The translations under genes and the position numbers were made by a program. A model generated the notes under the pieces. It had not been told where the DNA came from and searched no databases. It saw only the letters and a program-made list of their open reading frames with translations. Positions 1 to 47,853 of a DNA stretch of 47,853 bases are shown here, in pieces. Source of the stretch: Jiangella ureilytica. GTDB taxonomy: Bacteria > Actinomycetota > Actinomycetes > Jiangellales > Jiangellaceae. The stretch lies in contig NZ_SMKL01000044.1 of NCBI RefSeq assembly GCF_004348545.1, positions 1 through 47,853 on the forward strand, in the 5' to 3' direction. Every line of letters starts with the position of its first letter. Positions within the stretch are counted from its first letter, which is position 1.

Positions 1-42
1 GGGCGGGGGCCGGCGGCGCCGCCGGGACGTCCGGCGGCGCGC

Positions 43-1524
43 TCACGCCGCCGCCTCGTCGGTGCCGCGCATGGAGCGCGCCATGAGCGTGCCGAACACC
101 AGCAGCAGCGCGCCGAGGCCGGCCCAGCCGGCGATGTCGGCACCGGTCGGCGGGTGCTCGCCGGCGCCGTCCTCGTCGCCGCCCGCGGCACCGTCGTCAC
201 CGGAGTCGTCGCCGTCGTCCCCCGAGTCGTCGCCCGAGTCGTCGCCGGTGTCGTCACCGGTCGGGGTCGTCGACGGAACCGTCACCGTCACGTCCATCTC
301 GCCGGGACCCGGCGGCCGCTCGCTCGCCGTCGCCGTCAGCCCGCCGCCCGGTCCGAACAGGGCGAGCAGCGCCAGCAGGCCGCCCGTCACCACCGCGATC
401 ACCCGCGGCGCCTGCAGCTCGGCGGCAGCGGCGGCCCGGCCGCGCGCCTCGGCGGCCGCGATCGCCTCGGCCGCCCGGCGGCGACGCCCGCGCGAGCGCA
501 GGCGCAGCATCCAGAGCAGCACGACGACCACCAGCAGCACGACCAGCTCCGGCCACGGGATCGCCCACGCCGACGCCACGCCGGTCACGCTCGGCGGCTC
601 CGGGCTGCCCTCGGGAACGTTCAGCGACGACGGGTCGACGGTGAGCCGAGCGGTCACGCGGCCCAGCCGCTGCACCCCGGTCGCCTCGACGGTGACGGTG
701 TACTTCTGCCCGGGCAGCAGCTCCGGCAGCTCGTCCGGGTGCACGGACTTCAGCCCGATTCCCAGCGGCCCCTCGACGTCGACCAGCTGCGACCCCGTGA
801 GCCGGACGTTGCCGGTGTTCTCCAGCTCGTAGCCGACGGTCAGGTCGCCGCCGGTGAACGGGATCCAGCCGCCGTCGAAGCTCGCCGACACCGCCTGGAT
901 CCGCACGGACGGCGACAGCTCGCCGGCGACGCGCAGGTAGATGCGGGTGCCGACGCGATTCTCGACGAGGACCTGGTTGTCGTTCTCCTCGGTGACGACG
1001 TCGGTGAGCGACGCCACGATGCCGCCGGCGTGGTCGCCGGGCGTGGCGTTCGCGGGCACCGTCAGCGTGAACGGGAGGTCCACGTGGCCGCCGGCCGGCA
1101 CCTCGACCTGCGCGTGGTCGACCGCCGCCCACAGGCCGGCGCCGACGGGCGTCTCGGAGCCTTCGAGCAGCGAGAAGCCGCCCTCCGGCGTGTTGATCGC
1201 GTCCTGGGAGTACACACGGAAGACCTGCGGGGTGTCGCTGAAGTTGTTGACCCGGACGACGTCGGAGACGGTGCCGCCGGGCTCCAGGTCGTAGGTGAAC
1301 GCGGTCCGGCCGTCCGGGCCGTTCGCCGTCGACGGCTGGACGGACCAGCTGACCGAGCCGGCGGCGTCCTCGGCGGGCTGCTCGGCCGCGCCGGACGGGG
1401 TGGGCGTGGGGTCGGCTGCTGCCGGTGCGGCGACGAACGCCGCTGAGGCCAGAACGGCAGCGAGCGCCCCGGCGAGTCGGCCGGGGCGCAACCGGGACAG
1501 GGACATGCGAAGGGCTCTGGCCAT
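43..1524 (-). CDS. DUF916 / WxL-interacting surface protein with sorting-signal-like tail
   Basis: A 493-residue exported protein. The ATG at 1524 follows GGAG at a 9-nt distance and opens a classic signal peptide ending near AAPAAADP. Residues about 50-310 resemble the DUF916 domain (WxL-protein peptidoglycan-binding/WxL-interacting family), with the VSDVVRVNNFSDTPQVFRVY and GGIVASL blocks. A helix (about 322-340) is followed by a very basic, Ala-rich stretch, a second hydrophobic segment (about 374-392), an Asp/Gly/Ser-rich segment of SGDD-like repeats (about 421-448), then HPPTG, a hydrophobic helix and a short tail with an Arg. The last part resembles an LPXTG sorting signal without its Leu. 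Last gene of the pst/WxL cluster. In Firmicutes DUF916 and WxL proteins are encoded together and bind peptidoglycan. The domain is confident; the sortase role is inference. Confidence 0.8.
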   Translation of the reverse strand: MARALRMSLSRLRPGRLAGALAAVLASAAFVAAPAAADPTPTPSGAAEQPAEDAAGSVSWSVQPSTANGPDGRTAFTYDLEPGGTVSDVVRVNNFSDTPQVFRVYSQDAINTPEGGFSLLEGSETPVGAGLWAAVDHAQVEVPAGGHVDLPFTLTVPANATPGDHAGGIVASLTDVVTEENDNQVLVENRVGTRIYLRVAGELSPSVRIQAVSASFDGGWIPFTGGDLTVGYELENTGNVRLTGSQLVDVEGPLGIGLKSVHPDELPELLPGQKYTVTVEATGVQRLGRVTARLTVDPSSLNVPEGSPEPPSVTGVASAWAIPWPELVVLLVVVVLLWMLRLRSRGRRRRAAEAIAAAEARGRAAAAAELQAPRVIAVVTGGLLALLALFGPGGGLTATASERPPGPGEMDVTVTVPSTTPTGDDTGDDSGDDSGDDGDDSGDDGAAGGDEDGAGEHPPTGADIAGWAGLGALLLVFGTLMARSMRGTDEAAA

Positions 1525-1588
1525 CGCAGGTGGCTCCAATTCTGTATCGCTCGACGCGGCCGGACCCACCGCGAGCACACCGGACATC

Positions 1589-1810
1589 GCGGCCTCGGCA
1601 CAGATGCGTGCCTCGGCCGGACACCGCGGCCTCGGCACAGATGCGTGCCTCGGCCGGACCCCGCGGCCTCGGCACAGATGCGTGCCTCGGCCGGACCCCG
1701 CGGCCTCGGCACAGATGCGTGCCTCGGCCGGACACCGCGGCCTCGGCGGAGAAGCGTGCCTCGGCCGGACACCGCGGCCTCGGCGGAGAAGCGTGCCTCG
1801 GCCGGAGGGG
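1589..1810. repeat. 37-bp tandem repeat array, six copies
   Basis: Six head-to-tail copies of a 37-bp unit start at 1589, 1626, 1663, 1700, 1737 and 1774. Each begins GCGGCCTCGG and ends GCCTCGGCCGGACMCC or a close variant. Copies 1-4 carry CACAGATGCGT in the middle and copies 5-6 carry CGGAGAAGCGT. In copies 1-4 the core GGCAC-n6-GTGCC can fold into a small hairpin; copies 5-6 have lost it. The array lies in the 347-bp gap (1525-1871) between the WxL gene and the DUF916 gene, so it would sit in the leader of the DUF916 transcript. The adjacent units show no distinct spacers, so it is a minisatellite and not CRISPR. Confidence 0.95.
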
Positions 1811-1841
1811 TGGACCCGGCGACGATCACCGGATCCACCCC
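1807..1841 (-). terminator. possible hairpin terminator after the WxL gene
   Basis: GGGGTGGA (1807-1814) and TCCACCCC (1834-1841) form an 8-bp stem about 30 nt past the WxL gene stop codon. The loop is long (19 nt), with an inner CCGG/CCGG pairing. No T-run follows, as is common in high-GC actinobacteria. It may reduce read-through into the repeat array and the DUF916 gene. Confidence 0.4.
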
Positions 1842-1871
1842 GGGGCGTGCTGACGACCGGCCCGATCGAAC

Positions 1872-2855
1872 TCAGATCGTGGTCAGGGTCAGCGTGGCGG
1901 TGTAGGTGCCGGCCGCGGTGTCGGCCGGGATCTCCAGGGAGAGACCCGCGCCCAGCTCCGACGAACCGGTGCCGCTGCCCTCGGGAGCGCCGGCGAGCTG
2001 ACGCGCCTCCGACAGGCCGGTGCCCTCGCTGAAGCCGGGGGCGACCGGAGCGCCGGCGACGACGCCGGTGGCCGTCGAGGAGACGACCTCCGGAGTCCAG
2101 CCGAGGTACTTGCCCTCGAAGGACGAGGTCTCCGAGGCGGAGAACTCGCTCACCTGGGCGGTGGTGTCCCAGCCCGGCGCACCCGCGCGGGTGTCGCTGA
2201 CCGTGACGGGGTCGAGATCGCCCTCGGACGACAGGCGGTCACCGTCGAGCTGCGGCGCCGGCAGGGTGACCTGCGCGTCGTCGCCGATCGTCATGGTGAG
2301 CTGGCCCTCGCCCTGCTCGACCGTGGTGGTGATCTCCTGCGTCCCCTCGACCGGGTCCGGGTCGACGTCCTCGTTCAGGCGCCAGGTGTCGCCCTCGACG
2401 ATGATCTCGGTCCGGTAGTAGTCGGGCGAGGTGGTGAACTGCTCCGAGAGGCAGCTGATGCGGATCTCGAAGGTGCCCTTGCGGCCCTGCAGCCGGGTCT
2501 CGAGCGTCCGGGCGGTGCCCGCGATGCCGTTGACCTGGATAGGACCCTGGTCGTAGTTGCCGTCGTTCAGCGTCGGCCCGAGCGAGAAGCGCTCGTTCTC
2601 CAGGTCGATGGACCCGTTGCCGTCGACGTCGATGACGACGTCGAGCGACGCGCCCTGCGAGAACGCCGTCGGGCACGGGCCCGACGAACGCGCCCACTCG
2701 AGGAACGGCCCGTCGTTGATGCTGCCGCTGGTGGCCGAGAACGTCACGTCGCCGAGCACGGCCGCGTTCGCCGGGACGGCAGCGAGACCGGCACCGACGA
2801 CGCCGGCGACCACGGACGTGGCCGCGAGCGCCAGCGCCCTCTTCGACATGTGCAT
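1872..2855 (-). CDS. WxL-type cell-surface protein
   Basis: A 327-residue secreted protein. The ATG at 2855 is preceded by AAGGAAGG at 6 nt. The signal peptide runs to about residue 32 (VPANAA). The middle holds an Asp-rich DVDGNGSIDLEN stretch, possibly a Ca-binding-like loop. The C-terminal 130 residues have the actinobacterial WxL-domain pattern: VSDTRAGAPGW, then EFSA, KYLGWTP, and the final IPADTAAGTYTATLTLTTI strand pair. The strict W-x-L tripeptide is not kept (WDTTAQ). WxL domains bind peptidoglycan non-covalently. It sits between a PstS-like protein and the DUF916 protein, its usual partner family. The family is likely; the ligand is unknown. Confidence 0.75.
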   Translation of the reverse strand: MHMSKRALALAATSVVAGVVGAGLAAVPANAAVLGDVTFSATSGSINDGPFLEWARSSGPCPTAFSQGASLDVVIDVDGNGSIDLENERFSLGPTLNDGNYDQGPIQVNGIAGTARTLETRLQGRKGTFEIRISCLSEQFTTSPDYYRTEIIVEGDTWRLNEDVDPDPVEGTQEITTTVEQGEGQLTMTIGDDAQVTLPAPQLDGDRLSSEGDLDPVTVSDTRAGAPGWDTTAQVSEFSASETSSFEGKYLGWTPEVVSSTATGVVAGAPVAPGFSEGTGLSEARQLAGAPEGSGTGSSELGAGLSLEIPADTAAGTYTATLTLTTI

Positions 2856-2883
2856 GACATACCTTCCTTTCGAAGGTGATGGT

Positions 2884-2938
2884 GGGGCCGGCCCCGTGCC
2901 GGCCCCGCTCGTGGGCGCCCGTCACGCGCGCCCACGAG
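2884..2938 (-). terminator. two consecutive GC-rich hairpins
   Basis: Stem 1 pairs GGGGCCGGC (2884-2892) with GCCGGCCCC (2898-2906) around a 5-nt loop. Stem 2 pairs CTCGTGGGCGC (2908-2918) with GCGCCCACGAG (2928-2938). They lie between the stop of the PstS-like gene at 2956 and the WxL start at 2855. This position suits intra-operon termination or attenuation, or protection of the upstream message 3' end. Confidence 0.7.
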
Positions 2939-2955
2939 GGTCCGTGCGCCTCGGG

Positions 2956-4080
2956 TCAGCTGTTCGCCCGAAGGGTGGTGGCACCGCAGGCGAGCTTCAG
3001 CGGGTCGCCCGGGACCGAGGTGGTCCGGAATCCGAAGCCGAAGGCCTCGACGACCGGACGGGCCTGGCACACCGCCGAGTTCGGGCCCGCGAACGTGCTC
3101 ACGATGGCGGCGTCAGGGCTGGCACCCTCGATGTCGTGCGTCGGGACGACGTTGTAGACGTCACGCACGATCGGGAAGACGGTGTTCAGCACCGGGTCGG
3201 CCGCCGGGCCCGTGGTCGGGGCGACGCCGTTCACCCGGCCGAGGACGGCGCTGCCGCGACGGTTCTCGACATCGATCAGCACACCGCCGTGCGTCTCACC
3301 CGCGTTGCCCTGGGCGATGTACTGGCCCACCGAGAACGGCACGATGTCCGCGGAGTTGTTGGTCAGGCTCCACTGCAGGACCCGGCCGTCGTGCTCCTGG
3401 ATCGTGTTGTTCCGCTGGTCGATGCAGGGGTACGACGGGATCTCCTCCTCGAGGATGTCGACCTGCGCCAGCCAGAACTGCCGGCTGCCCGAACCGGACT
3501 GCGGCAGCAGCGGGTTGACGTCGATGCCGTTCACCCGGGTGATCACGCACTTGTAGATGCCCTCGAGCTGGCGCCGGGTCAGGTTCGTCGGGAAGCCGAG
3601 GTCGCCGACGGCCGCGCTGTGCACGGCGTAGGACATCGCGTCCACGCCGAACGGGATGTACGTGTAGTTGCCGGTCGTGCTCGGGCTGGACGGCGCGCTG
3701 GACGACCGCGCGAAGTCGATGCATCCGGTGATGTTCTTGCCCTGCCACAGGCCATCGCCCTCCGACGCGCGGAGAGCGGTCCGGCCCTGGCCGGAGCCGT
3801 TCGGGCGGACCATGCCCTGGCAGTTGGCGTTCTGTGCCGCTGCCTTGGTGGTGATGGTGGCCGTGCCGCGGGCGTCCCACGACGCGATCACGTCACCGCC
3901 GCCGACGGCGAGGCCCAGGCCGTTGAGCACGTCCTGGGTCGTGTCGGAGCCGGCACCGGCGAGCTGGCGGTAGTCGGTCGCCGGGTCCGGGTCGGCCGCC
4001 GCCGGGCCGACCGCGAGACCGAGAGCCAATACAGCGGCCCCCAGCGCGGCGCCCACGCGGGCGAGATTCTGACGCTTCAC
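2956..4080 (-). CDS. PstS-like secreted substrate-binding protein
   Basis: A 374-residue protein. GTG at 4080 is chosen because GGGGAG lies 7 nt upstream and the protein then opens with a typical signal peptide (MKRQNLARVG to AAADPD). The mature part begins YRQLAGAGSDTTQDVLNG, which has the phosphate-binding-protein style G-S-D-T loop. It ends shortly after a GFGFR segment with no C-terminal helix, so it should be freely secreted or wall-associated. Several Cys (CQGM, GCID, KCVI, PCID, AVCQ, LACG) suggest extracellular disulfides. Family resemblance to PBP-like/PstS proteins is good; phosphate specificity is not shown. It follows the other pst genes after a 244-bp gap and may have its own promoter there. 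Confidence 0.75.
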   Translation of the reverse strand: MKRQNLARVGAALGAAVLALGLAVGPAAADPDPATDYRQLAGAGSDTTQDVLNGLGLAVGGGDVIASWDARGTATITTKAAAQNANCQGMVRPNGSGQGRTALRASEGDGLWQGKNITGCIDFARSSSAPSSPSTTGNYTYIPFGVDAMSYAVHSAAVGDLGFPTNLTRRQLEGIYKCVITRVNGIDVNPLLPQSGSGSRQFWLAQVDILEEEIPSYPCIDQRNNTIQEHDGRVLQWSLTNNSADIVPFSVGQYIAQGNAGETHGGVLIDVENRRGSAVLGRVNGVAPTTGPAADPVLNTVFPIVRDVYNVVPTHDIEGASPDAAIVSTFAGPNSAVCQARPVVEAFGFGFRTTSVPGDPLKLACGATTLRANS

Positions 4081-4324
4081 TGAAGTGCTCCCCTTTCCAC
4101 AGGGATGTGCTACTGGCAGTACGCCGCAATGCCTGCACGGCGAACCCGAATCGATACTTTCCTGATCTTCAATGCGAGAGAACGGACGGAGCGCGAACGT
4201 TGGGCCGGCTATGTCTCGCCAACGTTTACGCCAGATGAATTGACCGTCTTCGCAGGTGAAGGCGGGCACACGGCAGTGTCCGAAGAATTCTCGGAATCGA
4301 ATTCCCGGCTGTTTCCTGTAGTTG
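4081..4324. other. AT-richer intergenic region, probable internal promoter
   Basis: This 244-bp gap has visibly lower GC than the rest of the window, with repeated GAATTC and GGAATCGAATTCC near 4285-4310. No convincing ORF runs through it. Its composition and its place before a gene with a strong ribosome-binding site suggest a promoter for the last three genes of the cluster. No sigma consensus was clear enough to call. Confidence 0.4.
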
Positions 4325-6931
4325 TCAGGCCGGCCTGCTGAAGCGCGAGCCGAGTTTCGCCAGCGCCGGCCCGGCGATGGCGGCGGCCGCCCCGAGGAGC
4401 AGCGCCACCATGAGCACGTAGGGCGCGATCCCCGCGTCGGTCCCGGGTGTGCTGGTCGCCTGCGCCACTGGAGTCGACGACTCGGTCGGTGTCGGGGTCG
4501 GGCTCGGGTTGGGCGGCGGCGGTGTCGGTCCCGGCGACGGCGAGCTCGTCGAGCCGGTGTCGTCCGGCGGCGGGGTGTGGCCCAGCACGGGCGGGCCGTT
4601 CCCGTCCGACCCGGGCGGCGGGTCGTCGCCGGCACCGGCCGGATCGGGTCCGGGGTCGCCGAGGCCCGGACCCGTCGGGGTCGGCGTGGGCGTCGAGGTC
4701 GGCGTGGGCGTCGGGCTGGGTGTCGGTTCGGCCAGCGCCGCCAGGAACAGCGCGATCACGGCGGTCGTGGCCCGCAGCTCGTCCGGCATCGTCACGTAGC
4801 CGGGCGGCAGCTGGCCGCGCGCCGAACCGGGCTCCTGGCCGTCGGTGGCCGCGTAGGCGAGGAAGCCGGCGTAGTTCAGCAGGGCCGCCGGCGCCTGGTC
4901 GACCCGCACGGCCGCGTAGGTCACCATCGTCAGCGGGTACGCGCCCGGCACCTCCTCGGCCGGGTCGATCTCGAAGACGCCGTCCTCGTTGCCGTCCTCC
5001 ATCGCGTTCGCCGCCGCGAGCATGCTCTCCTCGGTCGGCTGGACGAACTCGCCGGCGGCATTGCGCAGGCTCGCGGTGTACACGCCGTAGCGCGCCGCCG
5101 AGGCGGTGTCGGTCACGCCGACGGTCCAGCGCTTCCCCACCGGTCGCGGGCTCGCGACGACGTAGCCGGGCGGGTCGCGGTACTGGTCCCAGACCGCCTT
5201 CTCCCCCACGTCGGCGCGGAGCACCCGCTGGGCGATCTCGGCGTAGGAACCCACGTACGGCCGCAGGTCGAGGGTGCAGTACTGCTGGTCCTCGGGCGCG
5301 TTCGGCGGACGGGCGCACTCCGGGTCGGCCTTCGGGAAGTTGAGCGGAGCCGTCTCGTCGAGACCGAGGTTCTCGTAGTTCGGGTTGACGATCATCCCGT
5401 TCTCGTCCGGCGTGCCCGCGAGCCATTCGCGCGCCGCGGGATCGGCCTGGATCCATCGCCACAGCTCCCGGTTCACCGCCGCGTTGGGCAGTGTGACCAT
5501 CAGGCCCAGCGGGCCACTGGCGGTCGGCGGGAAGTCCTTGAACGCCGGGTTCAGCTCGAGGAACTCCGGGTCGTAGGTGATGTAGATCGGGTTCTGGACG
5601 CCTTCACCGCTGCTGAGGTGCTCCAGTCCGCCCGCACCGCCGCCGGGGACGTCGACCTGGTAGGACTGGGTCAACAGCTTCGCGACCAGCCGCGGCGTCA
5701 GCTTGAGGTCGTCGACCTGCGTGCCGAACAGCGCCTCGACCTCGGGTGGCGCGAACGTCTTGGGCCGGAAGTCGATGAGATACGAGATGGTCAGTCCGGA
5801 CAGCGCGACGGGCGCGTGGACGACCCCCTGACCCTCCCGCTCGGGACGGATCGGGTCGATGGTGAAGGCCAGCCCGGGAGCACCCTCGTAGGTGCTGAGC
5901 AGCTGGTTGGCCGCCTCGACGTCTCCGGTGGCCGAGAACCCGAACGTGGGGCCGCCGTCGGCACAGAGCACGGGCTGCCACGACGTCATGGCCTCGGCGA
6001 TCAGCTCGGTGCCCACCGTCGACTGCTCCTGCGCCCCCAGCTCGCAGAAGCCGCTCACCGGCTGGAAGTCCAGCTCGACCACGATGCGGTTCGCCCAGTT
6101 GGTGAGCGAGATCGGCGGGTCGCCGCCGCCGACGTCGGGCTGGCGCGGGTCGCCCGTCGGGGTGAACGCGCCTCGCGGGACGATGACCAGCCAGCAGGGC
6201 TGCGGTTCGGGGCTCTCCTCCGTCACCCGCCCGCACCCGAGGTGCGGTGCCTCCTTGGCGGTCTGCACCCAGAAGATCGTCCGGCCCCCGCCGTCGCCGC
6301 CCGTGGCCACCCAGGGCTGTTCGTTGGTGCTGCCGACGTTGAACACGTCCCGGATGAGGCCGTCGTACTCCTCGGGGACCGGGTGGGGACGACGGTCCGA
6401 GGCATCCGTCCCGGTGTCGACGTAGGTCCGGCCGTTGGCCGCGCGGAACGGCAGGGAGGTGATGGCCGGGTAGCCGGGCACGCCCGGGAGGGGCTCGAAG
6501 GTCTCGGCCGGATCCCAGAGTTTGGCCGGCTCCCGGGTCGCGTTGCCGGACCTCGACGGCCACGGCGCCTCCAGGCCCGCGCCGAACTGACAGGTCTCGC
6601 GGAAGTCGGGAGCGTCGGGATCCGGCCCCCAGCACTGCATGAACGACAGGTAGTTCGGCCCGAACGCGCCGTACGGCGTCGGATTGCCGCCGGTCCAGGT
6701 GATCTCTATCCCCTGGCTGACCAGGCCCTTCGTCTGGGAGACCGTGATCGCCAGGTCGGAGAAGTCCTCGTACTGGCCCGGGCGGCCGTTGACGGTCACG
6801 GCCGAGTCGGTCGCGGCGCGGGCGTCGGCGGCGGCCGCCTCCTGGCGGGGCGGGCCGAGGACCACCAGGCTCACCGCCAGGCCGAACAGGCCCAGCCCGG
6901 CGACCAGGCGGGTCCACAGGATGCGCGTCAC
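4325..6931 (-). CDS. large membrane-anchored PstS-like surface protein
   Basis: An 868-residue protein with an N-terminal signal peptide (FGLAVSLVVLGPPRQEAAAAD), a long extracytoplasmic region, a Pro/Thr/Ser-rich stalk (about 735-830, TPTPT repeats and a PGPTPPPPNPSPTP block) and a C-terminal helix (about 838-860) with a basic tail (KLGSRFSRPA). Segments such as YLSFMQCWG, ISLTNWANRIVVELDF and PLTMVTYAAV recall actinobacterial PstS-related binding proteins, but the phosphate loop S-D-G-S-G-T is absent. Its ATG overlaps the preceding pstS stop by 4 bp, showing translational coupling. Probably a wall-spanning accessory binding protein. Function is inferred from context. Confidence 0.7.
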   Translation of the reverse strand: MTRILWTRLVAGLGLFGLAVSLVVLGPPRQEAAAADARAATDSAVTVNGRPGQYEDFSDLAITVSQTKGLVSQGIEITWTGGNPTPYGAFGPNYLSFMQCWGPDPDAPDFRETCQFGAGLEAPWPSRSGNATREPAKLWDPAETFEPLPGVPGYPAITSLPFRAANGRTYVDTGTDASDRRPHPVPEEYDGLIRDVFNVGSTNEQPWVATGGDGGGRTIFWVQTAKEAPHLGCGRVTEESPEPQPCWLVIVPRGAFTPTGDPRQPDVGGGDPPISLTNWANRIVVELDFQPVSGFCELGAQEQSTVGTELIAEAMTSWQPVLCADGGPTFGFSATGDVEAANQLLSTYEGAPGLAFTIDPIRPEREGQGVVHAPVALSGLTISYLIDFRPKTFAPPEVEALFGTQVDDLKLTPRLVAKLLTQSYQVDVPGGGAGGLEHLSSGEGVQNPIYITYDPEFLELNPAFKDFPPTASGPLGLMVTLPNAAVNRELWRWIQADPAAREWLAGTPDENGMIVNPNYENLGLDETAPLNFPKADPECARPPNAPEDQQYCTLDLRPYVGSYAEIAQRVLRADVGEKAVWDQYRDPPGYVVASPRPVGKRWTVGVTDTASAARYGVYTASLRNAAGEFVQPTEESMLAAANAMEDGNEDGVFEIDPAEEVPGAYPLTMVTYAAVRVDQAPAALLNYAGFLAYAATDGQEPGSARGQLPPGYVTMPDELRATTAVIALFLAALAEPTPSPTPTPTSTPTPTPTGPGLGDPGPDPAGAGDDPPPGSDGNGPPVLGHTPPPDDTGSTSSPSPGPTPPPPNPSPTPTPTESSTPVAQATSTPGTDAGIAPYVLMVALLLGAAAAIAGPALAKLGSRFSRPA

Positions 6932-8709
6932 GAAGGGCTCCCGGACTGGTGACGGAGCAGGCGCAGCACCAGCGGCGGCGCGACGATGACGATGAGCAGT
7001 GAGAGGCCGGCGATCAGCATGAGGGTCTGGTTCAGGCCCCAGCCGGTCGAGGCGGCCATGACGGTGGGGACGTTGGCGGCGTTCGGGTCGCCGTCTCCCC
7101 CGCCCTCGCCTCCGCCGTCCCCGCCGGCGATGATCTCGCCGGTGTCAGGGTCGATGATCGGGGCCCCGCCGTCGGCGCCGGTGTCCGTGCCGTCGGCGCC
7201 GCCCGCATCGCCGCCCGCATCGCCGGCCGCGTCGCCGCCGCTCGCGTCGCCCGTCGCCCCGGCGGCGTCACCGCCGGCTCCTGACGCGTCACCCCCTGAG
7301 GCGTCGCCACCTCCGTCAGCACCCCCTGAGGCGTCACCGCCACCGCCGCCACCGGCGCCGCCGCCCCCATCGCCACCGCCACCGCCGTTCTCGTCCCCGC
7401 CGGGGCCGGGCTGCGGTGCGCCACCGGTGCCGGCGGCGCACTGGGTCGGGCCCTGCTGATCGCATGCGGGCGGGTACGGCGCCTCCTCCGCGAGCAGGTT
7501 GGAGCCGTCGGGAGAGAAGGTCGGGTTGTTGCAGTCGGCGATGTTGAGCTGCTCGGTCTCGGCGCCGGGGATGTTGCGGACCTGGGCGAACCCGGCCTCG
7601 ACCAGGTTGATCGGCAGCGGTGAGTAGCCGAGTGCGGGCGCGGCGCGCTGGCCCTCGCAGAGGAAGTAGTAGGCGAAGGCGCCGAGGCTGTATCCCTTGT
7701 CCTCGTTGAAGCCGTACTCCAGCTCGTCGGGGATGATCATGTAGGAGTACGACGACATCGGATAGGCGCGCCGGTCCTCGTTGCGGTACACGCCGGTGAG
7801 GTTCTGCGTCAGGTAGTCCGTCGAGCTCTCGTCCTCGTTGATCCGGGCTCCCAGCAGGCCGACGGCGACGGCCTCCGGCTTCGGCTCGACGTAGTAGCCG
7901 GACCGGTTGAGCACCTTCACCACGGGATAGTCGGCGTTCAGCGCGTACGAGTACTCGACGTAGGTGATGGCGCCCTCGTTGTGCGCCTGGGCGACGTAGC
8001 CGGCCACGTTGTTGGACCCCGACTGCGCGACCATGCCGTTGACCGTGGGGTAGTACGACGTCTGCCCGCACGGGGTCTCGCGGCCCACCCGCTCGCAGTA
8101 GGCGTCCCAGAGCGCCGGGTGTTCCGACGACATCCACATGGAGAACTGCGCCGACGTGCCGGAGCCGTCGGACCGGACGACGGGCACGATCCGGCGGGCC
8201 GGTAGCGCGAGCGCCGGGTTGTCCTGGCGGATCGCCGGGTCGTTCCACGTGGTGATGACGCCGGTGAAGATCTTCGTGATGACCTCGCCGGACAACCGCA
8301 GGTTCGTCACCCGCTGGCCGCCGATCGTCAGGTTGTACATCAGCGCCGTGCCGCCGGCGACGATCGGCATGTAGCGGAAGCCGCGCGCCGGCGGCGGGTC
8401 CGAGCCTTGGGTGCCGGCGTCGCGCAGGCCGTACGGGATCTCGGAGACCGCGAAGTCCACCGAGCCCTGGCCGAACTGCTGCCGGCCGGCCGACGACCCG
8501 ACACCGTTGTAGGTGATCGTCATGCCGTACTGGTTGACGTTGCGCGCCCACTGGGCGATCGCGTTCTGGCTCCACGTCGAGCCCGATCCGCTCACGTTCA
8601 CGTACGTGCCCTGGGCGACCGCCGGATCGGCCCCCGACACGACCGCACCGCCGATCAGCGCCGCGGCGGCGAGGACCCCCGCGGCCCGCGCCAGCATCCC
8701 GAACCTCAT
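6928..8709 (-). CDS. pstS: phosphate ABC transporter substrate-binding protein, C-terminally anchored
   Basis: A 593-residue PstS. After a signal peptide (to about residue 33) come the phosphate-site motifs GSGSTWSQNA and VRSDGSGTSAQF, plus TYNGVGSSAGRQQF, all typical of PstS. The binding domain ends near residue 420. A Gly/Asp/Ala-rich linker of about 130 residues follows, then a hydrophobic helix (TLMLIAGLSLLIVIVAPPLVL) and a short basic end. Usual PstS proteins are lipoproteins of about 370 residues with no such tether. There is no lipobox here, so anchoring appears to be through the C-terminal helix. Start and stop overlap both neighbours by 4 bp, indicating one operon. Confidence 0.9.
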   Translation of the reverse strand: MRFGMLARAAGVLAAAALIGGAVVSGADPAVAQGTYVNVSGSGSTWSQNAIAQWARNVNQYGMTITYNGVGSSAGRQQFGQGSVDFAVSEIPYGLRDAGTQGSDPPPARGFRYMPIVAGGTALMYNLTIGGQRVTNLRLSGEVITKIFTGVITTWNDPAIRQDNPALALPARRIVPVVRSDGSGTSAQFSMWMSSEHPALWDAYCERVGRETPCGQTSYYPTVNGMVAQSGSNNVAGYVAQAHNEGAITYVEYSYALNADYPVVKVLNRSGYYVEPKPEAVAVGLLGARINEDESSTDYLTQNLTGVYRNEDRRAYPMSSYSYMIIPDELEYGFNEDKGYSLGAFAYYFLCEGQRAAPALGYSPLPINLVEAGFAQVRNIPGAETEQLNIADCNNPTFSPDGSNLLAEEAPYPPACDQQGPTQCAAGTGGAPQPGPGGDENGGGGGDGGGGAGGGGGGDASGGADGGGDASGGDASGAGGDAAGATGDASGGDAAGDAGGDAGGADGTDTGADGGAPIIDPDTGEIIAGGDGGGEGGGDGDPNAANVPTVMAASTGWGLNQTLMLIAGLSLLIVIVAPPLVLRLLRHQSGSPS

Positions 8710-10004
8710 CGCGATCCTCCCGGCTCGCCCGGACCGGACCCGAGCACGCCGTCGATGAATCCGTTCTCGCCCGGTCCGGTCGGGAGAGCGGGCCGGCGGT
8801 CGCGGCCGGCGTACCGCGCGGCGTCACGGCGCGAGGCGGCGACGCGCCGCCGCAGCTGCCGTCGGCTGAGCTGGCCGGGGCCGCGCCCGCCGACGATGCG
8901 CGCGGCGATGAACAGGGTGAGCACGATGACCATCAGGACCGCGGCGGCGCCGAATCCGCGCGAGATGTAGTTCGGCTCGGGCGAGCGCACCAGGTCGAAG
9001 GTGAGCAGCGGCAGCGAGACCATCGGCCCCTCGAGCGGGTTCTGGTTGAGATGCGTCGTCATGCCGGCGGTGAGCAGCACCGGCGACGTCTCGCCGATGC
9101 CGCGGGCGGTGCCCAGGATGACCGACGTGGTCAGCCCGGACCGCGCCGTCGGCAGCGTCACGTGCCAGACGGTGCGCCAGTGGCCGGATCCCAGCCCGTA
9201 GGACGCCTCCTTCAGCGTTCCCGGTACGAGCCGCAGCACGACGTCGGCGGCGCGGATGACGATCGGCAGCATCATCACCGACAGCGCCAGCGCGGCGGCG
9301 AAGCCGGAGAACCCGAAGCCGAGCGCCACCACGACCGTCGCGTAGATGAACAGGCCGGCCACGATCGACGGCAGCGCCGTCATCGCCTCGACGATGGTGC
9401 AGACGAAGCGGCTGTACCGGCCCGGGAACTCGCTGAGGAACACCGCGCACACCAGCCCGATCGGCACGGTGATGACGATCGCTATGGTGATCATGATCAG
9501 CGTGCCCGCCATGCCGTGGAGCACTCCGCCGACCTCGAGCCCTTCGAGCGGCCCGGCGTTGCGCAGGTCCTCGGTATAGAAGTTCCCGTGGGCCATCGAC
9601 TCCCGGCCGCGCCAGAACGTGAACGCGACGACCGAGACGAGCGCCGTCAGCACGACGATCGCCGCGCTGTGCATGACGACGGTCGAGAGCCGGTCGCGCA
9701 CGGCCGGGCCGCTCTCGTCGTAGGACACCAGCAGCGCGTAGAACGCGAGGAACAGCACGTACCCGACGACGACGTAGCCGACCAGGCCGTCGAACGGTGT
9801 CAGCAGCGAGAAGAACAACGTCGCGACGGCCACGGAGGCGAGGGCGGAGCCGATCAGCGCGAGGACGTCGCTGCGGCGCAGCGACGAGGTGCGCCGCAGC
9901 GTCTCGCTCTGTGCCGCAGGCAGCTGCGGCGGCAGCTCCGTGCCGGCCGGGCCCGCATCGACGGCTCCGGGGGCGGTGGGCTCATGAACGGTGGTGACGG
10001 TCAT
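8706..10004 (-). CDS. pstA: phosphate ABC transporter permease PstA
   Basis: A 432-residue inner-membrane permease. Several transmembrane helices surround the binding-protein-dependent permease loop LKEASYGLGSGHWRTVWHVT (EAA-type motif that docks on the ATPase). The N-terminal 45 residues are cytoplasmic and polar, the C-terminus is basic and longer than usual. The start is 4 nt past the pstC stop, and the stop overlaps pstS. No ATPase subunit (pstB) is encoded in the window, so this permease must use an ATPase from elsewhere. Confidence 0.92.
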   Translation of the reverse strand: MTVTTVHEPTAPGAVDAGPAGTELPPQLPAAQSETLRRTSSLRRSDVLALIGSALASVAVATLFFSLLTPFDGLVGYVVVGYVLFLAFYALLVSYDESGPAVRDRLSTVVMHSAAIVVLTALVSVVAFTFWRGRESMAHGNFYTEDLRNAGPLEGLEVGGVLHGMAGTLIMITIAIVITVPIGLVCAVFLSEFPGRYSRFVCTIVEAMTALPSIVAGLFIYATVVVALGFGFSGFAAALALSVMMLPIVIRAADVVLRLVPGTLKEASYGLGSGHWRTVWHVTLPTARSGLTTSVILGTARGIGETSPVLLTAGMTTHLNQNPLEGPMVSLPLLTFDLVRSPEPNYISRGFGAAAVLMVIVLTLFIAARIVGGRGPGQLSRRQLRRRVAASRRDAARYAGRDRRPALPTGPGENGFIDGVLGSGPGEPGGSR

Positions 10005-10008
10005 CGGT

Positions 10009-11022
10009 TCACGCCTCGCTCGCCGCTCCGGACCGGGTGCGCGCCACGATCGACGAGGCCGCGAAGTTGACGACCAGCGTCATGAGGAACAGCGTCAGGC
10101 CGGCCGCCATGAGGGCCGACATGCCGAACTCGGTGGCCTCGCCGAACCGCAGCGCGATGAGGGCGGAGATCGAGTTCGAACCGGTCTGCAGGATGTTGGG
10201 CTGGATCTCGAAGACGGGCGAGATGATCAGATAAACGGCGATCGTCTCACCGAGCGCCCGGCCGAGGCCGAGCATCGACCCGCCGATCATGCCGCCGGTC
10301 CCGAACGGCAGCACGACGGAGCGGACCATGCCCCACCGGGTGGCGCCCAAAGCATAGGCGCCCTCCCGCTCGCCCGGCGGGGCCTGCGAGAACACCTCGC
10401 GCATGATCGAGCAGATGATCGGCGTGATCATCAGGGCGACGACGATGCCGGCGATGAACGTCGACGCCGTGAACACCGACATCGACAGCAGCGGGTCGTG
10501 TGGGTCGAACGCCTCGACCCGGAGGAACGGGATCCAGTCCAGCCAGGTCGCGATCCATCGCGACAGGCCGATGACGTGCGGCTGCAGCAGGTACACGCCC
10601 CAGATGCCGTAGACGATGCTGGGCACCGCCGCCATCAGGTCGACCATGCTGATCAGCGTCTGCTTGAACTGGCGCGGCGCGTACTCGGAGATGTACAGCG
10701 CCGTCCCGATCGCGAGCGGCACCGCGATGGTGATCGCGACCAGCGCGATGAGCACCGTCAGCACCAGCACCGCGGCGACGCCGAAGTTGCCGGAGTCGGG
10801 CTCCCACGTGGTCGTGGTGACGAACGCGCGCACGCCCTCGGCCGACAGCGCCTGCCAGCCGCGGTAGAGCAGGAACAGGCCGACGAGCGACATCACGGCC
10901 AGCACGAGGAAGCCGGCCAGCCGCGAGACGCCGCCGAAGATCTGGTCCGAACGGCCGGTGACGGTGGTCAGCCGGCGCGGAGCGTCGGTCTCGCCCGGGT
11001 CGTGCTGTGCAGTGATGGTCAC
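10009..11022 (-). CDS. pstC: phosphate ABC transporter permease PstC
   Basis: A 337-residue permease. GTG at 11022 is chosen: it forms a GTGA overlap with the upstream stop and gives the normal PstC length. Hydrophobic helices include FLVLAVMSLVGLFLLYRG and VLVLTVLIALVAITIAVPLA. The EAA-type loop EREGAYALGATRWGMVRSVV and the PstC-like GLGRALGETIAVYLI segment are present. Partner of PstA in the membrane channel. Confidence 0.92.
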   Translation of the reverse strand: MTITAQHDPGETDAPRRLTTVTGRSDQIFGGVSRLAGFLVLAVMSLVGLFLLYRGWQALSAEGVRAFVTTTTWEPDSGNFGVAAVLVLTVLIALVAITIAVPLAIGTALYISEYAPRQFKQTLISMVDLMAAVPSIVYGIWGVYLLQPHVIGLSRWIATWLDWIPFLRVEAFDPHDPLLSMSVFTASTFIAGIVVALMITPIICSIMREVFSQAPPGEREGAYALGATRWGMVRSVVLPFGTGGMIGGSMLGLGRALGETIAVYLIISPVFEIQPNILQTGSNSISALIALRFGEATEFGMSALMAAGLTLFLMTLVVNFAASSIVARTRSGAASEA

Positions 11023-11489
11023 AGCGAGCCCACGCTGCTCTGCCGGTCGTGCCGCCCCCGCCCCTCGACCTGCCGGACGCCGTCGACCAGCTGCGCGCCG
11101 GGGACCGCCCCGAGGAAGGTGCGCAGGCTGTACCGGCACTCCCGCTCGCGGTGGTACATCCGCCCGGACCGCGCGACCGGCCGGTCCCCCAGCATGACCC
11201 GCCAGGTCCACATCCCCGTCGCGGTGTCGGTGGCCATCGACGTCTCGAGCTGCTCGACGCCCTGCTGCAGGATGCCGACGTCGGAGCGCCCGGCGGCATA
11301 GCTGTCCCAGACCCGGAAGCTGCGGCCGAGCTCGCGGTTGTTCGGCGAGGCCAGCAGCCAGGCGAAGCACACCGCCGCGGCGCTCGCCCGCCGCGCCGGG
11401 TCCGGCTCGGCGTTGCGGCCCCAGCTGGGACTGCGCGACCGGTCCGGGTCGTGCAGGGCAAGGAAGATGAAACGAGCTGAGCGCACCAC
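11019..11489 (-). CDS. uncharacterised protein, first gene of the pst operon
   Basis: About 156 residues from GTG 11489 (GTG 11486 is also possible); AGGGGGTGGC precedes it. I do not recognise the family. It is soluble and basic, with no signal peptide or helix clearly visible, a WLLASPNNRELGRSFRVW segment and a two-tryptophan MWTWRVMLGD segment, then REREC. It overlaps pstC by GTGA, so it is translated with the permease and probably belongs to the system, for example as an adaptor or sensor. That role is a guess. Confidence 0.6.
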   Translation of the reverse strand: MVRSARFIFLALHDPDRSRSPSWGRNAEPDPARRASAAAVCFAWLLASPNNRELGRSFRVWDSYAAGRSDVGILQQGVEQLETSMATDTATGMWTWRVMLGDRPVARSGRMYHRERECRYSLRTFLGAVPGAQLVDGVRQVEGRGRHDRQSSVGSL

Positions 11490-11653
11490 GCCACCCCCTC
11501 GACGTGGCGCGGGCGCCACCGCCGGTGATCCGTCAGAGCTCTGGCGCGAGGTGCGCCGTCGGGGGTGACTCTGCTGGGTATGCGTTGCATCTCGACCAGG
11601 CCTACATGTACGCCGGACATGCGACAGGTGAAGAGGATCTACCCGTTTCGACC

Positions 11654-11691
11654 ACCTTTCCGACGACAATTCGTCATCAGGCCGGAAAGGT
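11654..11691. promoter_or_regulatory. nested dyad upstream of the pst operon
   Basis: Outer arms ACCTTTCCG (11654-11662) and CGGAAAGGT (11683-11691) are a perfect 9-bp inverted repeat. Within the 20-nt spacer an inner inverted repeat pairs GACGA (11662-11666) with TCGTC (11671-11675). It lies about 165-200 bp before the first gene, where an activator or repressor could bind. It could alternatively act as a hairpin in RNA. Confidence 0.5.
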
Positions 11692-11726
11692 CACGAGCCA
11701 AGATCAAGATGGCTGCTGACCTGCGA

Positions 11727-11760
11727 CGGTTCGCTACATCGTGACGATGTAGCGGTTCGC
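11727..11760. promoter_or_regulatory. 10-bp palindrome flanked by direct repeats
   Basis: CGCTACATCG (11732-11741), TGA, CGATGTAGCG (11745-11754) is a perfect 10-bp-arm palindrome. An 8-bp direct repeat CGGTTCGC (11727-11734 and 11753-11760) brackets it. The moderate GC content and lack of a T-run make an operator more likely than a terminator, but a glnD terminator 80 bp past its stop cannot be excluded. Confidence 0.5.
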
Positions 11761-11834
11761 TCCGCCGCGTAGGAGAGCGGTCTCATCTGAGCTCTCATCG
11801 TACGCCGCACGGCCCCGGAAAGGGACGTCATTCG

Positions 11835-14225
11835 TCACGGCGACGGCGTCACGTCGTCTCCGTCGTCACCACCGACCGCGGCCGTGGCGGCGGCGACCGC
11901 CGCATCCTCGGCCGCCGCGGACAGCGGCGCGCCGGCGTCGTCGACCAGGTAGAAGACGTCGATCGCCTCCGAGCCCAGCGTCTCGACGACGGCGGCGCGG
12001 ATGGCCACCCCGGCCGCGCTGACCGCCGTCGCCACGCGGTGCAACAGGCCGGGCTCGTCGTGCGCCCGCACCTCGAGCACCGTCGCATCGGCCGACACCG
12101 AGCGCAGCAGCTCGACCCGCGGCCGCGCGTGCACGATCACCCGGCCGCGCCACTCCGCCGCCCGCGCCGCCAGCCGTTCCCGCAGATCCAGACTGCCTCC
12201 GAGGGCCCGGCCGACGTCCTCGCGCAGGCGGACCTCGTCCGGCCCGCCGCCGCGGCGGGGCACGACCCGCCAGACCAGCACGGCAGTGTCGCCGACGGTG
12301 TAGGCGCCGGCCGTGCGCACGTCCAGCCGGTGCAGCGCCAGCACTCCGGCGACGGTCCCGAGCAGTCCCCGTCGAGCGGGTGCGACAACGGTGACGACGG
12401 CGAGACCGTGACCGCCGCCGTCGCCGTCGCCGTCGGCCGGTGAAGGCGCCGGCGCCACCCGAACCGCCAACTCCCCCGCGGCCGCGAGCGCCGCCTGCTC
12501 CGGGGTCAGCCGGGCCAGGGCCGGCGGCGCCGAGCCGGCCAGGACCCGCCGGGTCCGCTCGACGAGGTCGCCGACCAGCCGGGCCCGCAGCGGCGACCAG
12601 GCGACCGGCCCTGCGGCGGTCGCGTCGGCCTCGGTCAGGCACGCCAGCAGGTCGAGGAACTCGCGGGTGCCGACGGCGTCGACGACGGTGGCGAGCGTGG
12701 CGGGGTCGTCGGGGTCGCGCCGGGTCGCCGTCTCGGGCAGCAGCAGGTGATGGCGGACCAGCCGGCCGAGCGTCGCGCAGTCGGCGTCGGTCAGGCCGAG
12801 CCGCGCCCCGAGCTTGACGGCGATCTGCTCGCCCGCCTCTGAGTGGTCGCCCTTGACGCCCTTGCCGAGGTCGTGCACCAGGGCGGCGAGCAGCAGCAGG
12901 TCCGGCCGGGCGACCCGGCGGGTCAGCCGCGACGCCACCAGAGCGGTCTCGACCAGGTGGCGGTCGACGGTGTGCCGGTGCACCGGGGTGCGGGTCGCCT
13001 TGTAACGGATCCGCTCCCACTCGGGGAACCAGCGCACGACCAGGCCGGCCGCCTCCAGCGAGTCCCAGACCGGCACGATACCCGGGCCGGCGCCGAGCAG
13101 GCTGACCAGTGCGTCGCGGGCCGAGGCCGGCCACGGCTCCGGCAGCGGCGGGCACTCGGCGGCCAGCCGGGCCAGTGTCTGCGGGCTCAGCACGATGCCG
13201 GCCTGGGCGGCCGCGGCAGCGGACCGCAGCGGCAGGACGGCGTCGCGGTCCGGCTTGACGTCGCGCGACAGCACCGCCTCGCCGTCGTACTCGTCGATGC
13301 CGTCGGCGAGCGGCCGGCGCACCAGCTGCTGACGCCGTCCGCGCCGCTGCCGCCCGGCGAGGGTGCGCTCGACATCGCGCCAGGTGACGTCGGAGGCGTA
13401 GGCGATGGTGCGGCCGGCCTCGGCGACCCGGCGCAGCATCGCGTCGGCGCCGGGCAGCCCGAGCCGCACCGCGACGTCGTCCTGGTCCTCGAAGAGCAGC
13501 CGGTCCTGCCGCCGTCCCGTCGCCCGGTGCAGCGCGTCGCGGACCGTGAGCAGCCACTGCCGGGCGACGTCGACGGTGCCGGTGCGCGGTCGGTCGGCGA
13601 TCCATGACGCCGTCACCGCTCGCAGCGCCAGCGTGTCGCGCAGCCCGCCGTACGCCTGCACGAGGTCCGGCTCGAGCAGGTGGGCCAGCTCGCCGACGCT
13701 CGCGGCGCGATCGCGGCACATGGCCTCGAGCTCCGGCAGCCGGGTGCCGGCCTGCTTGCGCCAGCCGTCGCGGGCGTCGGAGCGCAGCTTCTCCGTCAGC
13801 GCGTCGTCACCGGCCACGTGCCGGGCGTCGATGAGGCCGAGCGCCACCTTGAGGTCGTGGCCGGCCATGTCGAGCGCCTGGTCGAGCGTGCGCACCGAAT
13901 GGTCCAGCGCCAGGCCCGCGTCCCAGATCGGGTAGAACAGCGCGTCGGCGACGGCGCCCGGGTCGCCGCGGCGGTTCACCAGCAGCAGCACGTCGAGGTC
14001 GCTGCCGGGCAGCAGCTCCTGCCGCCCGTACCCGCCGACGGCGACCAGCGCGAAGCCGCGGCGGACCTTGGCCGGCACGTCGGCGAACAGCCGCGCCAGC
14101 CACCCGTCGGCGAGCTCGGACAGCGTCAGCGCGCGCTGGGCGGCACCGAGCGTGTCGTCGTCGACGATCGCCTTCCGCAGGGCGAGGAACCGCTCGGCGG
14201 AAGGCGACCGCGTCGTGACGGACAT
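11835..14225 (-). CDS. glnD: [protein-PII] nucleotidyltransferase GlnD
   Basis: A 796-residue four-domain sensor. The nucleotidyltransferase motif GGYGRQELLPGSDLDV is at residues 64-79, the HD hydrolase motif LAALVHDLGKG is near 445-455, and two ACT domains fill the end (RRGLLGTVAGVLAL and DEPGLLHRVATAV). It modifies and demodifies PII in response to glutamine; in actinobacteria the modification is adenylylation or uridylylation at the T-loop Tyr. It starts 3 nt past the glnB stop, completing the amtB-glnB-glnD operon. Length is normal for the actinobacterial family. Confidence 0.95.
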   Translation of the reverse strand: MSVTTRSPSAERFLALRKAIVDDDTLGAAQRALTLSELADGWLARLFADVPAKVRRGFALVAVGGYGRQELLPGSDLDVLLLVNRRGDPGAVADALFYPIWDAGLALDHSVRTLDQALDMAGHDLKVALGLIDARHVAGDDALTEKLRSDARDGWRKQAGTRLPELEAMCRDRAASVGELAHLLEPDLVQAYGGLRDTLALRAVTASWIADRPRTGTVDVARQWLLTVRDALHRATGRRQDRLLFEDQDDVAVRLGLPGADAMLRRVAEAGRTIAYASDVTWRDVERTLAGRQRRGRRQQLVRRPLADGIDEYDGEAVLSRDVKPDRDAVLPLRSAAAAAQAGIVLSPQTLARLAAECPPLPEPWPASARDALVSLLGAGPGIVPVWDSLEAAGLVVRWFPEWERIRYKATRTPVHRHTVDRHLVETALVASRLTRRVARPDLLLLAALVHDLGKGVKGDHSEAGEQIAVKLGARLGLTDADCATLGRLVRHHLLLPETATRRDPDDPATLATVVDAVGTREFLDLLACLTEADATAAGPVAWSPLRARLVGDLVERTRRVLAGSAPPALARLTPEQAALAAAGELAVRVAPAPSPADGDGDGGGHGLAVVTVVAPARRGLLGTVAGVLALHRLDVRTAGAYTVGDTAVLVWRVVPRRGGGPDEVRLREDVGRALGGSLDLRERLAARAAEWRGRVIVHARPRVELLRSVSADATVLEVRAHDEPGLLHRVATAVSAAGVAIRAAVVETLGSEAIDVFYLVDDAGAPLSAAAEDAAVAAATAAVGGDDGDDVTPSP

Positions 14226-14228
14226 GCG

Positions 14229-15873
<1,645 letters not shown>

Positions 15874-15949
15874 CGATGGCTCCTAGCCGAGTCGGAACGC
15901 CGGTCCCGTCTCCTGGGCCGGCACGTCCCTGTGATCGTGGCCACCCGTC

Positions 15950-15987
15950 GTTACTCGAACGTGCGGCGACCATTACGACCACGTGAC
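15950..15987 (-). promoter_or_regulatory. GlnR-type operator upstream of amtB
   Basis: Read on the minus strand: GTCAC-n6-GTAAT-n6-CGCAC-n6-GTAAC, four 5-bp half-sites each separated by exactly 6 nt. The published actinobacterial GlnR box is gTnAC-n6-GaAAC repeated with the same spacing. Half-sites 1 and 4 fit well, 2 and 3 partly. amtB-glnB-glnD is a standard GlnR target, so the assignment rests on both motif and context. Confidence 0.7.
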
Positions 15988-16036
15988 AGAGGTGCCCTGC
16001 GCGTTACGACTGCGTGAACGGCCATGGGCCACCCGC

Positions 16037-17059
16037 TCATGGGAGCGGAGCGGTGGAGCTGCGCTCGACGAGGGTGGTGGCCAGCTCGAAGTGGTGGGTG
16101 TCGGGGCGCTGGCCCTGCGCGAGCAGGAGCAGGGTCCGCAGCGCCACCCGGCCCATCTCGCGCATCGGCTGGCGCACCGTCGTGAGCTGGGGCGACGTCC
16201 AGGCGGCGGCGTAGGTGTCGTCGAAGCCGACGATGCTCAGGTCTTCGGGCAGGCGCAGCCCGCGCCGCCGGGCCTCTTCCATGACGCCCAGGGCGGAGGC
16301 GTCGCAGCCGGCCACGATGGCCGTCGGCGGCTGGGGGAGGTCGAGCAGGCGGCCGGCCATCGCGCGGCCGTCCTCGTGGCTGAAGCCCACCTGCAGGATC
16401 AGCGCGTCGTCGACCGCCAGGCCACGGCTGCTCAGAGCGGCGAGGTGCCCGTGCAGCCGCTGCTGTGCCGGCCGCGACGCGGGCAGGCCGCCGGCGAACC
16501 CGATGCGCCGGTGCCCCAGCCCCAGCAGGTGCTCCGTCGCCTGCAGCCCGCCGGACCAGTTGGTGGCGCTCACGCTGACCAGCTGGTCGGTGGTGCTCGG
16601 GTCGATCGACACGGGGTCGATGGCGACCAGGCCGAGCCCGGCGTCGGCGCAGGCGCGGACCTGCTCGGACCGGACCTCTGTCGTCACGACGATGAGGCCC
16701 ACGTGGCCCTTGGCGGCCAGCCCGCGGAACCACGCCGGCGTCAACGCGTCGGGCGACCCCGCGAGGTGCGTCACCACGACGTCCACACCCTGCTCGATGC
16801 CTGCCGACACGACACCGGACAGGACCTGCGCGGAATACAGGTTCACGAACGCGTCGAAGAGGACGGTGACGGTCGGCGTGGTGTCGTGCACGCGACGCCC
16901 GGTGCTGGGAACGTAGCCGAGCGACGCGATGGTGTCCTGCACCCGCGCCCGGGTGGCGGACGACACGTCGCCGCGGCCGTTCAGCACCTTCGACACCGTG
17001 GCCTTCGACACGCCGGCGACCCGTGCGACGGTGTCGAGTGTCGGCCGCTCTCCTCGCAT
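16037..17059 (-). CDS. LacI-family transcriptional regulator
   Basis: A 340-residue repressor-type protein. The N-terminal LacI helix-turn-helix TVARVAGVSKATVSKVLNGR is followed by a periplasmic-binding-like effector domain ending with the FDDTYAAAWTSPQLTTVRQP segment. It is divergent from the sugar transporter and GH3 operon, so it probably controls that operon and senses its sugar. A perfect CCGAAA-n3-TTTCGG palindrome lies 5-19 bp before its own start, which suggests autoregulation. Confidence 0.93.
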   Translation of the reverse strand: MRGERPTLDTVARVAGVSKATVSKVLNGRGDVSSATRARVQDTIASLGYVPSTGRRVHDTTPTVTVLFDAFVNLYSAQVLSGVVSAGIEQGVDVVVTHLAGSPDALTPAWFRGLAAKGHVGLIVVTTEVRSEQVRACADAGLGLVAIDPVSIDPSTTDQLVSVSATNWSGGLQATEHLLGLGHRRIGFAGGLPASRPAQQRLHGHLAALSSRGLAVDDALILQVGFSHEDGRAMAGRLLDLPQPPTAIVAGCDASALGVMEEARRRGLRLPEDLSIVGFDDTYAAAWTSPQLTTVRQPMREMGRVALRTLLLLAQGQRPDTHHFELATTLVERSSTAPLP

Positions 17060-17063
17060 GAGT

Positions 17064-17078
17064 CCGAAACTATTTCGG
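17064..17078. promoter_or_regulatory. candidate LacI-family operator O1
   Basis: CCGAAA (17064-17069), CTA, TTTCGG (17073-17078) is a perfect inverted repeat just upstream of the lacI-type start, overlapping its ribosome-binding area. The CGAAA/TTTCG arms are shared with the second element at 17154-17177. Confidence 0.65.
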
Positions 17079-17114
17079 CGTCACCACCGTTGTCAACCCG
17101 TAACGAACCGCCGA

Positions 17115-17143
17115 TTGACGGGCTCACCATGCCTCGTTACTGT
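17115..17143 (+). promoter_or_regulatory. promoter of the sugar-uptake/GH3 operon
   Basis: TTGACG (17115-17120) and TACTGT (17138-17143) are separated by exactly 17 bp, a housekeeping-sigma-type promoter. Transcription would start near 17150, about 48 bp before the first ATG and just at the edge of operator O2. Confidence 0.65.
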
Positions 17144-17153
17144 CACCGACATC

Positions 17154-17177
17154 CGAAACACCGTCGTAAATGTTTCG
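17154..17177. promoter_or_regulatory. candidate LacI-family operator O2
   Basis: CGAAACA (17154-17160) and TGTTTCG (17171-17177) form a 7-bp inverted repeat with a 10-nt spacer, located immediately after the predicted transcription start, a position suited to repression. The arms match those of O1. Confidence 0.6.
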
Positions 17178-17197
17178 AACGAGGACGGGATGGGGCA

Positions 17198-18550
17198 ATG
17201 AGGCACACCAGACTTCGGGCCGTGACGACCGCGGCGCTCGCGGCCGCGACGGCACTCACACTGGCAGCGTGCGGGGGCGCGAGCCCCGGCGACTCGACCG
17301 ACGGCAGCACGAGCGGCTCCGATGGCGGCAGCGGCGACGGCGATCAGAGCGCCGTCGGTGGCGAGGCCAGCGCGTGGATCCTCACCGGCGGCGGCTGGCC
17401 GGTCACGGCCGCCTCGTTCGAGCGCTGGAACGAGGGCAACCCCGACCAGACGATCACGGTCGAGGAGTTCGAGAACGACGCGTTCAAGGAGAAGATCCGC
17501 ACGTCGGTCGGCTCGGGCGAGGCGCCGACGCTGATCATGAACTGGACCGGCGGCACCCTCGCCGACTACGTCGCGGGCGGTCAGGTCGACGACATCACCG
17601 CCGAGACCGAGGACCTCGTCAGCCGCGTCATGCCGTCCGTCGCCCAGAACGGCGTCGTCGACGGCGCCACCTACGCGGTCCCGATGAACGACGTCCAGCC
17701 GGTCATCCTCTACTACAACGAGGACGTGTTCGCCCAGGCCGGCATCGAGGTCCCGACCACCTGGCAGGAGACGCTCGACGCCGTCGCGACCCTCAGCGAC
17801 GCCGGCATCATCCCGTTCTCGCTGGCCGGGCAGAGCGTCTGGCCCGAGCTCATGTGGATCCAGTACCTCACCGACCGCATCGGCGGCCCCGAGGTCTTCC
17901 AGGCGGTGCTCGACGGCGAGCCCGACGCCTGGTCCGACCCCGCGATCCTCGAGGCGCTCACGAAGATCCAGGAGCTGGTCGACGCCGGCGGCTTCGGCGA
18001 CGCGTTCGCCTCCGTCGCCGCCGACCAGAGCGCCGACGCCGCGCTGGTGCACACCGGCCGCGCCGCGATGCTGCTGCAGGGCAGCTGGCTCTACGCGACC
18101 TTCCACGCCGACAACCCCGAGTTCGCGACCTCTGCGCTGGGCTTCACGACGTTCCCGACCATCGAGGGCGGCTCCGGCGACCCGGCGAACATCGTCGGCA
18201 ACCCGGCCAACTTCTGGTCCATCTCGGCGTCGGCGAGCGACGAGGCCAAGCAGACCGCCCTGGACTACCTCAACGAGTTCGTCTACGACGAGGACCAGCT
18301 GACGGCCATGCTCGACGCCGGCAGCGTCCCGCCGGTCGCGGGCCTGGAGGACCGGATCGCGCAGAGCGACGACGCGGAGTACCTGGAGTTCGCCTACGGC
18401 ATGGTCCAGGACGCCCCGCACTTCCAGCTCTCGTGGGACCAGGCGCTCCCGTCCGACCAGGCGCAGGAGCTGCTGACCAACCTCAGCCAGATCTTCCTCG
18501 GCGAGATCACCCCGCAGCAGTTCGTCGACGCGATGAACGCCATTCTCTGA
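17198..18550 (+). CDS. sugar ABC transporter substrate-binding lipoprotein
   Basis: A 450-residue family-1 solute-binding protein. ATG 17198 follows a GGGATGGGG region. The lipobox LTLAAC places the lipidated Cys at residue 25, followed by a Ser/Gly/Asp-rich tether (to about residue 55). The mature part has ERWNEGNP, the MNDVQPVILYYNEDVFAQAGI motif and a C-terminal FLGEITPQQFVDAMNAI, typical of oligosaccharide-binding proteins. First gene of a four-gene operon with two permeases and a GH3 enzyme; the ATPase (an MsiK-like shared subunit in actinobacteria) is absent here, as usual. Confidence 0.93.
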   Translation: MRHTRLRAVTTAALAAATALTLAACGGASPGDSTDGSTSGSDGGSGDGDQSAVGGEASAWILTGGGWPVTAASFERWNEGNPDQTITVEEFENDAFKEKIRTSVGSGEAPTLIMNWTGGTLADYVAGGQVDDITAETEDLVSRVMPSVAQNGVVDGATYAVPMNDVQPVILYYNEDVFAQAGIEVPTTWQETLDAVATLSDAGIIPFSLAGQSVWPELMWIQYLTDRIGGPEVFQAVLDGEPDAWSDPAILEALTKIQELVDAGGFGDAFASVAADQSADAALVHTGRAAMLLQGSWLYATFHADNPEFATSALGFTTFPTIEGGSGDPANIVGNPANFWSISASASDEAKQTALDYLNEFVYDEDQLTAMLDAGSVPPVAGLEDRIAQSDDAEYLEFAYGMVQDAPHFQLSWDQALPSDQAQELLTNLSQIFLGEITPQQFVDAMNAIL

Positions 18551-18551
18551 G

Positions 18552-19484
18552 ATGAGGACAGTCGAAAGGCCCGGTGCGGCCGCCCCGACACGGCCCGTCG
18601 CGGCCGTGCGGAGAGCCCGCACCGGGCCGACGTTCTGGATGGCCGTGCCGGCCCTGGCGTTCTTCGCCCTCTTCGCACTCCTCCCCCTCGGCGGCGTCGC
18701 CGTCCTCTCCTTCATGGAGTGGGACGGGCTCGGCACGCCGCGGTGGGCCGGCGTCGGCATCTGGATCGACACCCTCACCGACCAGGCGACGATCGACGCG
18801 CTCTGGCGGACCGCCGTGTTCGTCGTCGTGTCGTACGTGTTCCAGGCCCCGGTCGCGCTGCTGCTCGGCGTGTTCATGGCCGGCCGGCAGCGCTACCGGG
18901 CGGTCTGGTCGGTGCTGTACTTCCTGCCGCTGCTGTTCTCGTCGGCGGCCATCGGCATCACGTTCCGGTCGCTGCTTGACCCGAACTTCGGCCTGTCGCG
19001 GGCTCTCTCCCCCGGCACGCTGAGCACGAACTGGCTCGGCAACCCCGATCTCGCCCTCTACGCGGTGATCTTCGTGGTCGGCTGGTGTTTCATCCCGTTC
19101 CACGCGCTGCTCTACCAGGCCGGCGTGCGGCAGATCCCGGCGTCGCTGTACGAGGCGGCGGTGCTCGACGGGGCCGGACGGGTCAAGCAGTTCCGCTTCG
19201 TGACGCTGCCGCAGCTGCGGTACACGATCGTGACGTCGTCGACGCTGATGCTGGTCGGCTCGCTGACCTGCTTCGACCTGGTGTTCGTGCTGACCGGCGG
19301 CGGGCCGGGCGAGGCGACCCGGATCCTGCCGCTGCACATGTACCTGACCGGGTTCCGCAGCTACGCGATGGGCCCGGCCAGCGTCATCGCCGTGCTCCTG
19401 GTGGTCGTCGGGCTGGCGCTGTCGCTGCTGCTCAACCGGCTCTCCGGATCCGGGCGCATGCAGAGCCAGCAGGCGGGGGCATGA
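18552..19484 (+). CDS. sugar ABC transporter permease (MalF/UgpA type)
   Basis: A 310-residue integral membrane permease with six helices, beginning 1 nt after the binding-protein stop. The EAA loop is YEAAVLDGAGRVKQFRFVTL. The region after it ends GGGPGEATRILPLHMYLTGF, a standard family-1 sugar permease ending. Pairs with the next gene, with which it overlaps by 4 bp (ATGA). Confidence 0.92.
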   Translation: MRTVERPGAAAPTRPVAAVRRARTGPTFWMAVPALAFFALFALLPLGGVAVLSFMEWDGLGTPRWAGVGIWIDTLTDQATIDALWRTAVFVVVSYVFQAPVALLLGVFMAGRQRYRAVWSVLYFLPLLFSSAAIGITFRSLLDPNFGLSRALSPGTLSTNWLGNPDLALYAVIFVVGWCFIPFHALLYQAGVRQIPASLYEAAVLDGAGRVKQFRFVTLPQLRYTIVTSSTLMLVGSLTCFDLVFVLTGGGPGEATRILPLHMYLTGFRSYAMGPASVIAVLLVVVGLALSLLLNRLSGSGRMQSQQAGA

Positions 19485-20317
19485 TGAGTGGCCGCGCGAT
19501 CAAGGAGACCCCGAACGTCCTGGGCGCCCTCGGCGGGCTGTTCTGGCTCGTCGTCACCGTCGTGCCGATCTACTACCTGCTGCTCACCAGTCTGCGCTCG
19601 CAGCAGGACTACTACGTCGAGAACCCGCTGCTGCCGCCGTCGAGCCCGACACTGGACGCATACCGGCTGGTGCTCGAGAACGACTTCCTGCGCTACTTGA
19701 GCAACAGCGTCATCGTCACCGTCGTGACCGTCGCCGTGGTCCTGGCGGTGTCGCTGATGGCGTCGTACTACCTGGTCCGGTCCGGCACGCCGCTGGCCCG
19801 CGGGTCGCTGCGGGTCGTGCTGCTGGGTCTGGCGATCCCGGTGCAGGCGACGATCATCCCGGTCTACTACCTGATCATCCGGCTCGGCCTGTACGACAGC
19901 CTGCTCGCGCTGATGCTGCCGGCCATCGCCTTCGCGATCCCGATCAGTGTGCTGATCATCGTGAACTTCGTCCGCGACATCCCGGCCGAGCTGTTCGAGT
20001 CGATGCGGGCCGACGGTGCCGGCGACTGGCGGATCCTGTGGTCGCTCGTGACGCCACTGAGCCGGCCCGCGCTCATCACCGTCGGCGTCTACGAGGCGCT
20101 GCAGGTCTGGAACGGGTTCCTGTTCCCGTTGATCCTCACCCAGAGCTCGTCGGTGCGGGTGCTGCCGCTGTCGCTGTGGACCTACCAGGGCCAGTTCGCG
20201 GTCAACGTGCCCGCCGTGCTGGCCGCCGTCACGCTCTCCGCGCTGCCCGTCCTGGCGGCGTTCATCGTCGGCCGGCGCTACTTGGTGTCCGGCCTCACCG
20301 CCGGCTTCGGCAAGTGA
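19481..20317 (+). CDS. sugar ABC transporter permease (MalG type)
   Basis: A 278-residue partner permease starting in the ATGATG overlap with the preceding gene. Helices begin at LGGLFWLVVTVVPIYYLLLTS. The EAA loop is FESMRADGAGDWRILWSLVT. The C-terminus ends YLVSGLTAGFGK, the normal family ending. Confidence 0.93.
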   Translation: MMSGRAIKETPNVLGALGGLFWLVVTVVPIYYLLLTSLRSQQDYYVENPLLPPSSPTLDAYRLVLENDFLRYLSNSVIVTVVTVAVVLAVSLMASYYLVRSGTPLARGSLRVVLLGLAIPVQATIIPVYYLIIRLGLYDSLLALMLPAIAFAIPISVLIIVNFVRDIPAELFESMRADGAGDWRILWSLVTPLSRPALITVGVYEALQVWNGFLFPLILTQSSSVRVLPLSLWTYQGQFAVNVPAVLAAVTLSALPVLAAFIVGRRYLVSGLTAGFGK

Positions 20318-20340
20318 AACCACCACGTCTGAGGATGTCG

Positions 20341-22692
20341 ATGACTGCTCACACATGGGCCGGCCCGCGCACCGGCCCCTGGCACGACACCGCCCTGCCG
20401 CTCGAGGAGCGGGTCGACGCGCTGCTCGCCGCGATGACGCCGGAGGAGAAGGCCGGCCAGCTCGGCAGCTACTGGCAGCGCCCGTCAGAGGAGCCCGACG
20501 ACGCCCAGGTGGCGCCGATGGAGGGCGAGATGGCCGGCCCGGCCTCGTTCGCCGACGCCCTCGAGTACGGGCTCGGGCACATCACCCGGGTCTACGGGAC
20601 CACGCCGGTCGCCGCCGCCGACGGGATCGCCGACCTGCGCGCCCGCCAGGCGCACGTGATGCGCGTGTCGCGCTTCGGCATCCCGGCCATCGCGCACGAG
20701 GAGTGCCTGACCGGGTTCACGGCGTACGGCGCCACCGTCTACCCGACACCGCTGGCGTGGGGCGCGGCGTTCGACCCGGCGCTGGTCGAGGAGATGGCGG
20801 CGGCGATCGGCCGCGACCTGCGCTCCGTCGGCATCGATCAAGGCCTCGCCCCGGTGCTCGACGTCGTCCGCGACTACCGCTGGGGCCGGGTCGAGGAGTC
20901 CATCGGCGAGGACCCGTACCTGGTGGCGACGACGGCGACGGCGTACGTCCGCGGCCTGCAGTCGTCCGGTCTGGTGGCGACGGTGAAGCACTTCGCCGGC
21001 TATTCGGCGTCGCGGTCCGCGCGCAACCACGCGCCGGTCACCGCCGGGCCGCGGGAGCTGGCCGAGCTGCTGCTGCCGCCGTTCGAGCTGGCGGTCCGCG
21101 AGGGCGGCGCCGGATCGGTCATGGCGTCGTACGCGGCGGTCGACGGTGTGCCGCCGACGGCGAGCCGGGAGCTGCTGACCACGCTGCTGCGCGACACGTG
21201 GGGCTTCGACGGGACGGTCGTCTCGGACTACTGGGCGGTGCCGTTCCTGCGGAACATGCACCGGATCGCCGCCGGCGACGACGACGCCGGCCGGCTCGCC
21301 CTGACCGCCGGCGTCGACGTCGAGCTGCCGGAGACCGTCGGCTTCGCCGGACTGGCCGCTGCCGTCCGGGCCGGGGCCCTGCCCGTGGAGGTCCTCGACG
21401 CGGCCGCACGCCGGGTGCTGCTGCAGAAGGGCCGGCTGGGCCTGCTCGATGCGGACTGGACGCCCCACGCCGCCGAGCCGGAGGCGATCGACCTCGACTC
21501 CCCCGCCAACCGGTCGCTCGCCTCCCGGCTCGCGGAGCGGTCGGTCGTCCTGCTCGCCAACGACGGCACCCTGCCGCTGCCGCCGTCGTCGACCGGCCGG
21601 GTCGCCGTCGTCGGCACCACGGCCGTCGAGCCGCGCACCTTCCTCGGCTGCTACTCCTTCCCCAACCATGTGCTGGCCCAGCACGGCGACGGCACCGACC
21701 TGGGCATCGCGGTGCCGACGCTGCTGGACGCGCTGCGCTCGGAGCTCGGCGCGGCCGACGTCATGCACGCGGCCGGCGCGGCGATCACCGGCGACGACCG
21801 GTCCGGGCTCGCGGCGGCGGCGGAGCTCGCCGCGGGGACCGACGTGGCGATCGTGGCGGTCGGCGACCTGGCCGGGCTGTTCGGCCGCGGCACGTCCGGC
21901 GAGGGCTGCGACGCGCCGGACCTGACGCTGCCGGGTGTGCAGGCCGACCTGGTCGCGGCGGTCCTCGACACCGGGACGCCGGTCGTGCTGGTCGTGGTGT
22001 CCGGGCGCCCGTACGCGCTCGGCGAGTTGGCACCGCGATGCGCGGCCGTGGTCCAGGCGTTCCTCCCGGGCGAGGAGGGCGGGGCGGCGATCGCCGGCGT
22101 GCTGTCGGGGCGCGTGAACCCGAGCGGCCGGCTGCCGGTCGCGGTCCCGCGCACGCCGTCGTCGTCGCTGCCGACCTACCGCGCGGCGCCGCTGGACCAG
22201 CGCACCGACGGCGTCTCGAACCTCGACCCGGCGCCGCTGTACCCGTTCGGGCACGGACTGTCGTACACGACGGTGGCGTACGAGTCGATCGCGCTGAGCG
22301 CGGCCGCCATCCCCGCCGACGGCGCCGTCGACGTGGCGGTGACGGTGCGCAACACCGGCACGCGGCCGGTCGACGAGGTCGTCCAGCTCTACCTCACCGA
22401 CCACGTCGCGCAGACGGTCCGGCCGGTGCGCGAGCTGGTCGGCTTCCACCGGGTGCCGCTCGCCCCGGGCGACGCGCGCCGGGTGACGTTCACCGTCCAC
22501 GCCGACCGCACCTCGTTCGCCGGTCTCGACCTGCGCCGGATCGTCGAACCGGGCGCCTTCACCCTCGCCGCCGGCCGCTCCAGCGAGGACCTTGCGGTCA
22601 GCGCGGAGTTCGAGATCACCGGCGACGGCGTGCGCGTCCTCGACGGCCACCGGGTGATGACGACCCCGGTGGCCGTCGAGGCGGTCGGCTGA
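20341..22692 (+). CDS. glycoside hydrolase family 3 (beta-glucosidase/xylosidase-like)
   Basis: A 783-residue GH3 enzyme without signal peptide, so intracellular. ATG 20341 has GAGG at 6 nt. The N-terminal TIM-barrel has IPAIAHEECLTGF, the RWGRVEESIGEDPYLV block and VKHFAGY. The catalytic nucleophile is Asp296 in VVSDYWAV. The (alpha/beta)6 sandwich follows (SVVLLANDGTLPL), and a fibronectin-III-like domain closes the protein (VTVRNTGTRPVDEVVQLYL). It would cleave the beta-linked oligosaccharide imported by the three preceding genes. The HEECLTG segment is common in beta-xylosidase and glucosidase relatives; exact sugar unresolved. Confidence 0.93.
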   Translation: MTAHTWAGPRTGPWHDTALPLEERVDALLAAMTPEEKAGQLGSYWQRPSEEPDDAQVAPMEGEMAGPASFADALEYGLGHITRVYGTTPVAAADGIADLRARQAHVMRVSRFGIPAIAHEECLTGFTAYGATVYPTPLAWGAAFDPALVEEMAAAIGRDLRSVGIDQGLAPVLDVVRDYRWGRVEESIGEDPYLVATTATAYVRGLQSSGLVATVKHFAGYSASRSARNHAPVTAGPRELAELLLPPFELAVREGGAGSVMASYAAVDGVPPTASRELLTTLLRDTWGFDGTVVSDYWAVPFLRNMHRIAAGDDDAGRLALTAGVDVELPETVGFAGLAAAVRAGALPVEVLDAAARRVLLQKGRLGLLDADWTPHAAEPEAIDLDSPANRSLASRLAERSVVLLANDGTLPLPPSSTGRVAVVGTTAVEPRTFLGCYSFPNHVLAQHGDGTDLGIAVPTLLDALRSELGAADVMHAAGAAITGDDRSGLAAAAELAAGTDVAIVAVGDLAGLFGRGTSGEGCDAPDLTLPGVQADLVAAVLDTGTPVVLVVVSGRPYALGELAPRCAAVVQAFLPGEEGGAAIAGVLSGRVNPSGRLPVAVPRTPSSSLPTYRAAPLDQRTDGVSNLDPAPLYPFGHGLSYTTVAYESIALSAAAIPADGAVDVAVTVRNTGTRPVDEVVQLYLTDHVAQTVRPVRELVGFHRVPLAPGDARRVTFTVHADRTSFAGLDLRRIVEPGAFTLAAGRSSEDLAVSAEFEITGDGVRVLDGHRVMTTPVAVEAVG

Positions 22693-22711
22693 CGCGTCGC
22701 CGCGCACCCCG

Positions 22712-25501
22712 TCAGGGGAGGGTCCGGCCCAGGGCGTCGCGCAGCTGGCGGCGGCTGGTCACGTCCAGCTTCGCGAAGACCTTCCGCAGGTGCCATTCCA
22801 CGGTGTGGCGGCTGAGGTACAGCTCGGCGCCGATCTCGGGGTTGGTGCGCCCCTCGGCGGCCAGGCGGGCGATGTGCAGCTCCTGGGCGGTGAGTTCCTG
22901 ACGGGTGTGAGCCGCCCGGCGGCGCACCGTCTCGCCGGTGCCCGCCAGCTCGCGGCGCGCCCGTTCGGCGAACGCCCGGACCCCCATGGCCGCCAGCGAC
23001 GCGTGCGCGGGCCGCAGGAACTCGCGCGCGTCGGTGCGGCGGCTCGAACGGCGCAGCCACTCGCCGTAGAGCAGCTGTGCCCGCGCCAGGTCCACCCTGG
23101 CGCCGGTGCGCTCGAGCCGGTCCGTCGCCTCGCGATAGAGACTCTCCACCCGATCTCCGGCGTCGAGCTGTGCCGCGCATCGAGCCGACACGCCGAGCGC
23201 CCAGTCGGTACCGCTGGCCGCGGCCACCTCGGCAAGCCGTGCGGCGGCGGCCGCCGCGGTCGCGAGATCGTCGCACCGGACGGCCGCCTCGACCAGCTCG
23301 GCCAGCGCCCAGGTGCTCGGCTGGATCCCAGTGGGCGCCAGCGTCACCCGTCCGTCCTGCTCGGCCGGTTCGAGGAGGTCACGGCAGTGGGCGAGCGCCG
23401 CCGGGTAGTCACCGTTGCCGTTGCACAGCACGGCGCCGGCCCAGTGGGTGAGCGCCACGACCATTCCTTCACCGCGGGCGGCAGCGTCGGTCCTCGCCAT
23501 GTCGATCAGCGGCCGCGCGTGCTGCTGGTCGCCGCGGAAGGCGGCCAGGGCGATCGCGCCGTACGGATGCAGCGCGGTTCCGGCGACCTCGGCCAGAGCG
23601 GTGGCCTCGTCGAGCAGCGCCGCCGCGGCGCCGAGTTCGCCGGTGAAGAGGTGCGTGAAGACCGCGCTGCTCAGGGCGAGTTGCAGCGCGCTCAAGGCGC
23701 CGGACTCGCGGGCGAGCCCGATGTGGCGGTGGCACAAGGAGACCCACCTGGGCAGGTCCCACAGGTCGACGGCGAGCTCGCTCGCGAGCGCCAGGAACCG
23801 CAGGGTCTCCTCGACGGCGAGGTCGTCGGTGTCGAAGGCCGCGACGACACGTTGCATCAGCGGCGCCGCGGCCACGTAGCCGTCCTCCTGGAGCACGGCG
23901 ATCGCCTGGAGGAACAGATCACCTCGACGCGTGCGGAGCGGGAGTGCCGCCGCTCGCGCTGCCCGTGCGACCTCGACCGCCACGGGCTCACCCCACCGCT
24001 GCCCGGCGAACAGCGTGGCTTCGAGCGCGCTGACGTAGGTGTCGCGCGCCAGCTCGAGGTCGAGCGGCTCCAGCCGGCGTGCGGCGGCCAGCATGAGCTG
24101 AAGGGCCTCGTGGCCGCGGCTGGAAGCGAACGCGACCTGGGCGCGCAGCACCTCGGCGCGAGCACGCTGCAGCTCGGTCAGGGACCGGTGGTCGAGCAGC
24201 CCGAGCAGGCGCAGCGCGTCCTCGACGGCGCCCGCGTGCACCATGGTCTGGGCCGCTTTGAGCTCGCGCTCGACCTGGCCGGCCTCATCGGGAGTGAGCC
24301 GGGCGGCCCGTTCGAGCAGGGCGGCGCCCGCGGCCAGCCCGCCGTTGGCCAGCGCGCGGTCGGCTGAACGCTCCAGCTCCAGGGCCACGTCCTCGTCCGG
24401 ATCGGTGGTCGCGTGGGCACGGTGCCATGCCCGCCGGTCCGGGTCGCGCTCGGGATCCGTGACGTCCGCCAGCACGCGATGTGCCGCCTGCCGATCCGGC
24501 CCCGTCGCGGAGCGGTAGATCGCGGAGCGCACGAGTGGGTGCCGGAACCGGACGGTGTCCCACACCTCGATCAGCTCCGCGGCCTCGGCCGGGGTGGCGG
24601 CGTCCATACCGAGGCCGAGGCGCTCGGCCGCGCGCCGCAGCAGGGCGACGTCGCCGAGCGGCTCGGTCGCGGCGATCAGCAGGAGGCGCCGGGTGTCGTC
24701 GGGCAGCGTGTCGAGCTGACGGCGGAAGCCTTCCTCGATGCGGCTGGTCACCGTCCCGGCCGTGGGCTGAGCCGGCCCGAACATCAGCTCGGCCGACGAC
24801 ATCCACCGCGGCAGCTCCAGCAGCGCCAGCGGATTGCCCCGTGTCTCGGCGAGGATCCGGTCGCGCACCCGGCCGTCCAGCGGGGTCGTGACCACCGACT
24901 CCAGCACGGCGACGGCGTCGGCCTTCTTCAGGCCGTGCACCATCAGCCGCGGCAGTCCCGCCCAGGCCTGCTCCTCCCCCGTCGCCCGCGCCGCGAACAC
25001 CATGAGGATCGACTCCGCGGCCAGCCGGCGCGCGACGAACGTCAGGATCTCGGCAGAGGCCTGGTCGAGCCACTGCGCGTCGTCGATCACGCAGACCAGG
25101 GGCTGGTCACCCACGTGCTCGGAGAGCAGCGTCAGGACCGCCAGCCCGATGTGGAAGCGGTCCGGCGGCCGGCCGGACCGCAGGCCGAACGCCGTACCCA
25201 GGGCCTCGGCCTGCGGCGACGGCAGCCGGTCCAGCCCGTCGAGCAGAGGGTTGCACAGCTGATGGAGGCCGGCGTACGCGAGTTCGATCTCCGACTCGAC
25301 GCCGGCGGCACGGAGGACCCGGCTCTGCGTCGCGGCGTCGACGAGATAGTCGAGGAGGGCGGTCTTGCCGATCCCGGCCTCGCCCTGCACCATGAGCACG
25401 CCGCTGGCGCCCGTCCGTGCCGCTTGCAGCAGGTCGAGAAGTGTCCGGCACTCCTTGTCGCGCCCTCGAAGCCACCGTGCCGAGCGCGAGCCGAGTTGCA
25501 C
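22712..25501 (-). CDS. LAL-type LuxR regulator with AAA ATPase
   Basis: About 929 residues from GTG 25501, chosen because AGGAGG lies 5 nt upstream; an upstream GTG at 25576 would add 25 residues without such a site. Walker A is GEAGIGKT and Walker B is LVCVIDDAQWLD. A long helical TPR-like middle follows, and a C-terminal LuxR helix-turn-helix (ELHIARLAAEGRTNPEIGAE, then SRHTVEWHLRKVF). Such MalT-like proteins activate transcription on sensing a small ligand. It converges on the GH3 gene (19-bp gap), but shared regulation is not shown. Confidence 0.92.
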   Translation of the reverse strand: MQLGSRSARWLRGRDKECRTLLDLLQAARTGASGVLMVQGEAGIGKTALLDYLVDAATQSRVLRAAGVESEIELAYAGLHQLCNPLLDGLDRLPSPQAEALGTAFGLRSGRPPDRFHIGLAVLTLLSEHVGDQPLVCVIDDAQWLDQASAEILTFVARRLAAESILMVFAARATGEEQAWAGLPRLMVHGLKKADAVAVLESVVTTPLDGRVRDRILAETRGNPLALLELPRWMSSAELMFGPAQPTAGTVTSRIEEGFRRQLDTLPDDTRRLLLIAATEPLGDVALLRRAAERLGLGMDAATPAEAAELIEVWDTVRFRHPLVRSAIYRSATGPDRQAAHRVLADVTDPERDPDRRAWHRAHATTDPDEDVALELERSADRALANGGLAAGAALLERAARLTPDEAGQVERELKAAQTMVHAGAVEDALRLLGLLDHRSLTELQRARAEVLRAQVAFASSRGHEALQLMLAAARRLEPLDLELARDTYVSALEATLFAGQRWGEPVAVEVARAARAAALPLRTRRGDLFLQAIAVLQEDGYVAAAPLMQRVVAAFDTDDLAVEETLRFLALASELAVDLWDLPRWVSLCHRHIGLARESGALSALQLALSSAVFTHLFTGELGAAAALLDEATALAEVAGTALHPYGAIALAAFRGDQQHARPLIDMARTDAAARGEGMVVALTHWAGAVLCNGNGDYPAALAHCRDLLEPAEQDGRVTLAPTGIQPSTWALAELVEAAVRCDDLATAAAAAARLAEVAAASGTDWALGVSARCAAQLDAGDRVESLYREATDRLERTGARVDLARAQLLYGEWLRRSSRRTDAREFLRPAHASLAAMGVRAFAERARRELAGTGETVRRRAAHTRQELTAQELHIARLAAEGRTNPEIGAELYLSRHTVEWHLRKVFAKLDVTSRRQLRDALGRTLP

Positions 25502-25684
25502 GACTGCCTCCTGCGATCGAGGTGCAGCCGGACGGTGCGGGCGCCCGGCGCCAGAGCCGATCACCCAGAATCCCACTCACATTCGCGCCGTACAAGACCC
25601 GGTCGAGGCTGCCGCCGAGTAACGGCCGGGCCGGGTCGGGCGACGTCGTCGATCGCTCGATCAGCTGATCGGCGAGCGAGTCGG

Positions 25685-25813
25685 TCAGGTGACGCCGAGC
25701 AGGCGGCGGAGCAGGTCCGGGTTGCCCGGCCAGGCCCCGACCAGCACCGCGAGCCGGACCCGCCGCGGCACCCGGGGGTCGCGGCGCAGCCGCCGAGCGA
25801 GAGGTGCTTGCAT
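25685..25813 (-). CDS. possible 42-residue basic protein, DUF1232-like fragment
   Basis: An ATG-initiated frame with actinobacterial codon pattern. It encodes LARRLRRDPRVPRR, then a short hydrophobic VRLAVLVGAW and PDLLRRLLGVT. The first part resembles the YkvA/DUF1232 pattern (RDPRVPRR...), but the SPIDLIPDFIP core is missing, so it could be a degraded remnant. No ribosome-binding site is visible, and the start codon overlaps the -35 of the divergent MerR promoter. Low certainty. Confidence 0.3.
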   Translation of the reverse strand: MQAPLARRLRRDPRVPRRVRLAVLVGAWPGNPDLLRRLLGVT

Positions 25814-25838
25814 CCGGTACCCGGGTACGGGTTTACCG
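25808..25838 (+). promoter_or_regulatory. MerR-type promoter with 19-bp spacer
   Basis: TTGCAT (25808-25813) and TTACCG (25833-25838) are separated by 19 bp, the stretched spacing that MerR-family regulators untwist. The spacer contains the perfect palindrome GTACCCGGGTAC (25818-25829), flanked by CCG and GG, like the mer operator. The start point would fall at about 25845, directly at the ATG at 25846, so the message is probably leaderless. Confidence 0.8.
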
Positions 25839-25845
25839 TCGAGAC

Positions 25846-26157
25846 ATGGACATCCTCGCCGACTTCGTACCGGACGCCTGCACGCTCCCCACGGCGGATC
25901 GGCCGCTGCGGCTGGCCGAGTTCGCCACGCTGTTCCGGACCTCCGCCCGCGCCGTCGGCCGGGTGTCGCCCACCAGGCTGCGGCTGCGGCTCGACGACGA
26001 CCCGGCGGTGACGGCGACGGCGCGCGACCTCGCCGCCCGCGAGAGCGCCTGCTGCGCGTTCTTCACCTTCACGTTCGGCGACGGCGGCGAGCTGACGGTC
26101 GACGTGCCGCCGGCGCACGCCGCCGTGCTCGACGGGCTGGAGCGGCTGGCCCGGTGA
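25846..26157 (+). CDS. small Cys-containing protein of a MerR-controlled unit
   Basis: A 103-residue soluble protein starting at ATG 25846, right at the predicted transcription start. Cys12 (DACTLPT) and the vicinal pair Cys69-Cys70 in ARESACCAFFTFTF are notable; a CC pair followed by aromatic residues could hold a soft metal. I do not know a characterised homologue, though it looks like a conserved actinobacterial partner of MerR genes. Its stop overlaps the merR start (GTGA), so both are co-expressed. A metal-related role is inference. Confidence 0.7.
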   Translation: MDILADFVPDACTLPTADRPLRLAEFATLFRTSARAVGRVSPTRLRLRLDDDPAVTATARDLAARESACCAFFTFTFGDGGELTVDVPPAHAAVLDGLERLAR

Positions 26158-26588
26158 GCATCGGGCCGGGCACCGGGTTGCGCAGCGGCGACCTCGCCGC
26201 CGCGGCCGGCGTCAACCTGCAGACGCTGCGCTACTACGAACGACGGGGGCTGCTCGCCCAGCCGGACCGCACACTCGGCGGCCACCGCGTCTACCCGCCC
26301 GACTCCGTCACGACGGTGCGGATCATCAAGGCCGCGCAGCGGCTCGGGTTCACGCTGGACGAGATCGCCGAGCTCGTCGACACCGGCCGCCGGCACGCGC
26401 GCACCGACGCCGACCTGCACGAGCGGGCGGCGGCGAAGATCCGCGAGATCGAGGGGCGCATCGGCGACCTGGTCGCGATCCGCGACACCCTGCGCGCCGC
26501 GCTGGACGCCGGCTGCCACGACCTGCGCGACTGCGCCGGGAGCCCGGACTGCCCCATCCCGTTCACCGGCCTCGCGCAGGACCGGTGA
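26154..26588 (+). CDS. MerR-family metal-type regulator
   Basis: A 144-residue MerR protein from GTG 26154. The winged helix LRSGDLAAAAGVNLQTLRYY and the dimerisation helix are typical. The metal-site end is GCHDLRDC, then SPDCPIPF, with Cys121, Cys127 and Cys133. In the mercury sensors a third ligand is Cys82; here position 82 is Ala, so a classical trigonal Hg(II) site is not complete. It is encoded second in the unit it presumably controls, not divergently. Metal specificity is open. Confidence 0.88.
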   Translation: MSIGPGTGLRSGDLAAAAGVNLQTLRYYERRGLLAQPDRTLGGHRVYPPDSVTTVRIIKAAQRLGFTLDEIAELVDTGRRHARTDADLHERAAAKIREIEGRIGDLVAIRDTLRAALDAGCHDLRDCAGSPDCPIPFTGLAQDR

Positions 26589-26615
26589 GCAGCGCCCTCG
26601 GCGCGGCCGGGCGGC

Positions 26616-27005
26616 TCAGCCGACCGCGGTGTCCTGGTGCGCCGCCAGCGGGAGCGACCGGATCCGCCGGCCGCGGACGATCTCGGGCATGATCCGCACC
26701 CGGTCGCCGTCAGCGCGCGAGCGGCCGATCAGCACCACGCACCAGCCCGTGCGGGTGTCCTCGTCGTAGGCGTCGGCCTCGAAGGCGACGACGGCCATGC
26801 GCGACGCGGCCGGCAGGTGCAGCCCCTGCTCGGCCCGGACCACCACGTCGTGACCGTCGAGGCTGAAGCGGACCGGCTCGATGGCCGGCAGCGCGCCCTG
26901 GGTGAACACCAGCCGCCCGATCGACGTCCGGGACAGCAGGTCGTAGCAGGTCTGCCGGTCCAGCTGTTCGAGGCCGTCGGAGTCGGCACGCGTCAACGGG
27001 TCCAC
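26616..27005 (-). CDS. pyridoxamine 5'-phosphate oxidase-family protein
   Basis: About 129 residues from GTG 27005. An ATG at 27056 exists but would place the DosR-like box inside the coding sequence. The start of the fold (DLLSRTSIGRLVFTQGALPAIEPVRF) and HDVVVRAEQG, VAFEADAYDE, GWCVVLIGRS are typical of the split-barrel flavin-binding family found in DosR-type regulons. It may bind FMN or F420. Divergent from devR across a DosR-like box. Confidence 0.85.
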   Translation of the reverse strand: MDPLTRADSDGLEQLDRQTCYDLLSRTSIGRLVFTQGALPAIEPVRFSLDGHDVVVRAEQGLHLPAASRMAVVAFEADAYDEDTRTGWCVVLIGRSRADGDRVRIMPEIVRGRRIRSLPLAAHQDTAVG

Positions 27006-27040
27006 GTCCCCAGCGTTCCGCCCGTCCGTGCGCCCGGGAA

Positions 27041-27054
27041 GGGACCAAGGTCCC
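27041..27054. promoter_or_regulatory. DosR/DevR-type box between the PNPOx-like gene and devR
   Basis: GGGACCAAGGTCCC matches the 14-bp core of the mycobacterial DosR motif (GGGACTWWAGTCCC). It is centred in the 85-bp divergent region, 35 bp from the PNPOx-like start and 36 bp from the devR start, so one site could serve both promoters. Confidence 0.8.
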
Positions 27055-27090
27055 ATGCCCGTACCGGCTACCGGGCACTACGGTCGTCAT

Positions 27091-27759
27091 GTGAGCTCCG
27101 ATCGTGTCGTCACGGTCTTCCTGCTCGACGACCACGAGGTGGTCCGGCGCGGAGTCGCCGCCCTGCTCGAGACCGAGCCCGACATCGAGGTCATCGGCGA
27201 GGCGGGCACCGCCGAGCAGGCGATGGCCCGCATCCCCGCGTTGCGCCCCGATGTCGCCATCCTCGACGTGCGGCTGCCCGACGGCGACGGCGTCACCGTC
27301 TGCCGCGAGATGCGCTCGCGGCTGCCGGGGCTGCAGTGCCTGATGTTCACCTCCTTCGCCGACGACGACGCGCTGTTCGACGCCGTCATGGCCGGCGCCG
27401 CGGGCTACGTGCTGAAGCAGGTGCACGGCACCGACCTCGTCGGGGCCGTGCGAGCGCTGGCCATGGGCAAGTCGCTGCTCGACCCCGAGAGCACGGCCCG
27501 CATGCTCGCCCGGCTCCGCGAGCGGGCGACGCGCGCGGACCCGCTGGCGGCGCTGACCGACCAGGAGCGGCGCATCCTCGACCTCATCGGCGAGGGCCTG
27601 ACGAACCGGCAGATCGGCGAGCGCATGTTCCTCGCCGAGAAGACGGTCAAGAACTACGTCTCCAACCTGCTCGCCAAGCTCGACATGAGCCGCCGCACTC
27701 AGGCCGCCGCGCTCGCGGCCACTCTCAAGGCGGAGGCGAAGGACCGTCCGAGCGACTAG
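27091..27759 (+). CDS. devR: NarL/LuxR-family response regulator, DevR/DosR type
   Basis: A 222-residue response regulator from GTG 27091. The receiver domain has the acidic pair LLDDHE and the phospho-acceptor Asp59 in AILDVRLPDGDG. The C-terminal LuxR helix-turn-helix reads GEGLTNRQIGERMF and EKTVKNYVSNLLAKLDMSRR, nearly the DosR recognition region. No clear ribosome-binding site, possibly leaderless. Together with the devS-like kinase and two DosR-type boxes it forms a hypoxia/NO/CO sensing unit with autoregulation. Confidence 0.9.
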   Translation: MSSDRVVTVFLLDDHEVVRRGVAALLETEPDIEVIGEAGTAEQAMARIPALRPDVAILDVRLPDGDGVTVCREMRSRLPGLQCLMFTSFADDDALFDAVMAGAAGYVLKQVHGTDLVGAVRALAMGKSLLDPESTARMLARLRERATRADPLAALTDQERRILDLIGEGLTNRQIGERMFLAEKTVKNYVSNLLAKLDMSRRTQAAALAATLKAEAKDRPSD

Positions 27760-27821
27760 CGACGCCGCCATGGTCGGCTCATGACCTCCTGGGCATGGAG
27801 CGGACGCAAGGCGCCCGCACC

Positions 27822-29519
27822 CTAGCGCCGCAGCGGGACCTCCCAGCGCACCACGGTCCCGCCGGCGACGCCCGGCCCGGCGGTGAACCGGCCGCCGAGC
27901 AGCTCCGCCCGCTCGGCGAGGTTGGCCAGGCCGCTGTTGCGCCGCTGCGCCGGCAGCCCCACGCCGTCGTCGGCCACGGAGACCCGCAGCCAGCCGCCGG
28001 CCAGCTCGACGACCGCGGTGACCTGGTGGGCGTGCGCGTGTCTGACGACGTTGGACAGCGACTCCTGCAGCACGGGCGCCAGCTGGTCGCCGAGCTCGTC
28101 GGGGACGGCGTTGTCGAGCTCGCCGACCAGCTGCAGGCCGGGCGCGAACCCCAGCTGATCGGCCGCCGCCTGCACCGTCGTCACCAGCCGGCGGCGCAGC
28201 GTGTCCGAAGCGTCCTCCTTGGCCGACTGCAGCGCGAAGATCGTCGACCGGATCTGCCGGATCGTCGCGTCGAGGTCGTCGACGGTCCGCTCGACCCGCG
28301 ACGCGACGTCGGGGCGGTCGATCAGCCGCGCGGCCGCCGTCAGGCTCATCGCGCTGGCGAACAGCCGCTGGACGACGACGTCGTGCAGGTCGCGGGCGAT
28401 CCGCTCGCGGTCGTCGACCAGCCCGTGCCGTTCGGCCTCCTTGCGCGCGTCGGCCAGCTCCAGCCCGACGGCGGCCTGGCTGGCGAACGCGTGCAGCATG
28501 CGCACCGCCGCGCCGGCGAAGGGCGGGTCGCCGTCGCGCTTGACCAGCACCAGCACGCCACGGACCCGGGGCCGGCTGCCCAGCGGCACCAGCAGCGCCG
28601 GGCCTGTGGGCAGCTGGTCCAGCAGCGGCGCCGGCTCGACGCCGCGCTCGATCGCAGTGACCGTCCGCGGCTCGCCGGACTCGAGAACGGTCTGCGACAG
28701 CGTCCCGGCGGCGGAGAACCGCACCCCCCGCAACGGCGGCGAGCCGTCGCCGTCGGCCGCGAGCACCCGCATGAGCCCGCTGCCGTCGTCGTCGGGCGCC
28801 ACGACCACCGCGGACGCCGCCGACGACATGGTCCGTGCGTGCGTCGCGATCAGCGTCAGCGCCTCGTCGACGGAGCTGCCCGACAGCAGCGCCTGCGTGA
28901 CCTCGGCCAATGCGTCCAGCCAGGTCTCGCGCCTACGGCTGGCGTCGTAGAGGCGCGCGTTCTCGATGGCGATGCCGGCGGCGGTGGCCAGCGCGGTGAC
29001 GATGGTCTCGTCCTGCTCGTCGAACTCGCGCCCGCCGTTCTTCTCCGTCAGGTACAGGTTGCCGAAGACCTCGCCGCGAATCAGGATCGGCACCCCGAGG
29101 AAGCTGCGCATCGGCGGGTGGCCCTCCGGGAACCCGTACGACTCCGCGTGCTCGGAGATCTCGGCCAGCCGCAGCGGCTCCGGCTCCTTGATGAGCAGGC
29201 CCAGCAGGCCGCGACCGTGCGGCCACTCGGCGATGCGCGCGATCTCGCCGGCGGTCAGACCGAGCGGGATGAACTGCGCGAGCTGCCCGTCGGGCCCGAC
29301 CACGCCCAGGGCGCCGTAACGACAGTCGACGAGATCGATGGCGGCTTCGACGATGCGCCGCAGCGCGGTCTCCAGGTCGAGCTCCCGCCCGATCGACACC
29401 ACGGCCTCGAGCAGCGCATGCACCCCGTCGCGCGCGGACACCACGGCCTGCAACCGTGACTGCACCTCGGCCAGCAGTGAATCGAGCGGCAGCTTCGGAA
29501 GAAGCTCCGACTCGAACAC
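27822..29519 (-). CDS. devS: GAF-domain histidine kinase, DevS/DosS type
   Basis: A 565-residue sensor kinase. GTG 29519 follows GGGGG at 5 nt. The first GAF domain (about 50-205) contains GLLGLLIKEPEPLRL and HPPMRSFLGVPI; His134 matches the heme-ligand position of mycobacterial DosS. A second GAF follows (about 220-365). The dimerisation box is ERIARDLHDVVVQRLF, with the HATPase region ending GLANLAERAELLGG. It is convergent with devR instead of co-transcribed as in mycobacteria, and has its own DosR-like box upstream. Confidence 0.92.
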   Translation of the reverse strand: MFESELLPKLPLDSLLAEVQSRLQAVVSARDGVHALLEAVVSIGRELDLETALRRIVEAAIDLVDCRYGALGVVGPDGQLAQFIPLGLTAGEIARIAEWPHGRGLLGLLIKEPEPLRLAEISEHAESYGFPEGHPPMRSFLGVPILIRGEVFGNLYLTEKNGGREFDEQDETIVTALATAAGIAIENARLYDASRRRETWLDALAEVTQALLSGSSVDEALTLIATHARTMSSAASAVVVAPDDDGSGLMRVLAADGDGSPPLRGVRFSAAGTLSQTVLESGEPRTVTAIERGVEPAPLLDQLPTGPALLVPLGSRPRVRGVLVLVKRDGDPPFAGAAVRMLHAFASQAAVGLELADARKEAERHGLVDDRERIARDLHDVVVQRLFASAMSLTAAARLIDRPDVASRVERTVDDLDATIRQIRSTIFALQSAKEDASDTLRRRLVTTVQAAADQLGFAPGLQLVGELDNAVPDELGDQLAPVLQESLSNVVRHAHAHQVTAVVELAGGWLRVSVADDGVGLPAQRRNSGLANLAERAELLGGRFTAGPGVAGGTVVRWEVPLRR

Positions 29520-29602
29520 TTTTACCCCCTGCTTACGGCCTCAGTGTCGCACCGAGCAGCGACGATGTCGAGGAACCCGCGGTGCGTTGGTCCCTGGGGA
29601 CG

Positions 29603-29616
29603 AGGACCTTGGTCCC
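29603..29616. promoter_or_regulatory. DosR/DevR-type box upstream of devS
   Basis: On the minus strand this reads GGGACCAAGGTCCT, identical in 13 of 14 positions to the box at 27041-27054. It lies 84 bp before the devS start. A further palindrome GTCCC-TG-GGGAC sits 3 bp away. Confidence 0.7.
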
Positions 29617-29707
29617 CGGCCGGGGCGACCTTCGCCCCGTCCGCGCCGCCATGGCGTTCCGATGCACTGGGTCGGGACGGACAACGAGACCGCACCGAAG
29701 GGGGATG

Positions 29708-29741
29708 GCTCGGGGCCGGTGTGGGGGCGCCGGCCCCGAGC
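29708..29741 (-). terminator. strong hairpin terminator after the MFS gene
   Basis: GCTCGGGGCCGG (29708-29719) pairs perfectly with CCGGCCCCGAGC (29730-29741), a 12-bp stem with a 10-nt loop, 22 nt past the stop codon of the MFS gene. It closes the amidohydrolase/MFS operon. Confidence 0.8.
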
Positions 29742-29763
29742 TGTCTCCGCCTCGCGGGGGTCG

Positions 29764-30939
29764 TCAGAACCGGGAGCGGACGGCGGCGACGGCGGCCAGC
29801 GTGCCCGCCACGACGAGGGCCGCGACGACAAGCCACCAGCCGGCCGCGTAGCCGCTGCTGTCGGTGAGCCGGCCGAAGGCGAGCGGCCCGGCGACCATCC
29901 CGAGCAGGAAACCGCCGATGACGACGCCGGCGGACCGGCCGTCGCGGTCACCGGCCCGCATCAGGCCGAGCATCGCGGCGGACTGCCAGGCGGGCGCGGT
30001 CGCGCCGAAGCCGGCCACCGCCGCCCACACCATGCCGGGCTGCTCCATCGCCGGGAACAGCAGCAGCGTCGCCGCCGCGCCGGCGTAGGCGAGCCCGGCC
30101 AGCCAGAGCCAGAACCGCGGCAGCCGGTCGCCCAGCACACCGACGGCGACCCGGGACGCGGCCCCGAGCAGCCCCAGCAGCGCCACGATCAGCCCGGCCC
30201 GCTGCGCCGGCAGTCGGAGCTCCTCGAACGCGAACAGCGGCAGGAACGCGTTGACGGCGCTGGCCGCGACCCCGGCGAGGACGGCGTAGGCGATGAGCGC
30301 GACGGGACGGCGACCGGCCGGCCGATCGCCCACGTGCCGCACCGCGGTGACACGTGCGCCCGCCGGCGCCCGCAGCGGCAGCGCGACCAGCAGGCCTGCC
30401 GCCGCGGCGACCGCGAGCACGACGCCGGCGGCCCGCCAGCCGTACGCCGCCGCGACCGGCGGCATGGTCAGCCCGATCAGCAGGGCGCCGACCTGCACGC
30501 CGGCCTGCTTCAGCCCGGTCGCGGTGCCCCGAAGCGACATCGGCACCCGGGTCACGACCAGCACGTTGGTGACCGGGTTGCCCAGACCGAGCGGGAAGCC
30601 CATGAGCAGCGCCGCCAGCACGACGCCGGCCCAGCTCGGCGTCACCGACAGCAGGAGGAACGCACCCACCGCGGCGACGTAGAGCGTCCGCAGCAGCGCG
30701 ACGGCGCCGAACCGGTCGATCAGCCGGCCGGCCAGCAGCGACACGACGACCGCGCCGAGGAACAGCCCGCTGGCCGCCGACCCGTACCGGGTGCGGCTCA
30801 GGTCGAACTCCTCGGTGATGTACGGGGCCAGGACGGCGAGCACGAACTGCATGAGCGTGCACACCGTCATCGCCGACAGCAGCACGCCGAGCAGCCACGC
30901 GCTGTTCGGCGCATCGCCGTCCCGGCCCCGCGCGGTCAC
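29764..30939 (-). CDS. MFS transporter
   Basis: A 391-residue, about 12-helix major facilitator protein. GTG 30939 overlaps the amidohydrolase stop (GTGA). Helices start with LLGVLLSAMTVCTLMQFVLA; the cytoplasmic loop GRLIDRFGAVALLR is the family A-motif between helices 2 and 3. Last gene of an operon with two amidohydrolases, so it may import or export their substrate or product. Substrate unknown. Confidence 0.88.
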   Translation of the reverse strand: MTARGRDGDAPNSAWLLGVLLSAMTVCTLMQFVLAVLAPYITEEFDLSRTRYGSAASGLFLGAVVVSLLAGRLIDRFGAVALLRTLYVAAVGAFLLLSVTPSWAGVVLAALLMGFPLGLGNPVTNVLVVTRVPMSLRGTATGLKQAGVQVGALLIGLTMPPVAAAYGWRAAGVVLAVAAAAGLLVALPLRAPAGARVTAVRHVGDRPAGRRPVALIAYAVLAGVAASAVNAFLPLFAFEELRLPAQRAGLIVALLGLLGAASRVAVGVLGDRLPRFWLWLAGLAYAGAAATLLLFPAMEQPGMVWAAVAGFGATAPAWQSAAMLGLMRAGDRDGRSAGVVIGGFLLGMVAGPLAFGRLTDSSGYAAGWWLVVAALVVAGTLAAVAAVRSRF

Positions 30940-32576
30940 ACCAGGCCGGCGTCGTGCACCACTCGCCCGCCGACGATCGTGAGGACCGAGCTCATCTCGC
31001 GGACCGCCGCGTCCGGCACGGCCCGGGTGTCGAAGACGTCCGCCTTCAGCACGGCGAGGTCGGCGAACCGGCCGACGCCGATGCCGCCGAGCCGGTCCTC
31101 CTCCTTGCTGAACCAGCCCTGCTGCGGCCCGGCGTAGAGCCGCATCGCCTCGGTCCGGCTGACGACGTGCGACCCGTCGCCGGCGATCTGCCCGCCGCTG
31201 TGCCGGCCGGTGGCCATGAAGTACACGCCGGCCCACGGGTTCAGCGGCGCCACGCGGGCACCGTCGAGCCCGGTCCCGACCGGCACCTCGGCGAGGTCGA
31301 GGATCATCCGGAAGTTCGGCGTCGCGCTGTTGCCGGTGAGGTACTGCCAGCCGTGCGGCGCGAGACCGACGCCGAGCTCGTTGGCCTCGTGCACCTGCGC
31401 CTCGGTGAGCCCGCTGATGTGCCCGAGGCTCCAGTGCAGCTCGGCAGGCGACGGCAGGTCGGGGCGCTCGGTGACGAACTGCCGGATCGCGTCGAGGTGC
31501 GCCTGGATCTCCTGGGTCGAGATGAGGTGCTGGTGGTACAGGAAGCCGCGCTCGGCCATGATCCGCAGCGACGCCTGGTAGTGCGCGCCGCGCGGCGCCC
31601 ACTCCCCGATGCCGCTCATCTGGTGCAGGTCCGAGCCGAACTCGCGCCAGCGCTGGTTGACGATCTCCTGCAGGATCGCGGGGTCGTTCTGCTCCGGGAA
31701 GCGGCACCGGGTGCGCACGTGCAGGGTGCCGGCGCGGACCAGGTCGAGGTAGTGGTCGTGCCCGGTGACGCGGTCCAGCGTGCCGGGTGGGCCGCCGGCC
31801 GAGCCGTGGTCGTCCATGCACGTGGTGAGGCCCAGCGAAAGCGCGTAGTCGGCGGCGCTGAGCAGCTCGCGCCGCTTGGTCTCCTGGGTGATGAACGCCG
31901 CCAGCGCGGTGTAGGCGTTCAGCTGGTTGGGCACCGTGCCGTCGTCGAGGACGGTGACGCCCAGCGCGCGCAGCCGGTCCCGGCCCAGCGTGTTGGCCTG
32001 CCCGGACCCGGTGGTGGCGATGACGACGGGGTGCTCCGGCGCGGCCTCGTCGAGCTCGGCCCGGTTCGGGAACCGGGCCTCGGGGCCGAACTGGCGCGGC
32101 GCGATGCCGGCCAGCGCGGTCAGGAACTCCCCCGGCGCGACGGTGGCCGCCTTGGCCGCGATGACCTGCTGCGCGGCCTCGATGGAGAAGGCCGTCTCCA
32201 GTGCCCGGACGTCGTGGCCGGCGGCCTGCCCGATGCGGATGAAGTGGACGTGGTTGTCGATCAGGCCCGGCACGACGGTGCGGCCGCGCAGGTTGACGAT
32301 CTCGTAGCGCTGGCCGGCCCCGCCGATGCTGCCGACCTGCGCGATCCGCCCGTCCCGGATGAGCACCTGGCTGACGACGGTGTCGCGCTCGTCCAGCGTG
32401 TGGATGCGCCCGTTGACCAGCGCCAGGTCGATGCCGGAGCCGGCCCGGCCCGCGCCGGCCGCGGATGCGGTGCCCGCCGTTGCCGTGGCGATCCCCAGGC
32501 CTGCCGCCGTCGCTCCGGCCGCGCCCGCCGCGCCGAGGAATCCGCGCCGGCTGAGCCGGCGTCGTCGTGTTCCCAT
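30936..32576 (-). CDS. Tat-exported amidohydrolase (YtcJ-like), copy 2
   Basis: A 546-residue metal-dependent hydrolase. ATG 32576 has GGGGG 6 nt upstream. The Tat signal is RRLSRRGFLGAAGAAG. Amidohydrolase-superfamily marks are the N-terminal PGLIDNHVHF (HxH metal ligands), and the later EWAPRG, HQHLIST, and GTGLDGARVAPLNPW segments. It is a close paralogue of the next upstream gene (same order of motifs and many identical blocks, e.g. LALVNGRIHT). Lies 10 bp after it. Probably hydrolyses an amide or N-heterocycle outside the membrane; the substrate is unknown. Confidence 0.88.
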   Translation of the reverse strand: MGTRRRRLSRRGFLGAAGAAGATAAGLGIATATAGTASAAGAGRAGSGIDLALVNGRIHTLDERDTVVSQVLIRDGRIAQVGSIGGAGQRYEIVNLRGRTVVPGLIDNHVHFIRIGQAAGHDVRALETAFSIEAAQQVIAAKAATVAPGEFLTALAGIAPRQFGPEARFPNRAELDEAAPEHPVVIATTGSGQANTLGRDRLRALGVTVLDDGTVPNQLNAYTALAAFITQETKRRELLSAADYALSLGLTTCMDDHGSAGGPPGTLDRVTGHDHYLDLVRAGTLHVRTRCRFPEQNDPAILQEIVNQRWREFGSDLHQMSGIGEWAPRGAHYQASLRIMAERGFLYHQHLISTQEIQAHLDAIRQFVTERPDLPSPAELHWSLGHISGLTEAQVHEANELGVGLAPHGWQYLTGNSATPNFRMILDLAEVPVGTGLDGARVAPLNPWAGVYFMATGRHSGGQIAGDGSHVVSRTEAMRLYAGPQQGWFSKEEDRLGGIGVGRFADLAVLKADVFDTRAVPDAAVREMSSVLTIVGGRVVHDAGLV

Positions 32577-32586
32577 CACGCACCCC

Positions 32587-34251
32587 CTACAGGACACCGG
32601 CGTCGTGCCGGACGACGCCGTCGACGACGGTGAGAACGGCGCTCATGGTCCGCAGCTTCGTGTCCGGCACCGCGCGGGTGTCGAAGACGTCCGCGGACAG
32701 CACGGCGAGGTCGGCATAGCGGCCCTCGGCGATACCGCCCATGAGGCCGGGCTCCTTGCAGAACCAGCCCTGCTGCGGCCCGGCGTAGAGCTTGAGCGCC
32801 TCGTGCCTGCTGATCTGCCGGCCGTCGTTGACCAGCGCGCCGCCGCTGTTGCGGCCGGTGGTCATGTAGTAGACCATCGTCCACGGGTTGAGCGGCGCGA
32901 CCCGGGCGCCGTCGGTACCCGTGCCCACGGGGACTTCGGCCAGGTCGACGATGGAGCGGAAGTCCGGGCCCGGCCCGTTGCCGGTGAGGTAGGACCAGCC
33001 CTGCGGGATCAGCCCGATGCCGAGACGGTTCGAGTGCTCGATCTGCGGCACCGTCAGGCCGTCGATGTGGCCGATGCTCCAGTACAGGTCGGCGACGTTC
33101 ACGTCCGGGTGCTCGTCGGCGAACTGCTGGACGGCGTCGAGGTGCGCCTGGATCTCCGCGGTCGAGATGAGGTGCTGCTGGTACTGGATCGGCCGGCTCG
33201 CGATGGTGCGCAGCGAGTACTGGTAGTTGTCGCCGCGCGGCGCCCACTCGCCGATGCCGGCCTGCCGGAACATCGCGTCGCCGAGCAACTCCCAGCGGTT
33301 CGCCGCGTAGGTCTCGATCAGCGACGGCGCGTCGGTGCCGCCGGAGTGGGCGTCGCGGACGCCGAACCGGGCCCGCACCCGCACCGGCAGCTGCCCGCTC
33401 CGCCACAGGTCGAGGATGTGGTCGTGGCCGGTGATCCGGTCGAGGAAGCCGGCGGTCCCCTCCGGGAGGATGTTGCCGTGCTCGTCGATGAAGCCGGTGA
33501 GCCCGACCGACAGCGCGTACTCCGCCGCCCGCAGCAGCTCGCGCTTCTTCGTCTCCAGTGTGATGAACCGGGCCATCGCCAGGTAGGCCTGGTCGTCGTT
33601 GACGGCGCCGGCGTCGCTGACGGTGACGCCCAGCGCGCGCAGCCGGTCGCGGCCGAGCGTGTTGGTCTGGCCGTTCGTGCCCTCGGAGATGACGACGGGG
33701 TGATCCGGCGCGGCCTCGTCGAGCTCGGCCCGGGTGAGGTGCCGGGTCGGCGACGACCACTGCCGGCGGGCGAGGCCGCGCAGCGCGGTGAGGAACTCCC
33801 CCGGCTCGACCTCCGCGGCGGTGTCGGCGACCACCTGCTGCACCTCGTCGATCGAGAACGCCGTCTCCAGCCGGCGCATGTCGTGCCCGGCCGCCTGGCC
33901 GATACGGACGAAGTGCACGTGGTTGTCGATCAGGCCGGGGATGACGGTGCGGCCGCGCAGGTTGACCACCTCGAACCGGCCGCCGGCCCCGGCGATGCTG
34001 CCGACCTGGGCGAACCGGCCGTCGTGGATCAGCACCTGGCTGACCACGCGGTCACCGTCGTCGAAGGTGTGGATCCTGCCGTTCACCAGCGCCAGACCGA
34101 CGCCGGACCCCTCGCGGCCGGCGCCGGCGGCCGCGGCGGCCGCCGGGCTCACCGCGTTCGCCAGTGCCGCACTGCCCAGGCCTGCCGCCGTCACTCCGGC
34201 CGCGCCCGCCGCGCCGATGAACCCGCGGCGGCTCAGATCACGTCGACTCAT
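32587..34251 (-). CDS. Tat-exported amidohydrolase (YtcJ-like), copy 1
   Basis: A 554-residue paralogue of the preceding entry. ATG 34251 is set by GGGAGG 6 nt upstream; Tat signal SRRDLSRRGFIGAAGAAG. Metal-site motifs PGLIDNHVHF, YQQHLIST and GTDGARVAPLNPW are conserved. The tandem pair probably arose by local duplication and the copies have diverged in the substrate-facing middle, suggesting related but different substrates. A hairpin (34267-34288) sits just before its ribosome-binding site. Confidence 0.88.
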   Translation of the reverse strand: MSRRDLSRRGFIGAAGAAGVTAAGLGSAALANAVSPAAAAAAGAGREGSGVGLALVNGRIHTFDDGDRVVSQVLIHDGRFAQVGSIAGAGGRFEVVNLRGRTVIPGLIDNHVHFVRIGQAAGHDMRRLETAFSIDEVQQVVADTAAEVEPGEFLTALRGLARRQWSSPTRHLTRAELDEAAPDHPVVISEGTNGQTNTLGRDRLRALGVTVSDAGAVNDDQAYLAMARFITLETKKRELLRAAEYALSVGLTGFIDEHGNILPEGTAGFLDRITGHDHILDLWRSGQLPVRVRARFGVRDAHSGGTDAPSLIETYAANRWELLGDAMFRQAGIGEWAPRGDNYQYSLRTIASRPIQYQQHLISTAEIQAHLDAVQQFADEHPDVNVADLYWSIGHIDGLTVPQIEHSNRLGIGLIPQGWSYLTGNGPGPDFRSIVDLAEVPVGTGTDGARVAPLNPWTMVYYMTTGRNSGGALVNDGRQISRHEALKLYAGPQQGWFCKEPGLMGGIAEGRYADLAVLSADVFDTRAVPDTKLRTMSAVLTVVDGVVRHDAGVL

Positions 34252-34266
34252 CTGGAGCCTCCCTCT

Positions 34267-34288
34267 CACGCCGCATCGTTGCGGCGTG
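34267..34288. promoter_or_regulatory. leader hairpin or operator before amidohydrolase pair
   Basis: CACGCCGCA (34267-34275), TCGT, TGCGGCGTG (34280-34288): a perfect 9-bp stem beginning 16 nt upstream of the amidohydrolase start. Could be an operator or an RNA structure affecting initiation. Confidence 0.45.
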
Positions 34289-34293
34289 CCCGA

Positions 34294-34303
34294 ATGGAAC
34301 CCG
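34294..34303 (-). promoter_or_regulatory. shared motif CGGGTTCCAT, copy 1
   Basis: The 10-mer CGGGTTCCAT on the minus strand lies 43-52 bp before the amidohydrolase start. The identical 10-mer occurs at 38135-38144 before the ABC transporter operon. Possibly a common operator or promoter element for the two halves of the catabolic island. Confidence 0.35.
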
Positions 34304-34342
34304 GTCTCTCCTCCTCGATCGGGGACGCACCGACCCACGGGC

Positions 34343-34363
34343 GCCGGCCGGGTAGCGGCCGGC
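34343..34363 (-). terminator. hairpin after the FAH-family gene
   Basis: GCCGGCCG (34343-34350), 5-nt loop, CGGCCGGC (34356-34363): a perfect 8-bp stem 24 nt past the stop of the fumarylacetoacetase-family gene, separating that operon from the amidohydrolase operon. Confidence 0.6.
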
Positions 34364-34386
34364 CCCCGTCGATGCGGTGGTCCTCG

Positions 34387-35298
34387 TTACACCTCGGCCG
34401 CGGACTCCACGGCGTGCGGCGTGTACGTCGTCAGCGACTGCTCCACCACGCGGTTGCGCAGCTCGCCCAGGGCGGAGCTGGCCACCACCACCTCGTCGCC
34501 GGGCGCCAGGAACCGCGGGGGGTTCCGGGCGTAGCCGGCGCCGGCTGGGGTGCCGGTGAGCAGGATGTCTCCCGGTTGCAGCGTCATCGCCTCGGACAAC
34601 GACGAGACGAGCTCGGCGATCGAGAAGATCATCAGGTCCGTGGTGGCGTCCTGCATGACCTCGCCGTTGACGCTGTAGGTCAGGTCGAGCGGGACCTCAG
34701 GGTCCAGCTCGTCCGGTGTCACCAGCACCGGGCCCAGCGGGCAGGTGCCGTCGACGCTCTTGCCCTTGAGCCACTGCCCGCCGTGACGCCGCTGGATGTC
34801 GCGGGCGGTGACGTCGTTGGCCAGGGTGTAGCCGAACAGGTGCCGGGGCACCTGGTCGACCGGGATGTTGCGGCCGCCGGTCCCGATGACGACGGCGATC
34901 TCGCCCTCGCCGTCGAGCTGCTCGGTCAGCGCCGCGTCGTAGGGCAACGGGTCGCGCGGCCCGATGACGGTGGTGTCGGCCTTGGCGAAGAAGCTCGGGT
35001 ACTCCGGGAGCTCCACGACCGTGTCGTTCCGCTTGCCGATGCCCTCGGTGAAGTGCTCGAGGTAGTTCCAGCCGGTGGCCAGGACGAACCGCTCGGGCAG
35101 CGGGATCGGGGACAGCAGGTGGACGTCGTCGAGGACGGCGTTCGCCGGCCGGTCCAGCGCGGCCGCGGCGTGCCGGAGCCCGTCGTCGCCGAGCCGGATC
35201 AGGTCGATGATCCGGGGCACGTCGAGGTCGACGAGCTCGGCGCCGCGGAGCACGGCCGGCTGCGGAGAGCCGTCACGGTCATAGGTCACGAAGCGCAT
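34387..35298 (-). CDS. fumarylacetoacetate hydrolase-family protein
   Basis: A 303-residue FAH-fold enzyme. Metal and active-site segments are FVLATGWNYLEHF, DGEGEIAVVIG (usually DYE-x-ELA-x-VIG), GYTLANDVTARDIQ, KGKSVDGTCPLGP and LLTGTPAGAG. This family cleaves C-C bonds or hydrates/decarboxylates small 2-oxo acids. The usual Tyr of the DYE motif is Gly here. It begins 10 nt after the ABC binding-protein gene, so it likely acts on the imported compound or a breakdown product. Confidence 0.9.
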   Translation of the reverse strand: MRFVTYDRDGSPQPAVLRGAELVDLDVPRIIDLIRLGDDGLRHAAAALDRPANAVLDDVHLLSPIPLPERFVLATGWNYLEHFTEGIGKRNDTVVELPEYPSFFAKADTTVIGPRDPLPYDAALTEQLDGEGEIAVVIGTGGRNIPVDQVPRHLFGYTLANDVTARDIQRRHGGQWLKGKSVDGTCPLGPVLVTPDELDPEVPLDLTYSVNGEVMQDATTDLMIFSIAELVSSLSEAMTLQPGDILLTGTPAGAGYARNPPRFLAPGDEVVVASSALGELRNRVVEQSLTTYTPHAVESAAEV

Positions 35299-35308
35299 CT
35301 GGGCTCCT

Positions 35309-36394
35309 TCAGCTCGCGGCGCCGGACTGGATCGCGTTCTCGATGTAGCTGGGGTCGATGAACTCGCCCGGGTCCGGCAGCGGCTCGGGGACGTCCCCGT
35401 CGGCGGCCATCATCTCGAGCGTCGTCTGGATCTCCTCGGGCGTGACCAGGCCGTCCGGGGTGCCGATGCCGAACTCGTCGAACCACAGCTCGTAGGTGGC
35501 GGCGACGTGCTCCGGCGCCTGGTCGGCGGCCTCGGCGAAGATCCGCACCGCCTCGTCGCGGTTGGCCGGGTCCTGCAGCCACGCGTTCGCCTCGACGAGC
35601 ACGCGGCCGAGCCGCTCGCCGCGGTCGTTCTCGCCCACCCAGTCGTCGTTCACCAGGTAGACGATGAGCGGCATCTGGTCGGCCGCCTCGAGCTCGGCCG
35701 TCGAGCCGAGGATGTTGAAGCCCTGTTCCTCCAGGGCGAAGTCGGTCGGGCTGAACAGCACCGCCGCGGCCACCGAGCCCTCGCTCAGCGCCGCCGCCTT
35801 GGCCGGGGTGGCGCCGGAGACGATGACGTCGTAGTCCTCGCCCTCCTGCAGGTCGTGCTCGGCCAGCAGCTGGCGCAGCAGGGCGATCTCGCCGCCCTTG
35901 AGCGCCGACACGCCGATGGTCTGGCCGCGCAGGTCCTCCCACTCGGTGACGTCAGGGCCGCCGACGACGCTCAGCGGCGAGCCCTTGATGGTCGACGACA
36001 CGATGGTCACCGGCGCGCCCTGCTGCATGCCGAAGATGGCGGCGTCGGGGGTGGCGCCGGCGAACTGCACCGAGCCGGCCGCCGCCTGCTGCACCGCACC
36101 CGTCGAGCTCTGCGTGAGCACGACCTCGGCGTCGAAGCCTTCATCGGCGAAGAAGCCCTGGTCCATGGCCACGTACACGGCCGAGTAGACCTGGTTCGGG
36201 GCCGCGAAGCCGATCAGCAGGTCCTCCGTCGGGTACTCCGTCGGCTCCTCCCCGGCGGCATCGGACGGCTCAGCCGTCGCGTCGTCACCCCCGCCCGCGC
36301 TCCCGGTGTCGCCGTCGCCGTCGCCGGAGCCCGAGCAGGCCGCGGCGAGCAGGATCGATGCGACCAGTGCGGCGAACATCGTCGTTCTACGCAT
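35309..36394 (-). CDS. NMT1/THI5-type ABC substrate-binding lipoprotein
   Basis: A 361-residue lipoprotein with lipobox LAAAC at residue 20 and a Gly/Asp/Glu-rich tether to about 60. The mature part has AVYVAMDQGFFADEGFD, GTPDAAIF-like GATPDAAIFGMQQG and WEDLRGQTIGVSAL, the signature of NMT1/THI5 or SsuA-like binding proteins, which carry pyrimidine precursors, sulfonates, nitrate or riboflavin-like ligands. It overlaps the ATPase stop by 8 bp. Confidence 0.9.
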   Translation of the reverse strand: MRRTTMFAALVASILLAAACSGSGDGDGDTGSAGGGDDATAEPSDAAGEEPTEYPTEDLLIGFAAPNQVYSAVYVAMDQGFFADEGFDAEVVLTQSSTGAVQQAAAGSVQFAGATPDAAIFGMQQGAPVTIVSSTIKGSPLSVVGGPDVTEWEDLRGQTIGVSALKGGEIALLRQLLAEHDLQEGEDYDVIVSGATPAKAAALSEGSVAAAVLFSPTDFALEEQGFNILGSTAELEAADQMPLIVYLVNDDWVGENDRGERLGRVLVEANAWLQDPANRDEAVRIFAEAADQAPEHVAATYELWFDEFGIGTPDGLVTPEEIQTTLEMMAADGDVPEPLPDPGEFIDPSYIENAIQSGAAS

Positions 36395-37211
36395 GGTTCA
36401 CCCTCGCTTCCTGGGTCTCGTCGGCGTCGCGGGCCGCCCGGCCGGAGTCGTTGAGCTCGATCTCCTGCCAGATCCGGTCCACGATCGCGATGAACTCTGG
36501 TGTCCTCTTCAGCTCGAGCGTCCGCGGCCGGGGCAGCTCGATGGGGATGCTCGCGCGGACCCGGCCGGGCCGGGCGCTGAGCACGATGACGCGGTCGGCC
36601 AGGTAGGCGGCCTCGTCGATCTGGTGCGTGACGAAGATGACCGTCTTGCTGCGCTCGGACCAGATGCGCAGCAGCTCCTCCTGCAGCACCTCGCGGGTCT
36701 GCGCGTCGAGGCTGCTGAACGGCTCGTCCATCAGCAGCACCTGCGGGTCGACGGCGAGCGCCCGGGCCACGTTCACCCGCTGCCGCATGCCGCCGGACAG
36801 CTGGTGCGGGTAGTGGTCCTCGAACCCCTGCAGCCCCACCAGTGCGGCGAGGTCGCGGGCGGTCCGGTTCTTCGTGGCGCGATCGCCGGAGCGGGCCTCG
36901 AGCCCGAGCCGGATGTTGGCGAGCACCGTCCGCCACGGGAACAGCGAGTCCATCTGGAAGACGAAGCCGCGGTCCGGCCCCGGCCGGTCGACGACGGTGC
37001 CGTTGACGGCGATCTCGCCCGACGTGCGCGGGATCAGCCCGTCGATGGACTTCAGCAGGGTGGTCTTGCCGCAGCCGCTGGGCCCGACGATCGCGACGAA
37101 CTCGCGGTCGGCGACGTCGAAGCTGACGTCGTCGAGCACCAGCAGGGTGCCGCCGCGGGTCTGCCGGACCAGCCGGAAGTCCCGGATGCTGACCATGGGT
37201 GGCGTCGTCAT
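36387..37211 (-). CDS. ABC transporter ATP-binding protein (nitrate/sulfonate type)
   Basis: A 274-residue ATPase from ATG 37211, in an ATGA overlap with the permease. Walker A is GPSGCGKTT, the signature is LSGGMRQRVNVARAL, Walker B is VLLMDEPFSSLD and the H-loop is VTHQIDEA. SsuB/TauB-like. It drives the adjacent permease and NMT1-type binding protein. Confidence 0.95.
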   Translation of the reverse strand: MTTPPMVSIRDFRLVRQTRGGTLLVLDDVSFDVADREFVAIVGPSGCGKTTLLKSIDGLIPRTSGEIAVNGTVVDRPGPDRGFVFQMDSLFPWRTVLANIRLGLEARSGDRATKNRTARDLAALVGLQGFEDHYPHQLSGGMRQRVNVARALAVDPQVLLMDEPFSSLDAQTREVLQEELLRIWSERSKTVIFVTHQIDEAAYLADRVIVLSARPGRVRASIPIELPRPRTLELKRTPEFIAIVDRIWQEIELNDSGRAARDADETQEARVNHA

Positions 37212-38071
37212 ACCGTCATGTCCTCCCGCCAGGGGGCGAGCCGGCGCTCCAGCCGTCCGACCAGCCCGATTCCGATGACGCCGGTGAACGCGAGCAACAA
37301 CACCGCCAGGAGCAGCCGGTCCATCGCGAACGACTGGCTGGAGACGAGGATCAGGTAGCCGAGGCCGCCCCGGGAGCCGAAGAACTCCGCGACGACGACG
37401 GCGACGATGCCGCGACCGACGGCGAGGCGGAAGCCGGTGACGATGAACGACAGCGCCGACGGCAGGAGCACCTTGCGGAAGATGTCGGTGCGCGAGTAGC
37501 CGAACGCCCGCGCCACGTCGATGAGGTCCTGGTCGGTGTTCTTGATGCCCGCGGTGGTGTTGATGGTGATCGGGAAGAGCGCCATCGCGAACACGACCGC
37601 GACCTTCGACACGATGCCGATGCCCAGCCACAGGATGAACAGCGGCGCGAGCGCGATCAGCGGCGTCGAGTAGAAGCCCGAGATCCACGGTTGCACGTAG
37701 TCGCGGACCCGGGTGCTGATGCCGACGGCCATGCCCAGCGGCACGCCCACCAGCACGGCCAGCAGCAGGCCGTAGAAGAACTCCTGGAAGCTCACCCAGG
37801 CGTGATGTTGCAGCTCACCGGTGAGCGTCAGGTCGTAGCCGGCCCGGACGACGTCGGTGAGCGGGACGAAGAACAGGCTGCCGTCGACCAGGACCCGGGC
37901 CACGAACTCCCAGATCGCGACGCCGATGAGCAGCGAGATCAGCGCCCGCCGGCGGCTCGTCGTCAGCCCGATCCGGTGCCACCAGGGCTTCCTGGCGCGT
38001 ACCGGCGGGGACGGCTCGCCGCGGCCGCCCGCGAGGCGCGGGCTCGCCACGTCGGTCCTGGCATCAGTCAT
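37208..38071 (-). CDS. ABC transporter permease (SsuC/TauC type)
   Basis: A 287-residue permease with six helices; AGGAG lies 7 nt before the ATG. The EAA loop is DVARAFGYSRTDIFRKVLLP. First gene of the permease-ATPase-binding protein-FAH operon. Confidence 0.93.
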   Translation of the reverse strand: MTDARTDVASPRLAGGRGEPSPPVRARKPWWHRIGLTTSRRRALISLLIGVAIWEFVARVLVDGSLFFVPLTDVVRAGYDLTLTGELQHHAWVSFQEFFYGLLLAVLVGVPLGMAVGISTRVRDYVQPWISGFYSTPLIALAPLFILWLGIGIVSKVAVVFAMALFPITINTTAGIKNTDQDLIDVARAFGYSRTDIFRKVLLPSALSFIVTGFRLAVGRGIVAVVVAEFFGSRGGLGYLILVSSQSFAMDRLLLAVLLLAFTGVIGIGLVGRLERRLAPWREDMTV

Positions 38072-38134
38072 CTTCCACTCCTCTCAGGCATGCTGCGAGC
38101 ACGCTGCGGCCGCCGCAGGGTGCGGCCGGGCGAG

Positions 38135-38144
38135 ATGGAACCCG
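38135..38144 (-). promoter_or_regulatory. shared motif CGGGTTCCAT, copy 2
   Basis: Same 10-mer as at 34294-34303, here 64-73 bp before the ABC permease start. The wider context is similar too (followed by TCG after two or fewer bases). Confidence 0.35.
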
Positions 38145-38158
38145 TACTGACGAGCGAC

Positions 38159-38187
38159 GTGCCCTGTGGAAGGTCGGAACAGGGCAC
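38159..38187 (-). terminator. hairpin terminator after the deacetylase-like gene
   Basis: GTGCCCTGT (38159-38167) and ACAGGGCAC (38179-38187) pair perfectly over 9 bp with an 11-nt loop, 11 nt beyond the stop of the upstream minus gene. It separates the GntR operon from the ABC operon. Confidence 0.7.
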
Positions 38188-38197
38188 GCAGAGGTGA

Positions 38198-39037
38198 CTA
38201 GCGCCCTGCGGCGGCGTGTGGTCCGGTCCGGACCCGGCGTGCCAGGGCGGTCTTGGTGATGACCCAGACGTCGTCGCGTGCGGTCACCAGCCGGACGATC
38301 TCTTCGAGGATGCGGGCGCCGAACGGGCGCCCGAAGACGTGCGGGTGGACGGTGACGTCGACGTGCCCGGTGCCGCCGTCGAGCGCGGCGCCGAAGGACT
38401 CGGTGAAGACGTCGTAGTAGGCGCGGGGCGGGTTGCCGTGCCGCAGGTACAGCGGCAGGTCGTTGACCTCCATGGTCATCGGCATCGCGACGATCGGCCG
38501 GTCGCCGGCGGTGTCGACGTACGGGAGGTCCTGGTCGAAGCAGTCGCCGTGCCAGCCGAAGCCGGCCTCGGCGAGCAGCCGGCGGGTGTTGACGCTCGGC
38601 GTGCAGCGGGGGCTGAGCCAGCCCTCGATCCGAGTCCCCGTGAACGGTTCGAGCAGCGCCTTGCACAGCGCGATGTGCTCGCGCTCGGCGGCCTCGTCGA
38701 GCAGTACCGGGAGGACGTCCTGGGTGTAGCTGTGCGCGCACAGGTCGTGGCCGCCGTCGACGATGGCCTTGACGGTGTCCGGTGCCACCTCGGCGGCCCG
38801 GGCGCTGGTGAAGACGGTGGCCTGGACGCCGTGGCGGCCGAGGACGTCGAGCACCCGCCAGATGCCGCGCTTCCACCCGTAGGACGCCCAGTCGGCGGCC
38901 TGGGTGTCGAACGCGCCGGGCGGCAGTGGGTTGCCCATGGGGCTGAAGCCGGGGGCGACGCCGTCGGGCCACAGCTCGTAGGCGACGTTGAAGACGACGG
39001 CGGCGCGGTGGCCGTCCGGCCAGGGTGTCTGCGTCAC
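38198..39037 (-). CDS. polysaccharide deacetylase / PuuE-like hydrolase
   Basis: A 279-residue NodB-fold enzyme from GTG 39037, overlapping the GntR stop (GTGA). The motifs VFNVAYE (first Asp/Glu position altered), ATVFTSARAAE and GHDLCAHSYTQD (metal His pair) place it with the PuuE/allantoinase-like branch more than with wall deacetylases; it has no signal peptide. In this cytoplasmic setting with amidohydrolases it may open a ring or cleave an amide. Specific reaction unknown. Confidence 0.82.
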   Translation of the reverse strand: MTQTPWPDGHRAAVVFNVAYELWPDGVAPGFSPMGNPLPPGAFDTQAADWASYGWKRGIWRVLDVLGRHGVQATVFTSARAAEVAPDTVKAIVDGGHDLCAHSYTQDVLPVLLDEAAEREHIALCKALLEPFTGTRIEGWLSPRCTPSVNTRRLLAEAGFGWHGDCFDQDLPYVDTAGDRPIVAMPMTMEVNDLPLYLRHGNPPRAYYDVFTESFGAALDGGTGHVDVTVHPHVFGRPFGARILEEIVRLVTARDDVWVITKTALARRVRTGPHAAAGR

Positions 39038-39690
39038 GCGCCCTCCTCGGCTCGGGTCGCGACGTCGTCGCGGATGCCGGCGATGAGCGCCCGGCCGGCG
39101 GCCAGCTTGTGCTCCAGCGCGATCTCGGCCGCGGCGTCGGCGTCGCCCTCGCGCAGCGCCTGAACGATCTGCTGGTGCTCCTGGTACGACGTCCACTGCC
39201 AGTCCGGCGAGAGCCGGAAGACCATCTGGTAACCGCGCTGGCCGTCCCAGATGTTCTCGATGAGATCCTGCAGCCGGCGGTGCGGTGACGCGCTGAAGAT
39301 CAGGCCGTGGAACTCGCGGTTGATCTCCGCGTAGCCGAGGCCGTCGCCGCGGTCGAGCGCCTTGCCCATGTCGCGCAGGCAGCGGTCGAGCTGGGCGAAG
39401 TGCTGGTCGGTGAGGTGGCCGACGGCGGTCCGCGTGGCCAGGCTCTCGAGGTGGCCGCGGATGAGGTAGCCCTCCTCGATCTCCTCCGGCGACAGGCTCA
39501 CCACCCGCGCGCCGCGGTACGGGCGGATCTCGACCAGGCCGTCGCGCTCGAGCATGCGCAGCGCCTCACGGATCGGGATGTCGCTGGTCTCGTGTTCGAG
39601 CGCCAGCGACCTGATGACCAGCCTGCTGCCCGGAGCCAGGTCCCCCTTGAGGATCCGCTCCCGGACCGAGTCGTAGATCCGCAACGTCAT
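39034..39690 (-). CDS. GntR-family regulator with FCD domain
   Basis: 218 residues from ATG 39690; a TTG at 39708 would add 6 residues. The winged helix is IYDSVRERILKGDLAPGSRL and IPIREALRMLERDGLVEI. The FCD ligand domain has INREFHGLIFSASPHRR and the EHQQIVQALREGD metal-site pattern. FCD regulators sense small acids, typically the pathway substrate or product. Divergent from the fused carboxyltransferase, with ATATATGATC repeats between. Confidence 0.92.
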   Translation of the reverse strand: MTLRIYDSVRERILKGDLAPGSRLVIRSLALEHETSDIPIREALRMLERDGLVEIRPYRGARVVSLSPEEIEEGYLIRGHLESLATRTAVGHLTDQHFAQLDRCLRDMGKALDRGDGLGYAEINREFHGLIFSASPHRRLQDLIENIWDGQRGYQMVFRLSPDWQWTSYQEHQQIVQALREGDADAAAEIALEHKLAAGRALIAGIRDDVATRAEEGA

Positions 39691-39707
39691 TGTCGCCACG
39701 GCGAACA

Positions 39708-39753
39708 ATATATGATCTGATTCTCTTCGAGCACAAGGGGGTCATATATGATC
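39708..39753. promoter_or_regulatory. GntR-type operator pair (ATATATGATC repeats)
   Basis: ATATATGATC occurs at 39708-39717 and again at 39744-39753, 36 bp apart, in a short AT-rich island between divergent genes. The second copy contains the palindrome TCATATATGA (39742-39751) and overlaps the ATG of the carboxyltransferase gene, which fits repression. Confidence 0.65.
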
Positions 39754-41169
39754 AAATCCGCCGATCTCATCGAGCGGGTGCTCGACGATGGCAGCTGGCG
39801 GTCGTGGGACGCCGGCGCCGATGCGCCGCCCGAGTCCGTCGTCACCGGCCAGGGCACCATCGGCGGCCGCGCCGTCGCCGTCGTGGCCAGCGAGTTCGGG
39901 GTCCTGGCCGGCTCGATCGGACTGGCCGCGAGCGCCCGCGTGGTGGCGGCGGTGGAGCGGGCGACGGCGCAACGGCTGCCGCTGCTCGCCTCCCCCGCGT
40001 CCGGCGGGACCCGGCTGCAGGAGGGCACGCGGGCGTTCGTGAAGATGGCCGGCATCGCCTCCGCCCTGGCGGCGCATCGGTCGGCCGGCCTGCCGTACCT
40101 GGTGTACCTGCGTCACCCGACGACCGGCGGCGTGCTGGCGTCGTGGGGATCGCTGGGCCACGTGACGGCCGCCGAGCCGGGCGCGCTGGTCGGCCTGCTG
40201 GGGCCGCGGGTGCAGCGGGCGATCTACGGACGGGAACTGCCCGCCGGCGTCCAGCGGGCCGAGAACCTGCATGCCCACGGGCTCATCGACGCCGTCCTGC
40301 CGCCGGAGGACCTGCGGACGGTCGCCATCCGGGTGCTGTCGGTGCTGTCGAACGAGGTGGCGCCGGACGAGGCGGCCGCGCCGGCCCCGGTGCCGGCGGA
40401 ACCGCCCCCCGCGCCGGGCGACACCTGGGACTCGGTCGTGCGATCGCGGCGGCCCGGCCGGCCCGGCGTCCGCGCGCTGCTCAAGCTGGCCGCGTCGGAC
40501 GTCACGCTGCTCAGCGGCACCGGCGCCGGCGAGCACGACGACGCCCTGGTGCTGGCGCTGGCCCGGTTCGGCCGGGCGCCGTGCGTCGTGCTGGGCCAGG
40601 ACCGGCGCGGCCACGCCGCCGACGTCGTCCTGGGCCCGGCCGGGCTGCGCGAGGCGATGCGGGGCATGCGGATCGCCGCCGAGCTCGGGTTGGCGCTGGT
40701 CACCGTCGTCGACACACCCGGCGCGCCGCCCACCCGGCAGGCCGAGGAGGGTGGGCTGGCGGGCGGCATCGCGCTGTGCCTGGCCGACCTGGTGACCCTG
40801 CGCTCCCCCACGGTGTGCGTGCTGCTCGGCCAGGGCGGCGGCGGGACGGCGCTCGCGCTGCTCCCGGCCGACTGCGTGCTGGTGGCCCTGCACGGCTGGC
40901 TGGCGCCGCTGCCGCCCGAGGGGGCCGCAGAGATCCTCCACGGCGACCCCTCGAGGGCGCCGGAGGTGGCGGACACGCAGGCGATCGGCGCCGCCGCGCT
41001 GGTCCGCGACGGCATCGCCGACCGCGTCGTCCCCGAGTTCCCCGACGCCGCCGACGAGCCGGCCGCGTTCGTCCGCCGGGTGGGCGCGGCGCTCGAGGAG
41101 GAGTTGCTGGCCCTGCTGCACGCAGACCCGTCCCGCCGGCTGGCCACGCGGGCCGAGCGCTACCGGTAG
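39748..41169 (+). CDS. fused AccD-AccA carboxyltransferase
   Basis: A 473-residue acyl-CoA carboxylase carboxyltransferase with both halves in one chain. The N half has VVTGQGTIGGRAVAVVASEF, the SGGTRLQEG oxyanion region and the PTTGGVLASWGSLG block (AccD-like, lacking the zinc finger). The C half has VTVVDTPGAPPTRQAEEGG and LLGQGGGGTALALLPADCVL with LPPEGAAEILHGD (AccA-like). A Pro/Ala-rich linker (about 210-230) joins them. A biotin carrier must come from elsewhere. GGGGG lies about 7 nt before the ATG. Its place in the catabolic island suggests a dedicated carboxylation or decarboxylation, not fatty-acid synthesis. Confidence 0.88.
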   Translation: MIKSADLIERVLDDGSWRSWDAGADAPPESVVTGQGTIGGRAVAVVASEFGVLAGSIGLAASARVVAAVERATAQRLPLLASPASGGTRLQEGTRAFVKMAGIASALAAHRSAGLPYLVYLRHPTTGGVLASWGSLGHVTAAEPGALVGLLGPRVQRAIYGRELPAGVQRAENLHAHGLIDAVLPPEDLRTVAIRVLSVLSNEVAPDEAAAPAPVPAEPPPAPGDTWDSVVRSRRPGRPGVRALLKLAASDVTLLSGTGAGEHDDALVLALARFGRAPCVVLGQDRRGHAADVVLGPAGLREAMRGMRIAAELGLALVTVVDTPGAPPTRQAEEGGLAGGIALCLADLVTLRSPTVCVLLGQGGGGTALALLPADCVLVALHGWLAPLPPEGAAEILHGDPSRAPEVADTQAIGAAALVRDGIADRVVPEFPDAADEPAAFVRRVGAALEEELLALLHADPSRRLATRAERYR

Positions 41170-41215
41170 TGCTCCGCGGCGGGACCGTGTCGGTGCCGGC
41201 TGCCAGACTGGCGGG

Positions 41216-41515
41216 GTGAACGAGACGTACACGTTCGCGGCCGAGCTGTGGCCGCACGCCGGCGAGGGCTCCTGGACGTTCCTGACGGTGCCGGCCGACG
41301 TGTCCGCCGACATCAAGGAGCGGCCGCGGCCGCGCCGGCCGGGGTTCGGCTCGCTGCGGGTGACGGTGCGCCTGGGCGGCACCTCCTGGGCCACGTCGAT
41401 CTTTCCCGAGGCCGCCTCCGGCTGCTATGTGCTGCCGGTCAAGAATGCGGTCCGCAGCGCCGAGAAGGTCGACCACGGCGACGTCGTCGAGGTCGGGCTC
41501 ACGCTCGCCGAGTAG
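41216..41515 (+). CDS. DUF1905-family protein
   Basis: A 99-residue small beta-rich protein from GTG 41216, probably leaderless. Motifs TFAAELWPHAGEGSWTFLTV, GFGSLRVTVRLGGTSWATSI and DHGDVVEVGLTL are the DUF1905 pattern. Function unknown. Not obviously linked to its neighbours. Confidence 0.88.
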   Translation: MNETYTFAAELWPHAGEGSWTFLTVPADVSADIKERPRPRRPGFGSLRVTVRLGGTSWATSIFPEAASGCYVLPVKNAVRSAEKVDHGDVVEVGLTLAE

Positions 41516-41518
41516 CCG

Positions 41519-41839
41519 TCACAGCAGCAGGACCAGCACGGCGAGGTCGGCGGCCAGCACCGCGGCGATCACCAGCCACTGCAGCCCGATCGGCCACTTC
41601 CGCCCGGCCGCCGTCAGCACCAGCGCCGCGCCGCCCAGCCCGACCAGCAGGCCGGCTGCCACGGATGCGGCCTCACCGGACAGCGCCCCGCCGATCGCCA
41701 GCAGGACCGACACCGTGGCCGTCCCGACGATCATCGAGTCGCGGGCGAAGTCCTCGGCCAGGCTCGCGAGCGCTCCGGGCAGGTCACGGACCCACCCATG
41801 ACGGCGCGCGGCGGGCGGCTGAGCACCGTCGTCGGTCAC
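41519..41839 (-). CDS. small membrane protein, two to three helices
   Basis: A 106-residue protein of unknown family from GTG 41839. A polar N-terminus (about 40 residues) precedes three hydrophobic segments ending LVIAAVLAADLAVLVLLL. Only 3 bp from the DUF1905 stop, in convergent orientation. Confidence 0.65.
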   Translation of the reverse strand: MTDDGAQPPAARRHGWVRDLPGALASLAEDFARDSMIVGTATVSVLLAIGGALSGEAASVAAGLLVGLGGAALVLTAAGRKWPIGLQWLVIAAVLAADLAVLVLLL

Positions 41840-41879
41840 GCGACCACCCTAGTGCGTCGCCGGACGGCCGCCTGGCGGT

Positions 41880-41898
41880 ATCACCCCGCGGGGGTGAT
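41880..41898. promoter_or_regulatory. 19-bp palindrome in the divergent region
   Basis: ATCACCCC-GCG-GGGGTGAT is a perfect 8-bp-arm palindrome. A second perfect palindrome, GGGGACGTCCCC, lies at 41933-41944, 23 bp before the 41967 start. They lie between the divergent genes at 41839 and 41967, a likely operator region. Confidence 0.5.
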
Positions 41899-41966
41899 GT
41901 CCCGGTTCTCCCCCGTCGCCAGGGTGAGCTGCGGGGACGTCCCCACCTGTGTGCACAGGAGGAGCC

Positions 41967-42392
41967 ATGACCGACTTCCGCACGTCGCCGAACGAGATCA
42001 GAGACCGGCAGCCACCGGGCTGGGCGACCGGCGGGGTGATCTTCGCCGCCACGATGATGATCCTCGTCGGCGTGTTCCAGGCGTTCGAGGGACTCGCCGC
42101 GATCATCGACGACGAGTTCTACGTCGTCCTGCCGAACTACACCTTCGATCTGGACACGACCGCCTGGGGGTGGGTGCACCTCATCATCGGCGTGCTCATC
42201 GCGCTGGCCGGGTTCTCTCTGTTCACCGGCAGTGCGATCGCCGGCGGGGTCGCGATCGGGCTCGCCGTGGCGAGCGCGATCAGCAACTTCTTCTTCATCC
42301 CCTACTACCCGTTCTGGGCCGTGCTGATCATCGCCATCGACGTCTTCGTCATCTGGGCGATTGCGAGGTCGGGGATCCTCAGCAGGAGCTGA
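41967..42392 (+). CDS. DUF7144-like four-helix membrane protein
   Basis: A 141-residue protein; AGGAGGAG sits just before the ATG. Four helices include WATGGVIFAATMMILVGVFQ, LIIGVLIALAGFSLF and FWAVLIIAIDVFVIWAI. It resembles a conserved actinobacterial membrane family without assigned function, often in stress gene groups. Confidence 0.8.
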   Translation: MTDFRTSPNEIRDRQPPGWATGGVIFAATMMILVGVFQAFEGLAAIIDDEFYVVLPNYTFDLDTTAWGWVHLIIGVLIALAGFSLFTGSAIAGGVAIGLAVASAISNFFFIPYYPFWAVLIIAIDVFVIWAIARSGILSRS

Positions 42393-42421
42393 CGGCGTCG
42401 GCAGTCGATCCACGAGCACCT

Positions 42422-42464
42422 GGCGGGCCGGAACCGCTCCCCCGAATGCGGTGTCCGGCCCGCC
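42422..42464. terminator. bidirectional terminator
   Basis: GGCGGGCCGGA (42422-42432) pairs with TCCGGCCCGCC (42454-42464), and the inner ACCGC/GCGGT extends the stem. It lies between convergent genes and can stop transcription from both sides. Confidence 0.85.
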
Positions 42465-42483
42465 GCGGCCCCTCGGCCTGACG

Positions 42484-42981
42484 TCACTCGTTCTCGGCGA
42501 ACGCCTCGCGCAGCCTCTCCTCCTGCTCCGACGTCAGGTTCGACTGGACGAGCTCCGGCTTCAGGCCCGACTCCTCGAACGCCTGCAGCACCTTGTCCTG
42601 CACGGCGTCGCTGGTGAGCGCGAACAGCGCCGACGTCCCGGGCGTGACCTTCTCGCGGATCTGCTTGATCAGCCCGTCGTCGATGCCGACGTCGCTCAGC
42701 GACCCGCCCAGGGCGCCGGCGGCCGCGCCGACGGCGACGCCGAGCAGCGGGATGAAGAACAGCAGGCCGAACAGCAGCCCCCAGAAGGCGCCGCCGAGCG
42801 CGCCGATCCGGGTCATGCTGTTCACCTGACGGGTCTTCGGCTTCTTCTTGTCCGGCGGCCACGACACGGTGGCGGCGTCGTGCACCTGGATGAGCTCCTG
42901 CTTCTGCAGGCTCTCCAGCAGCTGCTCCGCGCGATCGGCGCCGCTGGGGTCCTCGAACTTCCAGACGGTGAACGTGGCCAT
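42484..42981 (-). CDS. DUF1269-family membrane-associated protein
   Basis: A 165-residue protein. ATG 42981 is preceded by GAGGAG. It starts MATFTVWKFEDPSGADRAEQ, has a VSWPPDKKKPKT basic loop, then a Gly/Ala-rich hydrophobic hairpin (GALGGAFWGLLFGLLFFIPL), and ends with a charged helix. The order is that of DUF1269, frequently stress-inducible. No known activity. Confidence 0.9.
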   Translation of the reverse strand: MATFTVWKFEDPSGADRAEQLLESLQKQELIQVHDAATVSWPPDKKKPKTRQVNSMTRIGALGGAFWGLLFGLLFFIPLLGVAVGAAAGALGGSLSDVGIDDGLIKQIREKVTPGTSALFALTSDAVQDKVLQAFEESGLKPELVQSNLTSEQEERLREAFAENE

Positions 42982-43043
42982 GGGTGGTCTCCTCACTTCG
43001 GCGGGTGGCTCGTGTCTCAGTCGCGGGCGACACGTATCCGGCC

Positions 43044-44777
43044 TCATCGTCGGGCGGGCGCGCCGCCGTGGGCGTCACCTTCTCCGGGTGAGGTCGCCGC
43101 GACCGCGGCGTCCACCGTCGGGTACGGCCGGTCGAGCACGGACGACGCTCCCGCCCGGCGCAGGACGTCGCGGACCTGCCCGACGTTGCCGACGGCGAGC
43201 AGCCGCACCCCGCGGGACTCGAGCTCGGCCGCCGTGTCGCGGAGCATCCCGGCGGCGGTGACGTCGACGGTGGGGACGGTGGTGGCGTCGAGCACCAGCG
43301 CGCGGACGCCGTCGACGGCGAGCTCGAGCAGCCGGTCCCGCACGGTGTCCGCGTTGGCGAAGTACAGCCCGCTCTCGACGCGGACCACCACGACGCCGGG
43401 AACCGGGGTGCTCCCCGGATCGCGCTCGCGATCGGTCCACCGGCCCGGCCCGCCGCCCTCCACGCGCCCCAGCACCGCCACGTGCGGGTACGCCGACCGC
43501 TCTAGCAGCAGGACCACCGACAGCACGACGCCGATGAGCAGCCCCGGCAACGTGTCGAAGACCAGCACGCCGAGCAGCGCCCCGAGGGCGCAGATGAAGT
43601 CGGCCCGTGCGGCCCGGCCGTAGATCGACCTGAGTGCCGCGGTGTTGACGGCGTACAGCCGCCGCAGACCGCCCACGTCGACCAGGTCGACGACGGCGGC
43701 GATGACCACCGCCGCCAGGGCCGGCTCGGGCAGTGGCTCGAACAGCGGCGTCAGCACCAGCAGCGTCAGCACGGTGAGCGCGGCGACCGTCCAGCCCGAG
43801 ACCTGCGACTTCGCCCCGGCGCCGCCGTTGACCGCCGTCTTGGACAGGCTGCCGTTGACCACCATGCCGGACAGGAACCCGGAGCCCAGGTTGACCGCAC
43901 CCAGGCCGGCGAGCTCGCGATTCGCGTCGATGCGGTAGCCGTCGCGCCGCGCGTACGTCTTGGCCGCGCCCAGACCCTCCGCGAACCCGACCAGCATGAC
44001 GCCGGCCGCCCCCGACAGCAGCAGCGGCACGTCGGAGACCGCGGCCAGATCCGGGACGCCCGGGCTGGGCAGCCCCGCGTCGATCGCCCCGACGACGGCG
44101 ACGCCACGCCCGGCCAGGTCCAGCGCCCCGGACAGGACGACGCCCAGCGCGACCGCGACCAGCGAGCCCGGGACCATCGGCGCGACCCGCCGTAGCACCA
44201 GCACGATCGCCAGGCACAGCCCGCCCACCAGCGCCGCCCAGCCGTTGGTCTCGTCCAGCGACGTGACCACGGACCAGAGCTTCGCGAAGAAGGTGCCCTC
44301 GCCACCCTCGACGCCCAGCAGCTTCGGCAGCTGGCCGACGATGATCACCAGCGCCATGCCGACGATGAACCCCTTGAGCACCGGCTCGGAGATGAAGTTC
44401 GCCAGGAACCCCAGCCGCAGCAGCCCGGCCAGAACGGCCAGCGTGCCGACCGCGAGCGCCAGCCCCGCGGTGTAGGCGGGGAACTCCTCGGATCCGTTCG
44501 CGACGATCCCGCCCACCACCCCGGCCGACAGAGCCGCCGTCGCCGACATCGGGCCGACCACGAGGTGCCGGGAGCTGCCGAGCACCGGGTAGAGCACCAG
44601 CGCCGGGACCGCCGCGTACAGCCCGATCACCGGCGAGACGCCCGCGATGGACGCGTAGGCCAAGGACTCCGGGATCAGCACCGCCCACACCGTCAGCCCG
44701 GCCACCAGGTCGCGACGCAGCCACGCCCACTGGTATCCCCGCAGCGAGCCGAACACCCATCCCGGCATGCGCTTCAT
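43044..44777 (-). CDS. SulP-family anion transporter with STAS domain
   Basis: About 577 residues from ATG 44777 (GTG 44807 is possible; neither has a strong ribosome-binding site). The SulP start YQWAWLRRDLVAGLTVWAVL and the PVIGLYAAVPALVLYPVLGS block, ten or more helices, and the RIDANRELAGLGAVNLGSGF motif are typical. The cytoplasmic STAS domain covers the last 120 residues (GVRALVLDATTVPTVDVTAA). It may carry sulfate, bicarbonate or another anion. Divergent from the GAP-family gene. Confidence 0.93.
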   Translation of the reverse strand: MKRMPGWVFGSLRGYQWAWLRRDLVAGLTVWAVLIPESLAYASIAGVSPVIGLYAAVPALVLYPVLGSSRHLVVGPMSATAALSAGVVGGIVANGSEEFPAYTAGLALAVGTLAVLAGLLRLGFLANFISEPVLKGFIVGMALVIIVGQLPKLLGVEGGEGTFFAKLWSVVTSLDETNGWAALVGGLCLAIVLVLRRVAPMVPGSLVAVALGVVLSGALDLAGRGVAVVGAIDAGLPSPGVPDLAAVSDVPLLLSGAAGVMLVGFAEGLGAAKTYARRDGYRIDANRELAGLGAVNLGSGFLSGMVVNGSLSKTAVNGGAGAKSQVSGWTVAALTVLTLLVLTPLFEPLPEPALAAVVIAAVVDLVDVGGLRRLYAVNTAALRSIYGRAARADFICALGALLGVLVFDTLPGLLIGVVLSVVLLLERSAYPHVAVLGRVEGGGPGRWTDRERDPGSTPVPGVVVVRVESGLYFANADTVRDRLLELAVDGVRALVLDATTVPTVDVTAAGMLRDTAAELESRGVRLLAVGNVGQVRDVLRRAGASSVLDRPYPTVDAAVAATSPGEGDAHGGAPARR

Positions 44778-44855
44778 GGTCGGCGGTGCGGCGTGCCGAG
44801 TCCTCACCCCGCTCGGGTGACGACGCGCCCACCGGGCCGCCGCGACGATCTGCGC

Positions 44856-45533
44856 ATGGGTGAGGCGATCGGAGCGGTGCTCCCACTCGGTGTCGGTGTC
44901 GCGCTGAGCCCGCTCCCGATCGTCGCCGTCGTGCTCATGCTCGGCAGCACGCGGGGCCGGGCGAACGGAGGCGCCTTCCTGCTCGGCTGGCTGCTCGGGC
45001 TGGCCGTCGTCGGGACCATCGCGCTGCTGGCCGCGGCTGCCCTGGACCCGGCCGACGACGGCGTACCGGCCGACTGGGTCTCATGGCTGAAGCTGGTGCT
45101 CGGCGTCCTCGCCCTGCTGGTCGCCGTCCGCACCTGGCGCGCGCGGCCCACCGGCGACGCCGACCCGGAGTTGCCGTCGTGGATGGCCGCGATCGACTCG
45201 TGGACCGCCGGGAAGGCGTTCGGCTTCGGTGCCGCGCTGTCGGCCCTGAACCCGAAGAACCTCATGCTCACCCTGGCGGCCGGCGCTGCGATCGCCCAGA
45301 CCGGCGTCGATGGCGGCGAGCAGACGGTCGCGCTGGCGGTCTTCGTCGTCATCGGCGGGCTCGGCCCCGGGCTCCCGGTCGCCGTCTCCGCCGTCATGGG
45401 CGACCGGGCGGCACGGTGGCTCGCCGAGCTCAACACCTGGCTGGCCCGGCACAACGCGGCCGTCCTCACCGTCGTCCTGCTGGTGATCGGTGCCAAGCTG
45501 ATCGGCGACGGCATCGCCGGCCTGTCGGCGTGA
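44856..45533 (+). CDS. GAP-family (SAP) membrane protein
   Basis: A 225-residue protein with about six helices. The start MGEAIGAVLPLGVGVALSPL and the second-half GFGAALSALNPKNLMLTLAA repeat the LysE-like pattern seen in the GAP/Sap family linked to glycolipid or lipid export in mycobacteria. The substrate here is unknown. Confidence 0.85.
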   Translation: MGEAIGAVLPLGVGVALSPLPIVAVVLMLGSTRGRANGGAFLLGWLLGLAVVGTIALLAAAALDPADDGVPADWVSWLKLVLGVLALLVAVRTWRARPTGDADPELPSWMAAIDSWTAGKAFGFGAALSALNPKNLMLTLAAGAAIAQTGVDGGEQTVALAVFVVIGGLGPGLPVAVSAVMGDRAARWLAELNTWLARHNAAVLTVVLLVIGAKLIGDGIAGLSA

Positions 45534-45818
45534 ACATCCGCGTCGACGTCGTCGCCGGGTGGCGGCCGGCGCCGTCGTGATGTCGCGGCGGTCGGGGACG
45601 CCGGCGTGGCCGGTCTGCCGGTGCAGGTCCGGCCGGCTCCGGCCCCGGCGGCAGGCTTTCGACCGCGAACGCCAGCACCCCCGCGGCCGGCGTGGCCGCG
45701 TACGTGGCGGCCGGCTCCGCCCAGTTGCCCGCCTCCGCCGGACCGAAGCCCGGTGCAACCTCAGGCGGAGCGGCGGATTCGAACACGCGAATGGTCTTAC
45801 CGGCCCTCACCGACAAGA
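45534..45818. other. gene-free interval between convergent genes
   Basis: A 285-bp stretch between convergent stops. One minus frame running through it gives Pro/Ala/Arg-rich text with no recognisable family, so I do not call a gene. A small dyad ATTCG-n6-CGAAT occurs near 45779-45794. No clear terminator found. Confidence 0.4.
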
Positions 45819-47237
45819 TCAACTCGACGGCCGGGGCTGCCCGGTTGCCAGCTCGATCGCCGCGAGCAGCGCGCCGGCCACCAGCAGGATCCCCAGCACG
45901 ACGCCGGCGTTCGGGTAGTTCCAGAACGTGAACACCAAGACCGCGACGATCGCGACGGCGACCTGTACCGGCCGCTTGTGCGCGCGCAGCCAGCCGACGA
46001 CGGCGGAGTCGCGCCAGCCCCACTCGCTGCCGACCGTGCCGAGCCGGGCGACTCCGCGGCGCAGCGCGACCGCCTGGGCCGACGGCCCGGCGAGCCAGGC
46101 GACCAGCGCCACCGCCAGGCCGACGGCGAGCACCGTGCGCAGGGTGGTCCGCAACAACGAGACGACCTGGTCGAACAGCGCGCCCGCGGCCGCGTCGTCC
46201 ACCTCGGCGGGCAACGCGCCCAGGTAGAGCGGGCGGGCGGTCGTCAGCGCGGCGCCCAGGACGAGCATCGCCACCGCGAGCCCGATGCCCGCCCCGATCA
46301 GCGCCCGCCGCCGGCCCCGCGCCACCAGCACGCCGGCCGCGATCAGCGCGAGCGCCACGACCGGGAGCCAGGTGCCGAGGCGGTCGACGAGCCGGAAGCC
46401 CGCCTGCGCCTTCTCGATGTCGTCGGACTGGAACAGCGTCAGCGTCATGTCGACGTCCGGGATCGAGCCGGCGCGCTGGAAGCCGGCATCGACGAGCCGC
46501 TGCTTGGCGTCCTCGACGATCGGCGCCAGCTGGAGGCTGACGGTGTTGCCCTCGACCTGGACGGCGCCGTTCTCGCTCCGCCCGGTCAGCGCGGCGACGA
46601 CGGCCTGGTGGGCGGCGCGGTTGGCCTGGGTCCAGAGGTCGGAGAACCGGTCGCTGGCGACGACCGTGCCCACCTGGTCGTGCACCCAGCCCTCGACGGC
46701 GCCGTTGATCGGCCCGGCCAAGTCGCTGAGGGTCGTCGTGAGCCGCGGCCGCGCGCCCTGCGCCGCGAGCAGGTCCGAGGCCTCGTTCACCACCGCCGGG
46801 ACGTCGATCTCGTCCATGATCCGGTTGGTGACGCGGATGGTGACGGCGCGCTCGATGTCCGGGTCGCGGGCCAGCGGCCCGACGGTCTCGACATAGCGGT
46901 CCGTGTCGGTGACGACGGAGTCCAGCCAGACCGCCGCCGTCGCCGGAATCGCGAGGATGCAGCCCAGCGCGATGAGGATCGGCGCGAGCACCGCCCGCCA
47001 GCGCCCACCGCTCGTCGCCTCGGTGGTGCCGGCCGGGAGCGGCGGCACCATGGCGTCGTCCGCGGCCGCGACCCGGTCGCGGGCGGCCCGCTCGGCCGCC
47101 TCGGCCCGCAGCCGGATCACCTCCTCACGGAGGCGCTCCAGCTCGGCCCGGTCAGCCGCGGAAGGCGGTGCTCCGTCAGACGCTGAGCCGCCGGTAGGGG
47201 CGCCATCCGGCCGGGTGGTCCGTGGCTCGTCCGTCAT
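45819..47237 (-). CDS. large integral membrane protein of unknown function
   Basis: A 472-residue protein. ATG 47237 has GGGGGAG at 8 nt. A cytoplasmic charged helix (RAELERLREEVIRLRAEAAE, coiled-coil-like) precedes helix 1 (VLAPILIALGCILAIPATAA). A long extracytoplasmic domain follows (about 110-310), with VTDTDRYVETVGPLARDPDI. Helices 2-5 lie at the C-terminal end. Conserved actinobacterial family without known function. Its start lies inside the preceding small gene, so they are coupled. Confidence 0.82.
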   Translation of the reverse strand: MTDEPRTTRPDGAPTGGSASDGAPPSAADRAELERLREEVIRLRAEAAERAARDRVAAADDAMVPPLPAGTTEATSGGRWRAVLAPILIALGCILAIPATAAVWLDSVVTDTDRYVETVGPLARDPDIERAVTIRVTNRIMDEIDVPAVVNEASDLLAAQGARPRLTTTLSDLAGPINGAVEGWVHDQVGTVVASDRFSDLWTQANRAAHQAVVAALTGRSENGAVQVEGNTVSLQLAPIVEDAKQRLVDAGFQRAGSIPDVDMTLTLFQSDDIEKAQAGFRLVDRLGTWLPVVALALIAAGVLVARGRRRALIGAGIGLAVAMLVLGAALTTARPLYLGALPAEVDDAAAGALFDQVVSLLRTTLRTVLAVGLAVALVAWLAGPSAQAVALRRGVARLGTVGSEWGWRDSAVVGWLRAHKRPVQVAVAIVAVLVFTFWNYPNAGVVLGILLVAGALLAAIELATGQPRPSS

Positions 47238-47379
47238 CGCGCTCACTCCCCCGTGGTGCGGCGACGCGGCGAGCGGTCGCGTGCGTCACCGCGTTCCTGA
47301 TCACCGGCGCGGTGCCGTCCAGCACCGCCGCCCGGGTCACTGTCGCCAGCAGGCCGGGCCGGTCGAATCGTCCGGTCAT
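47176..47379 (-). CDS. short SHOCT-partner-like protein, apparently truncated
   Basis: A 67-residue protein. ATG 47379 follows GGGGGAG at 4-5 nt, a strong site, 13 nt after the DUF6325 gene. The first 45 residues (RPGLLATVTRAAVLDGTAPV) look like the N-terminus of the SHOCT-domain proteins often encoded next to DUF6325. The C-terminal SHOCT helices are missing and the tail runs 62 bp into the next gene in another frame. Confidence 0.6.
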   Translation of the reverse strand: MTGRFDRPGLLATVTRAAVLDGTAPVIRNAVTHATARRVAAPRGSERDDGRATDHPAGWRPYRRLSV

Positions 47380-47392
47380 GATCTCCCCCTCA

Positions 47393-47818
47393 TCACCGTT
47401 CTCCCTGCTCGGCGGCCCGTAGTGCGTCGTCGACCGCCTCAGAAGGGATCAGGACGTGCAGTGCGACCTGGCCGCCGCCGTCACGGATCGCGTCCGCCAC
47501 GCGCCGCACCCAGGTGTTCTCGTAGGCGATCAGCACCGCCGCGTGGCCGGGCAGCAGCGCCTCGGCGACGACGGCGATGTCCTCGTCGTTGACGAGGTCG
47601 CCTTCGGCGAGCTCCACCCCGGTGACGCCGAACTCGTCGGCGCCCTCCTCGAACTCCACGACCCGCAGGTCGCCGTTGGCCTCGCGGGCGGCGAAGACGA
47701 TGTCGAGCAGCGTCACGTCGCCCATGTCGACCACCCCCCGCAGCGCCTCGACGGCCAGCGGGTCGATCCGGCCGCCCGGATAGGTCAGGATCAGCACTTC
47801 AACAGGCCGGAACCTCAT
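47393..47818 (-). CDS. DUF6325-family protein
   Basis: A 141-residue protein. ATG 47818 has GGGGGG at 5 nt; an upstream start at 47848 lacks support. Motifs VEVLILTYPGGRIDPLAVEA, TLLDIVFAAREANGDL and AVLIAYENTWVRRVADAIRD are the DUF6325 pattern. Unknown function, usually paired with a SHOCT protein and stress genes. First of three coupled genes. Confidence 0.88.
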   Translation of the reverse strand: MRFRPVEVLILTYPGGRIDPLAVEALRGVVDMGDVTLLDIVFAAREANGDLRVVEFEEGADEFGVTGVELAEGDLVNDEDIAVVAEALLPGHAAVLIAYENTWVRRVADAIRDGGGQVALHVLIPSEAVDDALRAAEQGER

Positions 47819-47853
47819 CGCAGCCCCCCGTCCGCGCACGGACACCACCCCAC

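Follow-up and report, generated by a model that had tools for sequence, protein, structure and literature searches.

A MerR-Controlled Unit of Actinomycetes Encoding an Unnamed Cys-Cys Protein: A Probable Response to Soft Metal(loid) Ions

Background

The spacer of the mer promoter measures 19 bp, and ArsD carries a three-cysteine As(III) site that includes a vicinal Cys pair. For the MerR family in general, passages of two reports give promoter spacers of 19–20 bp (PMC5045206, PMC9909328), and the classical MerR is described in passages of the second of these as binding Hg(II) with Cys82′, Cys117 and Cys126. In Actinobacteria, passages of PMC5045206 introduce the HMRTR regulators, that is, MerR-family heavy-metal regulators, with 52 actinobacterial factors retained after filtering and distributed over five subfamilies. 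Outside this family, passages of PMC11212059 report a site of three cysteines from a single AfArsR chain that takes up As(III) and binds Hg(II) more tightly still. In the tables seen from PMC10551460, YnfA and MerR-DNA-bind appear as separate rows. A module combining a small Cys-Cys protein with a MerR regulator was not found described in the literature searched (open-licence PMC text).

Such a module is present in Jiangella ureilytica, in a stretch of 47,853 nucleotides analysed as a whole (contig NZ_SMKL01000044.1; hereafter the window). It is best explained as a unit that controls its own expression in response to soft metal(loid) ions with a preference for thiols, in which a MerR switch would control an unnamed ion-capturing domain, here called CC. 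A probability of about 0.7 is assigned to this reading, which was built from sequence comparisons. One published observation counts against it as a metal switch, namely the statement in passages of PMC4531530 that metal resistance proteins share an operon with none of the metal-related merR genes of Frankia.

Organization of the unit

The unit occupies positions 25808–26588 of the + strand and consists of a MerR-type promoter/operator (25808–25839), the gene of the 103-aa CC protein (25846–26157, stop codon included) and the gene of a 144-aa MerR-family regulator (26154–26588, stop codon included). The two genes overlap, the GTG start codon of the regulator sharing bases with the TGA stop codon of the CC gene (GTGA). 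A two-gene MerR-controlled unit whose small partner carries a Cys-Cys pair had been proposed in the first-pass annotation; both elements were recovered, the pair being C69-C70, and the comparative data described below back the pairing of the genes.

Both flanking genes lie on the opposite strand, with a LuxR-type regulator containing an AAA ATPase domain upstream (22712–25576) and a pyridoxamine-oxidase-like gene downstream (26616–27056). The latter belongs to a stretch (26616–29519) in which it is consecutive with a LuxR-type response regulator and a GAF histidine kinase, by appearance a hypoxia-type two-component set. Neither the gene listing of the window nor its Pfam annotation revealed a transporter or resistance gene behind the CC-MerR unit. 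The host genome does encode YnfA, on a different contig from the unit and without the operator.

A promoter/operator dedicated to CC and MerR genes

The promoter combines the -35 box TTGCAT (25808–25813) and the -10 box TACCGT (25834–25839), with the inverted repeat CCGGTACCC/GGGTACGGG lying inside the spacer (25814–25831; by eye, 8 of the 9 pairs match). With the boxes defined by the conserved TTG and TANNNT, the spacer measures 20 bp. The "stretched 19-bp spacer" with a palindrome reported earlier was therefore correct as to the excessive length and the repeat, but one base pair too short. A scan for the sigma-70 consensus, which permits spacers of 16–18 nt only, found nothing.

The comparative material came from one pattern-limited genome scan that yielded 420 CC relatives confirmed by tblastn. 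The best 80 of them, found with the Cys-Cys pattern, were fetched with their surroundings, four being left out of the alignment of the fetched loci (A2). The operator was present in 75 of the 81 loci formed by the window and these 80 relatives (74/80 without the window), the search covering some 330 bp ahead of the matched start and allowing up to four substitutions, of which two at most were used. Across the 75 sites the dyad inside the over-long spacer, a trait of the MerR family, showed 5 to 9 of the 9 possible pairs, whereas 18-mers from the flanks mostly gave 0 to 5. The site holds 1.63 bits per base, versus 0.16 and 0.23 for two stretches flanking it upstream and 0.26 at the beginning of the coding sequence, although part of the site's value is built in because the sites had been chosen with a pattern. 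Bases that the pattern leaves free are conserved as well (base 23 is G in 74/75 sites and base 24 is G in 70/75). Mere kinship of the DNA as the reason for conservation was rejected, given the low information of the flanks.

A search with the operator alone, in 296 genomes of the class and with one mismatch at most, returned 46 sites in 41 genomes, 21 of them from the window's own family, versus none for the reversed control, and a chance promoter was rejected on this basis. Of these sites 45 were examined, the remaining one being a second copy in the same genome (G193). A CC domain lay within 600 nt downstream in 40 cases and three more sites stood directly before a MerR gene, so that 43/45 precede a CC and/or a MerR gene, with neither found at the other two. 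Taken together, these sequence data indicate that the MerR-type promoter/operator recognized at first pass is real and specific to CC/MerR genes. The host genome contains the pattern once at up to three mismatches (reversed control, 0), and a wider operator regulon in this host was rejected, there being one site only.

Two Jiangella relatives carry operator-like sites with one mismatch (G203:C68:113827-113858 and G204:C102:141807-141838) in front of a gene that encodes neither a CC nor a MerR domain and looks arginase-like by eye, which might be a second target or reflect a chance site.

The first-pass annotation had also placed the start of the CC gene on the first ATG. This codon lies at 25846, 6 nt past the -10 box, and the geometry is common, since an in-frame ATG or GTG falls 5–9 nt past the -10 box at 62 of the 75 operator sites (window included). 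In three plasmid records, four CC genes are annotated as starting exactly 6 nt past it. The CC start codon would thereby coincide with the predicted transcription start, the arrangement required for the leaderless message proposed at first pass.

The CC protein and its fusions

Searched at E values up to 1, the CC protein matched no family of Pfam or NCBIfam, the HMA domain (PF00403, looked for in Pfam) included, and the CC family is accordingly unnamed in these two libraries. Its residues C12, E66, C69 and C70 were present in all 62 distinct CC domains counted, which came from 70 profile hits (E 0.001, at least 70 aligned positions) at loci found without requiring the Cys-Cys pattern; the profile itself favours cysteines, and one Cys-less domain, described below, lies outside this count. 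The AlphaFold2 model (mean pLDDT 78.3) is weak at the N-terminus and around Cys12. Its predicted elements follow one another as helix-strand-strand-helix-strand-strand-helix, and the Cys pair is located where one of the helices ends. Foldseek gave no match to this model at E 0.001 or better. Comparison with PDB structures gave at best Z 8.2 (rmsd 5.2 Å over 83 residues), followed by Z 8.1 (2.6 Å over 74 residues), and rows resembling the ArgR C-terminal domain at Z of about 8 fall within the range that the tool calls common, for a model that is weak at its N-terminus. By sequence, a single weak PDB match was obtained (7txm, E 0.028); the similarity is confined to the surroundings of the Cys pair, and it was dismissed as a chance match.

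Fusions give clues to the function of this domain. In eight genomes CC is joined in frame to the C-terminus of MerR, the MerR part having been recognized by Pfam scan in one (L005), by BLAST in three more and by eye in the rest. A fused CC domain used as query recovers the CC protein of the window at E 5.4e-4. In a Jiangella relative (G206) the MerR-CC fusion, detected by tblastn only, has lost all three CC cysteines together. The same genome provides both proteins in which CC is joined to thioredoxin, and at L147:6623-9008 a thioredoxin-CC fusion lies near the MerR-CC fusion with the Cys-less domain. In one further genome (locus L152) CC is joined to a P-type ATPase of the cadmium family (TIGR01512, 499.6 bits for a cut-off of 313.5) that has no HMA match. 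The genus of this ATPase has the CC domain in 14 of 98 genomes, with only one open frame long enough for the ATPase.

Finally, Cys-rich proteins that end in CC and lack a recognizable MerR DNA-binding part occur in two genomes. The first of them (L153:6842-7663) matched no Pfam or NCBIfam family when scanned; it is preceded by the operator and followed by a MerR remnant and YnfA. It is perhaps a MerR relative that has lost its DNA-binding part, and the second protein looks alike.

The eight MerR-CC fusions, the GTGA overlap and the lack of any other gene in the unit of the window would suit a CC protein that mainly regulates MerR, loading or unloading its ion or acting as co-sensor, rather than detoxifying. 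This alternative overlaps with the preferred reading and does not exclude it. As the principal function of CC it is unlikely, for CC-YnfA units without intact MerR exist at three loci (L170, L172 and L189, the last keeping a MerR tail remnant) and CC is also fused to an ATPase and to thioredoxin.

Distribution and gene neighbourhood

Among named organisms, Jiangella aurantiaca and J. endophytica carry the best relatives of the unit. A CC match was obtained in 10 of 11 other genomes of the host genus searched, in 20 of 60 relatives and in 7 of 198 genomes of the phylum, a patchy distribution indicating that the unit is not essential. Among viral sequences, 27 pattern hits were obtained, none being a CC relative. 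In one genome (G193) the same CC unit is found near both ends of one long contig (C1:180-467 and C1:8029025-8029312), an arrangement expected of a linear chromosome with terminal repeats.

The homologue search suggested at first pass showed CC and MerR to be regular neighbours. Among the best 80 of the 420 relatives, a same-strand MerR match starting between -500 and +200 nt of the CC stop codon was present at 66 loci, the match being 1.2 kb away at one more and absent from the fetched stretch at 13. In this same sample of 80, YnfA follows downstream at 38 loci, always on the same strand, and a small MerT-like membrane protein with a CC-x-x-P motif accompanies the unit at 11 (tblastn) to 13 (clustering) loci. 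It is the third gene in some relatives. The three MerT-like proteins scanned reached 15.5 to 21.6 bits with PF02411, below its cut-off of 32.9, the CC-x-x-P motif being recognized by eye. ArsC-family genes occur in the fetched stretch at 8 of the 80 loci versus 0.28 expected, the expectation being derived from 124 matches in 98 genomes (413.5 Mb) with a looser control threshold and ignoring phylogeny and resistance islands. In single genomes the orders ATPase-CC-MerR-YnfA (L166) and ArsR-aquaporin-ArsC-ArsC-CC-YnfA (L172; aquaporin and ArsC named by eye) were observed.

Plasmid matches were found in six records, four of which were examined. The unit follows arsenate reductase genes on a plasmid of M. 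intracellulare and an ArsR plus heavy-metal ATPase pair on one of M. paragordonae. On the conjugative plasmid pNOCA01 of Nocardioides sp. JS614 (NC_008697.1), there are two copies of a CC-MerR-MerT-like set within 10 kb of merA and merB, and redoxin and CcdA genes adjoin the unit. On a Streptomyces plasmid no metal(loid) gene context surrounds it. The CC gene is named "hypothetical protein" in five of the six records and corresponds to no listed gene in the sixth. Considered with the fusions, these neighbours argue for a role of the small protein.

The redoxin and CcdA genes of pNOCA01, the thioredoxin-CC fusions (one genome) and the vicinal Cys pair could also be read as signs of redox chemistry, with the tail cysteines of MerR as detectors of disulfide or mycothiol stress and CC as a small thiol redox partner instead of a metal carrier. 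Against this stand the many metal(loid) genes among neighbours and fusions (cadmium-type ATPase, ArsC, ArsR, MerT-like, merA/merB) and the fact that Cys12 and Glu66 equal the Cys pair in constancy, which together make a thiol or electrophile sensor quite improbable.

The MerR regulator

The regulator has the winged helix-turn-helix and dimerization helix of its family, with all three Pfam domains over their cut-offs (PF13411, 4.3e-17; PF09278, 1.2e-15; PF00376, 1.8e-13). The best NCBIfam model is the mercury-resistance MerR equivalog TIGR02051, which is nevertheless missed (99.7 bits versus 150.85). The CueR equivalog TIGR02044 is missed too (88.5 versus 147.4), as are the cut-offs of the remaining NCBIfam models listed. 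The best PDB chain is the mercury MerR 5CRL. In the alignment with it, Ala82 takes the place of Cys82, as the first-pass annotation had stated, while Cys121 and Cys133 occupy the positions of Cys117 and Cys126, and Cys127 falls inside a three-residue insertion. Two cysteines of the classical triad are thus present and the third is replaced by Ala.

These features are shared by the family. Among 67 CC-linked MerR sequences, a few of them broken or cut, tail cysteines were counted at the positions of Cys121 (64), Cys127 (64) and Cys133 (63), and 66 sequences had no Cys at about residues 61–110, numbered from the start of each match. The single exception (L080) is a short match with shifted numbering. 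The loss of Cys82 is, on these alignments, a trait of the CC-linked MerR family, and the regulator is a MerR-family member that both score and Cys82 place outside the mercury MerR group. The three C-terminal cysteines noted earlier do exist, but they were not simply kept, as the classical tail has two ligands and Cys127 was added. Likewise, the absence of Cys82 holds, but the "incomplete mercury site" was the weak part of the first-pass description, because the site may have been rebuilt with the extra tail cysteine. From the sequences, a three-sulfur site would then be formed within one MerR subunit.

That the regulator might be an ordinary mercury-responsive MerR with CC as an incidental hitchhiker is suggested by its best NCBIfam model and best PDB chain, by the MerT-like gene of some relatives and by merA/merB on pNOCA01, but it is the least probable explanation of all, given the shortfall with TIGR02051, the family-wide absence of Cys82, the lack of a MerB match in the 80 fetched loci (best 80 of 420, by tblastn) as in the host genome, and the CC domain found behind 40/45 operator sites, sometimes without MerR.

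A model for the proposed metal(loid) response

In the preferred model of a metal(loid) response unit, a MerR dimer would sit on the over-long 20-bp spacer of its own promoter and bind the ion through Cys121, Cys127 and Cys133 of the tail, the extra Cys127 replacing the cross-subunit Cys82. The ion-bound regulator would untwist the DNA and start a leaderless message opening with the first CC codon, MerR itself being made from the same message through the overlapping stop and start codons. The CC protein would capture the ion with Cys12, Cys69, Cys70 and perhaps Glu66, thereby buffering it, and pass it to partners in efflux or reduction; candidates for these in the relatives are YnfA, the MerT-like protein, the P-type ATPase, arsenic genes or thioredoxin. 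The assignment of CC as a soft metal(loid)-binding domain is suggested by its fusion to a regulator and to a pump, by its metal(loid) neighbours and by the constant set of three cysteines.

Regarding the signal, the earlier proposal of a metal or thiol sensor distinct from the classical MerR stands as to distinctness, Cys82 being absent in the family; mercury, arsenic, another metal and thiol stress are all candidate signals. The two front-runners, of equal weight and each a tentative candidate short of an even chance, are As(III)/Sb(III) and Hg(II), and Cd/Pb/Zn are less likely. The sequence context gives mixed indications: arsenic from the ArsC-family neighbours and from two plasmids, mercury from the MerT-like partner and from pNOCA01, and cadmium or lead from the ATPase. 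The cysteine set by itself does not discriminate, since in the passages of PMC11212059 a three-cysteine site within one chain accepts As(III) as well as, with tighter binding, Hg(II).

A bolder version holds that CC is a new soft-metal(loid) domain (three Cys, perhaps with Glu) plugged into regulators, pumps and thioredoxins as HMA is, its MerR partner sensing As(III)/Sb(III) through the three-cysteine site within a subunit. In this complete form the proposal is doubtful; if true, the partner would be an arsenic sensor within the MerR family.

The putative metal(loid) unit, compact and shared by many actinomycetes, gives a family of unknown proteins a testable job, and would provide a role for "hypothetical proteins" in arsenic and mercury islands. 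A MerR subfamily that gave up the cross-subunit cysteine used for mercury would show another route to metal selectivity in MerR proteins, and its short, self-contained promoter would be of use for metal(loid) biosensors.

Comparison with known systems

In its proposed mode of action, the unit would work like a metal switch of the mer or cue type. With the MerR of mer operons (5CRL; TIGR02051) the regulator shares the winged helix-turn-helix, the dimer helix, the short Cys tail and a dyad placed between over-spaced -35 and -10 boxes. It differs in having Ala for Cys82, the extra Cys127 and a score below the TIGR02051 cut-off, in a gene order that places it second, behind CC, within its own operon, and in the 20-bp spacer. 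The CC-linked MerR group may be among the HMRTR factors of PMC5045206, whose passages describe DNA-site correlations and mention no CC protein. YnfA (UPF0060; PF02694), so frequent downstream in the relatives' loci (38 of the best 80 of 420), is absent from the unit of the window. The three-cysteine As(III) sites of AfArsR and ArsD are the counterpart of the proposed CC site, in a protein that differs from them in having no Pfam family match at E up to 1. Being a small, soluble domain with cysteines that in one case is fused to a P-type ATPase, CC would resemble the MerP/HMA metallochaperones in its way of working, from which it is set apart by the lack of an HMA match and by a predicted fold, with three helices and four strands in the order given above, in which the Cys pair ends a helix.
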